This document shows positions 1 through 64,000 of a stretch of 64,000 nucleotides of DNA, in pieces. The notes below the pieces were generated by a model. It ran no database searches and had not been told where the DNA came from. It worked only from the letters and a program-made list of their open reading frames with translations. Source of the stretch: an uncultured Rhodobacterales bacterium (GTDB taxonomy: Bacteria > Pseudomonadota > Alphaproteobacteria > Rhodobacterales > Rhodobacteraceae); contig CAIQOV010000026.1 of the NCBI GenBank assembly GCA_903873585.1, positions 62,001 to 126,000 on the forward strand. The letters are read 5' to 3'. A program made the translations under genes and the position numbers. Each line of letters begins with the position of its first letter. Positions within the stretch are counted from its first letter, which is position 1.

Positions 1-583
1 GGGCGATGCCACAGGCGTGATAGGCGATTTGGGCAAGGCCCGAGCAGTCAATGCCAGCCCGCGAATTGCCGCCCCAAAGATAGGGGCTATGCAGGAACAA
101 TTCCGCCACGGCGACCGGATCGGTCAGATGGGTGCCCAAGGGCAGCAGGTGGTTGGCGGGGATAAAGCCCTGCGGGGTTTGGGCGTAAGCCCCGACCTGA
201 TCCAGCACCGAAACCCGCGCGCCCATGGGCAGCGCGCTTAGGTTTTGCGAACTGGCCTTGGGCTGCGCGTAAAGGTGCGTGCCGGTTGAGGCGACCCAGT
301 GCGTGACGGGGGGGCCTTGTTCCAGAACCGCTTCGGGCAACCAACCGCAGTAACCGTCTTTGGCGGCAAAGCCGAAGGCATGGCCTTGATCGCGGTCGAT
401 GACGGTAAAATCCTCGCCCAGCCAAAGCTGGCGTTCACGCGCGCCGTGGGGGCTGCGCAGCAGGTCAACCAAGGGGGCGGCGACTTGCCAGATTTCGCCA
501 GCGGTGAAGGCGGGCGCATCGACTTGGCCTTGCAGCGAGGTATGGGCGATGCGGGCTGTGGCGGGGGTTAGGCGGCGGTCCAT
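1..583 (-). CDS. NlpC/P60-family cell-wall peptidase, C-terminal part cut by window edge
   Basis: Reading leftward from an ATG at 581-583, about 194 codons are open to the window edge. The N-terminal half looks like a bacterial SH3 region. It is followed by the NlpC/P60 core YLWGGNSRAGIDCSGLAQ, whose Cys is the expected nucleophile. Family members cleave peptidoglycan stem peptides, usually at gamma-D-Glu to meso-diaminopimelate bonds. No signal peptide is evident at the chosen start. The catalytic His lies outside the window. The start codon directly follows the stop of the aminopeptidase gene, so the two are co-transcribed and probably translationally coupled. The pairing suggests peptide or muropeptide turnover, which is inference. 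Confidence 0.88.
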   Translation of the reverse strand, partial: MDRRLTPATARIAHTSLQGQVDAPAFTAGEIWQVAAPLVDLLRSPHGARERQLWLGEDFTVIDRDQGHAFGFAAKDGYCGWLPEAVLEQGPPVTHWVASTGTHLYAQPKASSQNLSALPMGARVSVLDQVGAYAQTPQGFIPANHLLPLGTHLTDPVAVAELFLHSPYLWGGNSRAGIDCSGLAQIAYHACGIA

Positions 584-1966
584 CTACTTCAGGCCCAAGA
601 TCGCGGGCAGGGCGGCAAAGACCGCGCGCGCCCCTTGGCCAACACCGCCCTTGGGGCGGGCCGGTTGGTCGGACGGGGTGTGGGCGTAGATGTCGAAATG
701 CAAATAGCGCGGGTTGTTCACAAAGCGGCGCAAGAAAAGCGCCGCTGTGCCAGACCCTGCAAAGCCCCACCCCGGCGCGTTATCAAGGTCTGCGATGCCC
801 GGTTCGATGATGGCTTCGTAGGGGTCATGGAAGGGCAAACGCCAGACGGGATCAAAGCTTGCTAAGGCCCCTGATTCGAGCGCTGCGACCACATCGGGGT
901 CGTTGCAATAATAAGGCGCAAGGTCGGGGCCAACAGCCACACGGGCAGCACCCGTTAGGGTGGCCATCGACACGATCATGTCTGATGAGTCTTCTTCAGC
1001 CCAAGCCAGCGCGTCGCCCAGAACCAAGCGGCCCTCGGCATCCGTATCGTTCACCTCGACCGTCAGGCCCTTGCGTGAGGTGAGGATGTCTTTGGGCCGC
1101 ATTGCATTGCCGGATATGGCATTTTCCACCGCAGGCACGATCACGCGCAACTGTACAGGCATGCCAAGCGACATGATCATATGGGCCAGCCCCAAAACGG
1201 TGGCAGCGCCGCCCATGTCTTTCTTCATCAGGTTCATGCCGGACGAGGGCTTAATGTTCAGCCCGCCCGTGTCAAAGCAAACGCCCTTGCCCACCAGCGT
1301 CAGCTTGGGGCCAGCCTTGCCCCAACGCATCTGCATGATGCGCGGCGCGCGGGGCGAGGCGCGGCCGACGGCGTGAACCATCGGGAAGTTCTGCGTCAGC
1401 AGGTCGTCGCCCCTGATCGCCGTGGTTTGCGCGCCAAAGCGCTGGGCAAGGGCTGTAAAGGCCGCTTCAAGTTCAGCAGGCCCCATGTCGGAGGCGGGGG
1501 TGTTGACCAGATCGCGGGTAAGAAACTCGCCCTCTGCCATCGCCAAAAGGCGGGGGCCATCGGTGCCTTCGGGCAGGCGCAGCAGGGCTGGGTCGGCTTT
1601 TTTAGGGGAACGGTAGCGGTCGAATCGGTAGGATTGCAGCAGCCATGCGAGAACCGTTTCATCGCGCAGCGCAGGCGTCAGCGCGCCGCCTAAATCCCAG
1701 TTGCCCGCAGGCAGGCCCGCCACAGCTTTGGCGATGCCAAAGCGCAGCCGCGCGCGGGCTTTCGCCGTGCCCAAGCCTGCGATGGCAGACCCTACGCCCG
1801 TCTCGCCCGGAATAAGGCGCAGCTCGCCCAAGCCCGCCTCAAACCCTGTGGCTGTCAGCCAGTCTTTGGCGGGGTGGCTGTCGCGCAGCGCGGGCCAGTC
1901 TTCGGCTGTCACCACGGTTAGGGTGCGAAAGGCGGCATCGGGGTCGGCAAAGCGAGGTTGGGTCAT
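584..1966 (-). CDS. M17 leucyl aminopeptidase family protein
   Basis: The 460-aa protein carries the M17 signature NTDAEGRLVLGDAL. It also has the metal/active-site segment GKGVCFDTGGLNIKPSSGM, with K and D ligands, and LMKKDMGGAATVLG. These define a cytosolic dinuclear-metal aminopeptidase that releases N-terminal residues from peptides. Length fits the shorter alphaproteobacterial M17 paralogues rather than the roughly 500-aa PepA, and the N-terminal domain is divergent. The gene is first of a two-gene unit with the NlpC/P60 gene, with no gap between stop and start. The start ATG at 1964-1966 follows GAGAATGCC, a modest ribosome site. Confidence 0.92.
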   Translation of the reverse strand: MTQPRFADPDAAFRTLTVVTAEDWPALRDSHPAKDWLTATGFEAGLGELRLIPGETGVGSAIAGLGTAKARARLRFGIAKAVAGLPAGNWDLGGALTPALRDETVLAWLLQSYRFDRYRSPKKADPALLRLPEGTDGPRLLAMAEGEFLTRDLVNTPASDMGPAELEAAFTALAQRFGAQTTAIRGDDLLTQNFPMVHAVGRASPRAPRIMQMRWGKAGPKLTLVGKGVCFDTGGLNIKPSSGMNLMKKDMGGAATVLGLAHMIMSLGMPVQLRVIVPAVENAISGNAMRPKDILTSRKGLTVEVNDTDAEGRLVLGDALAWAEEDSSDMIVSMATLTGAARVAVGPDLAPYYCNDPDVVAALESGALASFDPVWRLPFHDPYEAIIEPGIADLDNAPGWGFAGSGTAALFLRRFVNNPRYLHFDIYAHTPSDQPARPKGGVGQGARAVFAALPAILGLK

Positions 1967-2044
1967 GGCATTCTCCTACCCGCCCAAGCCTAGCTGTTCC
2001 CCCGCGCCCCGCAAGGGCGTTGCGCAGGTTTGGGCAATAAGACC

Positions 2045-2434
2045 CTAGCCCAGCGTTGCGCCCAAAAGGCTGTGGTGATCGGCGAAGGCATCGTCAGCCA
2101 CCCGCACCAGCCTAGCCCAAACGGCCGAAAAGGCTGTGACATCTTGCAAGCTGATGCACAGGGTCAGATCCGCCGCAATCAGGCCAAGGGTGATCAGCCC
2201 CAAACTCTCGGCCATAAGTTGCAGGCGGCGCAAAGGGCGGGGCATTTCTGCCAGATCATGCGCCTTCACCTGCGCGGTCAAACCCGCAACGCTTTGCGAT
2301 ATTTCGCCCAAGGCGCGGGCCACCACGTGCTGCGCGGTGGATGCGCCAAGGTTACGACAGATCGTTGCGATCGGTTCTGCGTTCAGGCGCACCCGATCAT
2401 TGGGGCGCAAAGCCACCACATTGTCTTGCGACAT
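2045..2434 (-). CDS. conserved hypothetical protein (helical, soluble)
   Basis: A 129-aa protein starting MSQDNVVALRPNDRV. I place the start at 2434, not at an upstream alternative at 2464, because GGGAG lies 8 nt before this ATG. The sequence is mostly predicted helix, including PRPLRRLQLMAESLGLITLG and a C-terminal segment with ADDAFADHHSLLG. There is one cysteine in the N-terminal third and one near residue 95, with no signal peptide. I do not recognise a characterised family. It resembles small uncharacterised proteins common in Rhodobacterales. It is divergent from the carbonic anhydrase gene, so the intervening 154 bp may hold promoters for both. Confidence 0.7.
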   Translation of the reverse strand: MSQDNVVALRPNDRVRLNAEPIATICRNLGASTAQHVVARALGEISQSVAGLTAQVKAHDLAEMPRPLRRLQLMAESLGLITLGLIAADLTLCISLQDVTAFSAVWARLVRVADDAFADHHSLLGATLG

Positions 2435-2540
2435 TTTCCACACTCCCACTTCACCCAAGATCACTTTGCGCCCAGATGCTGAACAAAGGGTTGCCGTAAG
2501 GCGGGCTGAGGGCCGCTTAATCGCTACGATTCCTCTCGAA

Positions 2541-2557
2541 TTTGCTGCAATTGCAAA
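2541..2557. promoter_or_regulatory. inverted repeat upstream of carbonic anhydrase (possible LysR-type box)
   Basis: TTTGC and GCAAA form an inverted repeat separated by 7 bp, 31 bp before the carbonic anhydrase start. Spacing and half-sites resemble the T-N11-A type boxes bound by LysR regulators. CbbR is a natural candidate for a carbon-fixation-related gene. No regulator gene is adjacent, so the assignment is speculative. Confidence 0.3.
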
Positions 2558-2588
2558 CTATGGTCGCCCTTCAAAGAAGGAGCCTGCC

Positions 2589-3236
2589 ATGGATCAAGCC
2601 CGCCCCCTGCCATCCTATCTGATCGCCCGCTTTCAAGGCTGGCGTGCGACGACCTATCAGGACAACCGCGCGTGGTATCGGCGTTTGGCGGAAAGCGGGC
2701 AGCATCCACGGGCCATGGTGATTTCGTGCTGCGACAGCCGTGTGCATGTGACATCCATCTTCGGCGCGGATGAGGGCGAGTTTTTCATTCACCGCAACGT
2801 CGCCAATCTGGTGCCGCCCTATAACCCCGACGGAGAATATCACGGCACCTCGGCGGCGGTCGAATATGCGGTGAGTTCGTTGAAGGTGGCCCATATTGTG
2901 GTGCTGGGCCATTCCAACTGCGGCGGGGTTAAGGGGTGCCATGACATGTGCTGCGGGCTTGCGCCGCAGCTTGAAGAAAAGTCGTCCTTCGTTGGCCGCT
3001 GGATGGATATTCTGCGCCCCGGTTACGAGCGGGTCAAAGACCTGCCGCAGGACGAGCGGATCGTGGCTTTGGAAAAGCAGGCGGTGCGGGTTTCGCTGGA
3101 AAACCTGATGACCTTCCCCTTTGTGCGCGCGGCACTGGAAGATGATATGCTGACGCTGCACGGGTTGTGGAACAACACCGGCGAAGGCGCGCTGGAACAG
3201 TTTGATCCGGCCAAGGACGGTTTTGTGCCGGTGTAA
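2589..3236 (+). CDS. beta-class carbonic anhydrase
   Basis: The 215-aa enzyme interconverts CO2 and bicarbonate. Zn-binding motifs are intact: CCDSRV (C47-x-D49-x-R51) and GHSNCGG (H108, C111). That matches beta-carbonic anhydrases (CynT/Can type) in length and order. The start at 2589 is supported by AAGGAG seven bases upstream; longer in-frame readings upstream have no such site. No signal peptide is seen, so it is cytosolic. It lies 78 bp before an SbtA-like bicarbonate permease and its PII-like partner on the same strand. This suggests a bicarbonate uptake and equilibration module. The family call is firm; the shared role is inferred from position. Confidence 0.95.
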   Translation: MDQARPLPSYLIARFQGWRATTYQDNRAWYRRLAESGQHPRAMVISCCDSRVHVTSIFGADEGEFFIHRNVANLVPPYNPDGEYHGTSAAVEYAVSSLKVAHIVVLGHSNCGGVKGCHDMCCGLAPQLEEKSSFVGRWMDILRPGYERVKDLPQDERIVALEKQAVRVSLENLMTFPFVRAALEDDMLTLHGLWNNTGEGALEQFDPAKDGFVPV

Positions 3237-3314
3237 ATCGGCGCTGCTTGGCGCATTCAGGGATTGAAATAGCAAGGGCAGGGTTTATCTCCTCACAAAT
3301 TGGTGAGGTGCTTG

Positions 3315-4292
3315 ATGGACACCCTTCTGACCTTGGCGGGCCAGAACTTGCTGACCCCCATGATCCTAAGCTTTGCCTTGGGGGGCCTTGCCGCCTTGGC
3401 GCGGTCAGACCTTAGCGTGCCAGAGGCGGCGGCCAAGACCATGGCGCTGTATCTGCTGTTCGCGATTGGCTTTAAGGGTGGGGTCGCTGTTAGCAAAAGC
3501 GGCGTCGACGGGCAGGTGCTGGCGGCGATGGGCGCAGGGATTGCGCTGTCATTCCTGTTGCCCATCGTGGCGTTCGGCTTGCTGCGCGTGGTGTCGCGCC
3601 TGTCGGCGGTGGAAGCGGCGGCGGTGGCGGCGCATTACGGTTCCATCTCTATCGTGACCTTTGCCACCGCCAGCGGCGTCTTGGCCCTGCGCGGGATCGA
3701 AGCCGAGGGGTATATGGTCGCCGTATCCGCGGCGATGGAAAGCCCCGCCATTATCACGGCCCTGTGGCTGGCTGCGCGAAGTGGCCAAGGGCGGCGGATG
3801 GAACCGGGTCTGTGGCGGGAAATCTTGCTGAACGGGTCGATTGTGCTGCTGATCGGGGCCTTTGCCATTGGCATGATCACTGGGCCTGACGGCATGGCCA
3901 AGGTCGAGGCCTTTGTGGTGGCCCCTTGGCAGGGCGTCTTGTGCCTGTTCTTGCTGGATATGGGGCTGGTGGCGGGCCGTGGCTTGCGCGGGGCGCGCGG
4001 GCTGATCGGTGTGGGCTTGGTGGCCTTTGGGGTGGTGATGCCTTTGGTCGGGGCCTCAGCGGGGCTTGGGGCGGCGCTGGCCTTGGGCCTGTCGCTGGGC
4101 GGTACGGTTTTGATGATGGTGCTGGCGGCTTCGGCCAGCTACATCGCCGTGCCTGCGGCGATGCGCGTGGCCTTGCCAGAGGCGAACCCCTCGGTCGCGT
4201 TGACCCTGTCTTTGGGCATCACCTTTCCGTTCAACCTTGTCTTTGGCATTCCAGCCTATCTGGCTGTGGCCGAAGCGGTCCTTGGGGGCTGA
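3315..4292 (+). CDS. sbtA: SbtA-type sodium-dependent bicarbonate permease
   Basis: A 325-aa integral membrane protein with about ten hydrophobic segments in two similar halves, typical of DUF897/SbtA. Recognisable stretches are FAIGFKGGVAVSKSG near residues 50-65, EAAAVAAHYGSISIVTFATA in the middle and PSVALTLSLGITFPFNLVFG near the end. In cyanobacteria SbtA imports bicarbonate with sodium across the inner membrane. The start at 3315 follows GAGG by six bases; a TTG five codons upstream is less likely. A PII-like gene begins three bases after its stop, the usual SbtA-SbtB arrangement. Substrate is inferred from family and from the adjacent carbonic anhydrase. Confidence 0.88.
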   Translation: MDTLLTLAGQNLLTPMILSFALGGLAALARSDLSVPEAAAKTMALYLLFAIGFKGGVAVSKSGVDGQVLAAMGAGIALSFLLPIVAFGLLRVVSRLSAVEAAAVAAHYGSISIVTFATASGVLALRGIEAEGYMVAVSAAMESPAIITALWLAARSGQGRRMEPGLWREILLNGSIVLLIGAFAIGMITGPDGMAKVEAFVVAPWQGVLCLFLLDMGLVAGRGLRGARGLIGVGLVAFGVVMPLVGASAGLGAALALGLSLGGTVLMMVLAASASYIAVPAAMRVALPEANPSVALTLSLGITFPFNLVFGIPAYLAVAEAVLGG

Positions 4293-4295
4293 CCT

Positions 4296-4604
4296 ATGCA
4301 AACCTATACAGCCAAACGTGTCGAAATCCTGATTGAAGCGCCGATGGAAAGCCGTCTGACAGCGGCTTTGACAGCGGCGGGGGTGAAGGGTTTTAGCGTG
4401 CTGCCCGTCTTGGGCGGGGCGGGCCAGTCGGGCCGGTGGAGTGCGGATGGCCAGCTTGGCCGCGCGGGCATGGTGGCGGTGATCTGTCTGGTAGACCCCG
4501 TGCGGTTGGAACCCTTGCTGGATGCCGCCTTTGGCGTGGTCGAACGCCACATCGGTTTGATCAATGTGACCGATGCCCAAGTGATCCGCAAAGCGCGGTT
4601 CTAA
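4296..4604 (+). CDS. sbtB: PII-like regulator of SbtA (SbtB-like)
   Basis: A 102-aa ferredoxin-fold PII-like protein: a beta-alpha start (KRVEILIEAPMESRLTAAL), a central loop region GGAGQSGRWSADGQLG corresponding to the T-loop, and a second beta-alpha half ending VTDAQVIRKARF. In cyanobacteria SbtB trimers bind cAMP, AMP or ADP and gate SbtA. The gene follows sbtA by three bases. The C-terminus ends soon after the last strand and has no cysteine pair, so the redox-active R-loop of some cyanobacterial SbtB proteins is absent. The protein has no Cys at the C-terminus. Confidence 0.85.
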   Translation: MQTYTAKRVEILIEAPMESRLTAALTAAGVKGFSVLPVLGGAGQSGRWSADGQLGRAGMVAVICLVDPVRLEPLLDAAFGVVERHIGLINVTDAQVIRKARF

Positions 4605-4659
4605 GGGCCTTGCTGCGGCGCGTTGGCGCTGACAGAGTGCGGCAAAATTGGAGTTTGCC

Positions 4660-6000
4660 ATGGCCGCCAAATCGCCCGAACCGCTGAAATCCACCGCCGA
4701 ATTGCCGCGCGTTGTGCGGGCCAAGGGCAGCTATTTGTGGGACGCAACTGGCAAGGCCTATATCGACGGGTCGGGTGGGCCAGCGGTCTATTGCCTTGGT
4801 CACGCCAATGACGAGGTGAACGCCGCCGTGGCCGCCCAGATGTCAGACATCGCGCATGCCTACCGCTACAATTTCACCACCGACGCGCTGGAAGAGTTGA
4901 CCGAGATCATCCGTGCGCAATGCGGCGGCACTTTGCGCGAGATGGTCTATGTCACCAGCGGATCGGAAGCGGTGGAAAGCTGCTTGAAGATCGCGCTGCA
5001 ATATCACACCGCCAATGGCCAAAAATCGCGGCGCAAGTTCATCTCGCGCCAACGGTCGTGGCATGGCAACACCTTGGGCGCGCTGGGCCTTTCGGGCTTT
5101 GCTGAACGCACGGCAGCTTATGAGGGGGCGTTCATTCCGTCGATCAAGCTGTCGCCTGCCAATGCTTATCGGCCTGTGGCGGGGGCGGATGCGGCCAGTG
5201 TTGGGGCTATCTGCGCGGCAGAGCTAGAGGCGGCGATCCTGCGCGAAGGGCCTGAAACCATCGCGGCCTTTGTGTTTGAACCTGTGGTGGGTGCCGCGGG
5301 CGGCTGCGTGCCTGCGCCCGATGGCTATGCCAAACTTGTGCGCGAGATTTGTACGAAATACGGCGTGCTGATGATCTCGGATGAGGTGATGTGCGGCGCG
5401 GGGCGCACGGGCACTTGGCGCGCTTTGGCCTATGACGGGGTAGAACCTGATATCATGTCGGTCGCCAAGGGGTTGGCGGCGGGCTACGTGCCCTTGGGGG
5501 CCGCCATCTGCACCACCGCCGTGTGGGAGGTGATCCGCGCCAAGGACGGCGCTTTTGGCACGGGCCACACCTTCACTGGCCACACCGCCGCCTGTGCCGC
5601 TGGCGTGGCCGTGCAAAAGATCATCGCGCGCGAGGGGTTGTTGGCCAAGGTCGCGGCCAACGGCGACCGCCTGAAGGGCTGGATGGCTGACGCGCTGGCG
5701 GGGGTTGAGGCGATCGGTGACATTCGCGGCCGTGGCCATTTCATCTGCGCCGAACTGGTGGCCGACCGCGCCACCAAAGCGCCGTTTGACGCTTCGCGCC
5801 AGTTGCACCTGAAGGTGCGCGCGCAGGCGATGGAAAACGGGCTGATCTGCTATCCGGTCGGCGGCAATGTCGACGGGGTGAACGGTGACATCGTGATCTT
5901 GTCGCCGCCCTACAATTGCACCGACGCGGAACTGGCTGAAATTGTTGACAAATGCGCCACGTCAATCCGGCAAGTGCTGCGGGCAGAGGGGCTGGCCTAA
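4660..6000 (+). CDS. class-III PLP-dependent aminotransferase
   Basis: A 446-aa fold-type I aminotransferase. PLP-binding features are VTSGSEAVESCLKIA (phosphate site), FVFEPVVGAAGG, ISDEVMCGAGRTG (pyridine-N Asp) and SVAKGLAAGYVPLGA (Schiff-base Lys), followed by FGTGHTFTGHTAACAAG. This pattern fits the omega-amino acid or aspartate aminotransferase-family subgroup; the exact amine donor cannot be read from sequence. The start at 4660 is chosen because GGAG lies seven bases before the ATG, while an upstream TTG lacks one. It is 55 bp downstream of sbtB, so it may read from the same transcript, though no functional link is obvious. Confidence 0.9.
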   Translation: MAAKSPEPLKSTAELPRVVRAKGSYLWDATGKAYIDGSGGPAVYCLGHANDEVNAAVAAQMSDIAHAYRYNFTTDALEELTEIIRAQCGGTLREMVYVTSGSEAVESCLKIALQYHTANGQKSRRKFISRQRSWHGNTLGALGLSGFAERTAAYEGAFIPSIKLSPANAYRPVAGADAASVGAICAAELEAAILREGPETIAAFVFEPVVGAAGGCVPAPDGYAKLVREICTKYGVLMISDEVMCGAGRTGTWRALAYDGVEPDIMSVAKGLAAGYVPLGAAICTTAVWEVIRAKDGAFGTGHTFTGHTAACAAGVAVQKIIAREGLLAKVAANGDRLKGWMADALAGVEAIGDIRGRGHFICAELVADRATKAPFDASRQLHLKVRAQAMENGLICYPVGGNVDGVNGDIVILSPPYNCTDAELAEIVDKCATSIRQVLRAEGLA

Positions 6001-6077
6001 AGTTTTCACGCAAGAGTGACGACGGAAAGTTTGGGTCTGGGCGTATCATCAGCACATTCCCCAACCGGAGCGCGTTC

Positions 6078-6539
6078 ATGGCCCATATCTTCAGCAGCTT
6101 TCTGGCCGGACTAGTGGCCGTCTTTTCCCTGTTAGCGATGCCTGCGATGGCGGCTGGCACCTCTGACGGGTCAAGCGAGACGGCCTCTGTCTCGGCCTAT
6201 GACGAGGCTAAGGCGATGGTCGACGAGGGCAACTTTGCCGCCGCCCTGCTCAAGCTGCTTACCCTGACCAAGGCCGAGGCGAAGAACGCCGACGCGTGGA
6301 ACCTGCTTGGCTTCACCTATCGCAAGCTGGGCCAACTGAACGACAGCGATGCCGCCTATCTGACGGTGCTGTCAATCAACCCCGACCATCTGGGCGCGCT
6401 GGAATATCAAGGCGAGTTGTTCATCACAACAGGCAAACTGGATGAAGCGAAAGCGAACTTGGCCAAGCTGCAGGCGCTTTGTGGCACCTGCGAGCAGGCG
6501 GAGGATTTGGAAAAGGCGCTGAAGGCGGCGGGGGCGTAA
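6078..6539 (+). CDS. periplasmic TPR-repeat protein
   Basis: A 153-aa exported protein. Residues 1-25 form a signal peptide ending AMPAMAAG, so cleavage near residue 22-23 is expected. The mature part contains two to three TPR-like helix pairs (DEAKAMVDEGNFAAALLKL, DAWNLLGFTYRKLGQLNDSD, HLGALEYQGELFITTGKLDE). A CGTC pair near residue 137 could form a disulfide in the periplasm. The start at 6078 is supported by GGAG eight bases upstream. No partner is identifiable; TPR proteins of this type usually scaffold other envelope proteins. It is convergent with the following membrane-protein gene, leaving 15 bp between stops. Confidence 0.85.
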   Translation: MAHIFSSFLAGLVAVFSLLAMPAMAAGTSDGSSETASVSAYDEAKAMVDEGNFAAALLKLLTLTKAEAKNADAWNLLGFTYRKLGQLNDSDAAYLTVLSINPDHLGALEYQGELFITTGKLDEAKANLAKLQALCGTCEQAEDLEKALKAAGA

Positions 6540-6554
6540 CCCCCGCGCGCTGGC

Positions 6555-7307
6555 TTAGCTTGCCTGTTCTGTTCCGTTATGGGTTAGGCTTTGATAGGCC
6601 ACGACCAAAATGATCGTGCCCAAGAACAAGGCCGAGGTGATGATCGTGCCCAGCCCCATCCCACCATATTCCCCCGGTTGTGACATAAAGTCACCAATCG
6701 ACGCGCCCAAGGGGCGGGTGAAGATATAGGCCAGCCAAAAGCCCAAGATCGGGTCCAGCCCCAAAACGGCATAGCCCAAGGCCAGCGAGGCGATGATCAT
6801 GCCAAACAGCACGCCTGTTGAAAGGTAGCCCAGCCCGAATTGTTCCGACACCAGATCACCCGCCGCCGTGCCTAAGGCGAAGGTGAACAAGATGGCCAGC
6901 CAGTAAAACGCCTCGCGCCGTGTGGTGAAGATGGCGTGAATCGACAAGCTGCGTTCTGACGCAAACCAGACGGCAAAGGTTGCGGCCAAGGCCAGCGCAA
7001 AGACCCAAGTGGTCGTGATCAGACGAACGCCAAAGGTGTCAACCAGATTGTCGGTCACTAAGGTGCCCACGATGGAGATCAGCACCACCGCCAGCCAATA
7101 GGCCCAAGGCACATAACGCTTTTGCGCAAATTGCACCGTCAAGGCTACAGCCAAGACGCCTGCCATCAAAAGCGAGGTGGCCGTAAGGCCCAGCCCCATG
7201 TTCACCGCCAGATAATCGGCCGCGGTTTCGCCCATGGTGACGGCCAGAAGCTTGATGATCCAGAAGTCAGCGGTGACTTTGGGGACGCGGTTAAAGTGTG
7301 TCGTCAT
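6555..7307 (-). CDS. COG4705-like integral membrane protein with internal repeats
   Basis: A 250-aa membrane protein with about eight hydrophobic segments. Four related motifs recur at regular spacing: GETAADYLAVNMGLG, GTLVTDNLVDTFGV, GTAAGDLVSEQFGLG and GASIGDFMSQPGEYGG. Each places an Asp or Glu/Asp pair inside or beside a membrane segment. This four-fold pseudo-repeat is characteristic of the uncharacterised COG4705 group, and acidic intramembrane residues suggest cation binding. The start at 7307 follows AGGGGA, which overlaps the preceding stop codon; an ATG two codons upstream is an alternative. It is translated just after the exported partner gene at 7318-7935. Function unknown. Confidence 0.8.
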   Translation of the reverse strand: MTTHFNRVPKVTADFWIIKLLAVTMGETAADYLAVNMGLGLTATSLLMAGVLAVALTVQFAQKRYVPWAYWLAVVLISIVGTLVTDNLVDTFGVRLITTTWVFALALAATFAVWFASERSLSIHAIFTTRREAFYWLAILFTFALGTAAGDLVSEQFGLGYLSTGVLFGMIIASLALGYAVLGLDPILGFWLAYIFTRPLGASIGDFMSQPGEYGGMGLGTIITSALFLGTIILVVAYQSLTHNGTEQAS

Positions 7308-7317
7308 GGTCATTCCC

Positions 7318-7935
7318 CTATCGCAGCAAGGCCAAGGCCTGCGCCGAAAAGGCGTCGGCGTGGGCGTCATCATCGGCATTGCACCGCTCGGTTGCTTTGG
7401 CTTGCAGGCTTGCGGCCTCGGTGTTGGGTTTCAGCGCCAGTTGGCTGGCAAGTTCGGTCAACATCACCTCGCACGAGATGGGATGCCCGCCTGCGTCTGT
7501 CACGGCAATGCCGGACACCATCTGCACCCCGCCCGTGCCCACAGCGGCCCCCGGATCGTCAAGCGCTGTTTGCAGCGCGGCCAAGGTTTCGGTCACGGTG
7601 GCAGCCTGCGGCGGTGTCGCGCGCAACGCTTTCAGGGCGGCGTCAATCTTGCCATCCAGACCGCCCCATTGCGCCTCGTCTAAGGGGCGCAGTTTGTCTT
7701 CGCCGTCATCCCAAGCCGTTTCCAGATCGGTGATACGGGTGGCGGCGGCGGCAAGGTCGCCCTTGGCGGCACTGGCCTGCACATCGGTGACAATGGTTTT
7801 AAACGGCGTCATGTCACCCAAAGCATTGGGCGCGCTGGCCAGTTGGGGCGGCGGGGCCACCCAGACCTCCCACGCCGAAAACACGGCGACGGGGGCGGCG
7901 ATCAGAGCGACCGCGAGAAGGATTTGACGGAGCAC
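7318..7935 (-). CDS. exported or membrane-anchored protein of unknown function
   Basis: A 205-aa protein with an N-terminal hydrophobic segment (LLAVALIAAPVAVFSAWEVW) that could be a signal anchor or an uncleaved signal peptide. The remainder is periplasmic by prediction, Ala-rich and helical, with one central and one C-terminal Cys (ISCEVM and ATERCNADDD). The acidic, His-containing stretch NADDDAHADAFSAQ near the end could bind metal, which is inference. The stop codon contributes to the ribosome site of the COG4705-like gene, so the two form a translationally coupled pair. An inverted repeat lies about 60 bp upstream of its start. I do not recognise the family. Confidence 0.75.
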   Translation of the reverse strand: MLRQILLAVALIAAPVAVFSAWEVWVAPPPQLASAPNALGDMTPFKTIVTDVQASAAKGDLAAAATRITDLETAWDDGEDKLRPLDEAQWGGLDGKIDAALKALRATPPQAATVTETLAALQTALDDPGAAVGTGGVQMVSGIAVTDAGGHPISCEVMLTELASQLALKPNTEAASLQAKATERCNADDDAHADAFSAQALALLR

Positions 7936-7995
7936 GGGACGGGTTCCTTGTGATGTTCGCGGCCTTTTCCTACCCGAAGATCTTTCCAGATGATC

Positions 7996-8011
7996 TACAC
8001 TTTATAGTGTA
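7996..8011. promoter_or_regulatory. perfect inverted repeat, possible operator
   Basis: TACACT-TTAT-AGTGTA is a perfect palindrome with 6-bp arms and a 4-bp centre, about 60 bp upstream of the start of the exported-protein gene at 7935. It is AT-rich against a GC-rich background. Symmetry suits a dimeric repressor, but I cannot name the regulator. Confidence 0.4.
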
Positions 8012-8213
8012 CAAACGCCTTCGCTGAGGCGTTGTTCACATCGGCCCAGTTGATTTCGGATCCTCTCAAACGCATTTACGAAATGTCGATTTGCACACCA
8101 AACCACCGCAGAACGACTGCGAAGATGTTTTGGATGTTGCGCTGTAGGGGACGCATTGACACAGGCTTTGCCCGCCGTCACCGCCACAGGTGTGCTAAGC
8201 TAAGCGCAGGCCA

Positions 8214-8255
8214 ACCCCCCGCGCCGCCCTGAGTATTTAACCCAAGATGAAGGGG
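8214..8255 (+). repeat. dispersed GC-rich repeat, copy 1 (degenerate)
   Basis: A C-rich tract is followed by GAGTATTTAACCCAAGATGA and AGGGGC. It aligns with the copies at 32481-32535 and 61851-61906, which share a GC-rich palindrome, then GATATTT, then a short spacer and GTATGAAA. This copy has lost most of the palindrome. Confidence 0.55.
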
Positions 8256-8268
8256 CAGGCAGAAAAGA

Positions 8269-8297
8269 AAAAGCCCCACGGGTTGCGCGGGGCTTTT
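8269..8297 (-). terminator. intrinsic terminator of asd
   Basis: Reading leftward, AAAAGCCCC pairs with GGGGCTTTT around an 11-nt loop, followed by TCTTTTCT. It lies 20 bp beyond the asd stop codon. Confidence 0.85.
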
Positions 8298-8316
8298 GAT
8301 GCGGTGAGCGGTTGGA

Positions 8317-9339
8317 TCAGCCCTTTTTAAGCACTTTGTTGCCCAGAACTTCCGCGATTTGCACCGCATTCAGCGCTGCGCCTTTGCGCAGGTTGTCAGA
8401 TACGCACCACAGCGAAATGCCGTTTTCGACGGTGGAATCTTGGCGCACGCGGCTGATGTAGGTGGCATATTCGCCCACGCATTCGATCGGCGTGATGTAG
8501 CCGCCCTCTTCGCGCTTGTCGATCAACAGCACGCCGGGGGCCTCGCGCAGAATGTCTTGCGCTTCTTGCCAGTCAAGCGGTTCATCAAATTCGATGTTGA
8601 TCGCCTCGGAATGGCCGACAAACACCGGCACACGCACGCAGGTGGCGGTGACCTTGATCTTGGTGTCGAGGATCTTTTTCGTCTCGGCCACCATTTTCCA
8701 TTCTTCCTTGGTCGAACCATCGTCAAGGAAGACATCAATCTGCGGAATCACGTTGAAGGCGATTTGCTTGGGGAATTTCGACGGGGCCACTTCTTGACCG
8801 GGCACATAGATGCCTTTGGTCTGGCTCCACAGTTCATCAATGCCCTCTTTGCCGGCACCCGACACCGATTGATAGGTGCTGACGACAACGCGCTTGATGC
8901 GCGCACGGTCATGCAAGGGCTTCAGCGCCACAACCATCTGCGCGGTAGAGCAGTTGGGGTTGGCGATGATATTCTTGTTTTTATACATGAAAATCTGATC
9001 GGCGTTCACTTCAGGCACGATCAGCGGGATCTGAGGATCGTAGCGGTACAGCGAGGAATTGTCGATCACGATGCAACCCGCCGCCGCCGCTTTGGGCGCG
9101 TAGATCTTGGTTGCTTCCGACCCCACGGCGAACAAAGCAATGTCCCAGCCGGTGAAATCGAAGGTGTCGAGATCCTTGGTCTTGACGGTTTTCTCGCCAA
9201 AGCTGATTTCAGTACCCAGCGATTTTCGCGATGCCAGTGCGGCAATCTCGTCCACCGGGAACTCGCGCTCGGCGAGGATGTTCAGCATTTCGCGGCCCAC
9301 GTTGCCCGTGGCACCCGCGACGACGACCTTATAGCCCAT
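8317..9339 (-). CDS. asd: aspartate-semialdehyde dehydrogenase
   Basis: A 340-aa cytosolic enzyme that reduces L-aspartyl-4-phosphate to aspartate semialdehyde with NADPH. It feeds the lysine/diaminopimelate, threonine and methionine branches. The N-terminal Rossmann motif is VAGATGNVGREML. The catalytic Cys is C130 in NIIANPNCSTAQM. SVSGAGKEGIDEL and the C-terminal substrate-binding HSEAINIEF segment also match. Length is normal for the family. The start ATG follows AAAGGAGAACCCC, a strong ribosome site. It is monocistronic by appearance, ending in a clear intrinsic terminator. Confidence 0.97.
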   Translation of the reverse strand: MGYKVVVAGATGNVGREMLNILAEREFPVDEIAALASRKSLGTEISFGEKTVKTKDLDTFDFTGWDIALFAVGSEATKIYAPKAAAAGCIVIDNSSLYRYDPQIPLIVPEVNADQIFMYKNKNIIANPNCSTAQMVVALKPLHDRARIKRVVVSTYQSVSGAGKEGIDELWSQTKGIYVPGQEVAPSKFPKQIAFNVIPQIDVFLDDGSTKEEWKMVAETKKILDTKIKVTATCVRVPVFVGHSEAINIEFDEPLDWQEAQDILREAPGVLLIDKREEGGYITPIECVGEYATYISRVRQDSTVENGISLWCVSDNLRKGAALNAVQIAEVLGNKVLKKG

Positions 9340-9441
9340 CGGGGTTCTCCTTTACGTCAAGACAGCCCGTCAGGCGGGCTTCGCGGGCCTTAGCGCAGGA
9401 TGCGGGGGGGCGAAAGGGCCTATTGCGGCGGGGGCGGCAAT

Positions 9442-9477
9442 CTCCGCTTATGCGGGGGTTATTCCGCTAAAGCGGAG
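9442..9477. terminator. stem-loop at the 3' end of the GT29-like gene
   Basis: CTCCGCTT at 9442-9449 is complementary to AAGCGGAG at 9470-9477; a smaller CCGC/GCGG hairpin lies inside. The structure spans the stop codon of the leftward glycosyltransferase gene. There is no clean U-tract, so it could be a weak terminator or an mRNA-stabilising hairpin. Confidence 0.35.
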
Positions 9478-10091
9478 GGATTGGCTAGGCAAAACCGCTG
9501 ATCGCGGGCGAAAAGGGCGCTGACAAAGGCGCGTTCGGCTTGGAAGTTGTGGGGCACTTGTGCGGCGGTGCGGCGGCCTGACAACGAGAGCGAGGCGAAG
9601 AAGTCAAAGCCGTAGAGCGTGATTTTGGTGGCGGGCGAGCCGGCGAGCAGGTCTATCATCATCAGCCCTGTGGTCGGCGGGGCGTTGAGATGTGCCTTCA
9701 GGCGCTGATAGGTGTCGAGCGGGGGCAAGGCGAAGCCCTTTTGGGTTGCCATGGCCCAAGACAGGCGCTTGCGTTTGGGTGACATCCACAAAAGCAGTTT
9801 GGGGTTTAACTGGTGCAGGTGGGCGGCATTTAACGAGGTGGCGCAGGCCAACACATCGGTGCGCGTGCCGTGGCTTAGGGCATCGGGCATGGGCGCGCGG
9901 TTGAGGCGGATCACCAGATCAGCGGCGTCAATTGCGCCACCTTGGGCGGTGGCGCTTAGGCTTTGGGCATTGCCGACCAGCGCAATGTTGCCGTGCAATT
10001 GGTTCAAAACGGCGGCCAGTGGCAGGCCCAAGGTTGCAAGGGCGGCTTCGTTGCGCAAGGTGCGCGCCACGTAAAAGCCAAGCCGGTTCAC
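9459..10091 (-). CDS. glycosyltransferase family 29-like (sialyltransferase-like) protein
   Basis: A 210-aa protein with features of bacterial GT29-like enzymes: IALVGNAQSLSATAQGG (donor-nucleotide motif), DAADLVIRLNRAP, HGTRTDVLACATS, PPTTGLMMIDLLAG, ITLYGFDFFASLSLSG and VPHNFQAERAFV with the motif-III/VS His. GT29 enzymes transfer sialic acid from CMP donors; in Rhodobacteraceae the donor could be another CMP-ulosonic acid such as Kdo. It uses a GTG start overlapping the stop of the upstream GT4 gene (GTGA), so the two are coupled. A role in LPS or capsule assembly is inferred. Compared with eukaryotic GT29 it is short and has no membrane anchor. Confidence 0.75.
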   Translation of the reverse strand: MNRLGFYVARTLRNEAALATLGLPLAAVLNQLHGNIALVGNAQSLSATAQGGAIDAADLVIRLNRAPMPDALSHGTRTDVLACATSLNAAHLHQLNPKLLLWMSPKRKRLSWAMATQKGFALPPLDTYQRLKAHLNAPPTTGLMMIDLLAGSPATKITLYGFDFFASLSLSGRRTAAQVPHNFQAERAFVSALFARDQRFCLANPSALAE

Positions 10092-11137
10092 GGTGCTGCC
10101 AACATGTCACGGTAGATGGAAACGAGGGCGCGGGCCTCGCCCTCGATCTGGTGATTGGCCAGAATATGTGCGCGCGCGGCAAGGCCACCGGCGGCAAGGC
10201 GGGCGGGGTCATCGACCCAAGCTTCCAGCGCTTGAGTCAGGGCTGCGGCGTCATCGGGCGGCACAAGGGTGCCTGTTTCAGCCGTTAGCAGCGTTTCAAA
10301 CGCGCCGACCCGTGATGCCACCACAGGCACGCCGCAGGCCATCGCCTCTAGCGGGGTTAGGCCAAAGCCCTCCCAGCGGGCGGGGGCCACGAACAGGTTA
10401 AGCGCTTGGTAGTGGCGCACGACATCCTGCCACGGCAGTTCGCCTAAGAACAGCACGCGGTCTGCCACGCCAGCCGCCGTCAGACGTGCGATTTGGGCGG
10501 CGTGAAAGGCGCGGTTGTCATCGGTCACGCGGCCAGTGAAGATCACGCGCAGGTGGGGGCGGGCGGGCAAAAGGGCGCAGGCGGCTTCCACCAGCAGGTC
10601 AACGCCCTTTTGGGCGCGAATGCGGCCAAAGCAGCCTAGGATCACGGCGTCTTGTGGCAGGCCGAGGTCAGCGCGCAGTTTGGCGCGGTTTGGGGTAGGG
10701 TGGAAGACTTGGGTGTCAACGCCGTGCATCACCACGGTTGAGGGCACTTGCAGATAAGACTTTGCTTTGGCCGAAGTGGCCACAACCCGATCCATCGCGC
10801 TGATCAACCAACGCGTCAGCGGCTTGTGGTGGCGCTGTGCTGCCGAGGTGAACAACAGCCGCAGCTTGCGCCGCAAAACATGGCGCAAGATCAGCCCCAG
10901 CACCATTTCCGTATTGCGCCGCGCGTGCCACACGCGCCAGCGGTCGCGCCGCAAGAACGGCAACCGCCCGAGCGGCATATGCGGCAGATCGGGCGGCAAA
11001 CCCGGCCCTGTGGTGACAATGCCGATCATCTTGGCCTGCACCGGAATAAGCCGCACCACTGTGGCGGTGACGCCCGACAAGCGGCGTTTCAGGTTGGGGG
11101 CGATCACCTCGACCGGTCGCATTGTCATCAAAACCAT
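10088..11137 (-). CDS. GT4-family glycosyltransferase (LPS core type)
   Basis: A 349-aa GT-B fold enzyme. The C-terminal nucleotide-sugar domain carries LGCFGRIRAQKGVDLLVEA and the E-x7-E signature EGFGLTPLEAMACGVPVVAS. The N-terminal acceptor domain is basic (ILRHVLRRKLRLLF), consistent with peripheral inner-membrane association. The protein resembles LpsB-type core glycosyltransferases of alphaproteobacteria, though the transferred sugar cannot be assigned. The gene overlaps the downstream GT29-like gene by 4 nt. The start ATG at 11137 follows AAGAAGCG; alternative ATGs lie three and five codons in. Confidence 0.87.
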   Translation of the reverse strand: MVLMTMRPVEVIAPNLKRRLSGVTATVVRLIPVQAKMIGIVTTGPGLPPDLPHMPLGRLPFLRRDRWRVWHARRNTEMVLGLILRHVLRRKLRLLFTSAAQRHHKPLTRWLISAMDRVVATSAKAKSYLQVPSTVVMHGVDTQVFHPTPNRAKLRADLGLPQDAVILGCFGRIRAQKGVDLLVEAACALLPARPHLRVIFTGRVTDDNRAFHAAQIARLTAAGVADRVLFLGELPWQDVVRHYQALNLFVAPARWEGFGLTPLEAMACGVPVVASRVGAFETLLTAETGTLVPPDDAAALTQALEAWVDDPARLAAGGLAARAHILANHQIEGEARALVSIYRDMLAAP

Positions 11138-11167
11138 CGCTTCTTTTGGGCCAATGGCGTCAAACCC

Positions 11168-12403
11168 TTAGGCCGGTTGCAACGCCACGGGTCTTTCGCG
11201 GATGGGCAGATGGATCAGCGCTGAAAACGCGCCAACGCCGATGCCAATCCACCAAACCATCGTATAGCCGCCCGTCAAATCATACATCGCCCCGCCCAGC
11301 CAAACCCCCATAAACGAGCCCAACTGATGGCTTAGAAACACAAACCCATAAAGCGTGCCCATATAGCGCAGCCCGTACATATGCGCGACTAGGCCCGAGG
11401 TCAGTGGCACGGTCGCCAGCCACATCGACCCCATCACAGCCGAAAAGATCAAAACCGTGGTAGGGGTCATGGGGGTTGCGATGAACGCAATCGAGGCGAT
11501 GGTGCGCCCCGTGTAAATCGCCGCCAGCAGGTACTTTTTAGAATAGCGCTTGCCCAAGTAGCCCGCCAAGATCGACCCGCCGATGTTGAACAACCCGATC
11601 ACAGAAATGCTGATGGCCCCAAGGATCGAGGGCGTGGTGATCCCAAATCCTGCCAGCATCCCCGAAGGATCAATCGCGCCGCAGCGCTCGGTGATAAAGG
11701 CGGGGAAGTGGGCGGTTAGGAAGGCCAGTTGATAGCCGCAGGAAAAGAATCCCATAAAGATCATGGCATAAGACGGGTCTTTGAAAGCGCGCAGCAGCAC
11801 TGTGCCAAGGCTTTCTTGTAACTCTGCCTTCGATGCCATGGGCCGATCTTTCAAGAAGGGTAGGGCAAACAGGCTGAACAAGATTGCCACCGAAAAGATG
11901 CCAAACACCGTTTGCCAATGGTAATGGTGCAGCAAGACCTGCGCTGTTGGCGCGCCGATCACCTGCCCCATTGACCCAGCCGCCGTGGCAATGCCCAACG
12001 CCATGCTGCGGTTTTCGGGGCTAGAGGCGCGGCCCACGATGGCCAAGATCACGCCAAAGCCCGTGCCCGCTATGCCAAAGCCCACTAGAATTTCCAAGAG
12101 CTGCATGGTGCCCGGCGTGCTGGCATACCCGCTGAGCAGCAGGCCAAGCGCATACATCAAAGCCCCTGCGATGATCGCGCGCCTGTCGCCAAACCGTTCG
12201 GCCATTGCGCCAAAGATCGGCTGGCCTAGGCCCCAAGCCAAGTTTTGAATGGCAATCGCCATCGAAAAATCTGACCTTGGCCAGCCAAACTCACTCGCGA
12301 TGGGAATTTGAAACACGCCAAAACTGCCGCGCAGGGCAAAGCTTAGCATCAGCACCGCGCTGCCCGCGATAAGAACCGGAGTAAAGACCGAAGATTTCGT
12401 CAT
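11168..12403 (-). CDS. major facilitator superfamily transporter
   Basis: A 411-aa protein with 12 predicted membrane helices. The loop 2-3 motif is GAMAERFGDRRAII, and SMALGIATAAGSMGQVIGAP is the helix-5 antiporter-like motif region. Acid residues follow helix 6 (LKDRPMASKAELQ). The overall pattern resembles the oxalate/formate-antiporter-like and monocarboxylate branches of MFS, so a small organic anion is a reasonable guess. No neighbouring enzyme indicates the substrate. It is separated by 31 bp from the GT4 gene and transcribed in the same direction, so it may precede it in an operon. Confidence 0.85.
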   Translation of the reverse strand: MTKSSVFTPVLIAGSAVLMLSFALRGSFGVFQIPIASEFGWPRSDFSMAIAIQNLAWGLGQPIFGAMAERFGDRRAIIAGALMYALGLLLSGYASTPGTMQLLEILVGFGIAGTGFGVILAIVGRASSPENRSMALGIATAAGSMGQVIGAPTAQVLLHHYHWQTVFGIFSVAILFSLFALPFLKDRPMASKAELQESLGTVLLRAFKDPSYAMIFMGFFSCGYQLAFLTAHFPAFITERCGAIDPSGMLAGFGITTPSILGAISISVIGLFNIGGSILAGYLGKRYSKKYLLAAIYTGRTIASIAFIATPMTPTTVLIFSAVMGSMWLATVPLTSGLVAHMYGLRYMGTLYGFVFLSHQLGSFMGVWLGGAMYDLTGGYTMVWWIGIGVGAFSALIHLPIRERPVALQPA

Positions 12404-12464
12404 CGCGCACCTGCGTTAAGTTGCGCGCACCTTCGCGCCAAGCCCCTGTCGCGTCAACGCGAAT

Positions 12465-13265
12465 TCAGCGGGTGGTCACAGACCTTGGCCCGCATTCGGG
12501 GCATTCCACCCCTGCCGCCATGGGATGCCCACAGGTCCAGCACATTTGCGCGCTGCCTTGTTTCAGCCCATGGCCCACGGCCACGCGGTGATCGAAGACA
12601 AAGCATTCGCCCTGCCACAGGCTTTCGGGTTCGGGGATTTCTTCCAGATATTTCAACACGCCACCTTGCAGGTGAAACACCTCTGACACGCCTTGGCCCA
12701 GCAGATAGTTGGTCGATTTTTCGCAGCGGATGCCACCCGTGCAAAACATCGCAATCCGCTTGCCCGCGAATTTATGTTGGTTTTCCTGCCACCACGCCGG
12801 AAACTCACGGAAGGTCGAGGTGCCAGGATCAATCGCGCCTTCAAAGGTGCCGATAGAGATTTCGTAGGCATTGCGCGTGTCAATCACCGCCACATCGGGC
12901 GCTTGGATCAAGGCGTTCCAATCTTGCGGCGCCACATGGCGGCCCACGCGGGCCAAAGGGTCAACTCCCGCCACGCCCAGCGTGACGATTTCGGGTTTTA
13001 TGCGCACCTTCATGCGCACGAAGGGCATTTTGTCGGCGTGGCTTTCTTTCCACACCAACCCGTCGCAACCCGGAAGGGCGCGGATATGGGCTAGGATGGC
13101 GTCAATCCCTTCACGACTGCCCGCAATCGTGCCGTTGATGCCCTCTGTCGCCAAAAGCAGCGTGCCCATGATGCCTTGGGCCTTGGCCAAATCAAACAAC
13201 GGCCCGCGCAACGCTTGCGGGTCGGCGAAGGGGGTGAAGTGGTACAGGGCGGCGACGGTGATCAT
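12465..13265 (-). CDS. trhO: tRNA uridine(34) hydroxylase (rhodanese-like)
   Basis: A 266-aa YceA/TrhO protein that makes 5-hydroxyuridine at tRNA position 34 without prephenate. An N-terminal acylphosphatase-like domain (LATEGINGTIAGSREGID) precedes a rhodanese domain with VIDTRNAYE and the active Cys loop FCTGGIRCEKS (C175, C181). The C-terminal tail has a four-Cys group (CWTCGHP and VECPECG) that looks like a zinc site, as in several alphaproteobacterial members. It is divergent from pncA with 91 bp between starts. Function by family; not inferable from context. Confidence 0.92.
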   Translation of the reverse strand: MITVAALYHFTPFADPQALRGPLFDLAKAQGIMGTLLLATEGINGTIAGSREGIDAILAHIRALPGCDGLVWKESHADKMPFVRMKVRIKPEIVTLGVAGVDPLARVGRHVAPQDWNALIQAPDVAVIDTRNAYEISIGTFEGAIDPGTSTFREFPAWWQENQHKFAGKRIAMFCTGGIRCEKSTNYLLGQGVSEVFHLQGGVLKYLEEIPEPESLWQGECFVFDHRVAVGHGLKQGSAQMCWTCGHPMAAGVECPECGPRSVTTR

Positions 13266-13356
13266 GGCAGCGCATTAGGCCCAAAAGGCGGGTAAACTCA
13301 ACCCCCGCTTGACGCTTTGGGGGGGGATGCCTAGCTAGACCCAGACGGAGGTTCCC

Positions 13357-13962
13357 ATGCGCCCAGCCAACCAAGCCCTGATCGTGATCGACGTGCAGAA
13401 TGATTTCTGCCCCGGTGGTGCTTTGGCCGTGGCCCAAGGCGATGCGATCATTCCGCAGATCAACGCACTGATGGGGCAGTTTCAAACCGTGGTGCTGACG
13501 CAAGATTGGCATCCTGCCGATCACAGCTCTTTCGCCGCAAACCACGCCGGTGCTGCACCCTTTTCCACTGTGCAAATGCCCTACGGTGCGCAAACCCTGT
13601 GGCCCAGCCATTGCGTGCAGGGCACCAAGGGGGCCGAGTTTCACCCCGCGTTGCGCAGCGATCTGGCGCAACTGGTGCTCCGCAAAGGCTTTCGCGCTGG
13701 GATCGACAGCTATTCCGCCCTGTTTGAGAATGACAAGACCACCCCCACCGGCCTTGACGGCTACCTGCGCGCGCGGGGAGTTACGGGGCTAACGCTGGTG
13801 GGGCTTGCGACTGATTACTGCGTGGCGTTTTCAGCCCTTGATGCGGTGGCAAAGGGCTTTGACGTGACAGTGCTGCAAGACGCCTGCCGCGCGATTGATC
13901 TGGACGGCTCGCTTGCCCGCCAGAAGCAGGCGATGGCGGCGGCTGGCGTTGTGCTGGCCTAA
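13357..13962 (+). CDS. pncA: nicotinamidase
   Basis: A 201-aa isochorismatase-fold hydrolase converting nicotinamide to nicotinic acid for NAD salvage. The catalytic triad is visible: D12 in IVIDVQNDFCPGG, K110 in LRKGF and C155 in LATDYCVAF. Metal ligands D50, H52 and H56 lie in TQDWHPADHSSF. Length is typical. GGAGG lies six bases before the ATG. The next gene on the strand is pncB, the following step of the same pathway, 91 bp downstream with a possible promoter of its own. Confidence 0.96.
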   Translation: MRPANQALIVIDVQNDFCPGGALAVAQGDAIIPQINALMGQFQTVVLTQDWHPADHSSFAANHAGAAPFSTVQMPYGAQTLWPSHCVQGTKGAEFHPALRSDLAQLVLRKGFRAGIDSYSALFENDKTTPTGLDGYLRARGVTGLTLVGLATDYCVAFSALDAVAKGFDVTVLQDACRAIDLDGSLARQKQAMAAAGVVLA

Positions 13963-14001
13963 ATTGCGCCGGATTATAACGCTTTAGGCTGCGATGGACC
14001 T

Positions 14002-14031
14002 TTGACCTTTCCGCGCGCTTGCTGGCATAGT
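14002..14031 (+). promoter_or_regulatory. possible sigma-70-type promoter of pncB
   Basis: TTGACC and CATAGT are separated by 18 bp in the pncA-pncB gap, ending 22 bp before the pncB start. Base match is reasonable for a GC-rich alphaproteobacterium; there is no further support. Confidence 0.35.
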
Positions 14032-14053
14032 CCGCGCGATAAGGAGCGCTGCA

Positions 14054-15346
14054 ATGGTTGATCTTGCGACACGGGTGTGGAATCACCGCTGGAAAATTGA
14101 CCCGATTGTGCGGTCTTTGATCGACACCGACTTTTACAAGCTGTTGATGTGCCAATCCATCTTTCGCAACCGCCGCGACACCACGGTGGAATTCAGCCTG
14201 ATCAACCGCAGCCCGAAAATCCGTCTTGCAGAACTGGTGGACGAGGGCGAGTTGCGCGAGCAGTTGGATCATGTGCGATCTTTGTCGCTGTCGCGCGGCG
14301 AAAGCACGTGGCTGCGTGGCAATATGTTTTACGGCAAACGCCAGATGTTCCGCCCCGATTTCATGGAATGGTTCGAAGGCTTTCGCCTGCCGCCCTATCA
14401 TCTGGAAAAGCGCGATGGCCAATATGAGCTGACCTTTGAAGGCGCTTGGCACGAGGTGATGTTGTGGGAAATTCCCGCCCTTGCCGTGCTGATGGAACTG
14501 CGCGGTCGTGCCGTCTTGCAAAAGCTGGGGCGGTTTGAGCTGGAAGTGCTGTATGCCCGCGCCATGACCAAGCTGTGGGAAAAGATCACCCGCTTGCGCG
14601 CGATTGACGGGCTGCGCATCGCCGATTTCGGCACCCGTCGCAGGCACTCGTTCCTGTGGCAGGATTGGTCGGTGCAAGCGATGATGGAGGGGCTTGAGAA
14701 CCGCTTCACCGGAACCTCAAACTGCCTAATCGCGCAGCGCCGCGATATTGAAGCCATCGGCACAAACGCCCACGAACTGCCGATGGTCTATGCCGCCTTG
14801 GCCGAAAATGATGAGGATTTGGCCCGCACGCCTTACCAAGTGATGGCCGATTGGCAAGACGAACACGATGGCAACCTGCGCATCATTCTGCCCGATACTT
14901 TTGGCACCGAAGGCTTCCTGAAACGCGCGCCCGACTGGTTGGCATCTTGGACGGGTATTCGCGTTGATAGCGGCGATCCGGCCCGTGCGGCGGAAGTGGC
15001 GATCAAATGGTGGGCGGAAAAAGGCGAAGACCCGCGCCAAAAGCTGGTCATATTCTCGGACGGGTTGGATGTGGGCAAGATCGAAGACCTGCACCGCCAA
15101 TTTGTCGGCCGCATCAAAGTGTCGTTTGGCTGGGGCACGATGCTGACCAATGATTTCAGCGGCTTGGCCGATTCTGATGCGCTGGCGCCGTTTTCCTTGG
15201 TGTGCAAAGCCGTGGCGGCTAATGGGCGGCCTACAGTGAAATTGTCTGACAACCCCAACAAGGCCATGGGCCCCGCTGACCAGATCGAACGCTATAAACG
15301 GGTGTTCGGGGTTGGAGCGCAGCAGGGGCAAGACGTGATCGTGTGA
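14054..15346 (+). CDS. pncB: nicotinate phosphoribosyltransferase
   Basis: A 430-aa enzyme that joins nicotinate to PRPP, with ATP, to give nicotinate mononucleotide. Signature segments are LIDTDFYKLLMCQSIF at the N-terminus, DFGTRRRHSFLWQ (phosphoribosyl binding and regulatory His), FTGTSNCLIAQRRDIEAIGT, WTGIRVDSGDP and VSFGWGTMLTND. The last is the type-II phosphoribosyltransferase phosphate loop region. AAGGAG precedes the ATG by eight bases. With pncA it forms the Preiss-Handler entry from nicotinamide. Its TGA is directly followed by the stop of convergent arfB, with no base between. Confidence 0.96.
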   Translation: MVDLATRVWNHRWKIDPIVRSLIDTDFYKLLMCQSIFRNRRDTTVEFSLINRSPKIRLAELVDEGELREQLDHVRSLSLSRGESTWLRGNMFYGKRQMFRPDFMEWFEGFRLPPYHLEKRDGQYELTFEGAWHEVMLWEIPALAVLMELRGRAVLQKLGRFELEVLYARAMTKLWEKITRLRAIDGLRIADFGTRRRHSFLWQDWSVQAMMEGLENRFTGTSNCLIAQRRDIEAIGTNAHELPMVYAALAENDEDLARTPYQVMADWQDEHDGNLRIILPDTFGTEGFLKRAPDWLASWTGIRVDSGDPARAAEVAIKWWAEKGEDPRQKLVIFSDGLDVGKIEDLHRQFVGRIKVSFGWGTMLTNDFSGLADSDALAPFSLVCKAVAANGRPTVKLSDNPNKAMGPADQIERYKRVFGVGAQQGQDVIV

Positions 15347-15769
15347 TCACTCTTCGTCTTCGGGCGTTTGGCGGCCATCTTTCACCGCGCTGCGCACCTT
15401 TTTGGCGACCAACCGGCGTTGAATGCTGCCATATGTCGGCTTGGTCGCCAGCCGCCGTTTGGGGGCAATCAGCGCTTGGCGAATCATCTCGACCAGCCGT
15501 TCGCGCGCCAATTCGCGGTTTTGCGCCTGACTGCGGGTTTCTTCCGCCTGAATGACAATCGCGCCTTCATTCGTCCACCGCCGCCCTGCCAGCCGTTTCA
15601 GGCGGGCTTTCACGGCGGGGGTCAGGTTTGGCGAGCGTTCCGCTTCAAACCGCAGCTCTACCGCAGTTGAGACTTTGTTAACGTTCTGCCCACCAGGGCC
15701 AGAGGCGCGGACGAATTGTTCGCTCAACTCCCAGTCGGCGATCTGGATCGTGTCGGTGATGTGCAGCAT
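15347..15769 (-). CDS. arfB: alternative ribosome-rescue factor / peptidyl-tRNA hydrolase
   Basis: A 140-aa class-I release-factor-like protein that hydrolyses peptidyl-tRNA on ribosomes stalled without a stop codon. The GGQ motif is at residues 26-28 in VRASGPGGQNVNKVSTAVEL. The C-terminal tail is basic (KRRLATKPTYGSIQRRLVAKK), as expected for insertion into the empty mRNA channel. There are no codon-recognition domains, as in ArfB/YaeJ. The start is only 19 bp beyond a terminator hairpin that ends a structured leader on the same strand. Expression therefore probably depends on readthrough of that terminator. The ribosome site GGCGAAG is weak. Confidence 0.94.
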   Translation of the reverse strand: MLHITDTIQIADWELSEQFVRASGPGGQNVNKVSTAVELRFEAERSPNLTPAVKARLKRLAGRRWTNEGAIVIQAEETRSQAQNRELARERLVEMIRQALIAPKRRLATKPTYGSIQRRLVAKKVRSAVKDGRQTPEDEE

Positions 15770-15788
15770 GTCGCTTCGCCATAAGAGA

Positions 15789-15813
15789 AAGGGTCGCCTA
15801 AGCGGCGACCCTT
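15789..15813 (-). terminator. intrinsic terminator/attenuator between leader and arfB
   Basis: AAGGGTCGCC and GGCGACCCTT form a perfect 10-bp stem around a 5-nt loop, followed leftward by TCTCTTAT. It sits just before the arfB start and after the leader ORF, so it looks like an attenuator. The U-run is short and interrupted. Confidence 0.75.
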
Positions 15814-15883
15814 CCCGAGTTCCAAGGAGATGGGCCAGTTAGGGCATCCATCCAACCTGTGGCCGTTTACCAAGGGGCTGCCC

Positions 15884-15940
15884 TTAGAAAACGAAACCTC
15901 CGGCTGTCCCGACACCTCTCTCCAATATCACTCTAGACAC
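15884..15940 (-). CDS. 18-codon leader ORF upstream of arfB
   Basis: GTG at 15938-15940 opens a frame of 18 codons, MSRVILERGVGTAGGFVF, ending with TAA. It is preceded by AAAGGAGGTGA, almost the full complement of the 16S rRNA 3' end, at seven bases spacing. This is the strongest ribosome site I noticed in the window. The peptide resembles no protein I know. Its position before a hairpin and terminator suggests that the act of translation matters more than the product. It could also be a chance frame inside a non-coding RNA. Confidence 0.5.
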   Translation of the reverse strand: MSRVILERGVGTAGGFVF

Positions 15941-15975
15941 TGGGTCACCTCCTTTCGAATTGGTTATCGATACAG

Positions 15976-16005
15976 GTAGGTTGGCACATATTTTGTGTTT
16001 GTCAA
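15976..16005 (-). promoter_or_regulatory. candidate promoter of the arfB leader
   Basis: On the minus strand a perfect TTGACA (16000-16005) lies 17-18 bp before a weak -10 (AACCTA or ACCTAC). It is placed just after the yhhQ stop codon, so the leader could be transcribed independently of yhhQ. The -10 is poor, hence low confidence. Confidence 0.4.
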
Positions 16006-16011
16006 AACCTT

Positions 16012-16632
16012 TTACGCAAGCCTTATGGCAAATCTTGCAACAATCAGGCGAAACGGCAGCAGGCCGAACAAAGCGATCCCAAATTTTACGCACCAGTCGG
16101 CCACAGCCAGCGAAACCCATAGGGGAACCACTGGCCCGCTGCCCAACAAGGGGCCTTGCACGGCGGCCCAAGAGACATCGCTGGAAGGTTCCAGAAAGGT
16201 CAGGCTGGCGGCGAAAGCGATGGTGAAGAAGATCACGCTGTCGATGGTTGACCCCATCAGGGTGGAAACCAACGGCGCGCGCCACCATTCGGCACGGCGC
16301 AGGCGGTCAAAAATCGTCACATCCAGCAATTGGCCGACAAGGAATGCCGTGCCCGACCCAAGGGCCACGCGCAAGGTGACAAGCGGGCCGTATTCGTTGT
16401 GCAGTTGCGTGCCGATGAACGAACACACCAACCCCACCACAAACCCCGCCAAAACCACCCGCCGCGCCGCTTTCACGCCCGCCAATCGGTTGATGATGTC
16501 ATTGACCAGAAACGACAGCGGGTAGGTAAAGGCGCCATAGGTCAGATAGGTGCCAAAGGTATGTTGAACGAGGATATTCGAGGCCACAACGATGGCGGCC
16601 ATGGCAAGTATGCCAGCAATCAGAGTTTTCAT
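16012..16632 (-). CDS. yhhQ: queuosine precursor transporter
   Basis: A 206-aa inner-membrane protein of the YhhQ/DUF165 family with about six membrane helices. Typical stretches are AAIVVASNILVQ, GAFTYPLSFLVNDIINRLAG (the conserved YPxxF...D region), STLMGSTIDSVIFFTIAFA and VADWCVKFGIALFGLLPF. The family imports preQ0/preQ1 for queuosine synthesis. The start at 16632 is preferred over an upstream in-frame codon because the upstream sequence forms a preQ1-I-like riboswitch that would occlude GGAA before this ATG. The riboswitch supports the substrate independently of homology. Confidence 0.9.
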   Translation of the reverse strand: MKTLIAGILAMAAIVVASNILVQHTFGTYLTYGAFTYPLSFLVNDIINRLAGVKAARRVVLAGFVVGLVCSFIGTQLHNEYGPLVTLRVALGSGTAFLVGQLLDVTIFDRLRRAEWWRAPLVSTLMGSTIDSVIFFTIAFAASLTFLEPSSDVSWAAVQGPLLGSGPVVPLWVSLAVADWCVKFGIALFGLLPFRLIVARFAIRLA

Positions 16633-16640
16633 GATCCATT

Positions 16641-16670
16641 TCCGTTTTTTACAAGGTCGCGGAGACTTGG
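16641..16670 (-). promoter_or_regulatory. preQ1-I riboswitch aptamer upstream of yhhQ
   Basis: Read on the minus strand: stem CAAG/CTTG (16666-16669 with 16652-16655), a C-rich loop TCTCCGCGAC, then the A-rich tail TAAAAAACGGA. Tail CGGA pairs with loop UCCG (16660-16663) as an H-type pseudoknot. This is the preQ1-I architecture: short stem, C-containing loop, then a U-A6-C tail that closes the pseudoknot. The tail overlaps the GGAA ribosome site 8 to 12 bases before the yhhQ start, so ligand binding should block translation. The P1 stem is one pair shorter than usual. Confidence 0.78.
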
Positions 16671-16736
16671 TCCTCCCCATGAGGACGGCGGCTTTTGACG
16701 CGCAGGCGCGGGTTTGTCAACTGGGGCGCTGGGCGG

Positions 16737-17618
16737 TCACTTGCCCTTTAGAACGGCGGCGCATTGGGCGGGCAGGTCGGCCATGGTGAACTCTTTGGGG
16801 CCTTTTTTGTGGGGCTTTGGTGTGGGGTTCGGATTGGGTTTGGGATGCAGATAGGCGTTTGAAACCCAATACTTCAACGTATCGTCACAGCCGCTGCCGC
16901 CTTTTGACAGCTCTGTCACGTTGGGCTTTTGCGTCTGGCACAGGTCTGATCCGGCGGGGCATTTCAGGCGGACGTGGAAATGGTCTTGATGCGCCGCCTC
17001 GGGACGGATGTGTTGCAGCCATGCGGTATCTGCCGCCGTGGCCCCTTTGCACAGTTGTAGCTTGATCGCGGCGGCCACAAAGATGCGGTCCACCCGTGGG
17101 TCAGACGCCGCCGCTTTCAGCACATCGCGGTAGCTGTCGTTCCAGTTTTCATTGACCGTTTTTTGATCTTCGCTGCGAATGGAAATCGCACCAATCTTTT
17201 CACGCTCTTGCGCTGTCAGATCCAACCGCGCAGGCGGCAAAAACCACACATCGGCGTCTAGGCCCATCTGGTGGCTGGCATGGCCCGAAACCATCGGGCC
17301 CCCGCGTGGGTTGCCCAGATCGCCGATATAAAGCCCCTTCCAGCCAAAGGCCGTCACCGCTTGGCTAAGATCTTCCAGATAATCCACCAGCACCGGATTG
17401 CCCCAGTTGCGGTTGCGCTTTAGGCGCATGGCTTGCCATGTCGGCCCCGTTTCGGGCAGTTCGACATTGCCGCCCGCACAGCCACGCGCATAGGTGCCGA
17501 TGGGCAAGGCAGGGCCAGTTGTGGGATGTGTTTTGGCCGCAAACAGCTTGGCCGCGAGTGTTTCACTTAGCGCGGGTTGGGCCAGCGCCAGAAGGGCCAA
17601 AAGGATCAGACGTTTCAA
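16737..17618 (-). CDS. mepA: penicillin-insensitive murein endopeptidase
   Basis: A 293-aa periplasmic LAS-type metallopeptidase that cuts D-Ala-meso-diaminopimelate cross-links. Zn ligands are visible in SGHASHQMGLDADVWF (H and D) and HQDHFHVRLKCP (HxH). Cysteines in ARGCAGGN, LQLCKG, LKCPAGSDLC and GSGCDD fit the family's disulfides. I start it at TTG 17618, which gives a clean signal peptide (KRLILLALLALAQPALSET). GGGAG lies seven bases before it, and the TTG overlaps the MFS stop (TTGA). An ATG ten codons upstream is the alternative. The C-terminus has a Pro/Lys/Asn-rich linker. Confidence 0.93.
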   Translation of the reverse strand: MKRLILLALLALAQPALSETLAAKLFAAKTHPTTGPALPIGTYARGCAGGNVELPETGPTWQAMRLKRNRNWGNPVLVDYLEDLSQAVTAFGWKGLYIGDLGNPRGGPMVSGHASHQMGLDADVWFLPPARLDLTAQEREKIGAISIRSEDQKTVNENWNDSYRDVLKAAASDPRVDRIFVAAAIKLQLCKGATAADTAWLQHIRPEAAHQDHFHVRLKCPAGSDLCQTQKPNVTELSKGGSGCDDTLKYWVSNAYLHPKPNPNPTPKPHKKGPKEFTMADLPAQCAAVLKGK

Positions 17619-18970
17619 GACCGCTCTCCCATCGGTTTTACCCATGCCAGAAAGACCATGCCTAGAACAAACAGTATAATCAAGGGGATGGCGATGCCAA
17701 GGCGCTGCGATCCGCTGATCAGGGTGAAAAGGGCAATGCCCATCGTGCCCAGATAGGTCGTGGCTTTGCCGGATAGGGCGTAAAGGCCAAACGCCTCGGT
17801 CGCGCGGTCGGGCGTGGTGTGAAAGACCATCATCGTGCGGCTTGCCGCCTGCAACGTGCCGCCCGCAGCCCCAATGGCGCAACCGCACAGGTAAAACACG
17901 ATGTCGGGCAGGACCGATCCTGCGGGTAGGGGCTGGCCAAAGAAGGCGTCGCGCGACATCCCCGCCACCACAAGGCAAACACCGATCAGCACCCACATCG
18001 ACACGATGATGACCGGCTTTGGCCCCCGCGCCGAATCTGCGATGCCGCCAAGCCATGTGAAAAACGCCGCCGAAATCGCCGCGATGATGCCAAAGATGCC
18101 GATCTGCGTGATCGACCACCCCAACACGGCCGAGGCATAGATACCCCCTATCCCGTACAGCGCATTCAGCGCGTCACGATACAGCATAGAGGACAGCAAA
18201 TGCGCCCCCAGACTTTGCCTTTCGCGCAGCGAGACAATCAGCGCCCAAAGGTCGCGCAGCGATTGGCCCAACCGCACAGGGCTGCGCCGCCCGCCTTCGC
18301 GCACCCACAAAAAGAAGGGCACCATAAAAATCACATACCAAAGCGCAGTAAACGGCCCCACGCTGCGCGTGCCCTCTCGCAGCGCGGCGTCTAGCCCAAA
18401 GATCGGTGGAATGCCGATCAGGGTTTTGCCCGTCACCCCGTTTTCGTTGAACAAGGTCAGCATCAAGACCAGTGCCACGATCCCGCCCAGATAGCCCCAA
18501 GCCGACCCCGCGCCCGATACCTTGCCCATGTCGGCATCGCCTGTCAGATCAGGCATCAGCGAATTGGTGAAGATCGTCGCAAACTCCATCCCGATCAGGC
18601 CAAGGCCGAACCAGACCATCGCCATGAACAGGTCAGGCTGCACGGGCGATAAAAACCACAGCGCCCATGATCCCACGACATACAGTGCCGAAAAGCCCCA
18701 GATCCACGGCATCCGCCGTCCCGAGCCATCAGCCACTGCCCCCAAAATCGGCGCAAGGCAGGCGATCAACAGGCCAGTGATGGTTTGCCCTGTTGTCCAA
18801 TAGGTTTGGGCGGCGGCATTGGCGGCGGCCTGATCCATCCCGCTGGACAGAAACTTGGCGCTCGCCAATTCGGAAAAATACGGCCCAAAGGTGAAGGTCA
18901 GCAGCAAAGTGCTGTAGGGCTGGCTGGCCCAGTCGAAAAAATACCAACCCCAGATGCGTTTGCTGGCCAT
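17615..18970 (-). CDS. UMF1/Atg22-like MFS transporter
   Basis: A 451-aa protein with 12 predicted helices. The N-terminus WGWYFFDWASQPYSTLLLTF is the hallmark of the UMF1 family (Atg22-like). GAVADGSGRRMPWI is the MFS loop motif. MEFATIFTNSLMPDLTGDADMGKVSG and AASRTMMVFHTTPDRATEAFGLYALSGK are conserved in bacterial members. Substrate is unknown; yeast Atg22 exports amino acids from the vacuole. The stop overlaps the mepA TTG start. Co-expression with a murein hydrolase suggests import of muropeptide breakdown products, which is an inference only. Confidence 0.87.
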   Translation of the reverse strand: MASKRIWGWYFFDWASQPYSTLLLTFTFGPYFSELASAKFLSSGMDQAAANAAAQTYWTTGQTITGLLIACLAPILGAVADGSGRRMPWIWGFSALYVVGSWALWFLSPVQPDLFMAMVWFGLGLIGMEFATIFTNSLMPDLTGDADMGKVSGAGSAWGYLGGIVALVLMLTLFNENGVTGKTLIGIPPIFGLDAALREGTRSVGPFTALWYVIFMVPFFLWVREGGRRSPVRLGQSLRDLWALIVSLRERQSLGAHLLSSMLYRDALNALYGIGGIYASAVLGWSITQIGIFGIIAAISAAFFTWLGGIADSARGPKPVIIVSMWVLIGVCLVVAGMSRDAFFGQPLPAGSVLPDIVFYLCGCAIGAAGGTLQAASRTMMVFHTTPDRATEAFGLYALSGKATTYLGTMGIALFTLISGSQRLGIAIPLIILFVLGMVFLAWVKPMGERS

Positions 18971-19089
18971 GCGCGCCCCCTATTTTGCACGATCAAGCCT
19001 GAAGCGGCGGATTTGCGCAAGGGTGGCGGAAGCGATTGCGCTTACGGCCCATGCGCGCTACCTAAAGCGCATCTTTGAATGGGTGCCAC

Positions 19090-19368
19090 ATGACCTCGCT
19101 TTTGCAAATTGTGCTTTTCTCGGTGCAAATCCTGCGCTGGATCGTTCTGGTTCATGTGATCATGAGCTGGTTGATCAATTTTCAGGTGCTGAACCTGCGC
19201 CAACAGCTTGTCGCGCAGATTTGGTATGGGCTGAACAGCACGCTCAATCCGCTCTATTCGCGCATCCGCCGCATGATCCCCATCTCGGGCGGGATCGACT
19301 TTGCGCCTTTGGTCGTGCTGTTCGGCGTTTATGCGATCGAAATTCTGATCCGCAACAATATGTATTGA
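19090..19368 (+). CDS. yggT: YggT-family membrane protein
   Basis: A 92-aa small membrane protein with two hydrophobic segments around the family motif LNPLYSRIRRMIPISGGIDFAPLV. The first segment is LRWIVLVHVIMSWLINF. YggT proteins are widespread, often near division or pyrroline-carboxylate reductase genes, with poorly defined function in osmotic tolerance or chromosome distribution. Here it stands alone between the divergent MFS gene and recQ. I start at ATG 19090, with only a weak GGGTG upstream. Confidence 0.88.
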   Translation: MTSLLQIVLFSVQILRWIVLVHVIMSWLINFQVLNLRQQLVAQIWYGLNSTLNPLYSRIRRMIPISGGIDFAPLVVLFGVYAIEILIRNNMY

Positions 19369-19392
19369 TGCGCTTCACTATTGCTTCACCGG

Positions 19393-19413
19393 ATCGGGGC
19401 AAGATGCCCCGAT
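19393..19413 (+). terminator. inverted repeat between yggT and recQ
   Basis: ATCGGGGC and GCCCCGAT are perfect 8-bp arms around AAGAT. The structure is 24 bp after the yggT stop and its 3' arm contains the first possible recQ ATG. It could terminate yggT transcription weakly or hide a recQ start; no U-tract follows. Confidence 0.35.
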
Positions 19414-21478
19414 GTTTATGGATGCTATGACCTCTCCTGACCAATTGCTGCACCAAGTTTGGGGCTTTGCCGGGTTTCGCCCCGGTCAGGAAGAGATTGT
19501 TCAGGCGGTCATCGCAGGCCAGAACACCTTGGCCATCATGCCCACGGGCGGCGGCAAATCGCTGTGTTTTCAACTGCCTGCGCTGTGCCGTGATGGGGTG
19601 ACGGTGGTGATCTCTCCCCTGATTGCCTTGATGCGTGATCAGGTGCGCGCCCTTAAGGCGGCGGGGGTTGAAGCGGGCGCGCTGACATCGGGCAATACCG
19701 AGGAGGAGACGGAAGAGGTCTTCACCGCCCTTGATGAAGGCCGCTTGAAGCTTTTGTACCTAGCCCCCGAACGCCTAGCCGCCCCCGCCACTGTGCCCAT
19801 GCTGCGGCGCATCGGGGTGAGCCTGATTGCCGTGGATGAAGCGCACTGCGTCAGCCAATGGGGCCACGACTTTCGCCCCGATTATCTGCGCATTGGGGCT
19901 TTGCGGCAGTCTTTGGGCGTGCCTTTGGCCGCCTTTACCGCCACGGCGGATGCCGAAACCCGCGCTGAAATCACCACACGCCTGTTTGACGGCACGCCCC
20001 CTGTTACCTTTCTGCGCGGCTTTGACCGGCCCAATATCAGGCTGGCCTTTGCCGTCAAAGACAGCCCGCGCGATCAGATCTTGCATTATGCGGCGGCGCG
20101 CAAAGGGCAGTCGGGGATCATCTACTGTTCCAGCCGCGCTAAGACCGAGGTTTTGGCCCAAGCCCTGCGCGCTGCGGGGCATCTGGTCTTGCACTATCAC
20201 GCCGGGATGGAGGCGGAAGAACGCCGTCAGGCCGAGCTGCGCTTTCAGCAGGAAGACGGGCTGATTGTGGTGGCGACCGTGGCCTTTGGCATGGGGATTG
20301 ATAAGCCCGACATCCGCTGGGTGGCCCATGCCGACCTGCCCAAGTCGATCGAAGGCTATTACCAAGAAATCGGTCGCGCTGGCCGTGACGGTGCGCCTGC
20401 CGATACTTTAACGCTGTATGGCCCCGATGACATCCGCCTGCGCCGCCAGCAAATTGACGAAGGCGCTGCCCCCGCCGAACGCAAAGCCGCCGATCATGGG
20501 CGGCTGAACGCGCTGCTCGGCTTGGCCGAAGCGTTGCATTGCCGCCGTCAGGTGCTGCTGTCGTATTTCGGCGAAACGTCTGAACCCTGCGGCAATTGCG
20601 ACCTGTGCCAACGCCCCGCCAAGCTGTTTGACGCCACCGATGCGGTGCGCAAGGCCCTGTCTGCCGTGCTGCGGACGGGCGAAAGTTTTGGCGCGGGGCA
20701 TTTGATTGATATTCTAACCGGAACCGCCACGCCCAAAGTGGTGGAACGCCGCCACGACCAGTTGCCCACCTTTGCTGTGGGGCGTGATCTGTCAAAGCTC
20801 GCTTGGGCGGCGGTGTTTCGCCAGATGATGGGCCGCGATCTGGTGCGCCCTGATGCCGAACGCTTCGGCGCTTTGCGCATGACCGATCTGGCGCTGCCCA
20901 TCTTGAAAGGGCTGCAATCTATCACGCTGCGCGCCGATACGGTGGAAAAGGCCCAAAAGGGCGAGCGTAACATTGCGCGGGGCCAAGTTGACGAAGAAGA
21001 CGTGGCCCTGCTGACCGCCCTAAAAGCCAAGCGCCGCAACTTGGCTGAAGCGCAGGGTGTGCCCGCCTATGTCGTCTTCCCCGACAAAACCCTGATCGAG
21101 ATGGCCGAAAAGCGCCCCGTTACGCTTGATGAGATGATCGGCATCAACGGCATCGGCGCGCGTAAGTTGGAAAGCTACGGGCAGGCGTTTCTTGCGGTGA
21201 TCTTGGGGGCCCCCGCTGAACCCGCCCATCCCGCCCGCCGCAAACTGACAGGCAGCGCCGCCGCCCCCTTGTTTGACCGCTTGGCCGAGGCGCAGTTGAC
21301 CCTTGCGCGCGGTGAGGATGGGACGGGCAAATATCTATCCTGCACCCATTCAACCTTACGCCAAATCGCCGAACGACGCCCTGCCAGCCTTGATGAATTG
21401 GCGGATGTGCAGGGCATGGGCGCGCTAAAGGTCGAACGCTTTGGTGCGGCGTTTCTGGATATTTTGCAGGCGGGTTAA
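19412..21478 (+). CDS. recQ: ATP-dependent DNA helicase RecQ
   Basis: A 688-aa 3'-5' DNA helicase for recombination and stalled-fork repair. Helicase motifs are in order: Walker A MPTGGGKSLCFQLPAL (about 43-58), DEAHCVSQWGHDFRPDY, FTATAD, VATVAFGMGIDKPDIR and YYQEIGRAGRDG. The Zn subdomain follows (EALHCRRQVLLSYFGE ... CGNCDLC). Two HRDC-like domains are visible near the C-terminus (KTLIEMAEKRPVTLDEMIGI and STLRQIAERRPASLDELADV), one more than E. coli RecQ. Start is uncertain: ATG 19412 lies in an inverted repeat, and ATG 19427 is equally plausible. The stop overlaps the convergent kinase gene by 4 nt. Confidence 0.96.
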   Translation: MFMDAMTSPDQLLHQVWGFAGFRPGQEEIVQAVIAGQNTLAIMPTGGGKSLCFQLPALCRDGVTVVISPLIALMRDQVRALKAAGVEAGALTSGNTEEETEEVFTALDEGRLKLLYLAPERLAAPATVPMLRRIGVSLIAVDEAHCVSQWGHDFRPDYLRIGALRQSLGVPLAAFTATADAETRAEITTRLFDGTPPVTFLRGFDRPNIRLAFAVKDSPRDQILHYAAARKGQSGIIYCSSRAKTEVLAQALRAAGHLVLHYHAGMEAEERRQAELRFQQEDGLIVVATVAFGMGIDKPDIRWVAHADLPKSIEGYYQEIGRAGRDGAPADTLTLYGPDDIRLRRQQIDEGAAPAERKAADHGRLNALLGLAEALHCRRQVLLSYFGETSEPCGNCDLCQRPAKLFDATDAVRKALSAVLRTGESFGAGHLIDILTGTATPKVVERRHDQLPTFAVGRDLSKLAWAAVFRQMMGRDLVRPDAERFGALRMTDLALPILKGLQSITLRADTVEKAQKGERNIARGQVDEEDVALLTALKAKRRNLAEAQGVPAYVVFPDKTLIEMAEKRPVTLDEMIGINGIGARKLESYGQAFLAVILGAPAEPAHPARRKLTGSAAAPLFDRLAEAQLTLARGEDGTGKYLSCTHSTLRQIAERRPASLDELADVQGMGALKVERFGAAFLDILQAG

Positions 21479-22905
21479 CCGCCTGCGCTTGCCAATTCCA
21501 CCGCAGGGGTCAGCACATAGGCGGATTTCGGGCAAAACGCTGTCATCACCTCGCACAGTGCTGCTTTTTGCAGCGGTTTGGTCATGTGCCGGTCGATCCC
21601 TGCGGCAAGACTTGGGGCCGTCTCATCCTCGGCCACTTGGGCGGTTAGGGCTATGATGGGCAGGTGCGACTGGCCCGCTTCGATCTGACGGATGGCAAGG
21701 GCGGCTTGGTGCCCGTTCATCTGGGGCATGGCGATGTCCATGAAGATCAAGTCAGGCTTGAAGCTTTGAAACAGATCGACGGCTTCGGCCCCATTGTTGG
21801 CAAAAACCACCTCAACCGCCAAGTCGCGCACCATCTTTTGAAAGACCAGTTGATTGGTGCGGTTGTCTTCCGCCGCCAAGATTCGCATCGGGCGAGGGGT
21901 TGCGGCCACCTCGGCCAAGGCGGGCGGGTCAGCCCGCACAACAGGCGCAGTCGCCACGGGCAGCGGCAAGCGAAGCCCAAAGCTAGACCCTTGGCCCAGT
22001 TCAGCATCCACCCAAATCACGCCCCCCATCCCTTCGACCAGCCGTTTTGCAAGGGTTAAGCCCAAACCAAGCCCGCTGTTCGGGGTGGCTTGGTGGTATT
22101 CGTCAAAGATCGCGTCAAGATCGTCAGGCGCAATGCCGATGCCGGTGTCTTCGACGGTGATATGCACATAATGCGCGCTTTCGCCGGCATCCAGACCCAC
22201 AACCTTGATCGCGACGTGACCTTTGGCCGTGAACTTGACCGCATTGCCCAAAAGGTTGGTCAAAATTTGCCGCACCCTGCCCGCATCGCCGATGAAATGG
22301 GGGGGCAGGTTGGGGTCAAAATCGACCAGCAGGCGCAGGCCCTTGGCGTGGGCCGCTGGCTGCATCTGGGTGATTAGATCATGGATAAGACGTTCCAGAT
22401 CAAAGGGTTCTGCCAAGTATTCAATATCCTGCGCCGTGATCTTGCCATAGTCCAGAATGTCTTGCGCGATGACCAATGCCGCCGTGGCGGAAGATTTGAT
22501 CGTGTCCGCGAACAGGCGCTGCTCTGGGGTCAAAACGGTGTCATCCAGCAAAGCGGCCAACCCGACAATGCCGGTTAACGGCGTGCGCATTTCATGGGCG
22601 ATGCGGGCAAGAAAGGTGGATATGGCCGGATGATCGCCCTGCGGTTCACAGCTTTCCAGATCGGTTTGCATTTCGGATTCGGCGCTTTTATCCGCCAAAG
22701 GTCTGCCGATCTGACACAGGCTTTGCGCCCAAGTCAGGGCTTGCGCCACATTGGGGTTTTGCCGCGCCATCTGGTTTGCCAAAGACTGCGCCCGCAGCGC
22801 AAGCCTTTCTTGCTCTGACACAATCGCCCGCTGCCTGTTGGCGCGCAAGGTTTCGGCCAGCTTTCGGGTGTGGCGTTCCGTTTTCAACTGTTCCAACAAA
22901 TCCAT
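21475..22905 (-). CDS. soluble hybrid histidine kinase with receiver domain
   Basis: About 476 aa with no membrane segment. Residues 1-60 are a charged coiled-coil (LLEQLKTERHTRKLAETLRA). Next come the HisKA box FLARIAHEMRTPLTGIVGLA with phosphoacceptor His, and HATPase boxes N (NLLGNAVKFTA), G1 (VEDTGIGIAPDD) and G2 (GLGLGLTLAKRLVEG). A C-terminal receiver domain has the phosphoacceptor Asp in DLIFMDIAMPQMNGH and K in MTKPLQK. No sensor domain is identifiable, so input probably comes from a protein partner. Upstream starts extend to 23019; I favour ATG 22905, but ribosome sites are poor. No cognate regulator is adjacent. Confidence 0.88.
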   Translation of the reverse strand: MDLLEQLKTERHTRKLAETLRANRQRAIVSEQERLALRAQSLANQMARQNPNVAQALTWAQSLCQIGRPLADKSAESEMQTDLESCEPQGDHPAISTFLARIAHEMRTPLTGIVGLAALLDDTVLTPEQRLFADTIKSSATAALVIAQDILDYGKITAQDIEYLAEPFDLERLIHDLITQMQPAAHAKGLRLLVDFDPNLPPHFIGDAGRVRQILTNLLGNAVKFTAKGHVAIKVVGLDAGESAHYVHITVEDTGIGIAPDDLDAIFDEYHQATPNSGLGLGLTLAKRLVEGMGGVIWVDAELGQGSSFGLRLPLPVATAPVVRADPPALAEVAATPRPMRILAAEDNRTNQLVFQKMVRDLAVEVVFANNGAEAVDLFQSFKPDLIFMDIAMPQMNGHQAALAIRQIEAGQSHLPIIALTAQVAEDETAPSLAAGIDRHMTKPLQKAALCEVMTAFCPKSAYVLTPAVELASAGG

Positions 22906-23082
22906 CTGACACCGTGCCTGTTTGTGCGCCCAAGCCGCAGGTCGCGCCGTTCTGGCCCCTGCTTCGCTGGTATAGTGCCCCATCAAAATGAACACCGTCT
23001 TAACGCCGCCAAGGGCCAAGACTCCTTGCTAGAAAAGGGTGTTCATGCAAGGATTAACCCGTCGACTTCCGGGAGAATTCTG

Positions 23083-26000
23083 ATGATTGGCTTGGCGTCG
23101 CGCGGCATGGCTGTCTTGGCTTTCGGGTTGATCTTGGCAAGCACCGTCTTGGCGCAGGCCGAAGATCTGATCCCCGCCCGCCGCTTGGCGCTGTCGCAGA
23201 ACACCGATCTGCCGGGGGGGGATTTATCCTCGATCCTTGATACCACGCTGAACGGCTGCGAAACCGCCTGCCTTGCCAATACCATGTGTCAGGCGATGAC
23301 GTTCAACACCAAGAACGGATCGTGTTTTCTGAAGCAGGGCGCGGGCGATCTGGCTTATTTTGACGGGGCCTATTCCGGCTTTATCCTGCAAGCCGATGCG
23401 GGCGCGCAGGATTTGGCGCGCAAACGCCGTGCCGAACTGGCCTTTCTGCCCGACTGGGATATTTCGCCCGCCACCTACATCGCCTCTGACATGGACAACC
23501 GCCATGTGACCGATGACTACACCGCCGACCAGCACATCGCCTCGTCGGTCGAGGCAGAGGGCAACGGCGATTTTGTCGCGGCTTTTCGATATATGGGCGC
23601 GGCGCTTAATTTGGCCGACACGCCTCAGAATTGGTCAGACTATGCAAGGTTGCTGATGCTGGCCGCCGATGGTGACCAAGGCAGCGCCAGCGGTTGGCGC
23701 GATGATGCCTTGCGCGCCACGATCAACGCCTATCTGCGCGCCGATGATCCGGCATTGCAGCACACGATCCTTGTGCAGATGGCGCAGGTGCTCGAAACCA
23801 TCGACCGAGGGCGCGATATGGTGCAGGCGCTGCGCCTAGCGCAAAGCCTGCAAGAGCGGGATGACACCGCCGCTCTGCTGGCCGATGCCGCCGGCAAATA
23901 CGGCTTTCGCGTGCTTGACAACGAGGTGCAGACCGAAACCACCCGCCCGCGTGTGTGTGTGAGCTTTTCCGAAGATCTGCCGGCAACCGGCGTGGATTAC
24001 GCCAGTTTCGTGAAGCTGCCCGATGCGGGGCTGTCAGTCTCGCTTGATGGCGCGCGGCAGTTGTGTGTCGAAGGGATCGCTTACGGCACGCGCTACAGCC
24101 TGACCTTCCGCAAGGGCCTGCCCGCCGCGACTGGCGAGGTCTTGGGCAAGAACGTCACCATTTCCGCCTATATCCGCGACCGCGCGCCCGGCGTGCATTT
24201 CGCCGGACGGGGCTATGTGCTGCCCCGCACGGGGTCGGCGTTTATTCCCGTTGTCAGCGTGAACACCCCCACGCTGAACCTAGAGGTGTGGAAGATCACC
24301 GACCGCAACCTGTTGCGCGCGTTGCAAGATGAATACTTCAACCAGCCGATGTATTCTTATCAAGAGCAAGATTTCGAAAGCAAAGTGGCGACCAAGCTTT
24401 GGTCGGGCACGGCCAGCGTTGGTTCTGAAATGAACCAAGACATTACCACCCGCTTGCCGTTGGATGAGGCTATCGCGGGCCAGCCTGCGGGCATCTATGC
24501 CCTGCGCGCGACTGTCCCTAACGCTGACCCCTACAGTGCTGCAAGTTGGCAGTGGTTTGTCGTGTCAGACCTTGGGTTGACCACGATGGACGGGGTTGAT
24601 GGCTTGAATGTCTTCGTGCACGCTTTGGGCGATGCCAAACCCAAAGCCGGTGTTTCGGTGCAGCTTTTGTCCGCAGCGAATGAAGTGCTAGGCGCTGCCA
24701 CCACCGATGCCCAAGGCCATGCGCTGTTTGATGCGGGGCTGATCCACGGCACGGGCAGCGCAGCGCCTGCGATGATTTTGGCGCGCGACGGCGATACCGA
24801 TCAAGCCTTTCTATCGCTGACCGATCCGGAATTTGACCTGTCTGATCGCGGGGTTGAGGGGGCAGAGGCCCCGCCGCCGGTCGATGTCTTCCTAACCACC
24901 GATCGCGGCGCGTATCGGGTGGGCGAAACGGTGCATGTCACGGCACTAGCGCGCGATGCCAAGCAGGTTGCCATCGCAGGCTTGCCGCTAACCGGCATTC
25001 TAACACGGCCTGACGGGGTAGAGTTTACCCGCGCCTTGGCCGAGGATGCTGGCGCAGGCGGCCATGTGTTCGACTTTCCCATCGCAGACAGTGCACCGCG
25101 CGGGCGGTGGAGCCTGTCGGTCTATTCCGACCTTGATGCGCCTGCCTTGAGCAGCAAGTCTTTCTTGGTCGAGGATTTTCTGCCCGAACGCATTGATGTG
25201 AAACTGGCGCTAGATGATGCGCCTTTGTCGTTGGGCGCTATAGCACAGGTGTCGGTCGACGCAGCCTATCTGTTTGGCGCACCCGCGGCTGATCTGGCGG
25301 TTGAAGGCGAAGTGATCCTACGCGCCGCCGAAGGCTTGCAGGCTTGGCCGGGCTACAGCTTTGGCAAGTTCGACACCACCTTTGACGCGCAGGTCAACGC
25401 CTTTGGCGGCCAGCGCACCGATGCTGCGGGCCATGCCCTTGTCCACGCCGCATTGCCGCAAGTGACAGACCCGCTGCGCCCGCTAGAGGCGGTGATTGTG
25501 ACCCGCGTGTCAGAAGGCTCAGGTCGTCCGGTGGAGCGCAAGGCCACCAAAGCCTTGACCCCAAGTGCCGCCATGATCGGCGTGAAGCCGATGTTTGACG
25601 GTGTGGTGGCCGAAAACAGCGAAGCGCGGTTTAGCTTGGTGGGCGTTGGTACGGATGAAAACGCAACCGCAATGCAAGTGCATTGGACGCTGACGCGGAT
25701 CGAGACGAATTACCAATGGTACCAGATCAATGGCAGTTGGGATTGGCAACCTGTGACCTCGCGCACTCGCATGGGCGAGGGCGATGCAGCCCTGACGGCC
25801 AGCGGTCCGGTGGAAATTGCGACCCCTGTGACATGGGGCGAATACGAATTGACCGTGGCGCGCAGCGACGGGGTCGAGGCGGTCAGTTCCGTCAAGTTCT
25901 ATGCCGGTTGGTATGCGCCTGCCGATGTCACGGCGACGCCTGACACGCTGCAACTGTCGCTGGATAAGCCCAGCTACGCCGTGGGCGACACCGCCCTGCT

Positions 26001-28524
26001 GCGCATCGTGCCGCGCGCTGCGGGAACGGCGTTGGTCACGGTCTTGTCGAATGCGGTTGTGTCGCATTTTGAACTGCCCGTGGTGGCGGGGGAAAACCTG
26101 ATCCCCGTGCCTGTCACCGATGACTGGGGCACAGGCGCTTATGTCACCGCCGCCGTGCTGCGCCCGATGGATGTGGCCGCTGGCCGCAACCCTGCCCGCG
26201 CCCTTGGGCTGGCCTATGCCAAGATTGCCCCCGGCTCACGCGCCCTGACCACCACGATCAAAACCGCGCCCGAAGCGGCACCGCGCGGCCCGCTGGACAT
26301 TGCGGTGAAGGTTGACGGTGTGGCCGCTGGCGATACCGCCTATGTCACGGTCGCAGCGGTGGATGTGGGTATCTTGAACCTGACAGGCTATACCCCGCCC
26401 GACCCGCAGGGCCACTACTTCGGCCAGCGCAAACTGGGCGTGGGCATTCGCGATCTGTACGGGCGGTTGATTGACGGGTTGAACGGCGCACAGGGCACGG
26501 TCCGCTCTGGCGGCGATGCGGGGGCCAATGCGCGGCTGCAAGCCCCCCCGCCGACAGAAAAGCTGGTGGCCAATTTTGCAGGCCCTGTGCAAGTGGGGGC
26601 CGATGGGTATGCCCGCGTCAGCTTCGATCTGCCCGCCTTTAACGGCACCGTCAAAGTCATGGCTGTGGCGTGGAGCAGTCGCGGCGTGGGCCAAGCCACC
26701 ACCGACGTGCTGGTGCGCGACCCTGTCGTGGTGACAGCCAGCCTACCGCGCTTTATGCAACCGGGCGACCAAAGCCGCCTGCGGCTAGAGATTGTTCACG
26801 CGACAGGGCCTTCGGGGCGGATGGCGCTTAGCGTCACCTCTGCCGGTTTGACGCTGGGCGATGTGCCCGACAGCGTCACGCTGACCGACAAGGGCACGGC
26901 CGTGGTCGAGGTGCCGGTGACCGCCGATGCCTTGGGTCTGCAAACGGTGGAAGTGACCCTGACCACGCCCGATGGCAAGATCTTGACCAAGGATTTAACC
27001 TTGCCGGTGCAGGTCAGTGATCCAATGATCGCGCGTGTTAGCCGGATTGATCTGGCAACGGGGCAAAGCTTTACCTTTGATGCCAATGTCTTTGCGGGGC
27101 TGATGCCCGCCTCGGCCAAGGCGGTGATGGCGATTGGGCCGATTGCGCGGTTGAACGCGCCGGGGGTTATGGCAGCTTTGGATGCTTATCCTTACGGCTG
27201 CACCGAACAGATCACCTCAAAGGCGATGCCTTTGGTCTATTTCGACCAAGTGGCCCAAGCGCTGAATTTGCCCGGTGCCAAGGATATCAAGGGCCGCATC
27301 GCCCAAGCGATTGTGGCGGTGCTGGCCAATCAAGACGCCTCGGGCGCATTCGGGCTGTGGCAAACGGGGTCGGGGGATATGTGGCTGGATGCCTATGTCA
27401 CCGACTTTTTGTCGCGCGCAAAATCGCGCGGCTATGACGTGCCCGACCAAGCCTTTCGGCGCGCATTGGATAATCTGCGCAACCAAGTGAACTACTATGC
27501 CGATTTTGATACGGGCGGCGAACCCTTGGCCTATGCGCTGATGGTTCTGGCCCGTGAAGGCGCGGCGGCGATGGGCGATCTGCGCTATTACGCTGATGTA
27601 AAGGCCGACGCCTTTGCCACCCCCACCGCTATGGCCCAACTGGGCGCGGCCTTGGCCAGCTACGGCGACCAACCGCGTGCCGACCGCATGTTCACCAAGG
27701 CTGTGGCCTTGCTGGATGGCCTGCCAACCCACGAAGACCAGATCCTGCGGGCCGACTACGGCACACCCTTGCGCGATGCCGCTGCGGTTCTGGCCTTGGG
27801 GGTAGAGGCTGGATCTGCTGCCATCGACCAAGATGCGCTGGTTGGCCGCATTGCCACCGACGGCGTGCTGTCAACGCAAGAGGCGACATGGGTGCTGTTA
27901 GCCACCCATGCGATGCTTGAAAGCGATGGGAACGTGGGCATTACCTTTGATGGCGCACCCGCGATGGAACCCTTGGTCAAGGTGCTGGACGCCAATATGG
28001 CCGATCCGGTTGTGGTGAAGAACGATGGGCCAGATACAACCCTCACGCTGACCACGCTCGGCGTGCCGACCGATCCTGTGACCGCGGGCGGCAATGGCTA
28101 TACCATCACCCGCACCGCCTATACGCTTGACGGCCAACCCGCCGCTTGGGACGGTGCCAAAGTCGGCCAACGCCTGCTGGTTGTGCTAGAAGTCACACCC
28201 TTTGGCCGTGGCGAAGCACGCCTGATGGTCACCGACCCGCTGCCCGCAGGATATGAGATTGATAATCCCAACCTGATGCTGGCGGGGGCCGTTCCCGCGC
28301 TTGATTTCCTGAACCTGACAACCGAAGCCACCCATGCCGAATTCCGCCAAGACCGTTTTGTCGCTGCGGTTGATCGTAGGGACAGCGGCAGCTTCCGCTT
28401 GGCCTATATCGTGCGGGCGGTTTCGCCGGGGGTTTATCACCAGCCCGCCGCCTCGGTCGAAGATATGTACCGCCCTGACCTGACCGCGCACACCGACGCT
28501 GCCACAGTCACCATCACCCCGTGA
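23083..28524 (+). CDS. yfhM: bacterial alpha-2-macroglobulin (YfhM-like) with PAN domain and thioester
   Basis: An 1813-aa periplasmic protease trap. Residues 1-27 are a signal peptide without a lipobox, so unlike E. coli YfhM it is probably not a lipoprotein. Residues 45-100 form a PAN/apple-like module (CETACLANTMCQAMTF ... GSCFLKQG). MG-type beta domains follow, then the A2M core with FNGTVKVMAVAWSSRGVGQA. The thioester motif is at C1373 in YPYGCTEQITS, followed by an alpha-alpha barrel. The start at 23083 has GGGAG eight bases upstream. The stop overlaps pbpC, matching the recurring pair thought to guard and repair peptidoglycan when the envelope is breached. Confidence 0.95.
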   Translation: MIGLASRGMAVLAFGLILASTVLAQAEDLIPARRLALSQNTDLPGGDLSSILDTTLNGCETACLANTMCQAMTFNTKNGSCFLKQGAGDLAYFDGAYSGFILQADAGAQDLARKRRAELAFLPDWDISPATYIASDMDNRHVTDDYTADQHIASSVEAEGNGDFVAAFRYMGAALNLADTPQNWSDYARLLMLAADGDQGSASGWRDDALRATINAYLRADDPALQHTILVQMAQVLETIDRGRDMVQALRLAQSLQERDDTAALLADAAGKYGFRVLDNEVQTETTRPRVCVSFSEDLPATGVDYASFVKLPDAGLSVSLDGARQLCVEGIAYGTRYSLTFRKGLPAATGEVLGKNVTISAYIRDRAPGVHFAGRGYVLPRTGSAFIPVVSVNTPTLNLEVWKITDRNLLRALQDEYFNQPMYSYQEQDFESKVATKLWSGTASVGSEMNQDITTRLPLDEAIAGQPAGIYALRATVPNADPYSAASWQWFVVSDLGLTTMDGVDGLNVFVHALGDAKPKAGVSVQLLSAANEVLGAATTDAQGHALFDAGLIHGTGSAAPAMILARDGDTDQAFLSLTDPEFDLSDRGVEGAEAPPPVDVFLTTDRGAYRVGETVHVTALARDAKQVAIAGLPLTGILTRPDGVEFTRALAEDAGAGGHVFDFPIADSAPRGRWSLSVYSDLDAPALSSKSFLVEDFLPERIDVKLALDDAPLSLGAIAQVSVDAAYLFGAPAADLAVEGEVILRAAEGLQAWPGYSFGKFDTTFDAQVNAFGGQRTDAAGHALVHAALPQVTDPLRPLEAVIVTRVSEGSGRPVERKATKALTPSAAMIGVKPMFDGVVAENSEARFSLVGVGTDENATAMQVHWTLTRIETNYQWYQINGSWDWQPVTSRTRMGEGDAALTASGPVEIATPVTWGEYELTVARSDGVEAVSSVKFYAGWYAPADVTATPDTLQLSLDKPSYAVGDTALLRIVPRAAGTALVTVLSNAVVSHFELPVVAGENLIPVPVTDDWGTGAYVTAAVLRPMDVAAGRNPARALGLAYAKIAPGSRALTTTIKTAPEAAPRGPLDIAVKVDGVAAGDTAYVTVAAVDVGILNLTGYTPPDPQGHYFGQRKLGVGIRDLYGRLIDGLNGAQGTVRSGGDAGANARLQAPPPTEKLVANFAGPVQVGADGYARVSFDLPAFNGTVKVMAVAWSSRGVGQATTDVLVRDPVVVTASLPRFMQPGDQSRLRLEIVHATGPSGRMALSVTSAGLTLGDVPDSVTLTDKGTAVVEVPVTADALGLQTVEVTLTTPDGKILTKDLTLPVQVSDPMIARVSRIDLATGQSFTFDANVFAGLMPASAKAVMAIGPIARLNAPGVMAALDAYPYGCTEQITSKAMPLVYFDQVAQALNLPGAKDIKGRIAQAIVAVLANQDASGAFGLWQTGSGDMWLDAYVTDFLSRAKSRGYDVPDQAFRRALDNLRNQVNYYADFDTGGEPLAYALMVLAREGAAAMGDLRYYADVKADAFATPTAMAQLGAALASYGDQPRADRMFTKAVALLDGLPTHEDQILRADYGTPLRDAAAVLALGVEAGSAAIDQDALVGRIATDGVLSTQEATWVLLATHAMLESDGNVGITFDGAPAMEPLVKVLDANMADPVVVKNDGPDTTLTLTTLGVPTDPVTAGGNGYTITRTAYTLDGQPAAWDGAKVGQRLLVVLEVTPFGRGEARLMVTDPLPAGYEIDNPNLMLAGAVPALDFLNLTTEATHAEFRQDRFVAAVDRRDSGSFRLAYIVRAVSPGVYHQPAASVEDMYRPDLTAHTDAATVTITP

Positions 28525-30560
28525 TGTGGGGGCGGTGGCTTTTGACGGCGGCGGCGGGCCTGTGGCTGGCGGCCTTTGCCCGCGACGGAGTGGATCGCTG
28601 GATTGATGCCACGGTGCTGCCGCTATTGACCCCCGCCACCAGTCAAGAGGTGGTGGACCGCAACGGCGCTTTGCTGCGCGCCTATACGGTCGACGATGGG
28701 CGTTGGCGTTTGGGGGTGGACGGGGGGCAGGTTGACCCGTTCTTCATAAGCCTGCTGCTGGATTACGAGGATAAGCGCTTTTACCAGCACCACGGCGTTG
28801 ATCCGCAAGCCCTGCTGCGCGCTGTGGGGCAGGCGATTTGGAACGGGCAGGTTGTCTCGGGTGGGTCGACCCTGACGATGCAAGTGGCGCGTTTGCTGGA
28901 AGGGACGGGCACGGGGCGGGTCGCGGGCAAACTGCGGCAGATCAGGCTGGCCTTGGCCTTGGAACGGCATCTCACCAAGGACCAGATCTTGCAGCTTTAC
29001 CTGCTGCTGGCCCCTTACGGCGGCAATGTCGAAGGCATACGCGCAGCCAGCCTTGCCTATTTCGCCAAAGAACCCCGCCGCCTGACGGTGGCAGAGGCGG
29101 CCTTGCTGGTGGCCCTTCCCCAAAGCCCCGAAACCCGCCGCCCCGACCGCAGCGCGCTGGCCCAAGCGGCGCGCGACCGTGTGCTGAACCGTGCGCTGCG
29201 CGATGGCTTGATCGCCGCCGATCAGGCAAGTGCGGCTGTGGCCGAGCCTGTTCCCGCCACCCGCGCCACCTTTCCCGCCCTTGCGCCCCACCTGTCAGAC
29301 CGCGTGGTGGCCGAAGACGGCCAAGCCACCCGCCATGTCTCCACGCTGGACAAGGGCCTGCAAACCGCCCTTGAAAAGCTGGCGGCTTTGGCCGTGCAGG
29401 GCTTGGGCGACCGGATGCAGGTGGCGATTGTGGTGGCCGATCATGGCACGGGGGAGGTCTTAGCCTCGGTCGGGTCGGCGCAGTATACGGGCGGGGAACG
29501 GTTGGGCTTTGTCGATATGACGCGCGCGCTGCGCTCTCCCGGATCAACGCTGAAACCGCTGATCTATGGGCTGGCGTTTGATGAAGGGTTGGCCCACCCC
29601 GAAACGCTGATCGACGACAGGCCGACCGATTTTCACGGCTATCGCCCGCAGAACTTTGACCGAATGTTTCGCGGACAGGTCCGTGTGCGCGATGCGCTGC
29701 AAATGTCGCTCAACATTCCGGCGGTGGCGCTGACCGATGCGCTGGGGCCTGCCAAGCTGTTGCAGGCGATGGACCGCGCCCAGATGAAAACCGCATTGCC
29801 GGTGGGCCAACCCGGATTGGCGGTGGCGCTGGGCGGCATTGGGGTGACGCTGGAAGATATGGTGCAGCTTTACGCCGCCATCGCGCGCGGCGGCGTGGTG
29901 CGCCCGCTGACGCATCGCTTGGGCGCGCCAGTGGCGGAAGGGCAAAGGGTGATAACGCGGGTCGCGGCTTGGGAGGTGGCGGATATTCTGGCGGGCCTTG
30001 CCCCGCCCCCCGGCGCGCCCTCGAACCGCTTGGCCTATAAGACGGGCACTTCTTATGGGCACCGCGACGCTTGGGCGCTTGGGTTTGACGGCAAGCACGT
30101 CATCGGCGTTTGGATGGGCCGTGCTGATGGCACGCCCGTGCCGGGGGCCTTTGGGGCAGACTTGGCAGCGCCGGTTTTGTTTGAAGCCTTCGCCCGCCTG
30201 AAGCCCGCCCTTGACCCGCAACCCCCGCCACCGGCTGACACGCTGATGCTGACCAACGCGCAGCTGCCCCAACCCTTGCGGCACTTTCGCAGCCGCGATG
30301 CCGCCTTTGCCGCCGACGCTTTAGCGCCAGAAGTGGCCTTTCCCCCGGATGGGGCGGAAGTGGAGTTGCTGCCCGAAGGGCTAATGGTGCAAGTGTCGGG
30401 TGGGATGGCCCCCTTTACTTGGCTGGCCAATGGCGCGCCGATCCTTAGCGCGCAGCAAGACACCACCGCCATGCTGCCCGCTTTAGGGCATGGGTTTATC
30501 ACGCTGTCGGTGATTGATGCCCAAGGGCGTTCGGCCCGCACCCGCGTGCGGCTGCGCTAA
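28524..30560 (+). CDS. pbpC: penicillin-binding protein 1C
   Basis: A bifunctional murein synthase of about 678 aa. It has an N-terminal membrane anchor and a GT51 glycosyltransferase domain with DYEDKRFYQHHGVDPQALLRA (catalytic Glu) and GGSTLTMQVARLLEG. The transpeptidase domain has SXXK in SPGSTLKPLIYG, SXN in LQMSLNIPAV and KTGTS in AYKTGTSYGHRDAW. A C-terminal BiPBP-type beta domain (VQVSGGMAPFTWLANG) completes the protein. The order matches PBP1C. The start overlaps the A2M stop (TGATG); a GTG one codon upstream is possible. Coupling to the A2M gene is typical and supports a joint envelope-defence role. Confidence 0.95.
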   Translation: MWGRWLLTAAAGLWLAAFARDGVDRWIDATVLPLLTPATSQEVVDRNGALLRAYTVDDGRWRLGVDGGQVDPFFISLLLDYEDKRFYQHHGVDPQALLRAVGQAIWNGQVVSGGSTLTMQVARLLEGTGTGRVAGKLRQIRLALALERHLTKDQILQLYLLLAPYGGNVEGIRAASLAYFAKEPRRLTVAEAALLVALPQSPETRRPDRSALAQAARDRVLNRALRDGLIAADQASAAVAEPVPATRATFPALAPHLSDRVVAEDGQATRHVSTLDKGLQTALEKLAALAVQGLGDRMQVAIVVADHGTGEVLASVGSAQYTGGERLGFVDMTRALRSPGSTLKPLIYGLAFDEGLAHPETLIDDRPTDFHGYRPQNFDRMFRGQVRVRDALQMSLNIPAVALTDALGPAKLLQAMDRAQMKTALPVGQPGLAVALGGIGVTLEDMVQLYAAIARGGVVRPLTHRLGAPVAEGQRVITRVAAWEVADILAGLAPPPGAPSNRLAYKTGTSYGHRDAWALGFDGKHVIGVWMGRADGTPVPGAFGADLAAPVLFEAFARLKPALDPQPPPPADTLMLTNAQLPQPLRHFRSRDAAFAADALAPEVAFPPDGAEVELLPEGLMVQVSGGMAPFTWLANGAPILSAQQDTTAMLPALGHGFITLSVIDAQGRSARTRVRLR

Positions 30561-30624
30561 GGCGTGGTTGACCTTGCGCCTTGGGGCAGATAGCCCATGA
30601 GGGCCATATTGCAGGACTTTACCC

Positions 30625-31719
30625 ATGCCCGCTGCACCCAAGACCATGCTCTTCCTGTCGGGCCTGTCCACGCTGTTTATCGTGGGCGCAGGATCGGCCA
30701 TTTTAGGCCCTGCCGTGCCGGTGTACGAACAGGCGTTTAACCTATCCACCGCCACATCGGGCTTGCTGGTATCCACCCTGTGGATCGGCTGTTTGACCGG
30801 TGTTTTGAGCATGTATTTCAAAGGCGCGCAGATTGAACCGCGCCCGCCTTTGGCCTTGGTCGCGGTGGGGGCGGTGCTGATGGCGGTGGCCCCCGCCTTT
30901 TGGGTGGCGTTGCTGGGGGCTTTGATCTTTGGCATAGGTTACGGTGCTATCGCAGCGTTGTTTAACGCGCGGGTGCTGCACGCTTTTGGGACGCAGGGGG
31001 CATCACGCATCGGGATGCTGAACGCGCTGTATTCGCTTGGGGCGATTATCGCGCCCTATGGCTTCACGCTGATGGGCGCTAGCCTACAGCCAGTGTTTTG
31101 GACCATAGCGGGATTGTCGGCGCTGACCTGGGTCTTTTCCGGCTCGGTCGGGCTGACGGGCCTGCCCAAACACGCGCAAGGGCGTGGGTTTAAGCTGCAT
31201 TGGCCGATTTTGGCCTTGGCGCTGCTCTCAATCGGGATCGAGGCGAGTTTGGGCGGCCTTGGCCCCACAGCCTTGATCCGCGCAGGCCTAACGGCGGCGC
31301 AGGCGGCACAACTGCTGTCGCTGTTTTTTGTCGCGGCCTTGGGCGCGCGTATTGTCTTGGTGCTGGTGGCGCACCGCTTTGCCGATTTCGGCATTTTGGT
31401 CTTTGCCCTTGGCTGGGCCACGTTGTGCGCGCTGGGGGCGGCGCTGATCAGCCCCGTGGTGTTCTTTGCGCCTTTGGGGATTTCAGCGGGGCTGTTCTTT
31501 CAAGGCGAATATGTCACGGCCACCCGCAAAATGGGCGAGGATCCAAGGGTTTCGCCGGTGATTTTGGCTGTCGGGCTGGTCGGGGCGATTTTGGCACCGG
31601 TGTTTTTCGCCCACTTCATGGACGTTTTGGGCGAACGTGGTTTCTTTTGGCTGGTGGCAGGCGTGGCGGGGGCGGCCACTTTGTATAGCGCTGTGTCTTA
31701 CCGCGCGATGATGCGCTGA
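30625..31719 (+). CDS. MFS transporter (fucose-permease-like)
   Basis: A 364-aa membrane protein with 11-12 predicted helices. FIVGAGSAILGPAVPVYEQAF begins helix 1 and GIGYGAIAALFNARVLHAFG is the helix-4 region. RIGMLNALYSLGAIIAPYGF resembles the FucP/YfkF-type sugar and drug carriers. The cytoplasmic middle loop is short (LPKHAQGRGFKLHWP). Substrate is not inferable; neighbours are pbpC upstream (64 bp) and a convergent phosphatase gene. Its TGA and the opposing stop codon are directly adjacent. Confidence 0.82.
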   Translation: MPAAPKTMLFLSGLSTLFIVGAGSAILGPAVPVYEQAFNLSTATSGLLVSTLWIGCLTGVLSMYFKGAQIEPRPPLALVAVGAVLMAVAPAFWVALLGALIFGIGYGAIAALFNARVLHAFGTQGASRIGMLNALYSLGAIIAPYGFTLMGASLQPVFWTIAGLSALTWVFSGSVGLTGLPKHAQGRGFKLHWPILALALLSIGIEASLGGLGPTALIRAGLTAAQAAQLLSLFFVAALGARIVLVLVAHRFADFGILVFALGWATLCALGAALISPVVFFAPLGISAGLFFQGEYVTATRKMGEDPRVSPVILAVGLVGAILAPVFFAHFMDVLGERGFFWLVAGVAGAATLYSAVSYRAMMR

Positions 31720-32451
31720 TCAGGCGGGCAGCAAGGGCACACGGCCCGCATCGGTCAGCAAAAACGCCCGCCGCCCTTCGATCACGGCAGCAGACAGCGG
31801 GCCACCGTAGGCGGCAGAGCTGTCAAGGTTCAGGCGGTTGCCGTAATGGGTGGCGTGATCAAGGGCTGTGTGGCCATGCACCACCAAAGCGCCGTGATCG
31901 CGGGGGTCTTCGAGAAAGTCTTTGCGTATCCAGACCAGATCATCCTCGGCCTGATCTTTTAGCGCGATACCGGGGCGGATGCCCGCATGGACAAAAAGCG
32001 CCTGCTCAGCCGCAAAACTGGTGGGGCGGCTTTCCAAGAAACGCAGATGATCGGGTGGCACAGCGGCAATCGCATCGGCGTGAACTGGCGCCACAGGCCG
32101 ATCTCCGGCGCTGCGCACACCGTAAGAGGCCAAGGTGACAGCGCCGCCCAGTTTGGGGTGCAGCCACGAATGTTCCGCCTTCAACCCCGGATCACGCCAA
32201 GCGGGGTCGGCCATAAAGCCCGCAAACAGCCGGTCGTGATTGCCCTTTAGAACCACCCAATCGCGCCCTGCGGCCACGCCCTGCATCAGATATTCGACCA
32301 CGCCGCGACTATCTGGCCCCCGATCCACCAGATCGCCCAAATGCACGATTGTGCCGTGACCATGCAGCGCCATATCCACGCCGATGCGGTGGTGGGCGGA
32401 TTTGAGCAGGTCAAGATGGCCGTGGATGTCGCCTATGGCGTAGATATGCAT
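31720..32451 (-). CDS. metallophosphoesterase (PPP-type serine/threonine phosphatase family)
   Basis: A 243-aa calcineurin-like phosphoesterase. Metal-binding motifs are in order: AIGDIHGHLD (GDxHG), HLGDLVDRGPDSRG (GDxVDRG) and VLKGNHDRL (GNHD), followed by FVHAGIRPG and VVHGHTALD. This full PPP set groups it with bacterial protein phosphatase and diadenosine tetraphosphatase-like enzymes such as PrpA/ApaH relatives. Substrate could be phosphoprotein or Ap4A; sequence does not decide. It lies downstream of serA on the same strand with 85 bp between, which contain a dispersed repeat. Confidence 0.9.
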   Translation of the reverse strand: MHIYAIGDIHGHLDLLKSAHHRIGVDMALHGHGTIVHLGDLVDRGPDSRGVVEYLMQGVAAGRDWVVLKGNHDRLFAGFMADPAWRDPGLKAEHSWLHPKLGGAVTLASYGVRSAGDRPVAPVHADAIAAVPPDHLRFLESRPTSFAAEQALFVHAGIRPGIALKDQAEDDLVWIRKDFLEDPRDHGALVVHGHTALDHATHYGNRLNLDSSAAYGGPLSAAVIEGRRAFLLTDAGRVPLLPA

Positions 32452-32480
32452 GGGTCACTTTGTGGTTCGGCCGAAAGAGC

Positions 32481-32535
32481 GGGGGCGCTGCCCCCGCGCC
32501 CCCGGGATATTTGGGCAAGTATGAAAGGGGGAAGG
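32481..32535 (+). repeat. dispersed GC-rich palindromic repeat, copy 2 (best preserved)
   Basis: GGGGGC-GCT-GCCCCC (32481-32495) is a perfect stem, followed by a C-rich block, GGGATATTTGGGCAAGTATG and AAAGGGGG. It lies in the gap between the serA stop and the phosphatase start. It aligns with copies at 8214-8255 and, inverted, 61851-61906. Confidence 0.7.
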
Positions 32536-32536
32536 T

Positions 32537-34132
32537 TTAGGCCCCCGCGAATTCCAACGCTTTGACTTGGCTGAACATACCCGTCGATTCCAGCGTGTTG
32601 ACCACCTTTGGGTCGATGGGTTGGTCAAGATACAAGATGGCGATGGCGTCTTCGCCCACGCCGGAACGCCCAAGGGTAAAGTTCGCGATGTTGACGTTGT
32701 TCTTGCCCATGGTCATGCCCAAAAGACCAATGATGCCCGGCACATCCTCGTTCGTGGTGTAGAGCATATGCTGGCCGATTTCGGCATCAATATTGATGCC
32801 TTTGATCTGGATGAAGCGCGGTTTGCCATCGCTAAAACAGGTGCCCGCGACCGAGCGTTCGCGTTTGTCGGTGACCATGGTGACTTTGATATAGGCGTCA
32901 AAGGTGCCCGTCTTGTCTTGCCGCGTGGTCGAGATTTGGATGCCGCGTTCCTTGGCCACGATGGGGGCAGACACAAGGTTCACATCGGGATTGGCGGTTT
33001 TCATCACGCCAGCGATCACCGCTTGGTTCAGGGCGGCAAGGTTCATGGTGGACACTTTGCCATCATATAGAATGTTGATGGCGCGGATGGGTTCATCGGT
33101 CATCTGGCCGATGAAGGCGCCCAAGTGGCTGGCAAGCTTGATCCACGGGCCCATCACCGCCGCCTCTTCCGCCGAGACGTTGGGCATATTCAGCGCGTTT
33201 TGCACAGCGCCTGACAGCAGATAATCGGCCATCTGTTCAGCCACTTGCAGCGCCACGTTTTCTTGCGCTTCGGTGGTGGCGGCGCCCAAATGCGGGGTGC
33301 AGACCACGTTGGCCATGCCAAACAGGGGGTTTTGCGTGGCGGGTTCAACCTCGAACACATCCAAGGCTGCGCCTGCCACATGGCCTGAGGTCAGCGCATC
33401 GACCAAGGCCAGTTCGTCAATCAACCCGCCACGGGCGCAGTTGATAATGCGCACGCCTTTCTTGGTTTTGGCCAAAGCGTCGCGCGACAGGATGTTCTTG
33501 GTTTTGTCAGTCAAGGGGACGTGCAGCGTGATGAAATCAGCGCGGGCGAGAAGGTCATCGAGTTCAACCTTGGTGACGCCTAGGCTTTTGGCGCGTTCAT
33601 CTGACAGGAAGGGGTCATAGGCCAGAACCTTCATCTTCAGCCCCACCGCGCGGTCGCATAGGATTCCGCCGATGTTGCCCGCACCAATCACGCCCAAGGT
33701 TTTGTTGAACAGCTCAACCCCCATGAAGCGCGACTTTTCCCATTTGCCCGCTTGGGTCGAGGCGTTGGCTTCAGGGATTTGACGGGCGACGGCGAACATC
33801 ATGGCGATGGCGTGCTCGGCGGTGGTGATCGAGTTGCCAAAGGGTGTGTTCATCACGATCACCCCCTTTTTGGAAGCGGCGGGGATGTCGACATTATCCA
33901 CCCCAATGCCAGCGCGGCCCACGACCTTTAGGTTGGTGGCCGAAGCCAGCAGCTTTTCGGTGACTTTGGTGGCAGAGCGGATGGCCAAGCCATCGTATTG
34001 GCCGATCACCTCGGCCAGTTTTTCTTTGTCTTTGCCCAAGGTGGGCAGATAATCCACCTCGACCCCGCGGTCGCGGAAGATTTGAACGGCGGTTTCGGAA
34101 AGTTCGTCGGATACAAGAACGCGGGGGGCCAT
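32537..34132 (-). CDS. serA: D-3-phosphoglycerate dehydrogenase
   Basis: A 531-aa enzyme oxidising 3-phosphoglycerate with NAD, the first step of serine synthesis. Substrate/NAD domain signatures are GRAGIGVDNVDIPAASKKGV, LGVIGAGNIGGILCDRAVG (Rossmann), NCARGGLIDE and CTPHLGAATTEAQENVA with the catalytic His. An intervening domain and a C-terminal ACT domain (NEDVPGIIGLLGMTMGKNNV) make the long type. The start at 34132 has AAGGA upstream; an earlier in-frame start adds 16 improbable residues. It follows serC by 57 bp that contain a strong palindrome, and both are transcribed leftward. ACT-domain control by serine is likely. Confidence 0.97.
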   Translation of the reverse strand: MAPRVLVSDELSETAVQIFRDRGVEVDYLPTLGKDKEKLAEVIGQYDGLAIRSATKVTEKLLASATNLKVVGRAGIGVDNVDIPAASKKGVIVMNTPFGNSITTAEHAIAMMFAVARQIPEANASTQAGKWEKSRFMGVELFNKTLGVIGAGNIGGILCDRAVGLKMKVLAYDPFLSDERAKSLGVTKVELDDLLARADFITLHVPLTDKTKNILSRDALAKTKKGVRIINCARGGLIDELALVDALTSGHVAGAALDVFEVEPATQNPLFGMANVVCTPHLGAATTEAQENVALQVAEQMADYLLSGAVQNALNMPNVSAEEAAVMGPWIKLASHLGAFIGQMTDEPIRAINILYDGKVSTMNLAALNQAVIAGVMKTANPDVNLVSAPIVAKERGIQISTTRQDKTGTFDAYIKVTMVTDKRERSVAGTCFSDGKPRFIQIKGINIDAEIGQHMLYTTNEDVPGIIGLLGMTMGKNNVNIANFTLGRSGVGEDAIAILYLDQPIDPKVVNTLESTGMFSQVKALEFAGA

Positions 34133-34159
34133 GGTTGGTCCTTTTGAATTGGGGTTTGG

Positions 34160-34183
34160 AGGGTGCGTGTGAACACGCACCCT
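34160..34183. repeat. intercistronic palindrome between serC and serA
   Basis: AGGGTGCGTGT and ACACGCACCCT are perfect 11-bp arms separated by GA. There is no U-tract, so rather than a full terminator it may stabilise serC mRNA ends or reduce serA expression relative to serC. It could also be a mobile palindromic unit. Confidence 0.65.
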
Positions 34184-34189
34184 ACGGAA

Positions 34190-35335
34190 TTATTGCGCTG
34201 CGATTTCGGCGTGGAAGGCGTAGGCGATCCACGGCAGCAGGGCCGCGACATCGGCGGATTCCACTGTTGATCCGCACCAGATGCGCAGCCCGGGGGGGGC
34301 ATCGCGGTAAGCGCCCATATCAAAGCCCGCACCCGCTTTTTCGATGCGCTTGGCCACAGCCTTGGCAAAAGCAGCGCCGTCTTTGATGCGCGGGTCGGTG
34401 AATTTCAAACAGACCGAGGTGGTGGAAGCTGTGGCAGGCACCTCGGCCAGATTGGTGATCCACGGGGTGGCGGCGCAGAAATCCCACACGGTTTTGGCAT
34501 TGGCGCTAGCCCGCGCGATCAGGCCCTGCAAACCGCCCACAGATTGCGCCCATTTCAGCGCCACAAGGTAATCTTCCACCGCCAGCATGGACGGGGTATT
34601 GATCGTCTCGCCTGAAAAGATCCCCTCGATCAGCTTGCCCTTGGATGTTAGGCGGAAGATTTTGGGCAGGGGCCAAGCGGGGGTGTAGCTTTCCAACCGC
34701 GCCACAGCACGGGGCGATAAGATCAGCATGCCATGCGCGCCTTCACCCCCCAGCACTTTTTGCCAAGAAAAGGTGGTGACATCCAGCTTGTCCCACGGCA
34801 AATCCATCGCAAAAGCGGCAGAGGTGGCATCGCAAATCGTCAGCCCAGCGCGGGTGGCGGGGATGGCGTCGCCGTTGGGCAGGCGGCAGCCCGAAGTGGT
34901 GCCGTTCCATGTAAAGACAACGTCGCTGTCAAAATCCACGGTCGCGAAATCGACGATCTGGCCATAGGGCGCGATCTGGACCTTGGCATCCAGCTTAAGC
35001 TGCTTGACCACATCGGTCACCCAGCCTTCGCCAAAGCTTTCCCATGCCAGCATCTCTACCGGACGCGCGCCCAGCAACGACCACAGGGCCATTTCGACAG
35101 CGCCGGTGTCAGATGCGGGCACGATGCCAATGCGGTAATCGGCTGGCACGCCCAGAATTTCACGGGTGAGGTCAATCGCCTCGGCCAGCTTGGCTTTGCC
35201 AATGGCCGCGCGGTGCGAGCGGCCTAAGGGCGCATCGCCCAGCATTGACAGGGAAAAGCCGGGGATCTTGGCGCAAGGGCCAGAGGAAAAACGCGGGTTT
35301 GCCGGCAGCACTGCCGGTACTTGCAGATCAGACAT
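34190..35335 (-). CDS. serC: phosphoserine aminotransferase
   Basis: A 381-aa class-V PLP aminotransferase that makes 3-phosphoserine from 3-phosphohydroxypyruvate and glutamate. Markers are [15 protein letters not shown] at the N-terminus, [47 protein letters not shown] and [20 protein letters not shown], which contains the PLP Lys. It belongs to the longer alphaproteobacterial SerC type. GAAGGA precedes the ATG. It leads the leftward serC-serA unit and is divergent from serB, so all three serine genes share one locus. A possible leader RNA precedes it. Confidence 0.97.
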
Positions 35336-35390
35336 GGTATCCTTCCAGATAAATGCCCCCCGGTGGGGAGGGGTGTCCCACCGCTGGAAT
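35336..35390 (-). promoter_or_regulatory. candidate serC-motif leader RNA
   Basis: Upstream of serC on the minus strand a hairpin CGGTGGG/CCCACCG (35361-35367 with 35377-35383) is followed by CGGGGGGCATTTATCTGG and the ribosome site GAAGGA. A serC RNA motif is known as a 5' UTR element of alphaproteobacterial serC genes, with hairpins next to the ribosome site. I cannot verify the consensus from memory, so this is a candidate by position and structure. Confidence 0.4.
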
Positions 35391-35488
35391 TACGGGCCTG
35401 CGGTGGCTGGCGCAAGCCGCAAGATCGGCGTAAAGCGCCCCATCTGCACGAAAATGCGACCCCGTCCTTCACTATCGGAAACTTGCCC

Positions 35489-36364
35489 ATGTATGTTGCC
35501 ACCCTGCTGACCCATCCCGATCATCCCGTGCTTGAGCGTGTCACCGTGGAATCGTTGCGCAACGCTTGGGGCGGCGGCGATGCGGTGTGGCTCGATCCGG
35601 GGGTGGCGGCGGAATTCCCGCTTCAGGCGGTGCCAGCCAACCAGTGGGACGTTTGGCAAGCGTTGCAGGCGCTGCGGGTTGACCTGATTGTGCAGCCTGC
35701 CGAGGGGCGCAAAAAGCGGTTGCTGCTGGCCGACATGGATTCAACCATGATCGAGCAGGAATGCATTGATGAGCTGGCCGACGAAGCGGGGGTCGGCGCG
35801 CGCGTGGCGGATATTACGGCGCGGGCGATGAATGGCGAGTTGGATTTTGAAGCGGCTTTGACCGAACGGGTTGGGTTGCTGAAAGGCTTGCCTGCCCAAG
35901 TGATCGACCATGTGATCCGCGACCGCATCACGCTGATGTCAGGCGGCAAGGCGTTGCTGGCGACGATGAAGGCGCAGGGGGCTTACTGCGCCTTGGTGTC
36001 GGGCGGGTTCACGGCCTTCACCGCCAAGATTGCTGCGGTCTTGGGGTTTGACGAGAACCGCGCCAACACGCTTTTGGTGGAAGACGGCAAGCTGACCGGA
36101 CAGGTCCGGCAGCCAATCTTGGGCAAACAGGCCAAGGTGGATGCTTTGCACGACATTTGCGCTCGATTGGGAATTACGCCTGCGCAGGCTTTGGCCGTTG
36201 GGGATGGGGCGAACGATCTGGGGATGCTGGGGTTGGCAGGCACGGGGGTGGCGCTGCATGCCAAGCCATCGGTCGCGGCGCAATGTCAGGTGCGGGTGAA
36301 CCATGGGGATTTGACGGCCTTGTTATATCTGCAAGGCTGTGCGCGCGAAGAGTTTGTGTCGTGA
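35489..36364 (+). CDS. serB: phosphoserine phosphatase
   Basis: A 291-aa HAD-family phosphatase that removes phosphate from L-phosphoserine, completing serine synthesis. The catalytic motif is LLADMDSTMIEQE (D82 nucleophile, D84 acid). Motif II is VSGGFTAF. The motif-III Lys is in LGKQAKVD and motif IV is AVGDGANDLGMLGLAG. An N-terminal domain of about 75 residues, without a clear ACT signature, matches the alphaproteobacterial form. The start at 35489 is chosen as the first Met after the divergent serC promoter region. Its stop overlaps the GNAT gene (GTGA). Confidence 0.96.
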   Translation: MYVATLLTHPDHPVLERVTVESLRNAWGGGDAVWLDPGVAAEFPLQAVPANQWDVWQALQALRVDLIVQPAEGRKKRLLLADMDSTMIEQECIDELADEAGVGARVADITARAMNGELDFEAALTERVGLLKGLPAQVIDHVIRDRITLMSGGKALLATMKAQGAYCALVSGGFTAFTAKIAAVLGFDENRANTLLVEDGKLTGQVRQPILGKQAKVDALHDICARLGITPAQALAVGDGANDLGMLGLAGTGVALHAKPSVAAQCQVRVNHGDLTALLYLQGCAREEFVS

Positions 36365-36837
36365 TCCGCCCCGCCTTACCATGCGATGCGCCTGCGCTGA
36401 CCGCTCTTTTGAACGCGATCATCGCGATCGGTGGCACAACGGCCCATCAGAATGCATTCTCGGACGAAGTTTTTTGTGAGGAATACATCGCTGGCCCGAA
36501 TGTTGTCTGCTGCCATCTGGCGATAGACGCCGGGCAGGTTTTGGGATTTCAGGCTTTTGGCGCACATGCGCTCTTGCCAAAGGGGTGGCTGGATATCGGC
36601 ACCTTTGTCAGCGCCACGGCGCGGGGCGCGGGGGTGGGCGCAGCCCTGTTTGCTGCGACAAAACCTATGGCCAAGGGCAAGTGTAAGGTGATCAATGCCA
36701 CAATACGGGCTGATAATGCCGTAGGTTTGGCCTTTTACAGCCGGATCGGTTTTGTGGATTATGCAGTTGATCCAGAGTTTGCCTTGAACGACGGGCGTAA
36801 GGTTGGCCGCGTGTCCAAAAGATATGCCCTTGTTTGA
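36361..36837 (+). CDS. GNAT-family N-acetyltransferase
   Basis: A 158-aa acyl-CoA-dependent acetyltransferase starting IRPALPCDAPALTALLNAI. The acetyl-CoA-binding motif A is FVSATARGAGVGAALFAATK, with the Q/RxxGxG/A pattern slightly altered (RGAGVGA). The late beta-bulge is ADNAVGLAFYSRIGFVDY. The acceptor is unknown. It uses a GTG start overlapping the serB stop, and its own end overlaps the TSUP gene by 14 nt, so it is part of a serB-led operon. A link to serine metabolism is possible but unproven. Confidence 0.86.
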   Translation: MIRPALPCDAPALTALLNAIIAIGGTTAHQNAFSDEVFCEEYIAGPNVVCCHLAIDAGQVLGFQAFGAHALLPKGWLDIGTFVSATARGAGVGAALFAATKPMAKGKCKVINATIRADNAVGLAFYSRIGFVDYAVDPEFALNDGRKVGRVSKRYALV

Positions 36838-37591
36838 AATCGCCCCCCACCTTGCGCTGATCCTGATCGCCGTTGCCTTTCTGGCGGGGTTTGTGGATGC
36901 CATTGCGGGCGGTGGCGGGTTTTTGACCGTGCCAGCCTTGCTGTTATGCGGCGCGTCACCTTTGCAGGCTTTGGCCACCAACAAGTTGCAAAGCATGGTC
37001 GGGTCGGGCACGGCTTTGGTCACCTATGCAATGGCGGGGCAGATCAAGCCTCGGGGGCATGTGGGCATGGCCTTGGTGAGCGTTCTTTTTGGCGCGGGTG
37101 GGTCGCTGATCGCGGGCGCTATGCCCGCAGATTGGTTGCGCTTGATGATTCCGCCAGTGTTGATCGCCATCGCGCTGTTTTTTGCGCTTAAACCGGGGCT
37201 GGATGACCAAACCCGCGTGGCACGCATGTCGAACATGGGCTTTGGCATGCTGATTGTGCCGTTGATCGCGGGCTATGACGGGTTCTTTGGGCCGGGAACA
37301 GGGTCGTTCTTTATGACGGCCTTGGTGATGCTGACGGGCCTTGGCGTGTTGCAGGCAACAGCGCAGACCAAGATGCTCAACTTTGCCTCTAACATCGGGT
37401 CGGTGTTGGTCTTTGCGTTTTCGGGGGCGACGTGGTGGTGGGTGGGCGGCGCTATGGCTTTGGCGCAGGTGGCGGGGGCCACTTTGGGCGCGCGCGTGGC
37501 GGTGAGGGTGGGGGCGCGGTTGATCAAGCCTTTGCTGGTTCTGACCTCGTCAGGAATGGCTTTGCGCCTGCTTTGGCAAGCTTGGGGATAG
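36824..37591 (+). CDS. TSUP (TauE/SafE) family permease
   Basis: A 255-aa inner-membrane protein with about eight hydrophobic segments in two repeats. Repeat starts are visible as FLAGFVDAIAGGGGFLTVPALL and LIAGYDGFFGPGTGSFFMTALV, the two TSUP family signatures. ATNKLQSMVGSGTALVTY and AQTKMLNFASNIGSVLVF are the paired second helices. Family members move sulfite, sulfoacetate or other organosulfur anions; the substrate here is not evident. The start at 36824 lies inside the end of the GNAT gene, so translation is probably coupled. Confidence 0.9.
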   Translation: MPLFEIAPHLALILIAVAFLAGFVDAIAGGGGFLTVPALLLCGASPLQALATNKLQSMVGSGTALVTYAMAGQIKPRGHVGMALVSVLFGAGGSLIAGAMPADWLRLMIPPVLIAIALFFALKPGLDDQTRVARMSNMGFGMLIVPLIAGYDGFFGPGTGSFFMTALVMLTGLGVLQATAQTKMLNFASNIGSVLVFAFSGATWWWVGGAMALAQVAGATLGARVAVRVGARLIKPLLVLTSSGMALRLLWQAWG

Positions 37592-37633
37592 CAAAGGGCT
37601 TTTCGCACCGCCCGGGCTTTGCTACACGAAACA

Positions 37634-38713
37634 ATGCGCGAAACCCTGACCGAAATCTTAGACAAACGCGTCGCGAGTGGCGCGCTAAAGGCTGATCCGC
37701 AGCAACGCGAGGTTGCGGCTTTGCTGGAACCCCTGCGCCTTTGGCTGGAAACCCAAGCCGATCGCCGCACGGGGTTGTTCAAGGGCTTGCTGACCAAAGC
37801 CCCCGCGCCGCCCAAAGGACTGTACCTATGGGGCGGGGTTGGGCGTGGCAAATCCATGCTGATGGACCTGTTTGTTGAGGCGACCGAGACAAAGCGCAAA
37901 CGCCGCGTGCATTTTCACGCCTTCATGCAAGAGGCGCATCACGCCATGCACGCCGCCCGTCAAAAGGGCATTGCCGATGCGCTGGCCCCCTTTGCCGCCC
38001 AGATCATCGCCGATGTGCGGCTGTTGGCCTTTGATGAAATGCAGATCAACGACATCACCGATGCCATGGTGGTGGGGCGTTTGTTCGAGATGCTTTTGGC
38101 GGGGGGTGTGGTGATTGTGACCACATCCAACCGCCCGCCGGAAGATTTGTATAAGAACGGCCTGAACCGTGTGTTGTTCTTACCCTTTATCGCGCTGATC
38201 CGCGACAAGTTTGTCGTGCACGCCCTGCAAAGCCCGTCAGATTACCGCCAACACAGGCTTGAAGGCGCGCAGGTCTATTTTCACCCCGCAGGCAAGGCTG
38301 GCCCTGCGATTGATGCGCTTTGGCTGGGCTTGGTGGCGGGGGCTGCCGTTGGGCCTTTGCATCTGGCGGTCAACGGGCGGATGATCGAGCTGCCGCTATA
38401 CGCCAACGGCGTGGCGCGGGTGACGTTTTGGGATCTGTGCGCCAAGCCCATGGGGCCTGCCGATTACCTTGCCATCGCGGGCGCTGTGCGGCTGTTGATC
38501 TTGGAAGGTATCCCGCAGCTTTCGTCATCAAACTACAACGAAGCCAAGCGTTTTGTGACCCTGATTGACACGTTGTACGAGGCGAAGGTGAAGCTGATCT
38601 GCTCTGCCGCCGATACGCCGGAACGGTTGTATATCGAAGGCGAAGGGTCGTTCGAATTCGCCCGCACCGCCAGCCGTTTGCGCGAAATGCAGGCGGCGGA
38701 TTGGGGGTCTTAG
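37634..38713 (+). CDS. zapE: cell-division ATPase ZapE / AFG1-like
   Basis: A 359-aa AFG1-family P-loop ATPase. Walker A is LYLWGGVGRGKSMLMDLF and Walker B lies in VRLLAFDEMQINDITDAM. Sensor-type VIVTTSNRPPEDLYKNGLNR and the C-terminal SSNYNEAKRFVTLIDTLYE are family-specific. In E. coli ZapE acts at constricting Z-rings under stress; mitochondrial AFG1 supports protein turnover. I start at ATG 37634; a TTG at 37619 gives five extra residues. The stop overlaps that of the convergent aldolase-like gene by 3 nt. Confidence 0.93.
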   Translation: MRETLTEILDKRVASGALKADPQQREVAALLEPLRLWLETQADRRTGLFKGLLTKAPAPPKGLYLWGGVGRGKSMLMDLFVEATETKRKRRVHFHAFMQEAHHAMHAARQKGIADALAPFAAQIIADVRLLAFDEMQINDITDAMVVGRLFEMLLAGGVVIVTTSNRPPEDLYKNGLNRVLFLPFIALIRDKFVVHALQSPSDYRQHRLEGAQVYFHPAGKAGPAIDALWLGLVAGAAVGPLHLAVNGRMIELPLYANGVARVTFWDLCAKPMGPADYLAIAGAVRLLILEGIPQLSSSNYNEAKRFVTLIDTLYEAKVKLICSAADTPERLYIEGEGSFEFARTASRLREMQAADWGS

Positions 38714-39600
38714 GGCTGGTTTGTGAAGGGGCCGAACTGGGCTGCAAAGCGGGCAACTTCGGCTAGGTTGTCAGGGGTTGGGCGCAGGGCGGGGCTGCGG
38801 TCAAAGGTGGGCAGGCCCGCGCGGGCGGTGAAGATGCGTTTGCCGTAGCAGATCAGATGTTCGATGGATTGCATCATAAAGGTGATGGCGGGCAAAGTCT
38901 TTTGGTGCAGGGCCAAGGCTGCGGCGCGGTTGCCTGCGTCATAAAGCTGCATCACTTGCACGGCGTGGTCGATCAGTTCGGGGGCCAGCAAAAAGCCTTC
39001 GCAGCCCGCATCGAGACACTCGATCATCTCTAGCCCGCCGCGCCCGTTGAAGACTTTCAGGCTGGGTCCGGCCATAGCGATCAACTTGGCCGCACCTTGG
39101 GCATCGGATTCGGATTTGATCAGGGTGAAGTTCGCATGATCGGCGCGCAATCGGGTGATGTCATCATCTGAAAGGCCCCGCCCCAGATATTGCGGCGCGT
39201 TTTGGATGGCCACGGGCAGGGGGGTAGAGCGCATGACGCGGGCGAAGAAGTGCAGATATTCTTCAGCCCCGTAACTGCCCACAGCGGGCGGTTGCAAGAT
39301 CAGCCAGTTTGCCCCCACGCCTTCGGCATGGCGCACCATGGCGATTTGTTCGGCCACCGAAGCGCCTGTGATGGTAAAGCCCAAGGGCACGCGGCCCGCC
39401 ACATCTTGGGCGACCCAATCCATCACCGTCTGGCGTTCGGTGAAGGACAGCTTGGCCACCTCGGTTGCAAGGCCAAGGGCGGCCACGCCTGCAACTTTGG
39501 CGTTCAGGCAGATTTGCACTTGGGCGCGCATGGCGGCGCGGTCTAGCCGCTCATCGGCGTCAAACAGCGCGTAAAGAATGCCGTGAACGCCGCGCATCAA
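38710..39600 (-). CDS. DapA-superfamily enzyme, probable 2-keto-3-deoxy-pentonate (L-KDA) dehydratase-like
   Basis: A 296-aa TIM-barrel of the dihydrodipicolinate synthase/N-acetylneuraminate lyase superfamily. The Schiff-base Lys is K162 in FTLIKSES. The catalytic Tyr of the YNxP motif is absent: the motif reads AIQNAPQ, with Q133. From memory, L-2-keto-3-deoxyarabonate dehydratase of the non-phosphorylative arabinose route also has Gln here, which suggests dehydration or retro-aldol of a 2-keto-3-deoxy sugar acid rather than diaminopimelate synthesis. It is the last gene of the seven-gene operon and overlaps the dehydratase gene by 4 nt. Exact substrate uncertain. Confidence 0.82.
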   Translation of the reverse strand: MMRGVHGILYALFDADERLDRAAMRAQVQICLNAKVAGVAALGLATEVAKLSFTERQTVMDWVAQDVAGRVPLGFTITGASVAEQIAMVRHAEGVGANWLILQPPAVGSYGAEEYLHFFARVMRSTPLPVAIQNAPQYLGRGLSDDDITRLRADHANFTLIKSESDAQGAAKLIAMAGPSLKVFNGRGGLEMIECLDAGCEGFLLAPELIDHAVQVMQLYDAGNRAAALALHQKTLPAITFMMQSIEHLICYGKRIFTARAGLPTFDRSPALRPTPDNLAEVARFAAQFGPFTNQP

Positions 39601-41309
39601 TGGCTTTCGCGCGGCACATCTGCGCCACGGCGACCGACCAGAAAATCAAGATCCGCGCCGACATCTGCGCCCTGCACATGGGTGACATACAGCGTTTCAT
39701 ACCCGCCGCGATAGGTGCGCGGTTTGGCCGACCACGCCGCCGCACGTGCGGCCAGTTCGGCGGGCGAGATCAGCAGTTCCAGCCTGCGGCCCGCCACATC
39801 CAGCAAAATCTCGTCCCCGCTTTTGACCAAGGCCAAAGGCCCGCCATCAGTTGCTTCGGGGGCGACGTGCAGTACCACGGTGCCGTAAGCCGTGCCAGAC
39901 ATACGGGCATCAGATATGCGCACCATATCGCGCACGCCTTGGGCCAGCAGTTTCTTGGGCAGGGCCATATTGCCCACTTCGGCCATGCCCGGATACCCTT
40001 TGGGCCCACAGTTGCGCAAAACCAGAACCGAGTTGGCGTCCACATCCAGCGCTGGATCATCAATCCGCGCCTTGAAATCGTCGATGTCGTCAAACACCAC
40101 AGCCCGCCCGCGATGCTGCATCAGGGCGGGCGTTGCCGCCGAAGGTTTCAAGATTGCCCCGTTAGGTGCCAAATTGCCGCGCAGCACGGCAAGGCCACCA
40201 TCTGCGACCAAAGGGTTGGACAGGGGGCGGATCACCTCGTCATCGAACACTTCCGCTTCGGCCAGACGGTCGCGCATTGTGGTGCCTGTGGCGGTCATCA
40301 CATCAAGGTGCAACAGGTGTTCAATGCGCTTCATCACGGCGGGAATGCCGCCCGCGTAAGCCAACTCCTCCATCAAGAAGCGGCCCGAGGGCATCAGGTC
40401 AACAATCGTGGGCACATCGCGGCCAGCGCGGTCCCAATCGTCTAAGGTCAGGTCCACGCCAATGCGGCCAGCGATGGCCAAAAGGTGCACGACAGCGTTG
40501 GTTGACCCGCCAATCGCGCCGATCACTTTGATGGCATTCTCAAACGCCTGTTTGGTCAATATCTGCGACAGGGTTTGATCTTGGCGCACCATCTCGACAA
40601 TCCGCCGCCCCGACATGCGCGCCAAACGCGCGCGGCGGGCATCGACTGCGGGCCAAGCGGCGTTTCCGGCCAAGGTAATGCCCAAAGCCTCGACCATCGA
40701 GGCCATGGTGGAGGCCGTGCCCATCGTCATGCAATGGCCAGGAGAGCGCGACATAGCGCTTTCGGCATTGGCAAAGGCTTGCGGCGTCATTTCGCCTGAC
40801 CGCACGGCTTCGGAAAACTTCCACACATCGGTGCCCGACCCGATGGCCTTGCCCTGATACCGACCGTTCAGCATGGGCCCGCCAGATACGGCAATCGTGG
40901 GCAGATCGCAGGTCGCAGCGCCCATCACCAGCGAGGGCGTGGTTTTATCGCAGCCTACCATCAAGACCACCCCGTCCATCGGGTTGGCGCGGATCGCCTC
41001 TTCGACATCCATCGAGGCGAGGTTGCGAAACAGCATGGCCGTTGGGCGCAGATTGCTTTCGCCGCAAGAAAACACCGGAAATTCCAGCGGCAGACCGCCT
41101 GCTTCCAGCACGCCCGCTTTGATATGGGTGATCAATTCACGGAAATGGGCGTTGCAGGGGGTGAAATCGCTGAAGGTGTTGCAAATGCCAATGATCGGGC
41201 GGCCGTCAAAGGCGTCATCGGGCAGGCCGTTGTTTTTCATCCAACTGCGGTGAATGAAGCCGTCTTTGTCTTGGCCGCCAAACCATGCTTGGGATCGCAG
41301 CTTTTTCAT
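39597..41309 (-). CDS. IlvD/Edd-family sugar-acid dehydratase (L-arabinonate dehydratase-like)
   Basis: A 570-aa Fe-S dehydratase. Cluster-ligand Cys are seen in DFTPCNAHFRE, LMVGCDKTTPSLVMGAATCDLP and SPGHCMTMGTASTMA. AIGGSTNAVVHLLAIAGRIG and LRNCGPKGYPGMAEVGNM, with RISDARMSGTAYGTVVLH, are typical of pentonate dehydratases. The resemblance to Rhizobium L-arabinonate dehydratase is strong along the whole length as I recall it, more than to branched-chain IlvD. It converts an aldonic acid to a 2-keto-3-deoxy acid, which the next gene's product would process. It overlaps both neighbours, so the operon is tightly coupled. Confidence 0.9.
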   Translation of the reverse strand: MKKLRSQAWFGGQDKDGFIHRSWMKNNGLPDDAFDGRPIIGICNTFSDFTPCNAHFRELITHIKAGVLEAGGLPLEFPVFSCGESNLRPTAMLFRNLASMDVEEAIRANPMDGVVLMVGCDKTTPSLVMGAATCDLPTIAVSGGPMLNGRYQGKAIGSGTDVWKFSEAVRSGEMTPQAFANAESAMSRSPGHCMTMGTASTMASMVEALGITLAGNAAWPAVDARRARLARMSGRRIVEMVRQDQTLSQILTKQAFENAIKVIGAIGGSTNAVVHLLAIAGRIGVDLTLDDWDRAGRDVPTIVDLMPSGRFLMEELAYAGGIPAVMKRIEHLLHLDVMTATGTTMRDRLAEAEVFDDEVIRPLSNPLVADGGLAVLRGNLAPNGAILKPSAATPALMQHRGRAVVFDDIDDFKARIDDPALDVDANSVLVLRNCGPKGYPGMAEVGNMALPKKLLAQGVRDMVRISDARMSGTAYGTVVLHVAPEATDGGPLALVKSGDEILLDVAGRRLELLISPAELAARAAAWSAKPRTYRGGYETLYVTHVQGADVGADLDFLVGRRGADVPRESH

Positions 41310-42046
41310 CCGGCAAACCGTGCTGTTAGGCCACCATCAACGCGCCAGTTGGCCCCTGTGACAAATGACGCCTCATCCGACAAAAGAAAGGCGATGCAGT
41401 TGGCGATTTCGGCGGGCTGGGCCATGCGGCCCATCGCGTGGGCTTTGAGAACTTGGTCGCGCAGGGCGGGATCGTTTTTTTCAAAGAACTCTTGCACCAA
41501 AAACGTCTCTGTATAGCCGGGGCTAAGGGCGTTGACTCTGATCTGGTGCGGCCCCACTTCCAACGCCAAGGACCGTGTCAGGCCCACCAGCCCAGATTTG
41601 GCGGCGGCATAGGGGAACATTCCGGGATAGGTCATATCGGCGTGGACCGAGGCGATGTTCACAATGCTGCCGCGCTTGGCCGTGATCATGTCGGGCAGAA
41701 CGGCGCGGGCCACCAGCCATGCGGCTTTCAGGTCGACGGAAAACACATCCTCCCACTCCACCTCGGTCATCTTGACCGGATCGGCGTAGGAATTCTTGCC
41801 CGCGTTGTTCACAAGGCCCGTCACAGGGCCAAACTGGGCAACGGCCTGCGCAACGGCGCGCGCTATATCAGCGGCACTGGTCACGTCTGCCGCCAAAGAC
41901 AGCCCGTTTGCGCCAAGATCAGGGCCCGCGATGATGTCAAGAGAGGTGACCTTTGCGCCTTCGGTTAGCGCCTTTTGCACGGTCGCAGCCCCAATCCCGC
42001 GACTGCCGCCTGTGACCAGCACATGGTGCCCTGACAGCCGCCCCAT
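41306..42046 (-). CDS. short-chain dehydrogenase/reductase (sugar dehydrogenase type)
   Basis: A 246-aa classical SDR. The cofactor motif is VLVTGGSRGIGAATV (TGxxxGxG), followed by SLAADVTS and NNAGKN (NNAG). The catalytic Ser is in NIASVHADMTYPG, and the YxxxK motif is in FPYAAAKSGLVG. The C-terminal FVTGANWRVDGG is usual. Likely substrate is a sugar or sugar acid of the operon, for example oxidation of an aldose or aldonate at one carbon. I start at ATG 42046, which overlaps the stop of the enolase-superfamily gene (TGATG); an upstream start adds 12 unlikely residues. NAD versus NADP preference is unclear. Confidence 0.88.
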   Translation of the reverse strand: MGRLSGHHVLVTGGSRGIGAATVQKALTEGAKVTSLDIIAGPDLGANGLSLAADVTSAADIARAVAQAVAQFGPVTGLVNNAGKNSYADPVKMTEVEWEDVFSVDLKAAWLVARAVLPDMITAKRGSIVNIASVHADMTYPGMFPYAAAKSGLVGLTRSLALEVGPHQIRVNALSPGYTETFLVQEFFEKNDPALRDQVLKAHAMGRMAQPAEIANCIAFLLSDEASFVTGANWRVDGGLTARFAG

Positions 42047-43209
42047 CACCAATCCGCCACAGCGCCGTCGTGGTGATACCACTGCACGGGGTTTACATCT
42101 TGGTACGGGTGCTTGGCGGCTTCGTCAAAGTTGATCTCGATTCCGATACCCGGCGCTTGGCTGGGTTCGACATAGCCGCCGATGATGGGTGTCACCCCCG
42201 ACACAATCGCATCGCGCCACGGCACGTCGGATCGCATCACCTCTTGGATCAGGAAGTTGGGGGTCGCAAAGCCAAGGTGGATGTTGACCATCGTGGCAAT
42301 CGGCCCCAGCGGGTTGTGCGGGGCCATCGACACGCCGAAAGTGTCGCACAAGGCGGCGATGCGCCGCACTTCGGTCAACCCACCAGCATGGCACACATCG
42401 GGCTGGGCGATGGCGATGGCGCCTGATTGCAGCAGCGGCAAGAACTCGCGCCGATGGCACAGGCGTTCACCGGCGGCGATGGGAATATGGGTGGCGCGGG
42501 CGACGCGGGCGGTGCCTTCGTGGTCTTCGGGCTGGCACGGCTCTTCGATGAACCACGGGCGATAGGGGGCCAGAACATCGCAATATTGAATCGCCATGGC
42601 GGCGGTGGTGCGGCCGTGCAGATCGACCATAATGTCCATCTCTGGCCCTGCGCCTTCGCGCGCGGCGGCCATCAGCGCATCGGCTTGCTTTAGGGCGGCC
42701 ATCCCATCCAAGGGCGCGGTTTTGCCCACGGCAAGGATTTTCACGGCAGAAAAGCCATCAGCCTTAGAGCGTGCCGCCTTTTCGGCAAAGGAGTCTACCT
42801 GCGCAGAATCGTAGACCGAGTTGCTATCGCCCCCGCCCAAATGGTCATACATCCGCAAGCGGGTGCGGCATTGCCCGCCCAAAAGCTGCCATAGCGGAAT
42901 GCCAAGGTCTTTGGCCTTTAGATCATGCAATGCCTGATCAATGCCCGACAGGGCTGACATCGTCACGATGCCACCCTTGAAGAAGGGATGGCGGAACATG
43001 ATTTGCCATAGATGTTCGATGTTGCGCGGGTCTTGACCAAGGATCAGCAACGACAAATCCTGAACCGCGCCCACCACGCCACGGGTTTGAAATTCAAGCG
43101 TGGCTTCGCCCAAGCCGAACAGGCCCGGCACATCGGTATCCACCCGCACAAACACCCAGTTGCGCATCCTAGCGTTGACAACTGTGGTGCTGATGCGGGT
43201 GATCTTCAT
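42046..43209 (-). CDS. enolase-superfamily sugar-acid dehydratase (mandelate racemase group)
   Basis: A 387-aa MR/MLE-type enzyme with an N-terminal capping domain and a TIM barrel. Metal ligands fit IMVDLHGRTTAA (Asp), FIEEPCQPEDHEG (Glu) and PIAAGERLCHRREF (Glu). The QPDVCHAGGLTEVRRIA strand and the SMAPHNPLGPIATMVNIHL segment with catalytic His match galactonate/mannonate dehydratase-like enzymes of the DgoD type. It would dehydrate an aldonate to a 2-keto-3-deoxy acid. A second, unrelated dehydratase in the same operon suggests two substrates or stereoisomers. It starts 2 bp from the permease stop. Confidence 0.88.
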   Translation of the reverse strand: MKITRISTTVVNARMRNWVFVRVDTDVPGLFGLGEATLEFQTRGVVGAVQDLSLLILGQDPRNIEHLWQIMFRHPFFKGGIVTMSALSGIDQALHDLKAKDLGIPLWQLLGGQCRTRLRMYDHLGGGDSNSVYDSAQVDSFAEKAARSKADGFSAVKILAVGKTAPLDGMAALKQADALMAAAREGAGPEMDIMVDLHGRTTAAMAIQYCDVLAPYRPWFIEEPCQPEDHEGTARVARATHIPIAAGERLCHRREFLPLLQSGAIAIAQPDVCHAGGLTEVRRIAALCDTFGVSMAPHNPLGPIATMVNIHLGFATPNFLIQEVMRSDVPWRDAIVSGVTPIIGGYVEPSQAPGIGIEINFDEAAKHPYQDVNPVQWYHHDGAVADW

Positions 43210-43210
43210 C

Positions 43211-44221
43211 TTAGCGCCCCGTGATCGATTGGCGGCGGATTTTGCGGTCGATGATCGTCTGCAACACCACCGAAATCACGATCACCAAGCCAAAGCACAG
43301 CTGGGTGTAAAACGCGTTGATCCCAGCTGACACGATGCCTGCGTTGATCGCCCCGATGATGTAAGACGCCACAAACGACCCGATCACCGACCCCGTGCCG
43401 CCGAAGACCGAAGTGCCGCCCAAGAAGACCGAGGCAATGGTGTTCAGCAAGAACCCGTCGCCCGTGGTGGGCCAGAAATAGTAGCCGTAAACCGATGTCA
43501 TCAGCCCCGCAAAGACACCGATCACGCCGGTCAGCATAAAGGCGCGGGTTTTCACGCTGACCGCATCAATCCCCATCAATCGGGCCGAGGTGGGGTTATC
43601 GCCGACCAAAAACACATGCGCGCCAAATCGGGTGCGGTTGAGCAAAAGCCACGTCACGCCCAACAGCGCCAGCATCCACAGCGTTTGCACCGGCACGCCG
43701 AAATAGCTTTCGCGCAGCAGGGCGTGCAGGCCGGGATACATCTCGGCTGTCAGGGGCACGCCCGTGCCGTTCATGATCACCAGTTCCAACCCGCGAAACA
43801 GGAACGAGGTGCCGATGGTGATAACAAGCGACGGGATGTTCAGCCATGACACCAAGATGCCGTTGACCCATCCACAGGCCGCCCCCGTCAAAAGCCCCAG
43901 AACCAAGGCGAAGGGCCACGCCAAGCCATGCGTGACGGCCAAACAGAAAATCGCTGTGCCCAAAGCCATGATAGACGGGAAAGACAGGTCAATCTCGCCG
44001 GTGATGACAACAAAGGTCAGCGCCAGCGCGATGATGCCGAATTGTGGCGTGGTTTGGGCGAAGGCCACATAAATGAAGGTGTTCATAAACACCGTAGGTG
44101 CTGCGATCACAAAGCCCAGCCACATCACCAGCCCCACGCCGATGATGCCCAGTTGCGATCCGTAGCGGCGCAGGAAAGATGGCGGGGCCACGCGGTTGTT
44201 TTTGGGTTTTGCGTCCGACAT
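43211..44221 (-). CDS. ABC sugar importer, permease (RbsC-like)
   Basis: A 336-aa inner-membrane protein with about ten hydrophobic segments, of the BPD_transp_2/RbsC family. GLLTGAACGWVNGILVSWLNIPSLVITIGT is split here as GAACGWVNGILVSW and NIPSLVITIGTSFLFRG, both typical. VFLGGTSVFGGTGSVIGSFV is the conserved late loop (coupling-helix region) of ribose-type permeases. The start at 44221 replaces an upstream in-frame start that would overlap the ATPase gene. It sits between the ATPase and the dehydratase genes, so uptake and catabolism are co-expressed. The permease probably works as a homodimer. Confidence 0.92.
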   Translation of the reverse strand: MSDAKPKNNRVAPPSFLRRYGSQLGIIGVGLVMWLGFVIAAPTVFMNTFIYVAFAQTTPQFGIIALALTFVVITGEIDLSFPSIMALGTAIFCLAVTHGLAWPFALVLGLLTGAACGWVNGILVSWLNIPSLVITIGTSFLFRGLELVIMNGTGVPLTAEMYPGLHALLRESYFGVPVQTLWMLALLGVTWLLLNRTRFGAHVFLVGDNPTSARLMGIDAVSVKTRAFMLTGVIGVFAGLMTSVYGYYFWPTTGDGFLLNTIASVFLGGTSVFGGTGSVIGSFVASYIIGAINAGIVSAGINAFYTQLCFGLVIVISVVLQTIIDRKIRRQSITGR

Positions 44222-44225
44222 GGGC

Positions 44226-45011
44226 TTACTCCAACGTGCCGGTCCGGGCGACCCGGTACAGGCGGTCAATCAACTCTTCCATGGAAATCTCGCTTTTATC
44301 ATAGACGCCAGCGACCTTGCCGCGATCCAGCACATAAAGACGATCCACCACGGGATAGACGTGGAAGATGTTGTGGTCGATGAAAATGGCCGACTTGCCG
44401 GCCTTTTTGATATTGCTGACGAAATCCAGCGTCTTCTTGGTTTCGGTCAGCGACAGGCCCATGGTGGGTTCATCCAAGATCACCAGTTGCGCATCGAAGT
44501 ACAAAGCCCGCGTGATGGCGACGCCCTGCTTTTCGCCACCCGACATGGTGGTCACCACATTGTCAGGATGCACTGCGGCCGAGGTGAAGCCCATGTGTTC
44601 CGACATAAGGCGCGCCGATTCCTCGCGCATCTTCTTGACGTCTAGCAATCCCCAAGCGGTGCGCGGTTCGCGGCCCATAAACATATTGCGCCAGATGGGC
44701 TGCTTTTCGCACAAGGCGCGTTCTTGATAGACCGTTTCAATCCCCAAGCCGCGCGCGCGGGCGACTGACCAATCGTCGATCTTTTCGCCCTTAAAGAACA
44801 CATCGCCCCCCGCATCGGGCTTGTGAAAGCCCATCACGGTCTTGACCAGCGTTGATTTGCCCGCGCCATTGTCACCCAAAAGGCCAACAATTTCGCCCGG
44901 ATAAACCGCAAAGTTGATGTCAGACAGCGAGCGGACCTCGCCAAAGGTCTTGGAGACGTTGCGCAGTTCAATAACCGGCGTCTCCCCGGGACGGGGTGAA
45001 GCTTCAGCCAT
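44226..45011 (-). CDS. ABC sugar importer, ATPase subunit
   Basis: A 261-aa single-domain nucleotide-binding protein. Walker A is GLLGDNGAGKSTLVKTV, the signature is VTTMSGGEKQGVAITRAL, Walker B is LVILDEPTMGLS, and the H-loop is AIFIDHNIFHVYPV. Unlike RbsA/XylG, which carry two ATPase halves in one chain, this is a single half, as in many alphaproteobacterial CUT2-like systems, so it should dimerise. Its stop is 5 bp before the permease start. It is separated from the upstream binding-protein gene by a strong hairpin. Confidence 0.93.
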   Translation of the reverse strand: MAEASPRPGETPVIELRNVSKTFGEVRSLSDINFAVYPGEIVGLLGDNGAGKSTLVKTVMGFHKPDAGGDVFFKGEKIDDWSVARARGLGIETVYQERALCEKQPIWRNMFMGREPRTAWGLLDVKKMREESARLMSEHMGFTSAAVHPDNVVTTMSGGEKQGVAITRALYFDAQLVILDEPTMGLSLTETKKTLDFVSNIKKAGKSAIFIDHNIFHVYPVVDRLYVLDRGKVAGVYDKSEISMEELIDRLYRVARTGTLE

Positions 45012-45033
45012 CAGGACACCTGTATGAAAGAGA

Positions 45034-45059
45034 AAGGGGCCCGTGGTGACGGGCCCCTT
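45034..45059 (-). terminator. intercistronic hairpin after the binding-protein gene
   Basis: AAGGGGCCCGT and ACGGGCCCCTT are perfect 11-bp arms around a 4-nt loop, five bases after the binding-protein stop. It has no long U-tract. Such hairpins commonly stabilise the upstream segment and lower downstream transcript, giving excess binding protein over membrane components. Confidence 0.75.
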
Positions 45060-45064
45060 GAAGG

Positions 45065-46075
45065 TTAGCGGATTTCGACAGCGGCCAAGGGGGCCACAGC
45101 ATCCACGTTGGTCGCATCAACAAAGGCACCCGCCGTGTTGACATCAAGCCCCGAGAAGCCGAACTTCTTGGTCAGGCAGATGTTCAAGATCGGCAGGTAG
45201 CCTTGCAGGAAGGGCTGCTGGTCGATCACAAGGTTCTGGTAGCCGTCTTTCACCGCTTGGGCGGTGTTGGGCGACATATCAAAGCCCGCGAAATAGACTT
45301 GGCCCGGCTTCAAACCCGCCGCTTGCGCGTAAACGCCAACGTTGGATGTCAGACCGCCGTGATCGGTCACGACAATCTTGATGCCCGGATTTGCGCCCAT
45401 CACACCCACAAATGTGGCCGTGCCAGCGTTCGGATCGGCGTTGGTGGCAGCGTCAATCTCTTGATAGATCACCTTCGCACCGGCTTTGGTGAAGGCATCC
45501 ACCACACCCACGGTGCGCTGGCCACGATCCCCGCCTTGGCCCTGCAGACCCCAAACAAAGACTTCATCGCCCGCTTGCAGATTGGCGCGCTTGGCGGCTT
45601 CAGCCCCAAGGGCATAGCCAGCCGCATAGTTCGGCGCGCCGACATAGCCAAACCCGTGCGAGGCATACTTCGCTTGGCTGTCGGGCAACGATGTGTTCAG
45701 GCTGGTAAAGATCGTGCCCTGCGCAAAGGCTTGGTCAACGATCGGGCCAGTGGCAGGCTCACCGGCAAAGCCATAGGTGGCGATGCCGTCAACCTTGGTT
45801 GCAACAGCCTGTTGGATCTGTTGCAGCATCTTGTTCGGATCCCAATCCGAGAAGTAGTAGGTCACGGTTGCGCCAAGATCCATCTCGGCCTGACGAAAGC
45901 CGTTATAGACGTTGTTGGCGAACACACCGCCCTGCGGACCACCCGGAAACGCGGCGATGGTCACGCCAGAGCACCACTTTTCGGTCGGGTCAGCCGCCAT
46001 GGCCGTGGTGGCCATTAAGGACAGGGCAAGGGCAGAACCCGCGATCACGCGGTTCAGCGTCACGTTCAGTTTCAT
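45065..46075 (-). CDS. periplasmic sugar-binding protein of the ABC importer
   Basis: A 336-aa Peripla_BP_4-type protein. A signal peptide (VIAGSALALSLMATTAMAAD) has cleavage expected after AMA. Mature features are WCSGVTIAAFPGGPQGGVFA, VDGIATYGFAGEPATGPIVD, VVTDHGGLTSNVGVYAQAAG and FAGFDMSPNTAQAVKDGYQN, the usual two-lobed CUT2 pattern. GGAGG is six bases before the ATG at 46075, which removes 111 spurious residues from a longer frame. As first gene of the operon and followed by a hairpin, it should be the most abundant product. The ligand is probably a pentose, hexose or sugar acid. Confidence 0.93.
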   Translation of the reverse strand: MKLNVTLNRVIAGSALALSLMATTAMAADPTEKWCSGVTIAAFPGGPQGGVFANNVYNGFRQAEMDLGATVTYYFSDWDPNKMLQQIQQAVATKVDGIATYGFAGEPATGPIVDQAFAQGTIFTSLNTSLPDSQAKYASHGFGYVGAPNYAAGYALGAEAAKRANLQAGDEVFVWGLQGQGGDRGQRTVGVVDAFTKAGAKVIYQEIDAATNADPNAGTATFVGVMGANPGIKIVVTDHGGLTSNVGVYAQAAGLKPGQVYFAGFDMSPNTAQAVKDGYQNLVIDQQPFLQGYLPILNICLTKKFGFSGLDVNTAGAFVDATNVDAVAPLAAVEIR

Positions 46076-46152
46076 AGCATCCTCCCAATTGGATCGTGCC
46101 CGCATATGCCGTTCTTCGCATTTGGCGCGCAGGGTGAAGGCTAAAGAAGGCA

Positions 46153-46164
46153 TACAAGCTTGTA
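46153..46164. promoter_or_regulatory. perfect palindrome, candidate GntR/FadR-type operator
   Basis: TACAAGCTTGTA is a 12-bp perfect palindrome in the 240-bp divergent gap between the sugar operon and the GntR gene, 78 bp upstream of the binding-protein start. FadR-subfamily sites are short AT-flanked palindromes with TTGT/ACAA-like half-sites, so this fits. It would let the regulator control the operon. Confidence 0.5.
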
Positions 46165-46315
46165 AAGCCAGATTGTCTTTTGGCCACGGTTTCGCGATGA
46201 AATTCGATGGAAAGTCGTCAAAATGCGGCGATGCAGCTAAGAATGCGCCGAATTGCTGCGCTTGCATTGGTTTTGTGGCGTTTACCTGCGTGAACTTATC
46301 ATATACCTTTGAGCA

Positions 46316-47077
46316 ATGTCGAGAATCTCCCCACCTGCACAGCGCCCCGCACCAACCGCCTCTGCCGCCACCAGTGTCGCCGACACGCTGGGCGCGCGCA
46401 TTGTGCAAGACTTGCGCCCCGGCGCGCAGTTGCCGTCTGAGGCCGAGATGGCCACCGATTTCGGCATAAGCCGCATCACGATCCGCGAGGCGTTGAAGAT
46501 CTTGTCGGGTCGCGGTCTTGTCAGCCTTGCCCGTGGCAAACGCGCTGTGGTGACGCAGCCGGATGGGGCGATGTTTGGGGCCTTTCTGACCTCATTGATG
46601 AAATCTGACCCCAAAAGCCTGTTCGACCTGATGCAAGTGCGCCGCGCGCTTGAAGTGCAGTCGGTGATCTTGGCCGTCCGCCACGCCAGCCGTGCTGGTC
46701 TTGCGGCGGTTGAAGCGGCCCTGACGGCGATGCAGGCTGTGGCGGCCGAGATAGACCAAGGCGGCGCACATAGGGCCGAGGCTGAACGCGCCTTTCACCT
46801 TGCCGATGTGCGCTTTCACGAGGCTTTGGCCCTAAGCGGTGGCAACCGCGTGCTGACCTATCTGTTCGAAGCGATGGAAGCCGCCTTGTACGAAGCCTTC
46901 TCGACCAGCCACCGAGGCCAGCTTTTGGCCGGAATGACGATGGAAAACCTGTGCCACGCCCACAGGCTGGTGTTCGTGCACGTCAGTGCCCGCGAAGAAA
47001 AGGCGGCGGTCGAAGCGATGAGTGCCATCTTGGAAAACGCCGAAGTCAACCTGCGCGCCGCATTGGGGGCTGTGTAG
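46316..47077 (+). CDS. GntR-family (FadR subfamily) transcriptional regulator
   Basis: A 253-aa regulator. The N-terminal winged helix has PGAQLPSEAEMATDFGISRITIREALKILSGRG split over residues 35-66, with LPSEAEMATDFGIS and ITIREALKILSGRGLV as the GntR core. The C-terminal FCD ligand domain has the metal-site pattern DVRFHEALALSGGN and NLCHAHRLVFVHVSAREE. It is divergent from the sugar operon, so it most likely represses it and is relieved by a pathway sugar acid. It begins with an ATG after weak TTTGAG, implying low expression. Confidence 0.92.
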   Translation: MSRISPPAQRPAPTASAATSVADTLGARIVQDLRPGAQLPSEAEMATDFGISRITIREALKILSGRGLVSLARGKRAVVTQPDGAMFGAFLTSLMKSDPKSLFDLMQVRRALEVQSVILAVRHASRAGLAAVEAALTAMQAVAAEIDQGGAHRAEAERAFHLADVRFHEALALSGGNRVLTYLFEAMEAALYEAFSTSHRGQLLAGMTMENLCHAHRLVFVHVSAREEKAAVEAMSAILENAEVNLRAALGAV

Positions 47078-47261
47078 GCGGCAACACAGTGTCTGACTTG
47101 CCATTTGCGGGCCTGCCCGATGAACACCAAGCTTGGCACCGTATACGATAGTTAAAAATACCGACACTTTAGTGATATTTTTTGTTGATCTTCTCAAAAT
47201 ACACTCTTAACTAATTATCCAAAGCCTATTTTCGTCTTTCTTTGTTCAGGTAATTTGAAAA
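47078..47261. other. AT-rich intergenic stretch before the polysaccharide genes
   Basis: The 184 bp after the GntR gene are much richer in A+T than the surroundings, especially 47145-47255. I see no gene in it. The stretch may hold the promoter of the glycosyltransferase gene, and its composition marks the left edge of a lower-GC segment. Confidence 0.5.
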
Positions 47262-49463
47262 TTGATCCGCAAAGTGGCCTTCATCATTCCTACCCTCGCG
47301 TCAGGCGGTGCCGAGCGGGTTGTTACAATTTTGGCGACATCGCTAAGTGCTGATTTTGAAACCTATATCTTTGTGCAACCCGGTGCCATCCGCCCCGCCC
47401 ATCTGCCGGGAGTGACCCTGCACGAGGTGCCCTTTACCACCGATGATCTGCGCGCGGCGATCAATCGGTTGCGGATAGATCTGGTGTTTGACCATTACCA
47501 TTGGGACAAAGATCATGTGCGCCTGATGGCCGATCTTGCCGATGAGGGCACAAAGATCGTTCTAACAGAACACAACGCCTTTCACTATCCGCTGTTCCAA
47601 TGGGCGCGCGACCGCAAAGCGGGCTATCAAGACTGGTTCGGTGACCGCTACAGCACCTATCGCCGTTTTGCCGGTGTGACCGTGCTGACCGACGATGCCT
47701 TTGAGGCCTTTGGCGCGCATCTGGACAACGTGCGTAAGGTTGCCAACCCCTTGCCCGATGGCGCTTGGCCAATAGCCAACCTGACAGAGCCGATGGTTCT
47801 TAACATCTCGCATTTTCGCAAGCGAGCCAAAAGGTTAGATCTGCTTTACGATGCGATGGGCAAAGTGCAAAAGCAGGTTACGGCGGCGCGTTTGACGATC
47901 TTGGGCGACTACGATTGGCAGGAAGACCAATGGCTGCGGCAGGCTTACGGCCTGCGTGACGGGCACATCGCCTGCCTTGGGCGCAGCCAAAGGGTCGGCG
48001 ATTATTACCAAAAAGCCACGGCCTTTGCCTTGACCTCTGACATCGAAGGCCAGCCGATGGTCTTGCTGGAAGCGGCGATGTACGGCGTGCCGCAAGTGGT
48101 CTTTGACCTGCCCGGATTGCGTGACCAGATCGTTGATGGCGAGACGGGGTTTTTGGTGCCCTTTGGCGATACGGGGGCCTTTGCTGACCGTTTGGTGCAG
48201 CTTTTGACCAACCCGATGCAAGCCGCCAAGATGGGCAAAGCCGCGCGGGCCTTTGTGGCCGAACGGTTTTGCTTGCACCGCATCCGGCAGGCTTGGCTGG
48301 ATATCATTGCCGAAATTGATCGCACGGGGCGGTTGACCAATGTTCGCCAACCGGTGTCCCCCCCTGTTGCGCAAAGCCATGCCACTTGGACGGCGTATTG
48401 GCAAAGCGCGGCTGTTTTTGCGCAGGGTCAGCGGCCTAAGGTCAGCTTTATTGTGCCGGTGTTTGGCACTGAAGACTTGCTTGGCAGGTGCTTGCGCAGC
48501 ATCAAAAACCAAAGCCTGCAAGAATTTGACTGCATTGTGGTGGATGATGCCTCAACCGGGGATGTGGCGGCGGCGGTTGCGGCGGCGGTGGGGGACGATG
48601 GGCGGTTTAGCTTGGTGCGGCACGCGCAAAACCGCGGCCTGTATCAGGCGCGAACGACCGGCGCACAGCAAGCGTGCGGGTTGTATTTGGCACATGTCGA
48701 CAGCGACGATTACATTCACCCAGATTTTGCCACCATCATGTTCGCCGAAGCCATGACAACGGGTGCCGAAATTGTGGAATGTCAGGCGGTTGAATTACAC
48801 CCCGACGGTCGCCCCATTCGCTTTAACACCGCCAACCGCGATGGCCCTTTAGACGGCGATGCAGCCAACCGCGCCTTTGTGAACGACAGTTTACGCAATG
48901 TTGTCTGGAATAAAATTTACGCCCGCAGTTTATGGGACCGCGTTCCAGATCACACGGATATTGATGTTGGCCTGTCGATTACCGAAGATCTGTTGCGCAA
49001 TAGCCTGATCTTCCCTCATTGCCGCAGATATTCTTTTGTGCGCGATTGCCTTTATTTTTACTGCCGCAGGCCAACTTCATTGGCAAAGGGTGGGGATATG
49101 GCCCGCTTGTTTGATAAATTGCGGGATCTTGATTTTTCCTATTCCATAGCTGCGAAAAGCCAAGACGGCCCCGATGCCGCTGCTTTGATTGATCGGTTGG
49201 ATCAACGCCGTGCCAAGGATTTGAATTGGTACATCGGCGAATTTGTGTCGCGCCAAACCCCCGATACCCTGCGCGCGGAACTACGCCGACATAAAGACAA
49301 GATTGACCCCTACTTCCGTGATCTGATTTCGATCTCTGCCCAACTTAACTCCCTGAAGCGTGACTATAAAAAACGCACAGAGGAGTGGTTGTGGGAAAGG
49401 CGGCGCGCCGAACGGCTGCAAAGCACAATGCATGATATTAAATCTTCAGTCCATGATGTTTGA
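47262..49463 (+). CDS. bifunctional glycosyltransferase, GT4 domain fused to GT2 domain
   Basis: A 733-aa protein. Residues 1-360 are GT-B/GT4: IIPTLASGGAERVVTILATS at the start, HFRKRAKRLDLLYDAMGKV, and EGQPMVLLEAAMYGVPQVVF as the donor E-x7-E region. Residues 388-620 are GT-A/GT2: VSFIVPVFGTEDLLGRCLRS, FDCIVVDDAST and the DxD-type AHVDSDDYIHPDF. A charged tail (LKRDYKKRTEEWLWERRRAE) looks coiled-coil. The frame opens with TTG at 47262 with no strong ribosome site, so the start is uncertain. It overlaps the next gene by a few bases. It probably adds two sugars to a surface polysaccharide. Confidence 0.88.
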   Translation: MIRKVAFIIPTLASGGAERVVTILATSLSADFETYIFVQPGAIRPAHLPGVTLHEVPFTTDDLRAAINRLRIDLVFDHYHWDKDHVRLMADLADEGTKIVLTEHNAFHYPLFQWARDRKAGYQDWFGDRYSTYRRFAGVTVLTDDAFEAFGAHLDNVRKVANPLPDGAWPIANLTEPMVLNISHFRKRAKRLDLLYDAMGKVQKQVTAARLTILGDYDWQEDQWLRQAYGLRDGHIACLGRSQRVGDYYQKATAFALTSDIEGQPMVLLEAAMYGVPQVVFDLPGLRDQIVDGETGFLVPFGDTGAFADRLVQLLTNPMQAAKMGKAARAFVAERFCLHRIRQAWLDIIAEIDRTGRLTNVRQPVSPPVAQSHATWTAYWQSAAVFAQGQRPKVSFIVPVFGTEDLLGRCLRSIKNQSLQEFDCIVVDDASTGDVAAAVAAAVGDDGRFSLVRHAQNRGLYQARTTGAQQACGLYLAHVDSDDYIHPDFATIMFAEAMTTGAEIVECQAVELHPDGRPIRFNTANRDGPLDGDAANRAFVNDSLRNVVWNKIYARSLWDRVPDHTDIDVGLSITEDLLRNSLIFPHCRRYSFVRDCLYFYCRRPTSLAKGGDMARLFDKLRDLDFSYSIAAKSQDGPDAAALIDRLDQRRAKDLNWYIGEFVSRQTPDTLRAELRRHKDKIDPYFRDLISISAQLNSLKRDYKKRTEEWLWERRRAERLQSTMHDIKSSVHDV

Positions 49464-49465
49464 AA

Positions 49466-50140
49466 ATGCAAAATAAAACTGAAGTCTTGACCCTCTTGAC
49501 CGAATTGCGCGGGCGTCTTGATGAACTAGAGCGTCTAGTTCGATTTGGCCCCGATTATACCGTGGTCACCCCGCAGTCGTTCGAAGAGGCGGGGGTTGAA
49601 GATATCACGCCGTCCGGTTATCGCCAGTTTCGCCAGACGGGTGTGCAAGGAACCCAGCGTTTGGATAGGTTCACTCTGGCCGACGGGTTTGTGCAATTTG
49701 CCGCCCCGATCGCGGAAACATACTGCGATTTGACAAGTTTTCCGCTGTCAGAGTTGCACCGCAATGACGCCACGCCCGGCTTTGGGCTGAGTATGAGCGC
49801 AGTCGGCGAGCAACAGGAGTGGTTTGCGTTTGAATTTTTGAACCCTGGTCTTGATCCAAAAGCTTGGCTGTGGACAGAATGGGTTCTTAAAATCTCTACC
49901 CAAGCGCCGGGCACGTTATATTCGCAATTCATTCTGCACGGTGAAGGCGACCCCACCTTTGTGGTTATCGGGCCACATGAAGTGAATGAATACGCCACTT
50001 TCTTCCATTTAAGACTGGATAGCACGATGATCCCCAGTGAAAGGTTGGCTGCTATGAATCAGGTCCGATTGGTTCTATCGACGGGTGGGAAAATGATGGG
50101 CTTGAACATTTACGCTTACGGCGTTTACGGGCGTCGGTAA
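49466..50140 (+). CDS. uncharacterised protein in polysaccharide/sulfotransferase cluster
   Basis: About 224 aa. An N-terminal amphipathic/coiled-coil segment (EVLTLLTELRGRLDELERL) resembles the C-terminal coiled coils of surface-glycan glycosyltransferases. The body appears beta-rich (EWFAFEFLNPGLDP, WLWTEWVLKISTQAPG, TFVVIGPHEVNEYATFFHLR), suggesting a carbohydrate-binding or jelly-roll fold. No catalytic motif is recognised. The preceding gene ends at 49463, and a TTG at 49460 is an alternative start. Gene order GT, unknown, sulfotransferase suggests a role in modifying or recognising a sulfated glycan; this is inference. Confidence 0.7.
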   Translation: MQNKTEVLTLLTELRGRLDELERLVRFGPDYTVVTPQSFEEAGVEDITPSGYRQFRQTGVQGTQRLDRFTLADGFVQFAAPIAETYCDLTSFPLSELHRNDATPGFGLSMSAVGEQQEWFAFEFLNPGLDPKAWLWTEWVLKISTQAPGTLYSQFILHGEGDPTFVVIGPHEVNEYATFFHLRLDSTMIPSERLAAMNQVRLVLSTGGKMMGLNIYAYGVYGRR

Positions 50141-50152
50141 GAGGTACAAGCG

Positions 50153-50938
50153 ATGAGTTTCGATCACCCAGCCATTATTTTTTGTGCCACCCAACGCAGT
50201 GGGTCGACAATGATTGTCGATGATTTTCAAAACGCCACGGGCCGCGCGGCCAGCCAGACTGAGGCTTTTTATCACCTTGTCATCAACAAAGGTATTCAAG
50301 ATTGGGCGCAAGCCTTAGATATTCTGCAACGCCACCGTGCGGGTGAGGCCCTCTTTTTTGATAAAGTGATGTTTCCCTTCGTGCTGCGGCTGTCTGAAAT
50401 GATCGCCCCGAACGGCGCGCCCAACCGCACCGCCCCCTTTGCTCAATTCTTTTCGAAGGCCATTTGGGTTTATATTCGCCGTGCGAACATATTTGAGCAG
50501 ACAGTTTCAAAATATACAGCGGAAGCGCTGGATGTTTGGGATGCCGCCCACGCAAGCGAAGGTTTTAATGCAACGATGCATTTTGATATGAACGTGGCGC
50601 GTACACATATGCGCGGCTTTATCAAGGAAGATGCGCAATGGTTGGCGTTCTTTAAGCGGCATGGAATAACGCCGATCCAGATATATTATGAAGACGCTGT
50701 GCCCAATTTCCCGCACTATCTGGACCCCGTGCTGGCCGCAGCAGGGCTAGAGTTAGACCTTGCCAATCTGCGCCCAAGGCGCAAGCGCAAAATGGCAAAC
50801 GACCGCAGTGCGGTTTTGGCCGGCGTGTTGGAAAGCATGGTTCAACGTGATCTGATCGCGCATATGCTGGAATCGCGCGCTGTACCCGTCAGCACCGCGC
50901 CAAAGCAAGACGAACGCCGCTACCCCTTGGCACCCTGA
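50153..50938 (+). CDS. Stf0-like PAPS-dependent sulfotransferase
   Basis: A 261-aa protein with the 5'-phosphosulfate loop IIFCATQRSGSTMIVDDF at residues 8-25. The 3'-phosphate region is near SKAIWVYIRRANIFEQTVS, where R and S contact PAPS. ITPIQIYYEDAVPNFPHYL is the usual late Stf0 strand. Stf0 enzymes sulfate trehalose in mycobacteria; in Rhodobacteraceae related genes occur in surface-glycan clusters. The acceptor is probably the glycan made by the neighbouring transferases. No sulfate-activation genes are in the window. The stop lies 19 bp inside the convergent manC gene. Confidence 0.82.
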   Translation: MSFDHPAIIFCATQRSGSTMIVDDFQNATGRAASQTEAFYHLVINKGIQDWAQALDILQRHRAGEALFFDKVMFPFVLRLSEMIAPNGAPNRTAPFAQFFSKAIWVYIRRANIFEQTVSKYTAEALDVWDAAHASEGFNATMHFDMNVARTHMRGFIKEDAQWLAFFKRHGITPIQIYYEDAVPNFPHYLDPVLAAAGLELDLANLRPRRKRKMANDRSAVLAGVLESMVQRDLIAHMLESRAVPVSTAPKQDERRYPLAP

Positions 50939-52404
50939 CCACGGGCGTAGACGTCATCGTAGCGGATAATGTCATCCTCGCCCAAATAGGTGCCGGTTTG
51001 CACCTCGATCAGAACCATGTTGACCTTGCCGGGGTTTTCCAGCCGGTGCACCGCGCCTAAGGGGATGTAGACCGATTGGTTTTCGGAAATCAGGCGCACA
51101 TCGGCGTCGACGGTCACTTTTGCCGTTCCTTGCACCACGATCCAATGTTCTGCGCGGTGATGGTGGCTTTGCAGGCTAAGGGCAGCACCAGGCAGCACCA
51201 CAATGCGCTTCACTTGAAAGCGGTCGCCAAGCGCAAGGCTTTCGTACCAGCCCCAAGGCCGGTGATCACGCGGAAAGGTTTCGGCCTGCGGGGCCTTTTG
51301 CGCCTTTAGCTGGGTGACGGCCAGCTTTACATCCTGCGCACGGTCTTTGGTGGTGATCAGCACCGCGTCGGGCATGGCCACGGCCACGATGTTTTCCAGC
51401 CCGATGCCCACCAGTTGCAGGCTGCCAGCCTCGGAACGCAGCAGGCTGTCTGTACACTCAATCGCCAGCGCGTTGCCGTGGGTGACAACCCCCGCCGCAT
51501 CAGGTGAGGAGTCGCGCCAAACCGCCTCCCACCCGCCAAGGTCGGACCACGCGCCGTTGTAGGGCATCACCGACAGGTTCGGTGCCTTTTCCATCACGGC
51601 ATAGTCAATCGACAGGTCGGGCAGGGCGGCCCAATCGGTTGCTCCAAGCTTTGAAAAGCCAAGGTCATGCTGAATGGCCGCAACCGAGGCGCGCACACCT
51701 TGCAGGATCTGCGGCGCGAAGGTGGCAAAGGCTGCGATCAGATCGGTGGTGGTGACCAGAAAGATCCCGGCGTTCCACGCATGACGCCCGTCTGCCAGCA
51801 TGGCTTGCGCGCGTGCCATGTCTGGCTTTTCGACAAAGCGGCGCAGGGGTTGCGCCACGGGCGCGAAATCGGCGGTGGGGTGCGACAGTTCCAACCAGCC
51901 ATATCCCGTCTCTGCCCGATCCGGCTTGATGCCAAAGGTGACAATCTGCCCCGATCGCGCCGTGGGCACAGCCGCTAGAACCGCCGCGCGAAACTGCGCG
52001 TCCTGCGGGATCACGTGATCCGAGGCGGCTACGATCATCAGGGCCCCCGGTTCAGTTTGGTCCAACAGCAAGGCTGCGGCCAGAATGGCGGGGGCGGTGT
52101 TGCGCCCTTGGGGTTCGATCAAGGTCGCTTGCGCCGTGGCACCTATCGCGGCCAGTTGGTCTTTCACGATGAAGCGAAAATCTGATCCGGAAATCACCCA
52201 AGGCGCGGCGAATTCAGGCGCGGTGAACCGCCGCACGCAGGCTTGAAACAGCGTTTCATCGCCCGAAATGGCGGAAAACTGCTTGGGAAAGCTTTTGCGT
52301 GACAAGGGCCAAAGCCGCGTGCCAGAGCCGCCACACAGGATCACAGGATGCAATTTTGCCGGAATGGTCGCGGTCCTTTTCAACGATGCTGTCGGTTGGC
52401 CCAA
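50920..52404 (-). CDS. manC: mannose-1-phosphate guanylyltransferase / mannose-6-phosphate isomerase
   Basis: A 494-aa bifunctional ManC/AlgA-type enzyme supplying GDP-mannose. The N-terminal nucleotidyltransferase has VILCGGSGTRLWPLSRKSFPKQ split as VILCGGSGTRLWPLS and KSFPKQF (GMP-transfer signature). FVEKPDMARAQAM is the sugar-phosphate site. The C-terminal cupin isomerase has HRPWGWYESL, QSHHHRAEHWIVVQGTAKV (metal His) and NQSVYIPLGAVHRLENPG. The start is the first ATG and has no strong ribosome site. It is convergent with the sulfotransferase gene and may supply GDP-mannose or GDP-fucose precursor to that glycan. Confidence 0.95.
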   Translation of the reverse strand: MGQPTASLKRTATIPAKLHPVILCGGSGTRLWPLSRKSFPKQFSAISGDETLFQACVRRFTAPEFAAPWVISGSDFRFIVKDQLAAIGATAQATLIEPQGRNTAPAILAAALLLDQTEPGALMIVAASDHVIPQDAQFRAAVLAAVPTARSGQIVTFGIKPDRAETGYGWLELSHPTADFAPVAQPLRRFVEKPDMARAQAMLADGRHAWNAGIFLVTTTDLIAAFATFAPQILQGVRASVAAIQHDLGFSKLGATDWAALPDLSIDYAVMEKAPNLSVMPYNGAWSDLGGWEAVWRDSSPDAAGVVTHGNALAIECTDSLLRSEAGSLQLVGIGLENIVAVAMPDAVLITTKDRAQDVKLAVTQLKAQKAPQAETFPRDHRPWGWYESLALGDRFQVKRIVVLPGAALSLQSHHHRAEHWIVVQGTAKVTVDADVRLISENQSVYIPLGAVHRLENPGKVNMVLIEVQTGTYLGEDDIIRYDDVYARGQGAKG

Positions 52405-52496
52405 GGCGAAAAGACGGCAGCCTTCACCCCGTTTTGTCTAACCAACCCTGTTCTTGCGTCAAGGTCTATCGAAGGGCGGCTATCAACCCATTTGGT

Positions 52497-53471
52497 CTAA
52501 AATATCGCGTGTTCACCCAAATCGGTTGTAACCTCGCCGCGCAGCAGGCTGGCATAGTGGTCAACCAGCCTGTCCTTACCGGTCGAGGGGGTTGCATTGG
52601 CGTCATACCGCCCCGTTGCAGGGTTCAGCACCAGCATAGACTCGGTCGCATAATAGCGCCCGATGCGGGCCAGTTCGGCCTTGTCGCGCAGCTTTGGCGA
52701 CAGTTTGCCCAGCCAAGACAACACCGCGATGATGCCATCAAGGAACCCCACGGGAACGCTGCGATATTTGGGCGTTTGGTTCAACAGGGTAAACAAAGCC
52801 GCCCCTTGCTCTTTGGGCGTAATCGCAGGCCCCGGCCCGCCGATGGGCAGAATGCGGTTGTGGCGGGTGGGGTCATCCAAACATTCGGCCAGAAAGGTGC
52901 CAAGGTTGGCATCGCTGATCGGTTTGCAGGCGGTTAGATTGCCATCGCCAAAGAGCAGGAAGGGTTTGCCCGCCTGCACTCGGGCCACTTGACCCGACAG
53001 CGATTTGAAAAACGCCGTGGCCCGCACGATGGAATAGGTCAGGCCAGAGGCGGTCAGCTCTGCCTCAAACGCCAATTTGGCCTGTTGAAAGGCCAAAAGC
53101 GGGCGCTGCACGCAGATGGCTGACAGCAGAACCACGTGGCAAACCCCCGCCGCTTTGGCGATGCGCAAGGCTTCAGAATGGGCGCGGTGGTCTATCGCCC
53201 AAGCGTCTTTGGGCGCACCGCTGCGCGAGGCAAGGCAAGAGACAAGCGCATCAAACCGCTCATCAGCAAAGCCGTCGCGTTCCAGCGATGCCGGATCGGT
53301 CACATCGCCAAAGCGCAGCGTGACACCTTGGGGCAAGCCACGGCGCGGATCGTTAGGCTTGGCGCGCACAAGGCAGACCACCTCGTGCCCCTTTGCCAGC
53401 AGCACTGTGGCTGTTGCGCGGCCAATTGTGCCCGTGGCCCCCAACAGAAAGACCCGCTGACGTTTAGGCAT
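52497..53471 (-). CDS. bciA: divinyl (bacterio)chlorophyllide a 8-vinyl-reductase
   Basis: A 324-aa atypical SDR with the N-terminal motif VFLLGATGTIGRATATVL. FDALVSCLASRSGAPKDAWAID, HVVLLSAICVQRPLLAFQQAK and YSIVRATAFFKSLSGQV are typical of BciA and plant DVR. The enzyme reduces the C8 vinyl group of divinyl (proto)chlorophyllide with NADPH. It is the last gene of the bchG-led operon and overlaps idi by 8 nt, which supports a pigment role over other NmrA-like proteins. It is the oxygen-tolerant type of 8-vinyl reductase. Confidence 0.9.
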   Translation of the reverse strand: MPKRQRVFLLGATGTIGRATATVLLAKGHEVVCLVRAKPNDPRRGLPQGVTLRFGDVTDPASLERDGFADERFDALVSCLASRSGAPKDAWAIDHRAHSEALRIAKAAGVCHVVLLSAICVQRPLLAFQQAKLAFEAELTASGLTYSIVRATAFFKSLSGQVARVQAGKPFLLFGDGNLTACKPISDANLGTFLAECLDDPTRHNRILPIGGPGPAITPKEQGAALFTLLNQTPKYRSVPVGFLDGIIAVLSWLGKLSPKLRDKAELARIGRYYATESMLVLNPATGRYDANATPSTGKDRLVDHYASLLRGEVTTDLGEHAIF

Positions 53472-54009
53472 GGGCTTGGTCGCTGCCTTGCAGGGTTTGG
53501 GCCACCTTGCCCCAGCCCTCGGCCAGATAAATCCGCAGCCAAGGGGTAAAGCGGGCAGGGTCGGCTTTGATCTGATCCGACAGGTCAGACAGGGAAACCC
53601 AAGCCACCTGCATCACCTCTTCAGGGTTGGGGCGCAGGGTCACATCAAGTGGCGCTTCGGCGACGAACAGGTCAACCACCTCATGCTCGGTCAAACCCGC
53701 CCCCACATCGGCGCGGTATTCGATGCCGCCGACACGGCGCAGGGATAGGCCCGTCAGCCCCAGTTCTTCGCGCACCCGCCGCGTGGCACAATCTAGCGGC
53801 GCTTCGCCCCAGCGCGGATGGGTGCAGCAGGCGTTGGCCCACAGGCCCGGCGTGTGGTATTTGCCTAAGGCGCGGCGTTGCAACAGCGTGCGCGGGCCAT
53901 TCATCACAAAGACCGACACAGCCAAGTGGCGCAGGCCGCGCTGATGCACGTCCAGCTTTTCAACAGGGGTCAACACACCGTCGACCCACGCGGGGACCAT
54001 TTCGTTCAT
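53464..54009 (-). CDS. idi: isopentenyl-diphosphate delta-isomerase (type I)
   Basis: A 181-aa Nudix-fold enzyme interconverting IPP and DMAPP for carotenoid and phytyl chains. Signature parts are DVHQRGLRHLAVSVFVMN, ALGKYHTPGLWANACCTHPRW (split; contains the catalytic Cys), TRRVREELGL (Nudix Glu) and EHEVVDLFVAE (second metal/catalytic Glu). Length is normal. The start overlaps the bchP stop (ATGA). Its place between bchP and bciA ties it to geranylgeranyl/phytyl supply for bacteriochlorophyll. Confidence 0.96.
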   Translation of the reverse strand: MNEMVPAWVDGVLTPVEKLDVHQRGLRHLAVSVFVMNGPRTLLQRRALGKYHTPGLWANACCTHPRWGEAPLDCATRRVREELGLTGLSLRRVGGIEYRADVGAGLTEHEVVDLFVAEAPLDVTLRPNPEEVMQVAWVSLSDLSDQIKADPARFTPWLRIYLAEGWGKVAQTLQGSDQAHA

Positions 54010-55184
54010 ACGTGTTCCGGGGCCACCCAGCCCATAAGATGTCTGATGTTTTTAAAGCCGATTTTCAGATGCGCCAAGGGCCGTGCGTTGACCAGCTTTT
54101 TGTTCATATAGGCGTCAAACGTCAGCTTTTGCACATCAACATCGTGGCACAGGCTGACAAATCTTTCGCGGCGCTCATCGGATTTATAGTAAGCGTCCTG
54201 CATGGATCGCAGCACTTTGAACACCGTGCCGTGTTCCTTCATGAACATCTTGCGCGCCAACCGCAGTTTGGATGCCCGCCCCGTGGCCAAGCAAGCTTGC
54301 GCAGCCGTTGCCGCCACGCGCCCGCCAACCATGGCGTAATAGATGCCTTCGCCCGACGATGGTGCCACCACCCCCGCCGCATCGCCGGCCAGCACCACGT
54401 CGCGGCCATTGTCCCACCGATCCATCGGATGCAGCGGAATAGGCGCGCCCTCGCGGCGGATGGTTTCGCAACCCGTCAGGCCAGAGGCTTCGCGCAGGTC
54501 AGCCGTGGCTTGTTTCAGGTCAATCCCGTCAATTCCCGTGCCCATGCCCACGCTGGCGTGCTGGCCGTGGGGAAAGACCCAGCCGTAGAAATCTGGGCTG
54601 ATTTTGCCGTCATAGATCACATCGCAGCGGCCGGGATCGTATAGGTTCGATCCGACAGGGGCTTTGATAATCTCATGATAGGCAATGACATAGGGGATTT
54701 TGTCGCCGCCGGGAACCTCGGTTTTGGCGACGTTTGACCGCGCGCCATCGGCCCCGATCACCAACTTGGTTGAAAGGCGCATTTCGGCACCTGACGCCTT
54801 GTCGCGGTAAACCACATGGGTGCCTTTGGCGTCACGTTCCAACCGCAGATAGGTGCCGGTAAAACGCTCTGCACCGCTGTCAACCGCCCGCTTGCGCAGG
54901 AATTCGTCGAAATGCTCGCGGTCAACCATGCCGACAAAGCCACCCTCAATCGGGATATCAACCTGCCGCTGTGTGGGCGAGATCATGCGCGCCGTTTGAA
55001 TATGCGCCACCAATTGCTCTTCAGGGATCGAGAAATCTTCGATCAGGCGCGGTGGAATGGCCCCGCCGCAGGGCTTGATCCGCCCCGCCCTATCTAAGAA
55101 CGCCACATCCACCCCCGCGCGGGCCAGATCATTGGCCGCCGTTGCCCCCGAAGGTCCGCCGCCGATGACTACAACGTCAAACAT
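54006..55184 (-). CDS. bchP: geranylgeranyl reductase of bacteriochlorophyll synthesis
   Basis: A 392-aa flavoprotein that saturates geranylgeranyl-bacteriochlorophyll (or its diphosphate) to phytyl in three steps. It has the N-terminal FAD motif VVVIGGGPSGATAANDLARAG, the RIKPCGGAIPPRLIEDF segment with the conserved Cys, LVIGADGARSNVAKTEV, and VVLAGDAAGVVAPSSGEGIYYAM. The start at 55184 follows GGGAG by six bases and lies one base past the TGA of the pucC-like gene; a 14-residue upstream extension is unlikely. It is the third gene of the operon. Confidence 0.96.
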   Translation of the reverse strand: MFDVVVIGGGPSGATAANDLARAGVDVAFLDRAGRIKPCGGAIPPRLIEDFSIPEEQLVAHIQTARMISPTQRQVDIPIEGGFVGMVDREHFDEFLRKRAVDSGAERFTGTYLRLERDAKGTHVVYRDKASGAEMRLSTKLVIGADGARSNVAKTEVPGGDKIPYVIAYHEIIKAPVGSNLYDPGRCDVIYDGKISPDFYGWVFPHGQHASVGMGTGIDGIDLKQATADLREASGLTGCETIRREGAPIPLHPMDRWDNGRDVVLAGDAAGVVAPSSGEGIYYAMVGGRVAATAAQACLATGRASKLRLARKMFMKEHGTVFKVLRSMQDAYYKSDERRERFVSLCHDVDVQKLTFDAYMNKKLVNARPLAHLKIGFKNIRHLMGWVAPEHV

Positions 55185-55185
55185 A

Positions 55186-56481
55186 TCATTCTCCCGGTAC
55201 ATAGCTGCCGATTGCGGGCGCAGCACGCCCCTCGATAATCTGTTGGGCCATCAGCGTGGCCACGGCGAAAAGGGCAGCTTCTGCGATAAAGACCACGCCA
55301 AAGGCCGTGGGCGTGGCGATAAAATGCCGTGCCAGATCGACCGCACCTGCGCCCAAAACACCACCAACACCTGCCGCTACGGCTTGCGCCGCCCCCCACA
55401 GGCCCATGCGCGTGCCTTCCCGCGCCTCGCGCCCTTCTCCGGCCAGCGCCATCATCGAGCCTATGGCCGAGACGGCAAACATCCCGTTGAAAAAGCCCAA
55501 GGCCATCGTGGCGGGCTGGATAAGGGCTGCGCCTGTCGCCATTTGCCCCGCCATGGCAATCACCAGCAAGGCGAGGGCTGACCCTGTACACCCTGCCATC
55601 ACCCAAGCGCGCAGCGATCCGATGCGAAAGCCGGTGGCGGCGATGCCGACAGTGAGCATCCCCACAAAAACCCCGCCGTTTTGCGCGCCTGAAAGCTGGG
55701 TTGACTGCCCCGGCGTAAAGCCAAAGGCCAGCCCGGCATAGGGTTCAAGGATCAGTTCCTGCATGAAATAGGCGACCATCGACAGGAAGATGAAGATGGT
55801 AAAGTTGCGCGCGCGGGGCTCGGCCCAAATCTCGGCCAAGCCTGCGCGGAAGGGCAGGGCTTTGTCGGGGGCAGGCGCAGAAGGATGTCGCGCCTCAATT
55901 CCCCAAACTGCCAGCACGGTTAGCGCCACGGCCCCTGCGCCGACCAAGGCGACTAATTTCAGCAGCAATCCTTGCGAGTAAGGGTCAAGCGCCTTGCCCA
56001 CGATGGTAGCCGTCACAGCAATGCCAAAGATCATCATCAGCCAAGTGATCGTCGCCGCTGCCGCTCTGCGGCGCGGGTGGGTGCTGGTGGCCAACAGCGC
56101 CAAAAGCGAGGTGCCCGATGCCCCCACCCCCGCGCCGATCAGGGCGTAAGCCAGCACTGACAGCGCCAAGCCTGCCCAAAACATCGTACCCATCAGCACA
56201 AAGCCCAAGGCCGCGCCCAAAGCGCCCAGCGCCAGAACCGCCATCCCGCCGATGATAAACCGCGTGCGCGCCCCGCCGGTGTCAGACTTGTAGCCCCATG
56301 TTGGCCGCGTGATCTGCACCGCGTAATGCAGGCCCACCAACACCCCCGGCAGCACTGCGGGCAGGCCCGCTTCCACCACCATCAGCCGGTTAAAAGTTGA
56401 GGTGCATAGCACCACAATCGCCCCAAGGCACATCTGCACCGCGCCAAGGCGAAAGATCGACGCCCAAGATAGATACTTCAT
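55186..56481 (-). CDS. PucC/LhaA-family MFS-like protein (Bch2/ORF428 type)
   Basis: A 431-aa membrane protein with about 12 helices. The start MKYLSWASIFRLGAVQMCLG, the segment STFNRLMVVEAGLPAVLPG, LHYAVQITRPTWGYKSDTGG and FRIGSLRAWVMAG are the BCD/PucC pattern. Members at this locus, between bchG and bchP, are thought to help deliver or export bacteriochlorophyll during light-harvesting assembly. The start at 56481 overlaps the bchG stop (ATGA). A longer frame adds 61 residues antisense-like in composition, so I reject it. Confidence 0.92.
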   Translation of the reverse strand: MKYLSWASIFRLGAVQMCLGAIVVLCTSTFNRLMVVEAGLPAVLPGVLVGLHYAVQITRPTWGYKSDTGGARTRFIIGGMAVLALGALGAALGFVLMGTMFWAGLALSVLAYALIGAGVGASGTSLLALLATSTHPRRRAAAATITWLMMIFGIAVTATIVGKALDPYSQGLLLKLVALVGAGAVALTVLAVWGIEARHPSAPAPDKALPFRAGLAEIWAEPRARNFTIFIFLSMVAYFMQELILEPYAGLAFGFTPGQSTQLSGAQNGGVFVGMLTVGIAATGFRIGSLRAWVMAGCTGSALALLVIAMAGQMATGAALIQPATMALGFFNGMFAVSAIGSMMALAGEGREAREGTRMGLWGAAQAVAAGVGGVLGAGAVDLARHFIATPTAFGVVFIAEAALFAVATLMAQQIIEGRAAPAIGSYVPGE

Positions 56482-57386
56482 CCCGCCACCCCTAACCCGC
56501 GCAGCGCAAAGGCGGTGATCATCATGCCGCTGACATACATCGCAACCCCCGTGGCATTGTACCAAGGCGCTTTGGCCTTGGGGTCTTGCAGCAACCGTCC
56601 CATCGCCCAGACCTGCCCCGCCAAAAGCAGCCCAACGCACAGCGCGTGAACCGGCTTGCCCCAAACAAGCAGCAGCGCAATCACCAAAGCCTGCGCCAGC
56701 CCCATCACCGTGCAGGCCACGCGGGCGGCAACCTCTGGCCCTAGGGTGACGGGAAGGGATCGCACGCCGTGCAGCTTATCGCCCTCTAGCGCTTTGAAAT
56801 CATTCAGTGTCATGATGCCATGAGCACCAAGCGCATACAGCAACGCCATGGTGCAAATCTGAAAGCTGGGCATGCCCTGCGACAAAACCGCAGCGCCGGT
56901 GAACCACGGCAAGCCTTCGTAACACAGGCCCACCAGCCCCGGCCCCCACCAGCCCGACCGCTTCAGCCGCACCGGTTCGACCGAATAGGCCCAAGCGGCC
57001 AGCACGCCCACCACGGTGGCGGCAAAGCCCCAAGTGCCCAACTGCCAGCCCAACAGCAAAGACAGAACCGACATAGTCAGCGCAATCCACAGCCCCCAGC
57101 GCCCCGGAATGCGCCCCGACGGGATCGGCCGATGTGGTTCGTTCACCGCATCAACGTGCCGATCGCACCAATCATTCGCTGCCTGCGACATGCCGCAGAC
57201 CACAGGCCCCGCCAGCAGCACGCCCAAAACCACCATCGGCCAAACGCCCCAAGGCGATACCCCGACAGATGCGATGCCGCACAAATAGGCCCACATGGGC
57301 GGGAACCATGTGATGGGTTTAATCAGCTCAAGCATGGCTTTGGGCTGCGGGCGGGTTGGGGTGTGTAAGGCGTGTGATACAGTCAT
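56478..57386 (-). CDS. bchG: bacteriochlorophyll a synthase
   Basis: A 302-aa UbiA-type prenyltransferase that esterifies bacteriochlorophyllide a with geranylgeranyl or phytyl diphosphate. The Asp-rich motif is MSQAANDWCDRHVDAVNEPH (NDxxDxxxD), followed by RPIPSGRIPG. LELIKPITWFPPMWAYLCG near the N-terminus is characteristic. The second polar loop is IMTLNDFKALEGDKLHGVRS. About nine membrane helices. The ATG is immediately preceded by a PpsR box and has no ribosome site, so it may be read from a leaderless or atypical mRNA. It heads the bchG, pucC-like, bchP, idi, bciA operon. Confidence 0.96.
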   Translation of the reverse strand: MTVSHALHTPTRPQPKAMLELIKPITWFPPMWAYLCGIASVGVSPWGVWPMVVLGVLLAGPVVCGMSQAANDWCDRHVDAVNEPHRPIPSGRIPGRWGLWIALTMSVLSLLLGWQLGTWGFAATVVGVLAAWAYSVEPVRLKRSGWWGPGLVGLCYEGLPWFTGAAVLSQGMPSFQICTMALLYALGAHGIMTLNDFKALEGDKLHGVRSLPVTLGPEVAARVACTVMGLAQALVIALLLVWGKPVHALCVGLLLAGQVWAMGRLLQDPKAKAPWYNATGVAMYVSGMMITAFALRGLGVAG

Positions 57387-57387
57387 G

Positions 57388-57405
57388 TGTCAACTTTGAC
57401 TTACA
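57388..57405. promoter_or_regulatory. PpsR/CrtJ box adjoining the bchG start codon
   Basis: TGT-N12-ACA (TGTCAACTTTGACTTACA) matches the PpsR/CrtJ consensus at both half-sites. Only one base separates it from the bchG ATG (57384-57386). Repressor binding would block transcription of the operon under oxygen. Confidence 0.75.
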
Positions 57406-57449
57406 TTTTTGAGTCGATCAAGCCCTGAGTTTTCATCACCGCAAAACAA

Positions 57450-57473
57450 AAAGCGCCCACAGTGGGGCACTTT
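57450..57473 (-). terminator. intrinsic terminator of ppsR
   Basis: Reading leftward, AAAGTGCCC pairs with GGGCGCTTT (one G-U) around CACTGT, followed by TTGTTTTG. It lies 23 bp after the ppsR stop, isolating ppsR from the bchG operon. Confidence 0.85.
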
Positions 57474-57495
57474 GTTGCCAGCGTTGGATCACAGC

Positions 57496-58911
57496 CTATT
57501 CGTCGTCTTTGCTCAGCAACCCGAACTTGCGCAGTTTGACATAAAGTGATTGCCGCGACAGGCCCAGCATTTCGGCAGCGGCCACCCGATTGTTGCGCGT
57601 CAGGTCAACCGCTGTCTGAATGCACATCTTTTCAACGACATCGGTGGTTTCGGCCACAATGTCCTTCAGGGTCGACGACCCCACCAAATCCATCACCCCG
57701 CGCATACCCTCATCGGTGCCCGAGGTGGTGGGCCGGCGCATAAACTCTACCCGGCTGACATCGCGGATCATCAGGCCAAAGCCGGGATTGGGGCGGTCGT
57801 TCAGATAAGTGGCCGAGATTTCGACCGCGACTTGGCCATTGAACTCGTTCACGATCTTGGTGGAGAATATCCGCAAGTGGCGACTGCGCTTGGCATTGTC
57901 CAGCAAGACCCTCAGGTCTACCGTGCCGCGTGCCAGAAAATCTGCCAAAGACCTGCCGCGCACGTTCGAAAGGTGGGTGCTGTCGGTCAGCTTCAGGAAG
58001 GAATCGTTGCCAAAGGTAATGACCCCATCGCCATCCAAGAACACCACGGCATCGACGCCTTCGTGGAACAGGCGTTCAAAGTTTTCGTTCGACTCGCTGT
58101 GCTGTGTGGAACTCTGCTCAGTCGCTTCAAGCCGGCACAGCATCAGGCGTTCGCCCGCCGCGCGGAATAGCTTGGGGATAACCCGCAACTTACGCTGCGA
58201 GCGGCGTGCAATCAGCTCTACCGGGCTCACCGAGTCGGCCGAGGCGATGTTGGACAGGCTTTCCAAAAACTCACCCCGACGGCGGCCTTCGAATTCCTGC
58301 GCGATGGCAGCGCCGACAAGATCGGCGCGTGAGCCGCCCAGCATCAGCGCAGCGGCGGCGTTCAGGTCGGCGATGCGCCCGTTGTTCATGGCCAGCAACA
58401 CCACGGCATCGCGGGTCGCTTCCATCAAGACGCGGTAGCGGGTGTCCATCTCGCGCTGCGATTCATAATCGCGCTCAAGGGCTATTTGCGCCATGACCAG
58501 TTGCTGCTGCATTTCGGCAATCGGGCGCATATCGCGGCCCAGCATCAGAATGGATTTGTCGCTGCGGATTAGGTGCATCGTGTAGCGCACTGGAAATTCC
58601 AGCAAGGCGGCATCGTAGTGGTTCACTTCCGCCGTGACAGAGCCCGCGCCGGGCTTGTTCAGCGCGGCTATGCGGTGGTTCAATTTGTCATGATTGTCCT
58701 CTGACACCAGATCGACGATTTTGGTGCCAACCCAAGTGTCCAACCGACCGAAGGCCGAGTGATGCGGGTTCACCATAACGGCGGTGACGATCTTATCGGC
58801 ACTGACCATCAGGGTGATGTCAGACGCCGTCGACAAAACCTCGGACAAAAAGCCCGGATCGATCAGCGGCATCGACATGCCTGCAAGGAAATGCGTGGTA
58901 TCAGTGTTCAC
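57496..58911 (-). CDS. ppsR: photosynthesis-gene repressor PpsR/CrtJ
   Basis: A 471-aa oxygen- and redox-responsive repressor. It has an N-terminal domain and two PAS domains (about 155-260 and 275-385; RYRVLMEATRDAVVLLA and FERLFHEGVDAVVFLDGDG). The C-terminal Fis-type helix-turn-helix is RNNRVAAAEMLGLSRQSLYV. It has two cysteines, C259 and C430, 171 residues apart, the spacing of the redox Cys249/Cys420 of R. capsulatus CrtJ. It should repress bch, crt and puc genes at TGT-N12-ACA sites, three of which are in this window. It is terminated by its own hairpin. ppaA lies 50 bp upstream. Confidence 0.96.
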   Translation of the reverse strand: MNTDTTHFLAGMSMPLIDPGFLSEVLSTASDITLMVSADKIVTAVMVNPHHSAFGRLDTWVGTKIVDLVSEDNHDKLNHRIAALNKPGAGSVTAEVNHYDAALLEFPVRYTMHLIRSDKSILMLGRDMRPIAEMQQQLVMAQIALERDYESQREMDTRYRVLMEATRDAVVLLAMNNGRIADLNAAAALMLGGSRADLVGAAIAQEFEGRRRGEFLESLSNIASADSVSPVELIARRSQRKLRVIPKLFRAAGERLMLCRLEATEQSSTQHSESNENFERLFHEGVDAVVFLDGDGVITFGNDSFLKLTDSTHLSNVRGRSLADFLARGTVDLRVLLDNAKRSRHLRIFSTKIVNEFNGQVAVEISATYLNDRPNPGFGLMIRDVSRVEFMRRPTTSGTDEGMRGVMDLVGSSTLKDIVAETTDVVEKMCIQTAVDLTRNNRVAAAEMLGLSRQSLYVKLRKFGLLSKDDE

Positions 58912-58961
58912 TGGGCTTGCCCATTCTTGCCACCCACCCGGTTTGCCGGGACAGCGGTAGG

Positions 58962-59753
58962 TTACGCGCGCCGCAGCACGCAGGATGCGTCAAACTTAAG
59001 ACCAAGGGATTCAAGGGCTTCGCAGATATCATTTGAGGCAAGATCTGCCCCCGTCGCTGCAGCAAGATCTTCCACTTTTGGCGTCACCGCCCCGCCCACC
59101 ACGATCGGCATCGGCGTTCCAGCCACCGCCTTGATGAATTGAACGGTTTTCAACACCGATTCCAATTTGTCTTTGGTCGCGATTGAGATCAGCACCCCAT
59201 CGAACTGCCGCGCCGCCATAAGACTGCGCAATTCGTTGTGCGATGGGGCAATTCTTAAGCAAACCGAAACCCCATAGCGGCGCATTTGCCCCATGGCCAC
59301 CATGGGCCCAAGCGTGTGCTGTTCGCGGTCGGGCACAATCAGCAAGACCGTGCCATGCCCCGTGTCGCCCGCCTGATCGGCCACCCAGGCCATGCCAATC
59401 TCGCGCAGCAGGCTTTGCAACCGCCCCACGCCAATCGACACATCCAGCCACGACATCTGATCGTCGGTCCAAGCGTCGCCCATGCGGCGCGCCGCTTCGG
59501 GAATGTAGATATCCGCCAGCGCCGCTGCACTGACCCGCGCCCGCTTCAATTCGCGCAGCAGGTCGGCAAATGCGTCTTTCTTGCCCGATAAGGCCGCCGT
59601 GATCAGCCCTGACACCACAGGTTCGCGCACTTCGGAGAAGGTTCTCCAATTGCGTTCTGCCAGCAACGACACGACCTGTGCGGCAAAATAGATCACCCCC
59701 GCACTGTCTTTTGACCCCGCACGACCTTGATCTTGCGCCTGAATTTCTTGCAT
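58962..59753 (-). CDS. ppaA: PpsR antirepressor-type regulator with B12-binding domain
   Basis: A 263-aa PpaA/AerR homologue. A helical N-terminal part (residues 1-130) contains the B12-2-like IYIPEAARRMGDAWTDDQMSWLDVS, split around the W used for light-sensitive cobalamin in AerR. The B12-binding Rossmann domain follows, with IVPDREQHTLGPMVAMGQ (H146, the cobalamin-ligand position), DGVLISIATKDK and PIVVGGAVTP. In R. capsulatus AerR binds cobalamin in the light and modulates CrtJ. The start at 59753 follows GGAGGA at ten bases; a GTG two codons upstream is possible. It is the usual neighbour of ppsR. Confidence 0.94.
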   Translation of the reverse strand: MQEIQAQDQGRAGSKDSAGVIYFAAQVVSLLAERNWRTFSEVREPVVSGLITAALSGKKDAFADLLRELKRARVSAAALADIYIPEAARRMGDAWTDDQMSWLDVSIGVGRLQSLLREIGMAWVADQAGDTGHGTVLLIVPDREQHTLGPMVAMGQMRRYGVSVCLRIAPSHNELRSLMAARQFDGVLISIATKDKLESVLKTVQFIKAVAGTPMPIVVGGAVTPKVEDLAAATGADLASNDICEALESLGLKFDASCVLRRA

Positions 59754-59854
59754 CGGCACGGCTCCTCCCAAGGTGGCCCGCTGATTTTGCGCCTGAGTCT
59801 GTCAGCACAATTGGGGCCATCCTTGATAACAACCTTCGTTTAGGTCTGCTGCAT

Positions 59855-59872
59855 TGTCAAAGAAAATTGACA
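59855..59872. promoter_or_regulatory. PpsR/CrtJ box 1 in the ppaA-bchF gap
   Basis: TGTCAAAGAAAATTGACA is a TGT-N12-ACA site with near-perfect dyad symmetry (TGTCAA/TTGACA), 220 bp upstream of bchF and 102 bp upstream of ppaA. Confidence 0.85.
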
Positions 59873-59999
59873 CTCTTTTCGGTAGCAAAGCCTTGTTCGT
59901 TTTTCAAGTATTTGTTTTATAACAGGAATAATGCAGTTTTTCTGCGGCAGAAATCCGCCGCCCTCGTCTGTCCACTTCATGCAGTGTCAACTGAAATTG

Positions 60000-60017
60000 T
60001 GTAAGTTTTGGTTGACA
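60000..60017. promoter_or_regulatory. PpsR/CrtJ box 2 overlapping the bchF promoter
   Basis: TGTAAGTTTTGGTTGACA is TGT-N12-ACA. Its right half TTGACA (60012-60017) is also the -35 hexamer of the bchF promoter, so binding would exclude RNA polymerase. Centre-to-centre distance to box 1 is 145 bp, permitting looping. Confidence 0.85.
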
Positions 60018-60041
60018 CATTCGGAATCGCAGGGCTAGGAT
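60012..60041 (+). promoter_or_regulatory. sigma-70-like promoter of bchF
   Basis: TTGACA at 60012-60017 and TAGGAT at 60036-60041 are separated by 18 bp, 33 bp before the bchF start. The -35 is perfect and coincides with PpsR box 2. Confidence 0.65.
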
Positions 60042-60074
60042 CGTGTCACAGACCCGAGTGTTGAAAGCCTGTTG

Positions 60075-61846
<1,772 letters not shown>

Positions 61847-61850
61847 CCCG

Positions 61851-61906
61851 CGTTTTCATACGTGCACAAATATCCTCTGGGGGTCCGGGGGGCGAAGCGC
61901 CCCCGG
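61851..61906 (-). repeat. dispersed GC-rich palindromic repeat, copy 3, in the bchN-bchB junction
   Basis: On the minus strand this reads a GC-rich palindrome, then GAGGATATTTGTGCACGTAT and GAAAACG. It matches copy 2 at 32481-32535 in order and sequence. The palindrome part at 61885-61906 folds as a very stable hairpin in the bch transcript. It occupies nearly all of the 76-bp spacer. Confidence 0.7.
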
Positions 61907-61922
61907 CTTTGGGGGGTGTGGC

Positions 61923-63509
61923 ATGAAGCTTACCCTGTGGACATACGAAGGTCCGCCCCATGTCGGGGCCATGCGCGTCGCCACCGCGATGAAGGGGCTG
62001 CACTATGTGCTGCACGCCCCGCAGGGCGACACCTATGCCGACCTTTTGTTCACCATGATCGAACGCCGCGATCACCGCCCGCCTGTCACCTACACCACCT
62101 TTCAGGCCCGCGATTTGGGGGGCGACACGGCGACCTTGTTCAAAACCGCCTGCCAAGACGCCGTTGACCGCTTTGCACCCGAAGCGATCATTGTTGGCGC
62201 GTCTTGCACCGCTGAGCTGATCCAAGACAATCCCGCCGGTCTGGCAGGTTCGATGAACCTTGGCGTGCCGGTGATTGCGCTCGATCTGCCGTCTTATCAG
62301 CGCAAAGAGGGTTTCGGCACCGATGAAACCTTCTTGCAGATCGTGCGCCATCTGGCCCAACCCTGCGCGCGCACCGAACAGATCACTGCCAACCTGATCG
62401 GCCCCACCGCCCTAGGTTTTCGCCACCGCGACGACATAACCGAACTGACCCGCCTTTTGGCCGAAATGGGCATTGGCGTGAATGTCGTGGCCCCCATGGG
62501 TGCGCGCCCCTCTGACATCGCGCGCCTAGGGGCGGCCCATTTCAACGTGCTGATGTACCCCGAGCACGCCGAATCCGCCGCCCGCTGGCTAGAGACGAAT
62601 TTCAAACAACCCTACACCAAGACCGTCCCAATCGGCGTTGGGGCGACGCGCGATTTTCTGGCTGAAGTGTCCAAGATCACCGGCCTTGCCCCGAAAACTG
62701 ACACCACGCGCCTGCGCCTGCCGTGGTGGACACGCAGCGTTGACAGCACCTATCTCACCGGCAAGCGCGTCTTTATCTTCGGCGACGGCACCCATGTCGC
62801 CGCCGCCGCCCGCATAGCGCGCGAGGAAATGGGGTTTGAGGTTGCAGGCCTTGGCTGCTTTAACCGCGAAATGGCCCGCCCGATCCGCGCCTTGGCAAAA
62901 GACTACGGGGTCGAGGCGCTGATTTCCGACGACTACCTCGAAGTCGAAGCTGCCATTGCAGCACTGCAACCCGAAATGATCCTTGGCACCCAGATGGAGC
63001 GCCACATCGGCAAACGCCTTGGCATTCCGTGCGCGGTAATCTCGGCCCCCGTCCATGTCCAAGATTTCCCCGCCCGCTACTCGCCGCAAATGGGCTGGGA
63101 AGGCGCGAATGTGATCTTTGACACATGGGTTCACCCGCTGGTCATGGGGCTTGAAGAACACCTGTTGCATATGTTCCGCGACGATTTCGAGTTTCACGAT
63201 GACGCCGGGGCATCACACCATGGCGGCGCGCACAAACCGCGTGAGGTGCGCGCTGAAGCCGCCCCTGCGGCCGCGGCTGCGGCGGGCTCGATGCCCGACG
63301 CAGGCGCTTTGTTGGATCAGGCCGTGCCCGTGGTACAACCCTCGGGCGAAATCGTCTGGCTGTCCGATGCGGAAGCCGAGTTAAAAAAGATCCCCTTCTT
63401 CGTGCGCGGCAAAGCGCGCCGCAACACTGAAACCTACGCCCAAACCAAGGGTGTCACCGCGATTTCCGTCGAAACCTTGTACGAGGCAAAGGCATATTAT
63501 GCGCGCTGA
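61923..63509 (+). CDS. bchB: light-independent protochlorophyllide reductase subunit B
   Basis: A 528-aa BchB. D36 in [10 protein letters not shown] is the unusual Asp ligand of the NB cluster known in this family. [31 protein letters not shown] and [21 protein letters not shown] are conserved. The C-terminal domain ([17 protein letters not shown]) matches the BchB C-terminal helical region. The start at 61923 is preceded by GGGGGGTG at about eight bases; a 35-residue upstream extension would translate the repeat element and is rejected. The end overlaps bchH by 11 nt. Confidence 0.97.
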
Positions 63510-64000
63510 TCCCCCCCTGAACGGCACGCGCGTTGGCTACAACATCGTTGTGGTCACCCTTGATCAACACGCCGCAGGCCCCGCCGCGCGCGTCGCCCCG
63601 CGCCTGACCAAAGATTTCCCCGGCCTGACAATCTCTATTCACGCCGCTGCCGAATGGGCCGAAAACCCCGCAGCCCTGACCCGCTGCAAAGAGTCGCTCA
63701 AAACCGCCGACATCGTTGTGGCCAACCTGCTTTTCATCGAAGAGCATATCAATGCCATCCTGCCCGACCTGAAAGAAGCCCGCGCCCGTGCGGATGCCTT
63801 TGTGGGCGTTGTGGCCGACAGCGCCATCGTCAAACTGACCAAGATGGGCGACTTGGATATGTCCAAGCCTGCCTCGATGACGATGGAGCTTTTGAAAAAG
63901 CTCAAACCCACCGCCAAAACCTCGTCCAATTCCGGCGAAAAGCAAATGTCGATGCTGCGCCGTTTGCCCAAGATCCTGCGCTGGATTCCGGGCAAGGCGC
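63499..64000 (+). CDS. bchH: magnesium chelatase subunit H, N-terminal part cut by window edge
   Basis: 167 codons are open from ATG 63499 to the window end. The start [29 protein letters not shown] is seen as [20 protein letters not shown]. With [20 protein letters not shown] and [19 protein letters not shown] it matches the N-terminal domain of BchH, the roughly 1200-aa porphyrin-binding subunit that inserts Mg into protoporphyrin IX with BchI and BchD. The gene begins inside bchB, so it belongs to the bchFNBH operon. Confidence 0.96.

Follow-up and report, generated by a model that had tools for sequence, protein, structure and literature searches.

What is the role of the short, densely structured RNA that is encoded, together with its own ribosome site, ORF and terminator, just upstream of arfB? 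The question is raised by a stretch of 64,000 nt from an uncultured Rhodobacterales bacterium (contig CAIQOV010000026.1, positions 62,001 to 126,000 of the forward strand), referred to hereafter as the window. A sequence-only reading of the locus had proposed a transcription attenuator, in which translation of the short ORF would decide whether transcription runs on into arfB, a ribosome-rescue gene. The anatomy behind that proposal was confirmed on the minus strand, in the order TTGACA, ribosome site, 18-codon ORF, hairpin on the stop codon, 10-bp terminator and arfB behind. Here the locus was compared with its counterparts in Rhodobacteraceae and in the class.

Anatomy and conservation of the locus

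The RNA lies on the minus strand between a gene for a VUT family transporter (16012..16680; Pfam Vut_1, E 1.4e-28), the role of which we take to concern queuosine precursors, and arfB (15347..15769, ATG at 15769; 140 aa, Pfam RF-1 domain, E 1.3e-22). Beyond arfB, a nicotinate phosphoribosyltransferase gene (14054-15346, plus strand) is convergent with it, the two ends abutting at 15346/15347. The RNA has a promoter of its own, with TTGACA (16000..16005) as its -35 box; alignment points to CAACCT (15978..15983) as the probable -10 after a 16-nt spacer, and transcription probably starts near 15971. In 75 of 122 loci from the family an exact TTGACA was present at -52 to -45 of the extended Shine-Dalgarno sequence (SD), while 24 had five of the six bases and 23 had fewer; by our own reading, the -10 would be a weak CANNNT-like hexamer. 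A generic promoter/terminator scan reported neither a sigma-70 promoter at the RNA nor its terminator, the latter perhaps, as a guess, because the stem can extend into the T tract.

Within the transcript the extended SD, GAAAGGAGGTGACCCAG (15940..15956), complementary to the 3' tail of 16S rRNA at all but one base, is followed by the GTG start (15940) of an 18-codon ORF, VSRVILERGVGTAGGFVF (15884..15940). The ORF ends with TAA at 15886-15884, and the position of this stop is kept in the family. The SD core, AAGGAGGTG (15946..15954), forms the 5' strand of a closing helix (helix 1), the 3' strand of which is an internal anti-Shine-Dalgarno segment, CATCTCCTT (15824..15832). Enclosed by this helix are a local hairpin in which the start codon is hidden (helix 2, 15921..15944), a helix that joins codons 12-14 (15900..15906) to 15852..15859 (helix 3), a hairpin on the stop codon (helix 5, 15872..15885) and a CUAAC motif (15838..15842) that is unpaired in the consensus fold. 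The intrinsic terminator (helix 6, 15783..15813) has a 10-bp stem, AAGGGTCGCC-gctta-GGCGACCCTT (15813-15789), with TTCTCTT directly after it. The 179-nt leader folded at -83.8 kcal/mol as compared with -62.5 +/- 4.5 kcal/mol for shuffled sequences (z -4.74). Elsewhere in the window, the only RNA match above a curated threshold was a serC leader (Rfam; 35332-35383, minus strand, 66.2 bits).

The leader was found in all 16 genomes of the genus, where it is visibly better conserved than the start of arfB and contains long runs of invariant columns. A covariance model built from it (R1) matched 173 of the 198 genomes of the family Rhodobacteraceae, once in 141 of these and two or three times in 32 (E <= 0.01). 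One strong second match (G199:C41:15045-15214, minus strand, E 4.6e-14) may be a second copy of the RNA. R1 was a weak detector across the class: its best match in other clades had an E of 4.5e-5, and several matches fell off the element. The 122 family loci used for counting comprise 15 from the genus, 28 further best matches, L078, and 78 of 80 taken from the next 82 in rank order; the window's own locus, L270 and L273 (SD unrecognised) and G083 and G146 (skipped in rank order) were left out.

The sequence-only reading had called for a check of the ORF, the hairpins and the terminator for conservation and covariation in Rhodobacteraceae. RNAalifold, applied to 59 family sequences (alignment A4, 59 of 108 usable family rows), returned 37 pairs, 21 of them with changes on both sides. 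When pairing in the family was counted without prediction, 95.8% of cells were paired, as compared with 41-54% when the partners were slid, and none of 500 shuffles reached A4 in any of five structure measures. Two-sided changes were seen at ten of the 11 stem pairs of the terminator, five of the seven pairs of helix 3, all three core pairs of helix 5 and two of the eight pairs of helix 2, in which 96.8% of cells were paired.

Neighbouring genes and the terminator

An attenuator is expected to have a constant downstream gene on the same strand and an antiterminator that excludes the terminator. The first expectation was not borne out across the loci. Among the 117 informative family loci, arfB was downstream in 103 and missing in 14 (five more loci were cut short), and 114 of 121 had the transporter gene upstream in the same orientation. 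In the 14 loci without arfB the next gene was clearly on the opposite strand in six and on the same strand in six; the call was unclear in two (L240 and L261), where the ORFs that were called are short or overlap the RNA. A set of 147 further loci, which partly overlaps the first and covers ~3 kb each for loci from the RF01867 search and at most 8 kb for the others, had arfB within these stretches in 16 of 20 Rhodobacteraceae-type loci and in one of the 127 others. That single neighbour, in the Hyphomonadaceae locus L133, is divergent, lying on the opposite strand ~145-590 nt upstream of the RNA. By a rough gene calling from ORF length and GC3, the next downstream gene shares the strand of the RNA in 58 of these 127 loci, lies on the other strand in 62 and was not called in seven; the figures for Rhodobacteraceae-type loci were 115, 20 and six. 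On these counts the RNA gene is independent, with strong local synteny in one family. The strength of the arfB and VUT synteny in that family is a point against an RNA wholly independent of arfB.

The second expectation was examined by folding. Keeping the 3' arm of the terminator unpaired cost a median of 19.7 kcal/mol, and never less than 12.3, in the free RNA; with a ribosome on the ORF the cost was a median of 19.1 and at least 9.7 kcal/mol (115 loci). With costs this high, no antiterminator was found by folding energies in these 115 loci, which counts against classical attenuation; a protein-assisted kind is beyond such energies.

The layout and the synteny do speak for regulation of termination before arfB by translation of the short ORF. 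Weighed against the cost of opening the terminator, the conservation of the RNA without arfB in the class and in 14 of 117 family loci, and the lack of a run of regulatory codons in the window's ORF on reading its sequence, this explanation is very improbable. As a general role, attenuation of arfB was rejected on the RNA's occurrence without arfB, the mixed strands of its neighbours (58 same, 62 opposite) and the costly terminator opening. What stands of the proposal, for most of the Rhodobacteraceae loci, is that arfB is preceded by a leader-like RNA, both conserved and structured, that ends in a terminator and contains a short ORF with signs of translation; the idea of the locus as a switch dedicated to arfB is corrected. 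Leader-peptide attenuators such as the Sinorhizobium trp leader, which yields the sRNA rnTrpL (PMC10117765, available part), likewise have a short ORF, a terminator and a free short RNA. They differ from the RNA described here, for which neither an antiterminator nor regulatory codons nor a constant downstream gene were found.

Another link to arfB would be a leaky terminator: most of the arfB mRNA of Rhodobacteraceae would then come from a fixed fraction of readthrough, with no regulated switch. With arfB next in 103 of the 117 informative family loci, readthrough into it is possible, and the median gap of 34 nt between the terminator and the next same-strand gene in Rhodobacteraceae-type loci makes it plausible, as there is little room for a promoter. 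However, 14 of the 117 loci lack arfB, in L080, L102 and L110 the open frame that holds arfB begins 812-894 nt past the SD, and leakage leaves the RNA itself unexplained. We regard a leaky terminator as a real possibility that falls short of probable; it is compatible with the reading of the RNA as a stand-alone gene that we favour below, under which arfB would do no more than receive readthrough passively.

The short ORF and its Shine-Dalgarno sequence

The sequence-only reading had taken the short ORF upstream of arfB to be translated, and the position of the stop codon supports this. Exactly 18 codons were present in 115 of 122 family ORFs. Codon 19 was TGA in 50 loci, TAG in 40, TAA in 25 and another codon in seven, but TGG in none, where ~17 would be expected by our own arithmetic if its second and third positions varied freely; among 120 distinct sequences the three stops numbered 50, 39 and 24, respectively. 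A Fisher p of 9e-14 for the codon-19 stops is indicative only, being inflated by the relatedness of the loci. The absence of TGG, together with the use of all three stop types, suggests that termination is selected. This is what is expected of a dual-function or otherwise translated sRNA, the ORF of which is under selection for translation. Similarly, a Sphingomonad-type group had 18 codons in 30 of 34 loci, ending in TAA (15), TGA (14) or TAG (1). Within clades the length of the ORF was thus constant while the type of stop codon changed.

The peptide is not kept in the same way. In the family loci, codon positions 1, 2 and 3 varied by 0.76, 0.75 and 0.78 bits, respectively, and the last residues were free; other clades had mostly different peptides, of 14 to 36 residues. 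A tiny protein-coding gene, with the peptide as its product, would account for the conserved start and stop, for VSR..LE..VGT, which recurs in Rhodobacteraceae peptides, and for the serine at codon 2, which was kept by four synonymous codons in 114 of the 115 18-codon ORFs and is itself at odds with a purely structural reading. Nevertheless, paired regions hold much of the conserved stretch, and with all three codon positions varying alike, the peptide was rejected as the main role of the locus; it is improbable as the product. We conclude that what is kept is, as far as sequence comparison can tell, translation over a set distance rather than a peptide product. Selected translation without a clear peptide constraint is new here, and an RNA found across many orders, with an ORF length fixed by clade and no fixed peptide, poses the question of what its translation is for. 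Seven Bradyrhizobium-type loci (L127, L137, L141, L145, L164, L186 and L191) carry a 14-codon ORF ending in KRCHLAGIAR.

The SD string complements the 3' tail of 16S rRNA. Its usual form in the loci of the genus and the class is GAAAGGAGGTGATCC, and the form in the window is one base off the perfect complement; AAAGGAGGTGA occurs once in the window's own 3.2-Mb assembly. The exact SD pattern was found in 27 of 190 genomes of the class, once in each, and its reversed control in none. The pattern AAAGGAGGTGATCC-N-DTG-TC was found in the genome collection at least 117 times, and by our own estimate a few chance matches are expected there. Among the 80 matches listed, two were labelled Gemmatimonadetes, three were labelled Proteobacteria only, and the rest bore alphaproteobacterial names; the loci drawn from the pattern include a few probable chance hits (e.g. 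L158 and L171). In the two metagenome-assembled genomes labelled Gemmatimonadetes (L087 and L118) the SD pattern precedes a TTG start and an ORF of 20 codons, which may reflect misbinning, transfer or chance.

An SD site is absent at the start of 75.4% of Caulobacter coding genes, and SD strength and translation efficiency are poorly correlated (PMC4117421, available part). Against that figure of 75.4%, an RNA that complements the 16S tail almost completely in many orders of the class is an outlier. The available part of the same source describes Caulobacter ncRNAs as mostly untranslated, which like the poor correlation is a point against the ribosome gate proposed below, but two previously predicted ncRNAs as translated (PMC4117421). 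An mRNA of Staphylococcus aureus offers a parallel, in that pairing with the 16S tail runs past the core SD (PMC13009471, available part); there two extra base pairs are added on an ordinary mRNA, whereas here ~16 bases of the tail are complemented on a small RNA.

CC2171, the closing helix and a possible ribosome gate

The window contains a full-length match to Rfam family RF01867 (CC2171), over model positions 1-159 of 159, at a permissive threshold (28.5 bits, E 6e-4), which is below the gathering cut-off of 75 bits. It is also no higher than a stray match on the opposite strand in L249 (28.5 bits). Across the class, 45 of 190 genomes matched RF01867 at E <= 0.01, and seven of the 190 exceeded the cut-off. 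Two of 14 control genomes matched, those of Caulobacter vibrioides and Deinobacterium chartae; the latter lies outside the Alphaproteobacteria and so counts against identity. When 11 chosen loci from Rhodobacteraceae, Sphingomonadales-type, Bradyrhizobium and Hyphomonadaceae were scanned with all of Rfam, CC2171 was matched end to end at the right place in ten of them, at 35.0-54.6 bits, and L039 gave no CC2171 match.

The likeness extends to architecture. Both RNAs have GAAAGGAGGUGAUCC followed by GUGUCU, a short ORF and a similar length, and in both a helix joins the initiation region to the segment before the terminator. An extended SD followed by NTG-TC, which is a feature of CC2171, was present, with an exception at the second codon in L062. 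In CC2171 the helix pairs codons 3-8 with GACAAUGGA before the terminator. A closing helix on codons 3-8 was seen in loci of other clades; Rhodobacteraceae, including the window, differ in closing on the SD, and the window differs also in scoring below the cut-off. We take the Rhodobacteraceae RNA and CC2171 to be one extended family, the window by itself being insufficient proof. A wide spread of CC2171-like RNA through the class beneath sub-threshold scores is new here.

CC2171, which reportedly received its name in a Caulobacter survey, is classed by Rfam as an sRNA gene. We found no function for it in the literature searched, of a coverage that mostly stops short of subscription journals. 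In the available parts of these sources, a match in Mesorhizobium huakuii is listed without function (PMC5596092), RF01867 is among the families with an improved structure (PMC11701678), and nothing relevant to the RNA appears in PMC5082802. An Rfam entry for which no function was found thereby becomes a testable system in Caulobacter or Rhodobacter.

The closing helix was assessed in both groups. In Rhodobacteraceae, C[A/G][C/U]CUCC pairs with the SD to form helix 1, and the seven-pair core of this helix was paired in 99.3% of cells. As there is hardly any variation on the SD side, its changes were one-sided only (e.g. G-U/G-C). In 37 sequences from other clades the helix lies on codons 3-8, pairing CAUUGUC with GACAAUG or CAUGGUU with GACCAUG; 97.7% of cells were paired, and 14 cells had two-sided changes. 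In the alignment of these sequences (A5, built on 37 of the 62 rows usable in the SHG and SHx groups, with the 27 rows of the SS group left out), shuffles did equally well in two of the five structure measures (259 and 199 of 500, respectively). This fold-back of the 3' end on the initiation region, at a site that differs between clades, is likewise new here.

Single sequences were folded as well. The pooled loci numbered 268, with 263 distinct cores (five pairs had identical sequences), and the 15 without a recognised terminator were excluded from the fold counts. A closing helix of at least five pairs formed in 214 of 253 loci, and in 370 of 1012 control sequences in which the interior had been shuffled. 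The Rhodobacteraceae-type loci accounted for 132 of 134 (controls, 161 of 536); elsewhere the helix formed in 82 of 119 (controls, 209 of 476), a modest excess. No closing helix of this length was present in the single-sequence folds of seven Bradyrhizobium-type loci, and these predictions imply that a gate in that type, if there is one, must differ.

Two features mark the 3' segment. It resembles the 16S tail, with a mean match score of 10.2 out of 15 as compared with 8.0 in shuffles, a resemblance that any pairing with the SD would entail. In addition, 104 of 114 family loci have CUAAC, in most cases 10-11 nt ahead of the closing segment, as compared with 142 of 2280 shuffles; the motif is a possible binding site.

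We favour, tentatively and at a little under an even chance, a stand-alone sRNA gene of ~185 nt that has a promoter and a terminator of its own and represents CC2171 in Rhodobacteraceae in a divergent form; its product would be gated by ribosomes. The alignments establish a conserved -35 box, a terminator, an SD complement, a kept start and stop and a 3' fold-back; from these we infer the gate and the output. Without a ribosome the RNA would be closed, its SD held on the 3' segment and its start codon in the local hairpin. Owing to the exceptional SD, a 30S subunit could hold its own against the closing helix, and once the set length was translated, helices 1-3 would melt and the 3' segment would be freed. 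This segment, made up of CUAAC and the anti-SD-like C[A/G][C/U]CUCC, would be the active part; most simply, it would pair with other RNAs, or else its release might expose the RNA to a nuclease. If translation opens the RNA in this way, the RNA would report translation capacity.

A more ambitious form of this proposal makes the RNA a class-wide sensor of ribosome availability. The ribosome and, in Rhodobacteraceae, an internal imitation of the 16S tail would compete for the SD, the outcome would determine whether the anti-SD-like arm is freed to act on mRNAs, and the peptide would be waste. We consider this form somewhat unlikely.

An ordinary sRNA, or one stabilised by translation, would dispense with the gate: the ribosome would protect the RNA or delay its decay without controlling an active segment. 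Anti-SD-like sequence is a common type of small-RNA seed. The 3' part of the RNA is of this kind, and the strong SD, the kept start and stop and the lack of peptide constraint fit such an RNA equally well. It leaves unexplained, however, why the initiation region is paired to a terminator-adjacent segment in several clades, and we judge it unlikely, if less so than a peptide gene.

The type I toxin mRNAs hok and AapA are inhibited by fold-back. The RNA resembles them in architecture only, in that its SD is shut by its own structure. SD-sequestering hairpins are described for a toxin mRNA in the available part of PMC6733600. A conserved toxic peptide distinguishes that class from the RNA described here, in which codon positions vary alike and clades differ in peptide.

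Translated small RNAs have been seen in Sinorhizobium meliloti, where some annotated sRNAs have a translation efficiency of at least 1 and where annotated sRNAs contain 33% of the 54 translated sORFs that were newly seen (PMC10117765, available part). The highest translation efficiency there belongs to SEP1, of 23 aa (PMC10117765, available part). SEP1 may be related to the ORF of this RNA, a lead that comes from its description rather than from its sequence.
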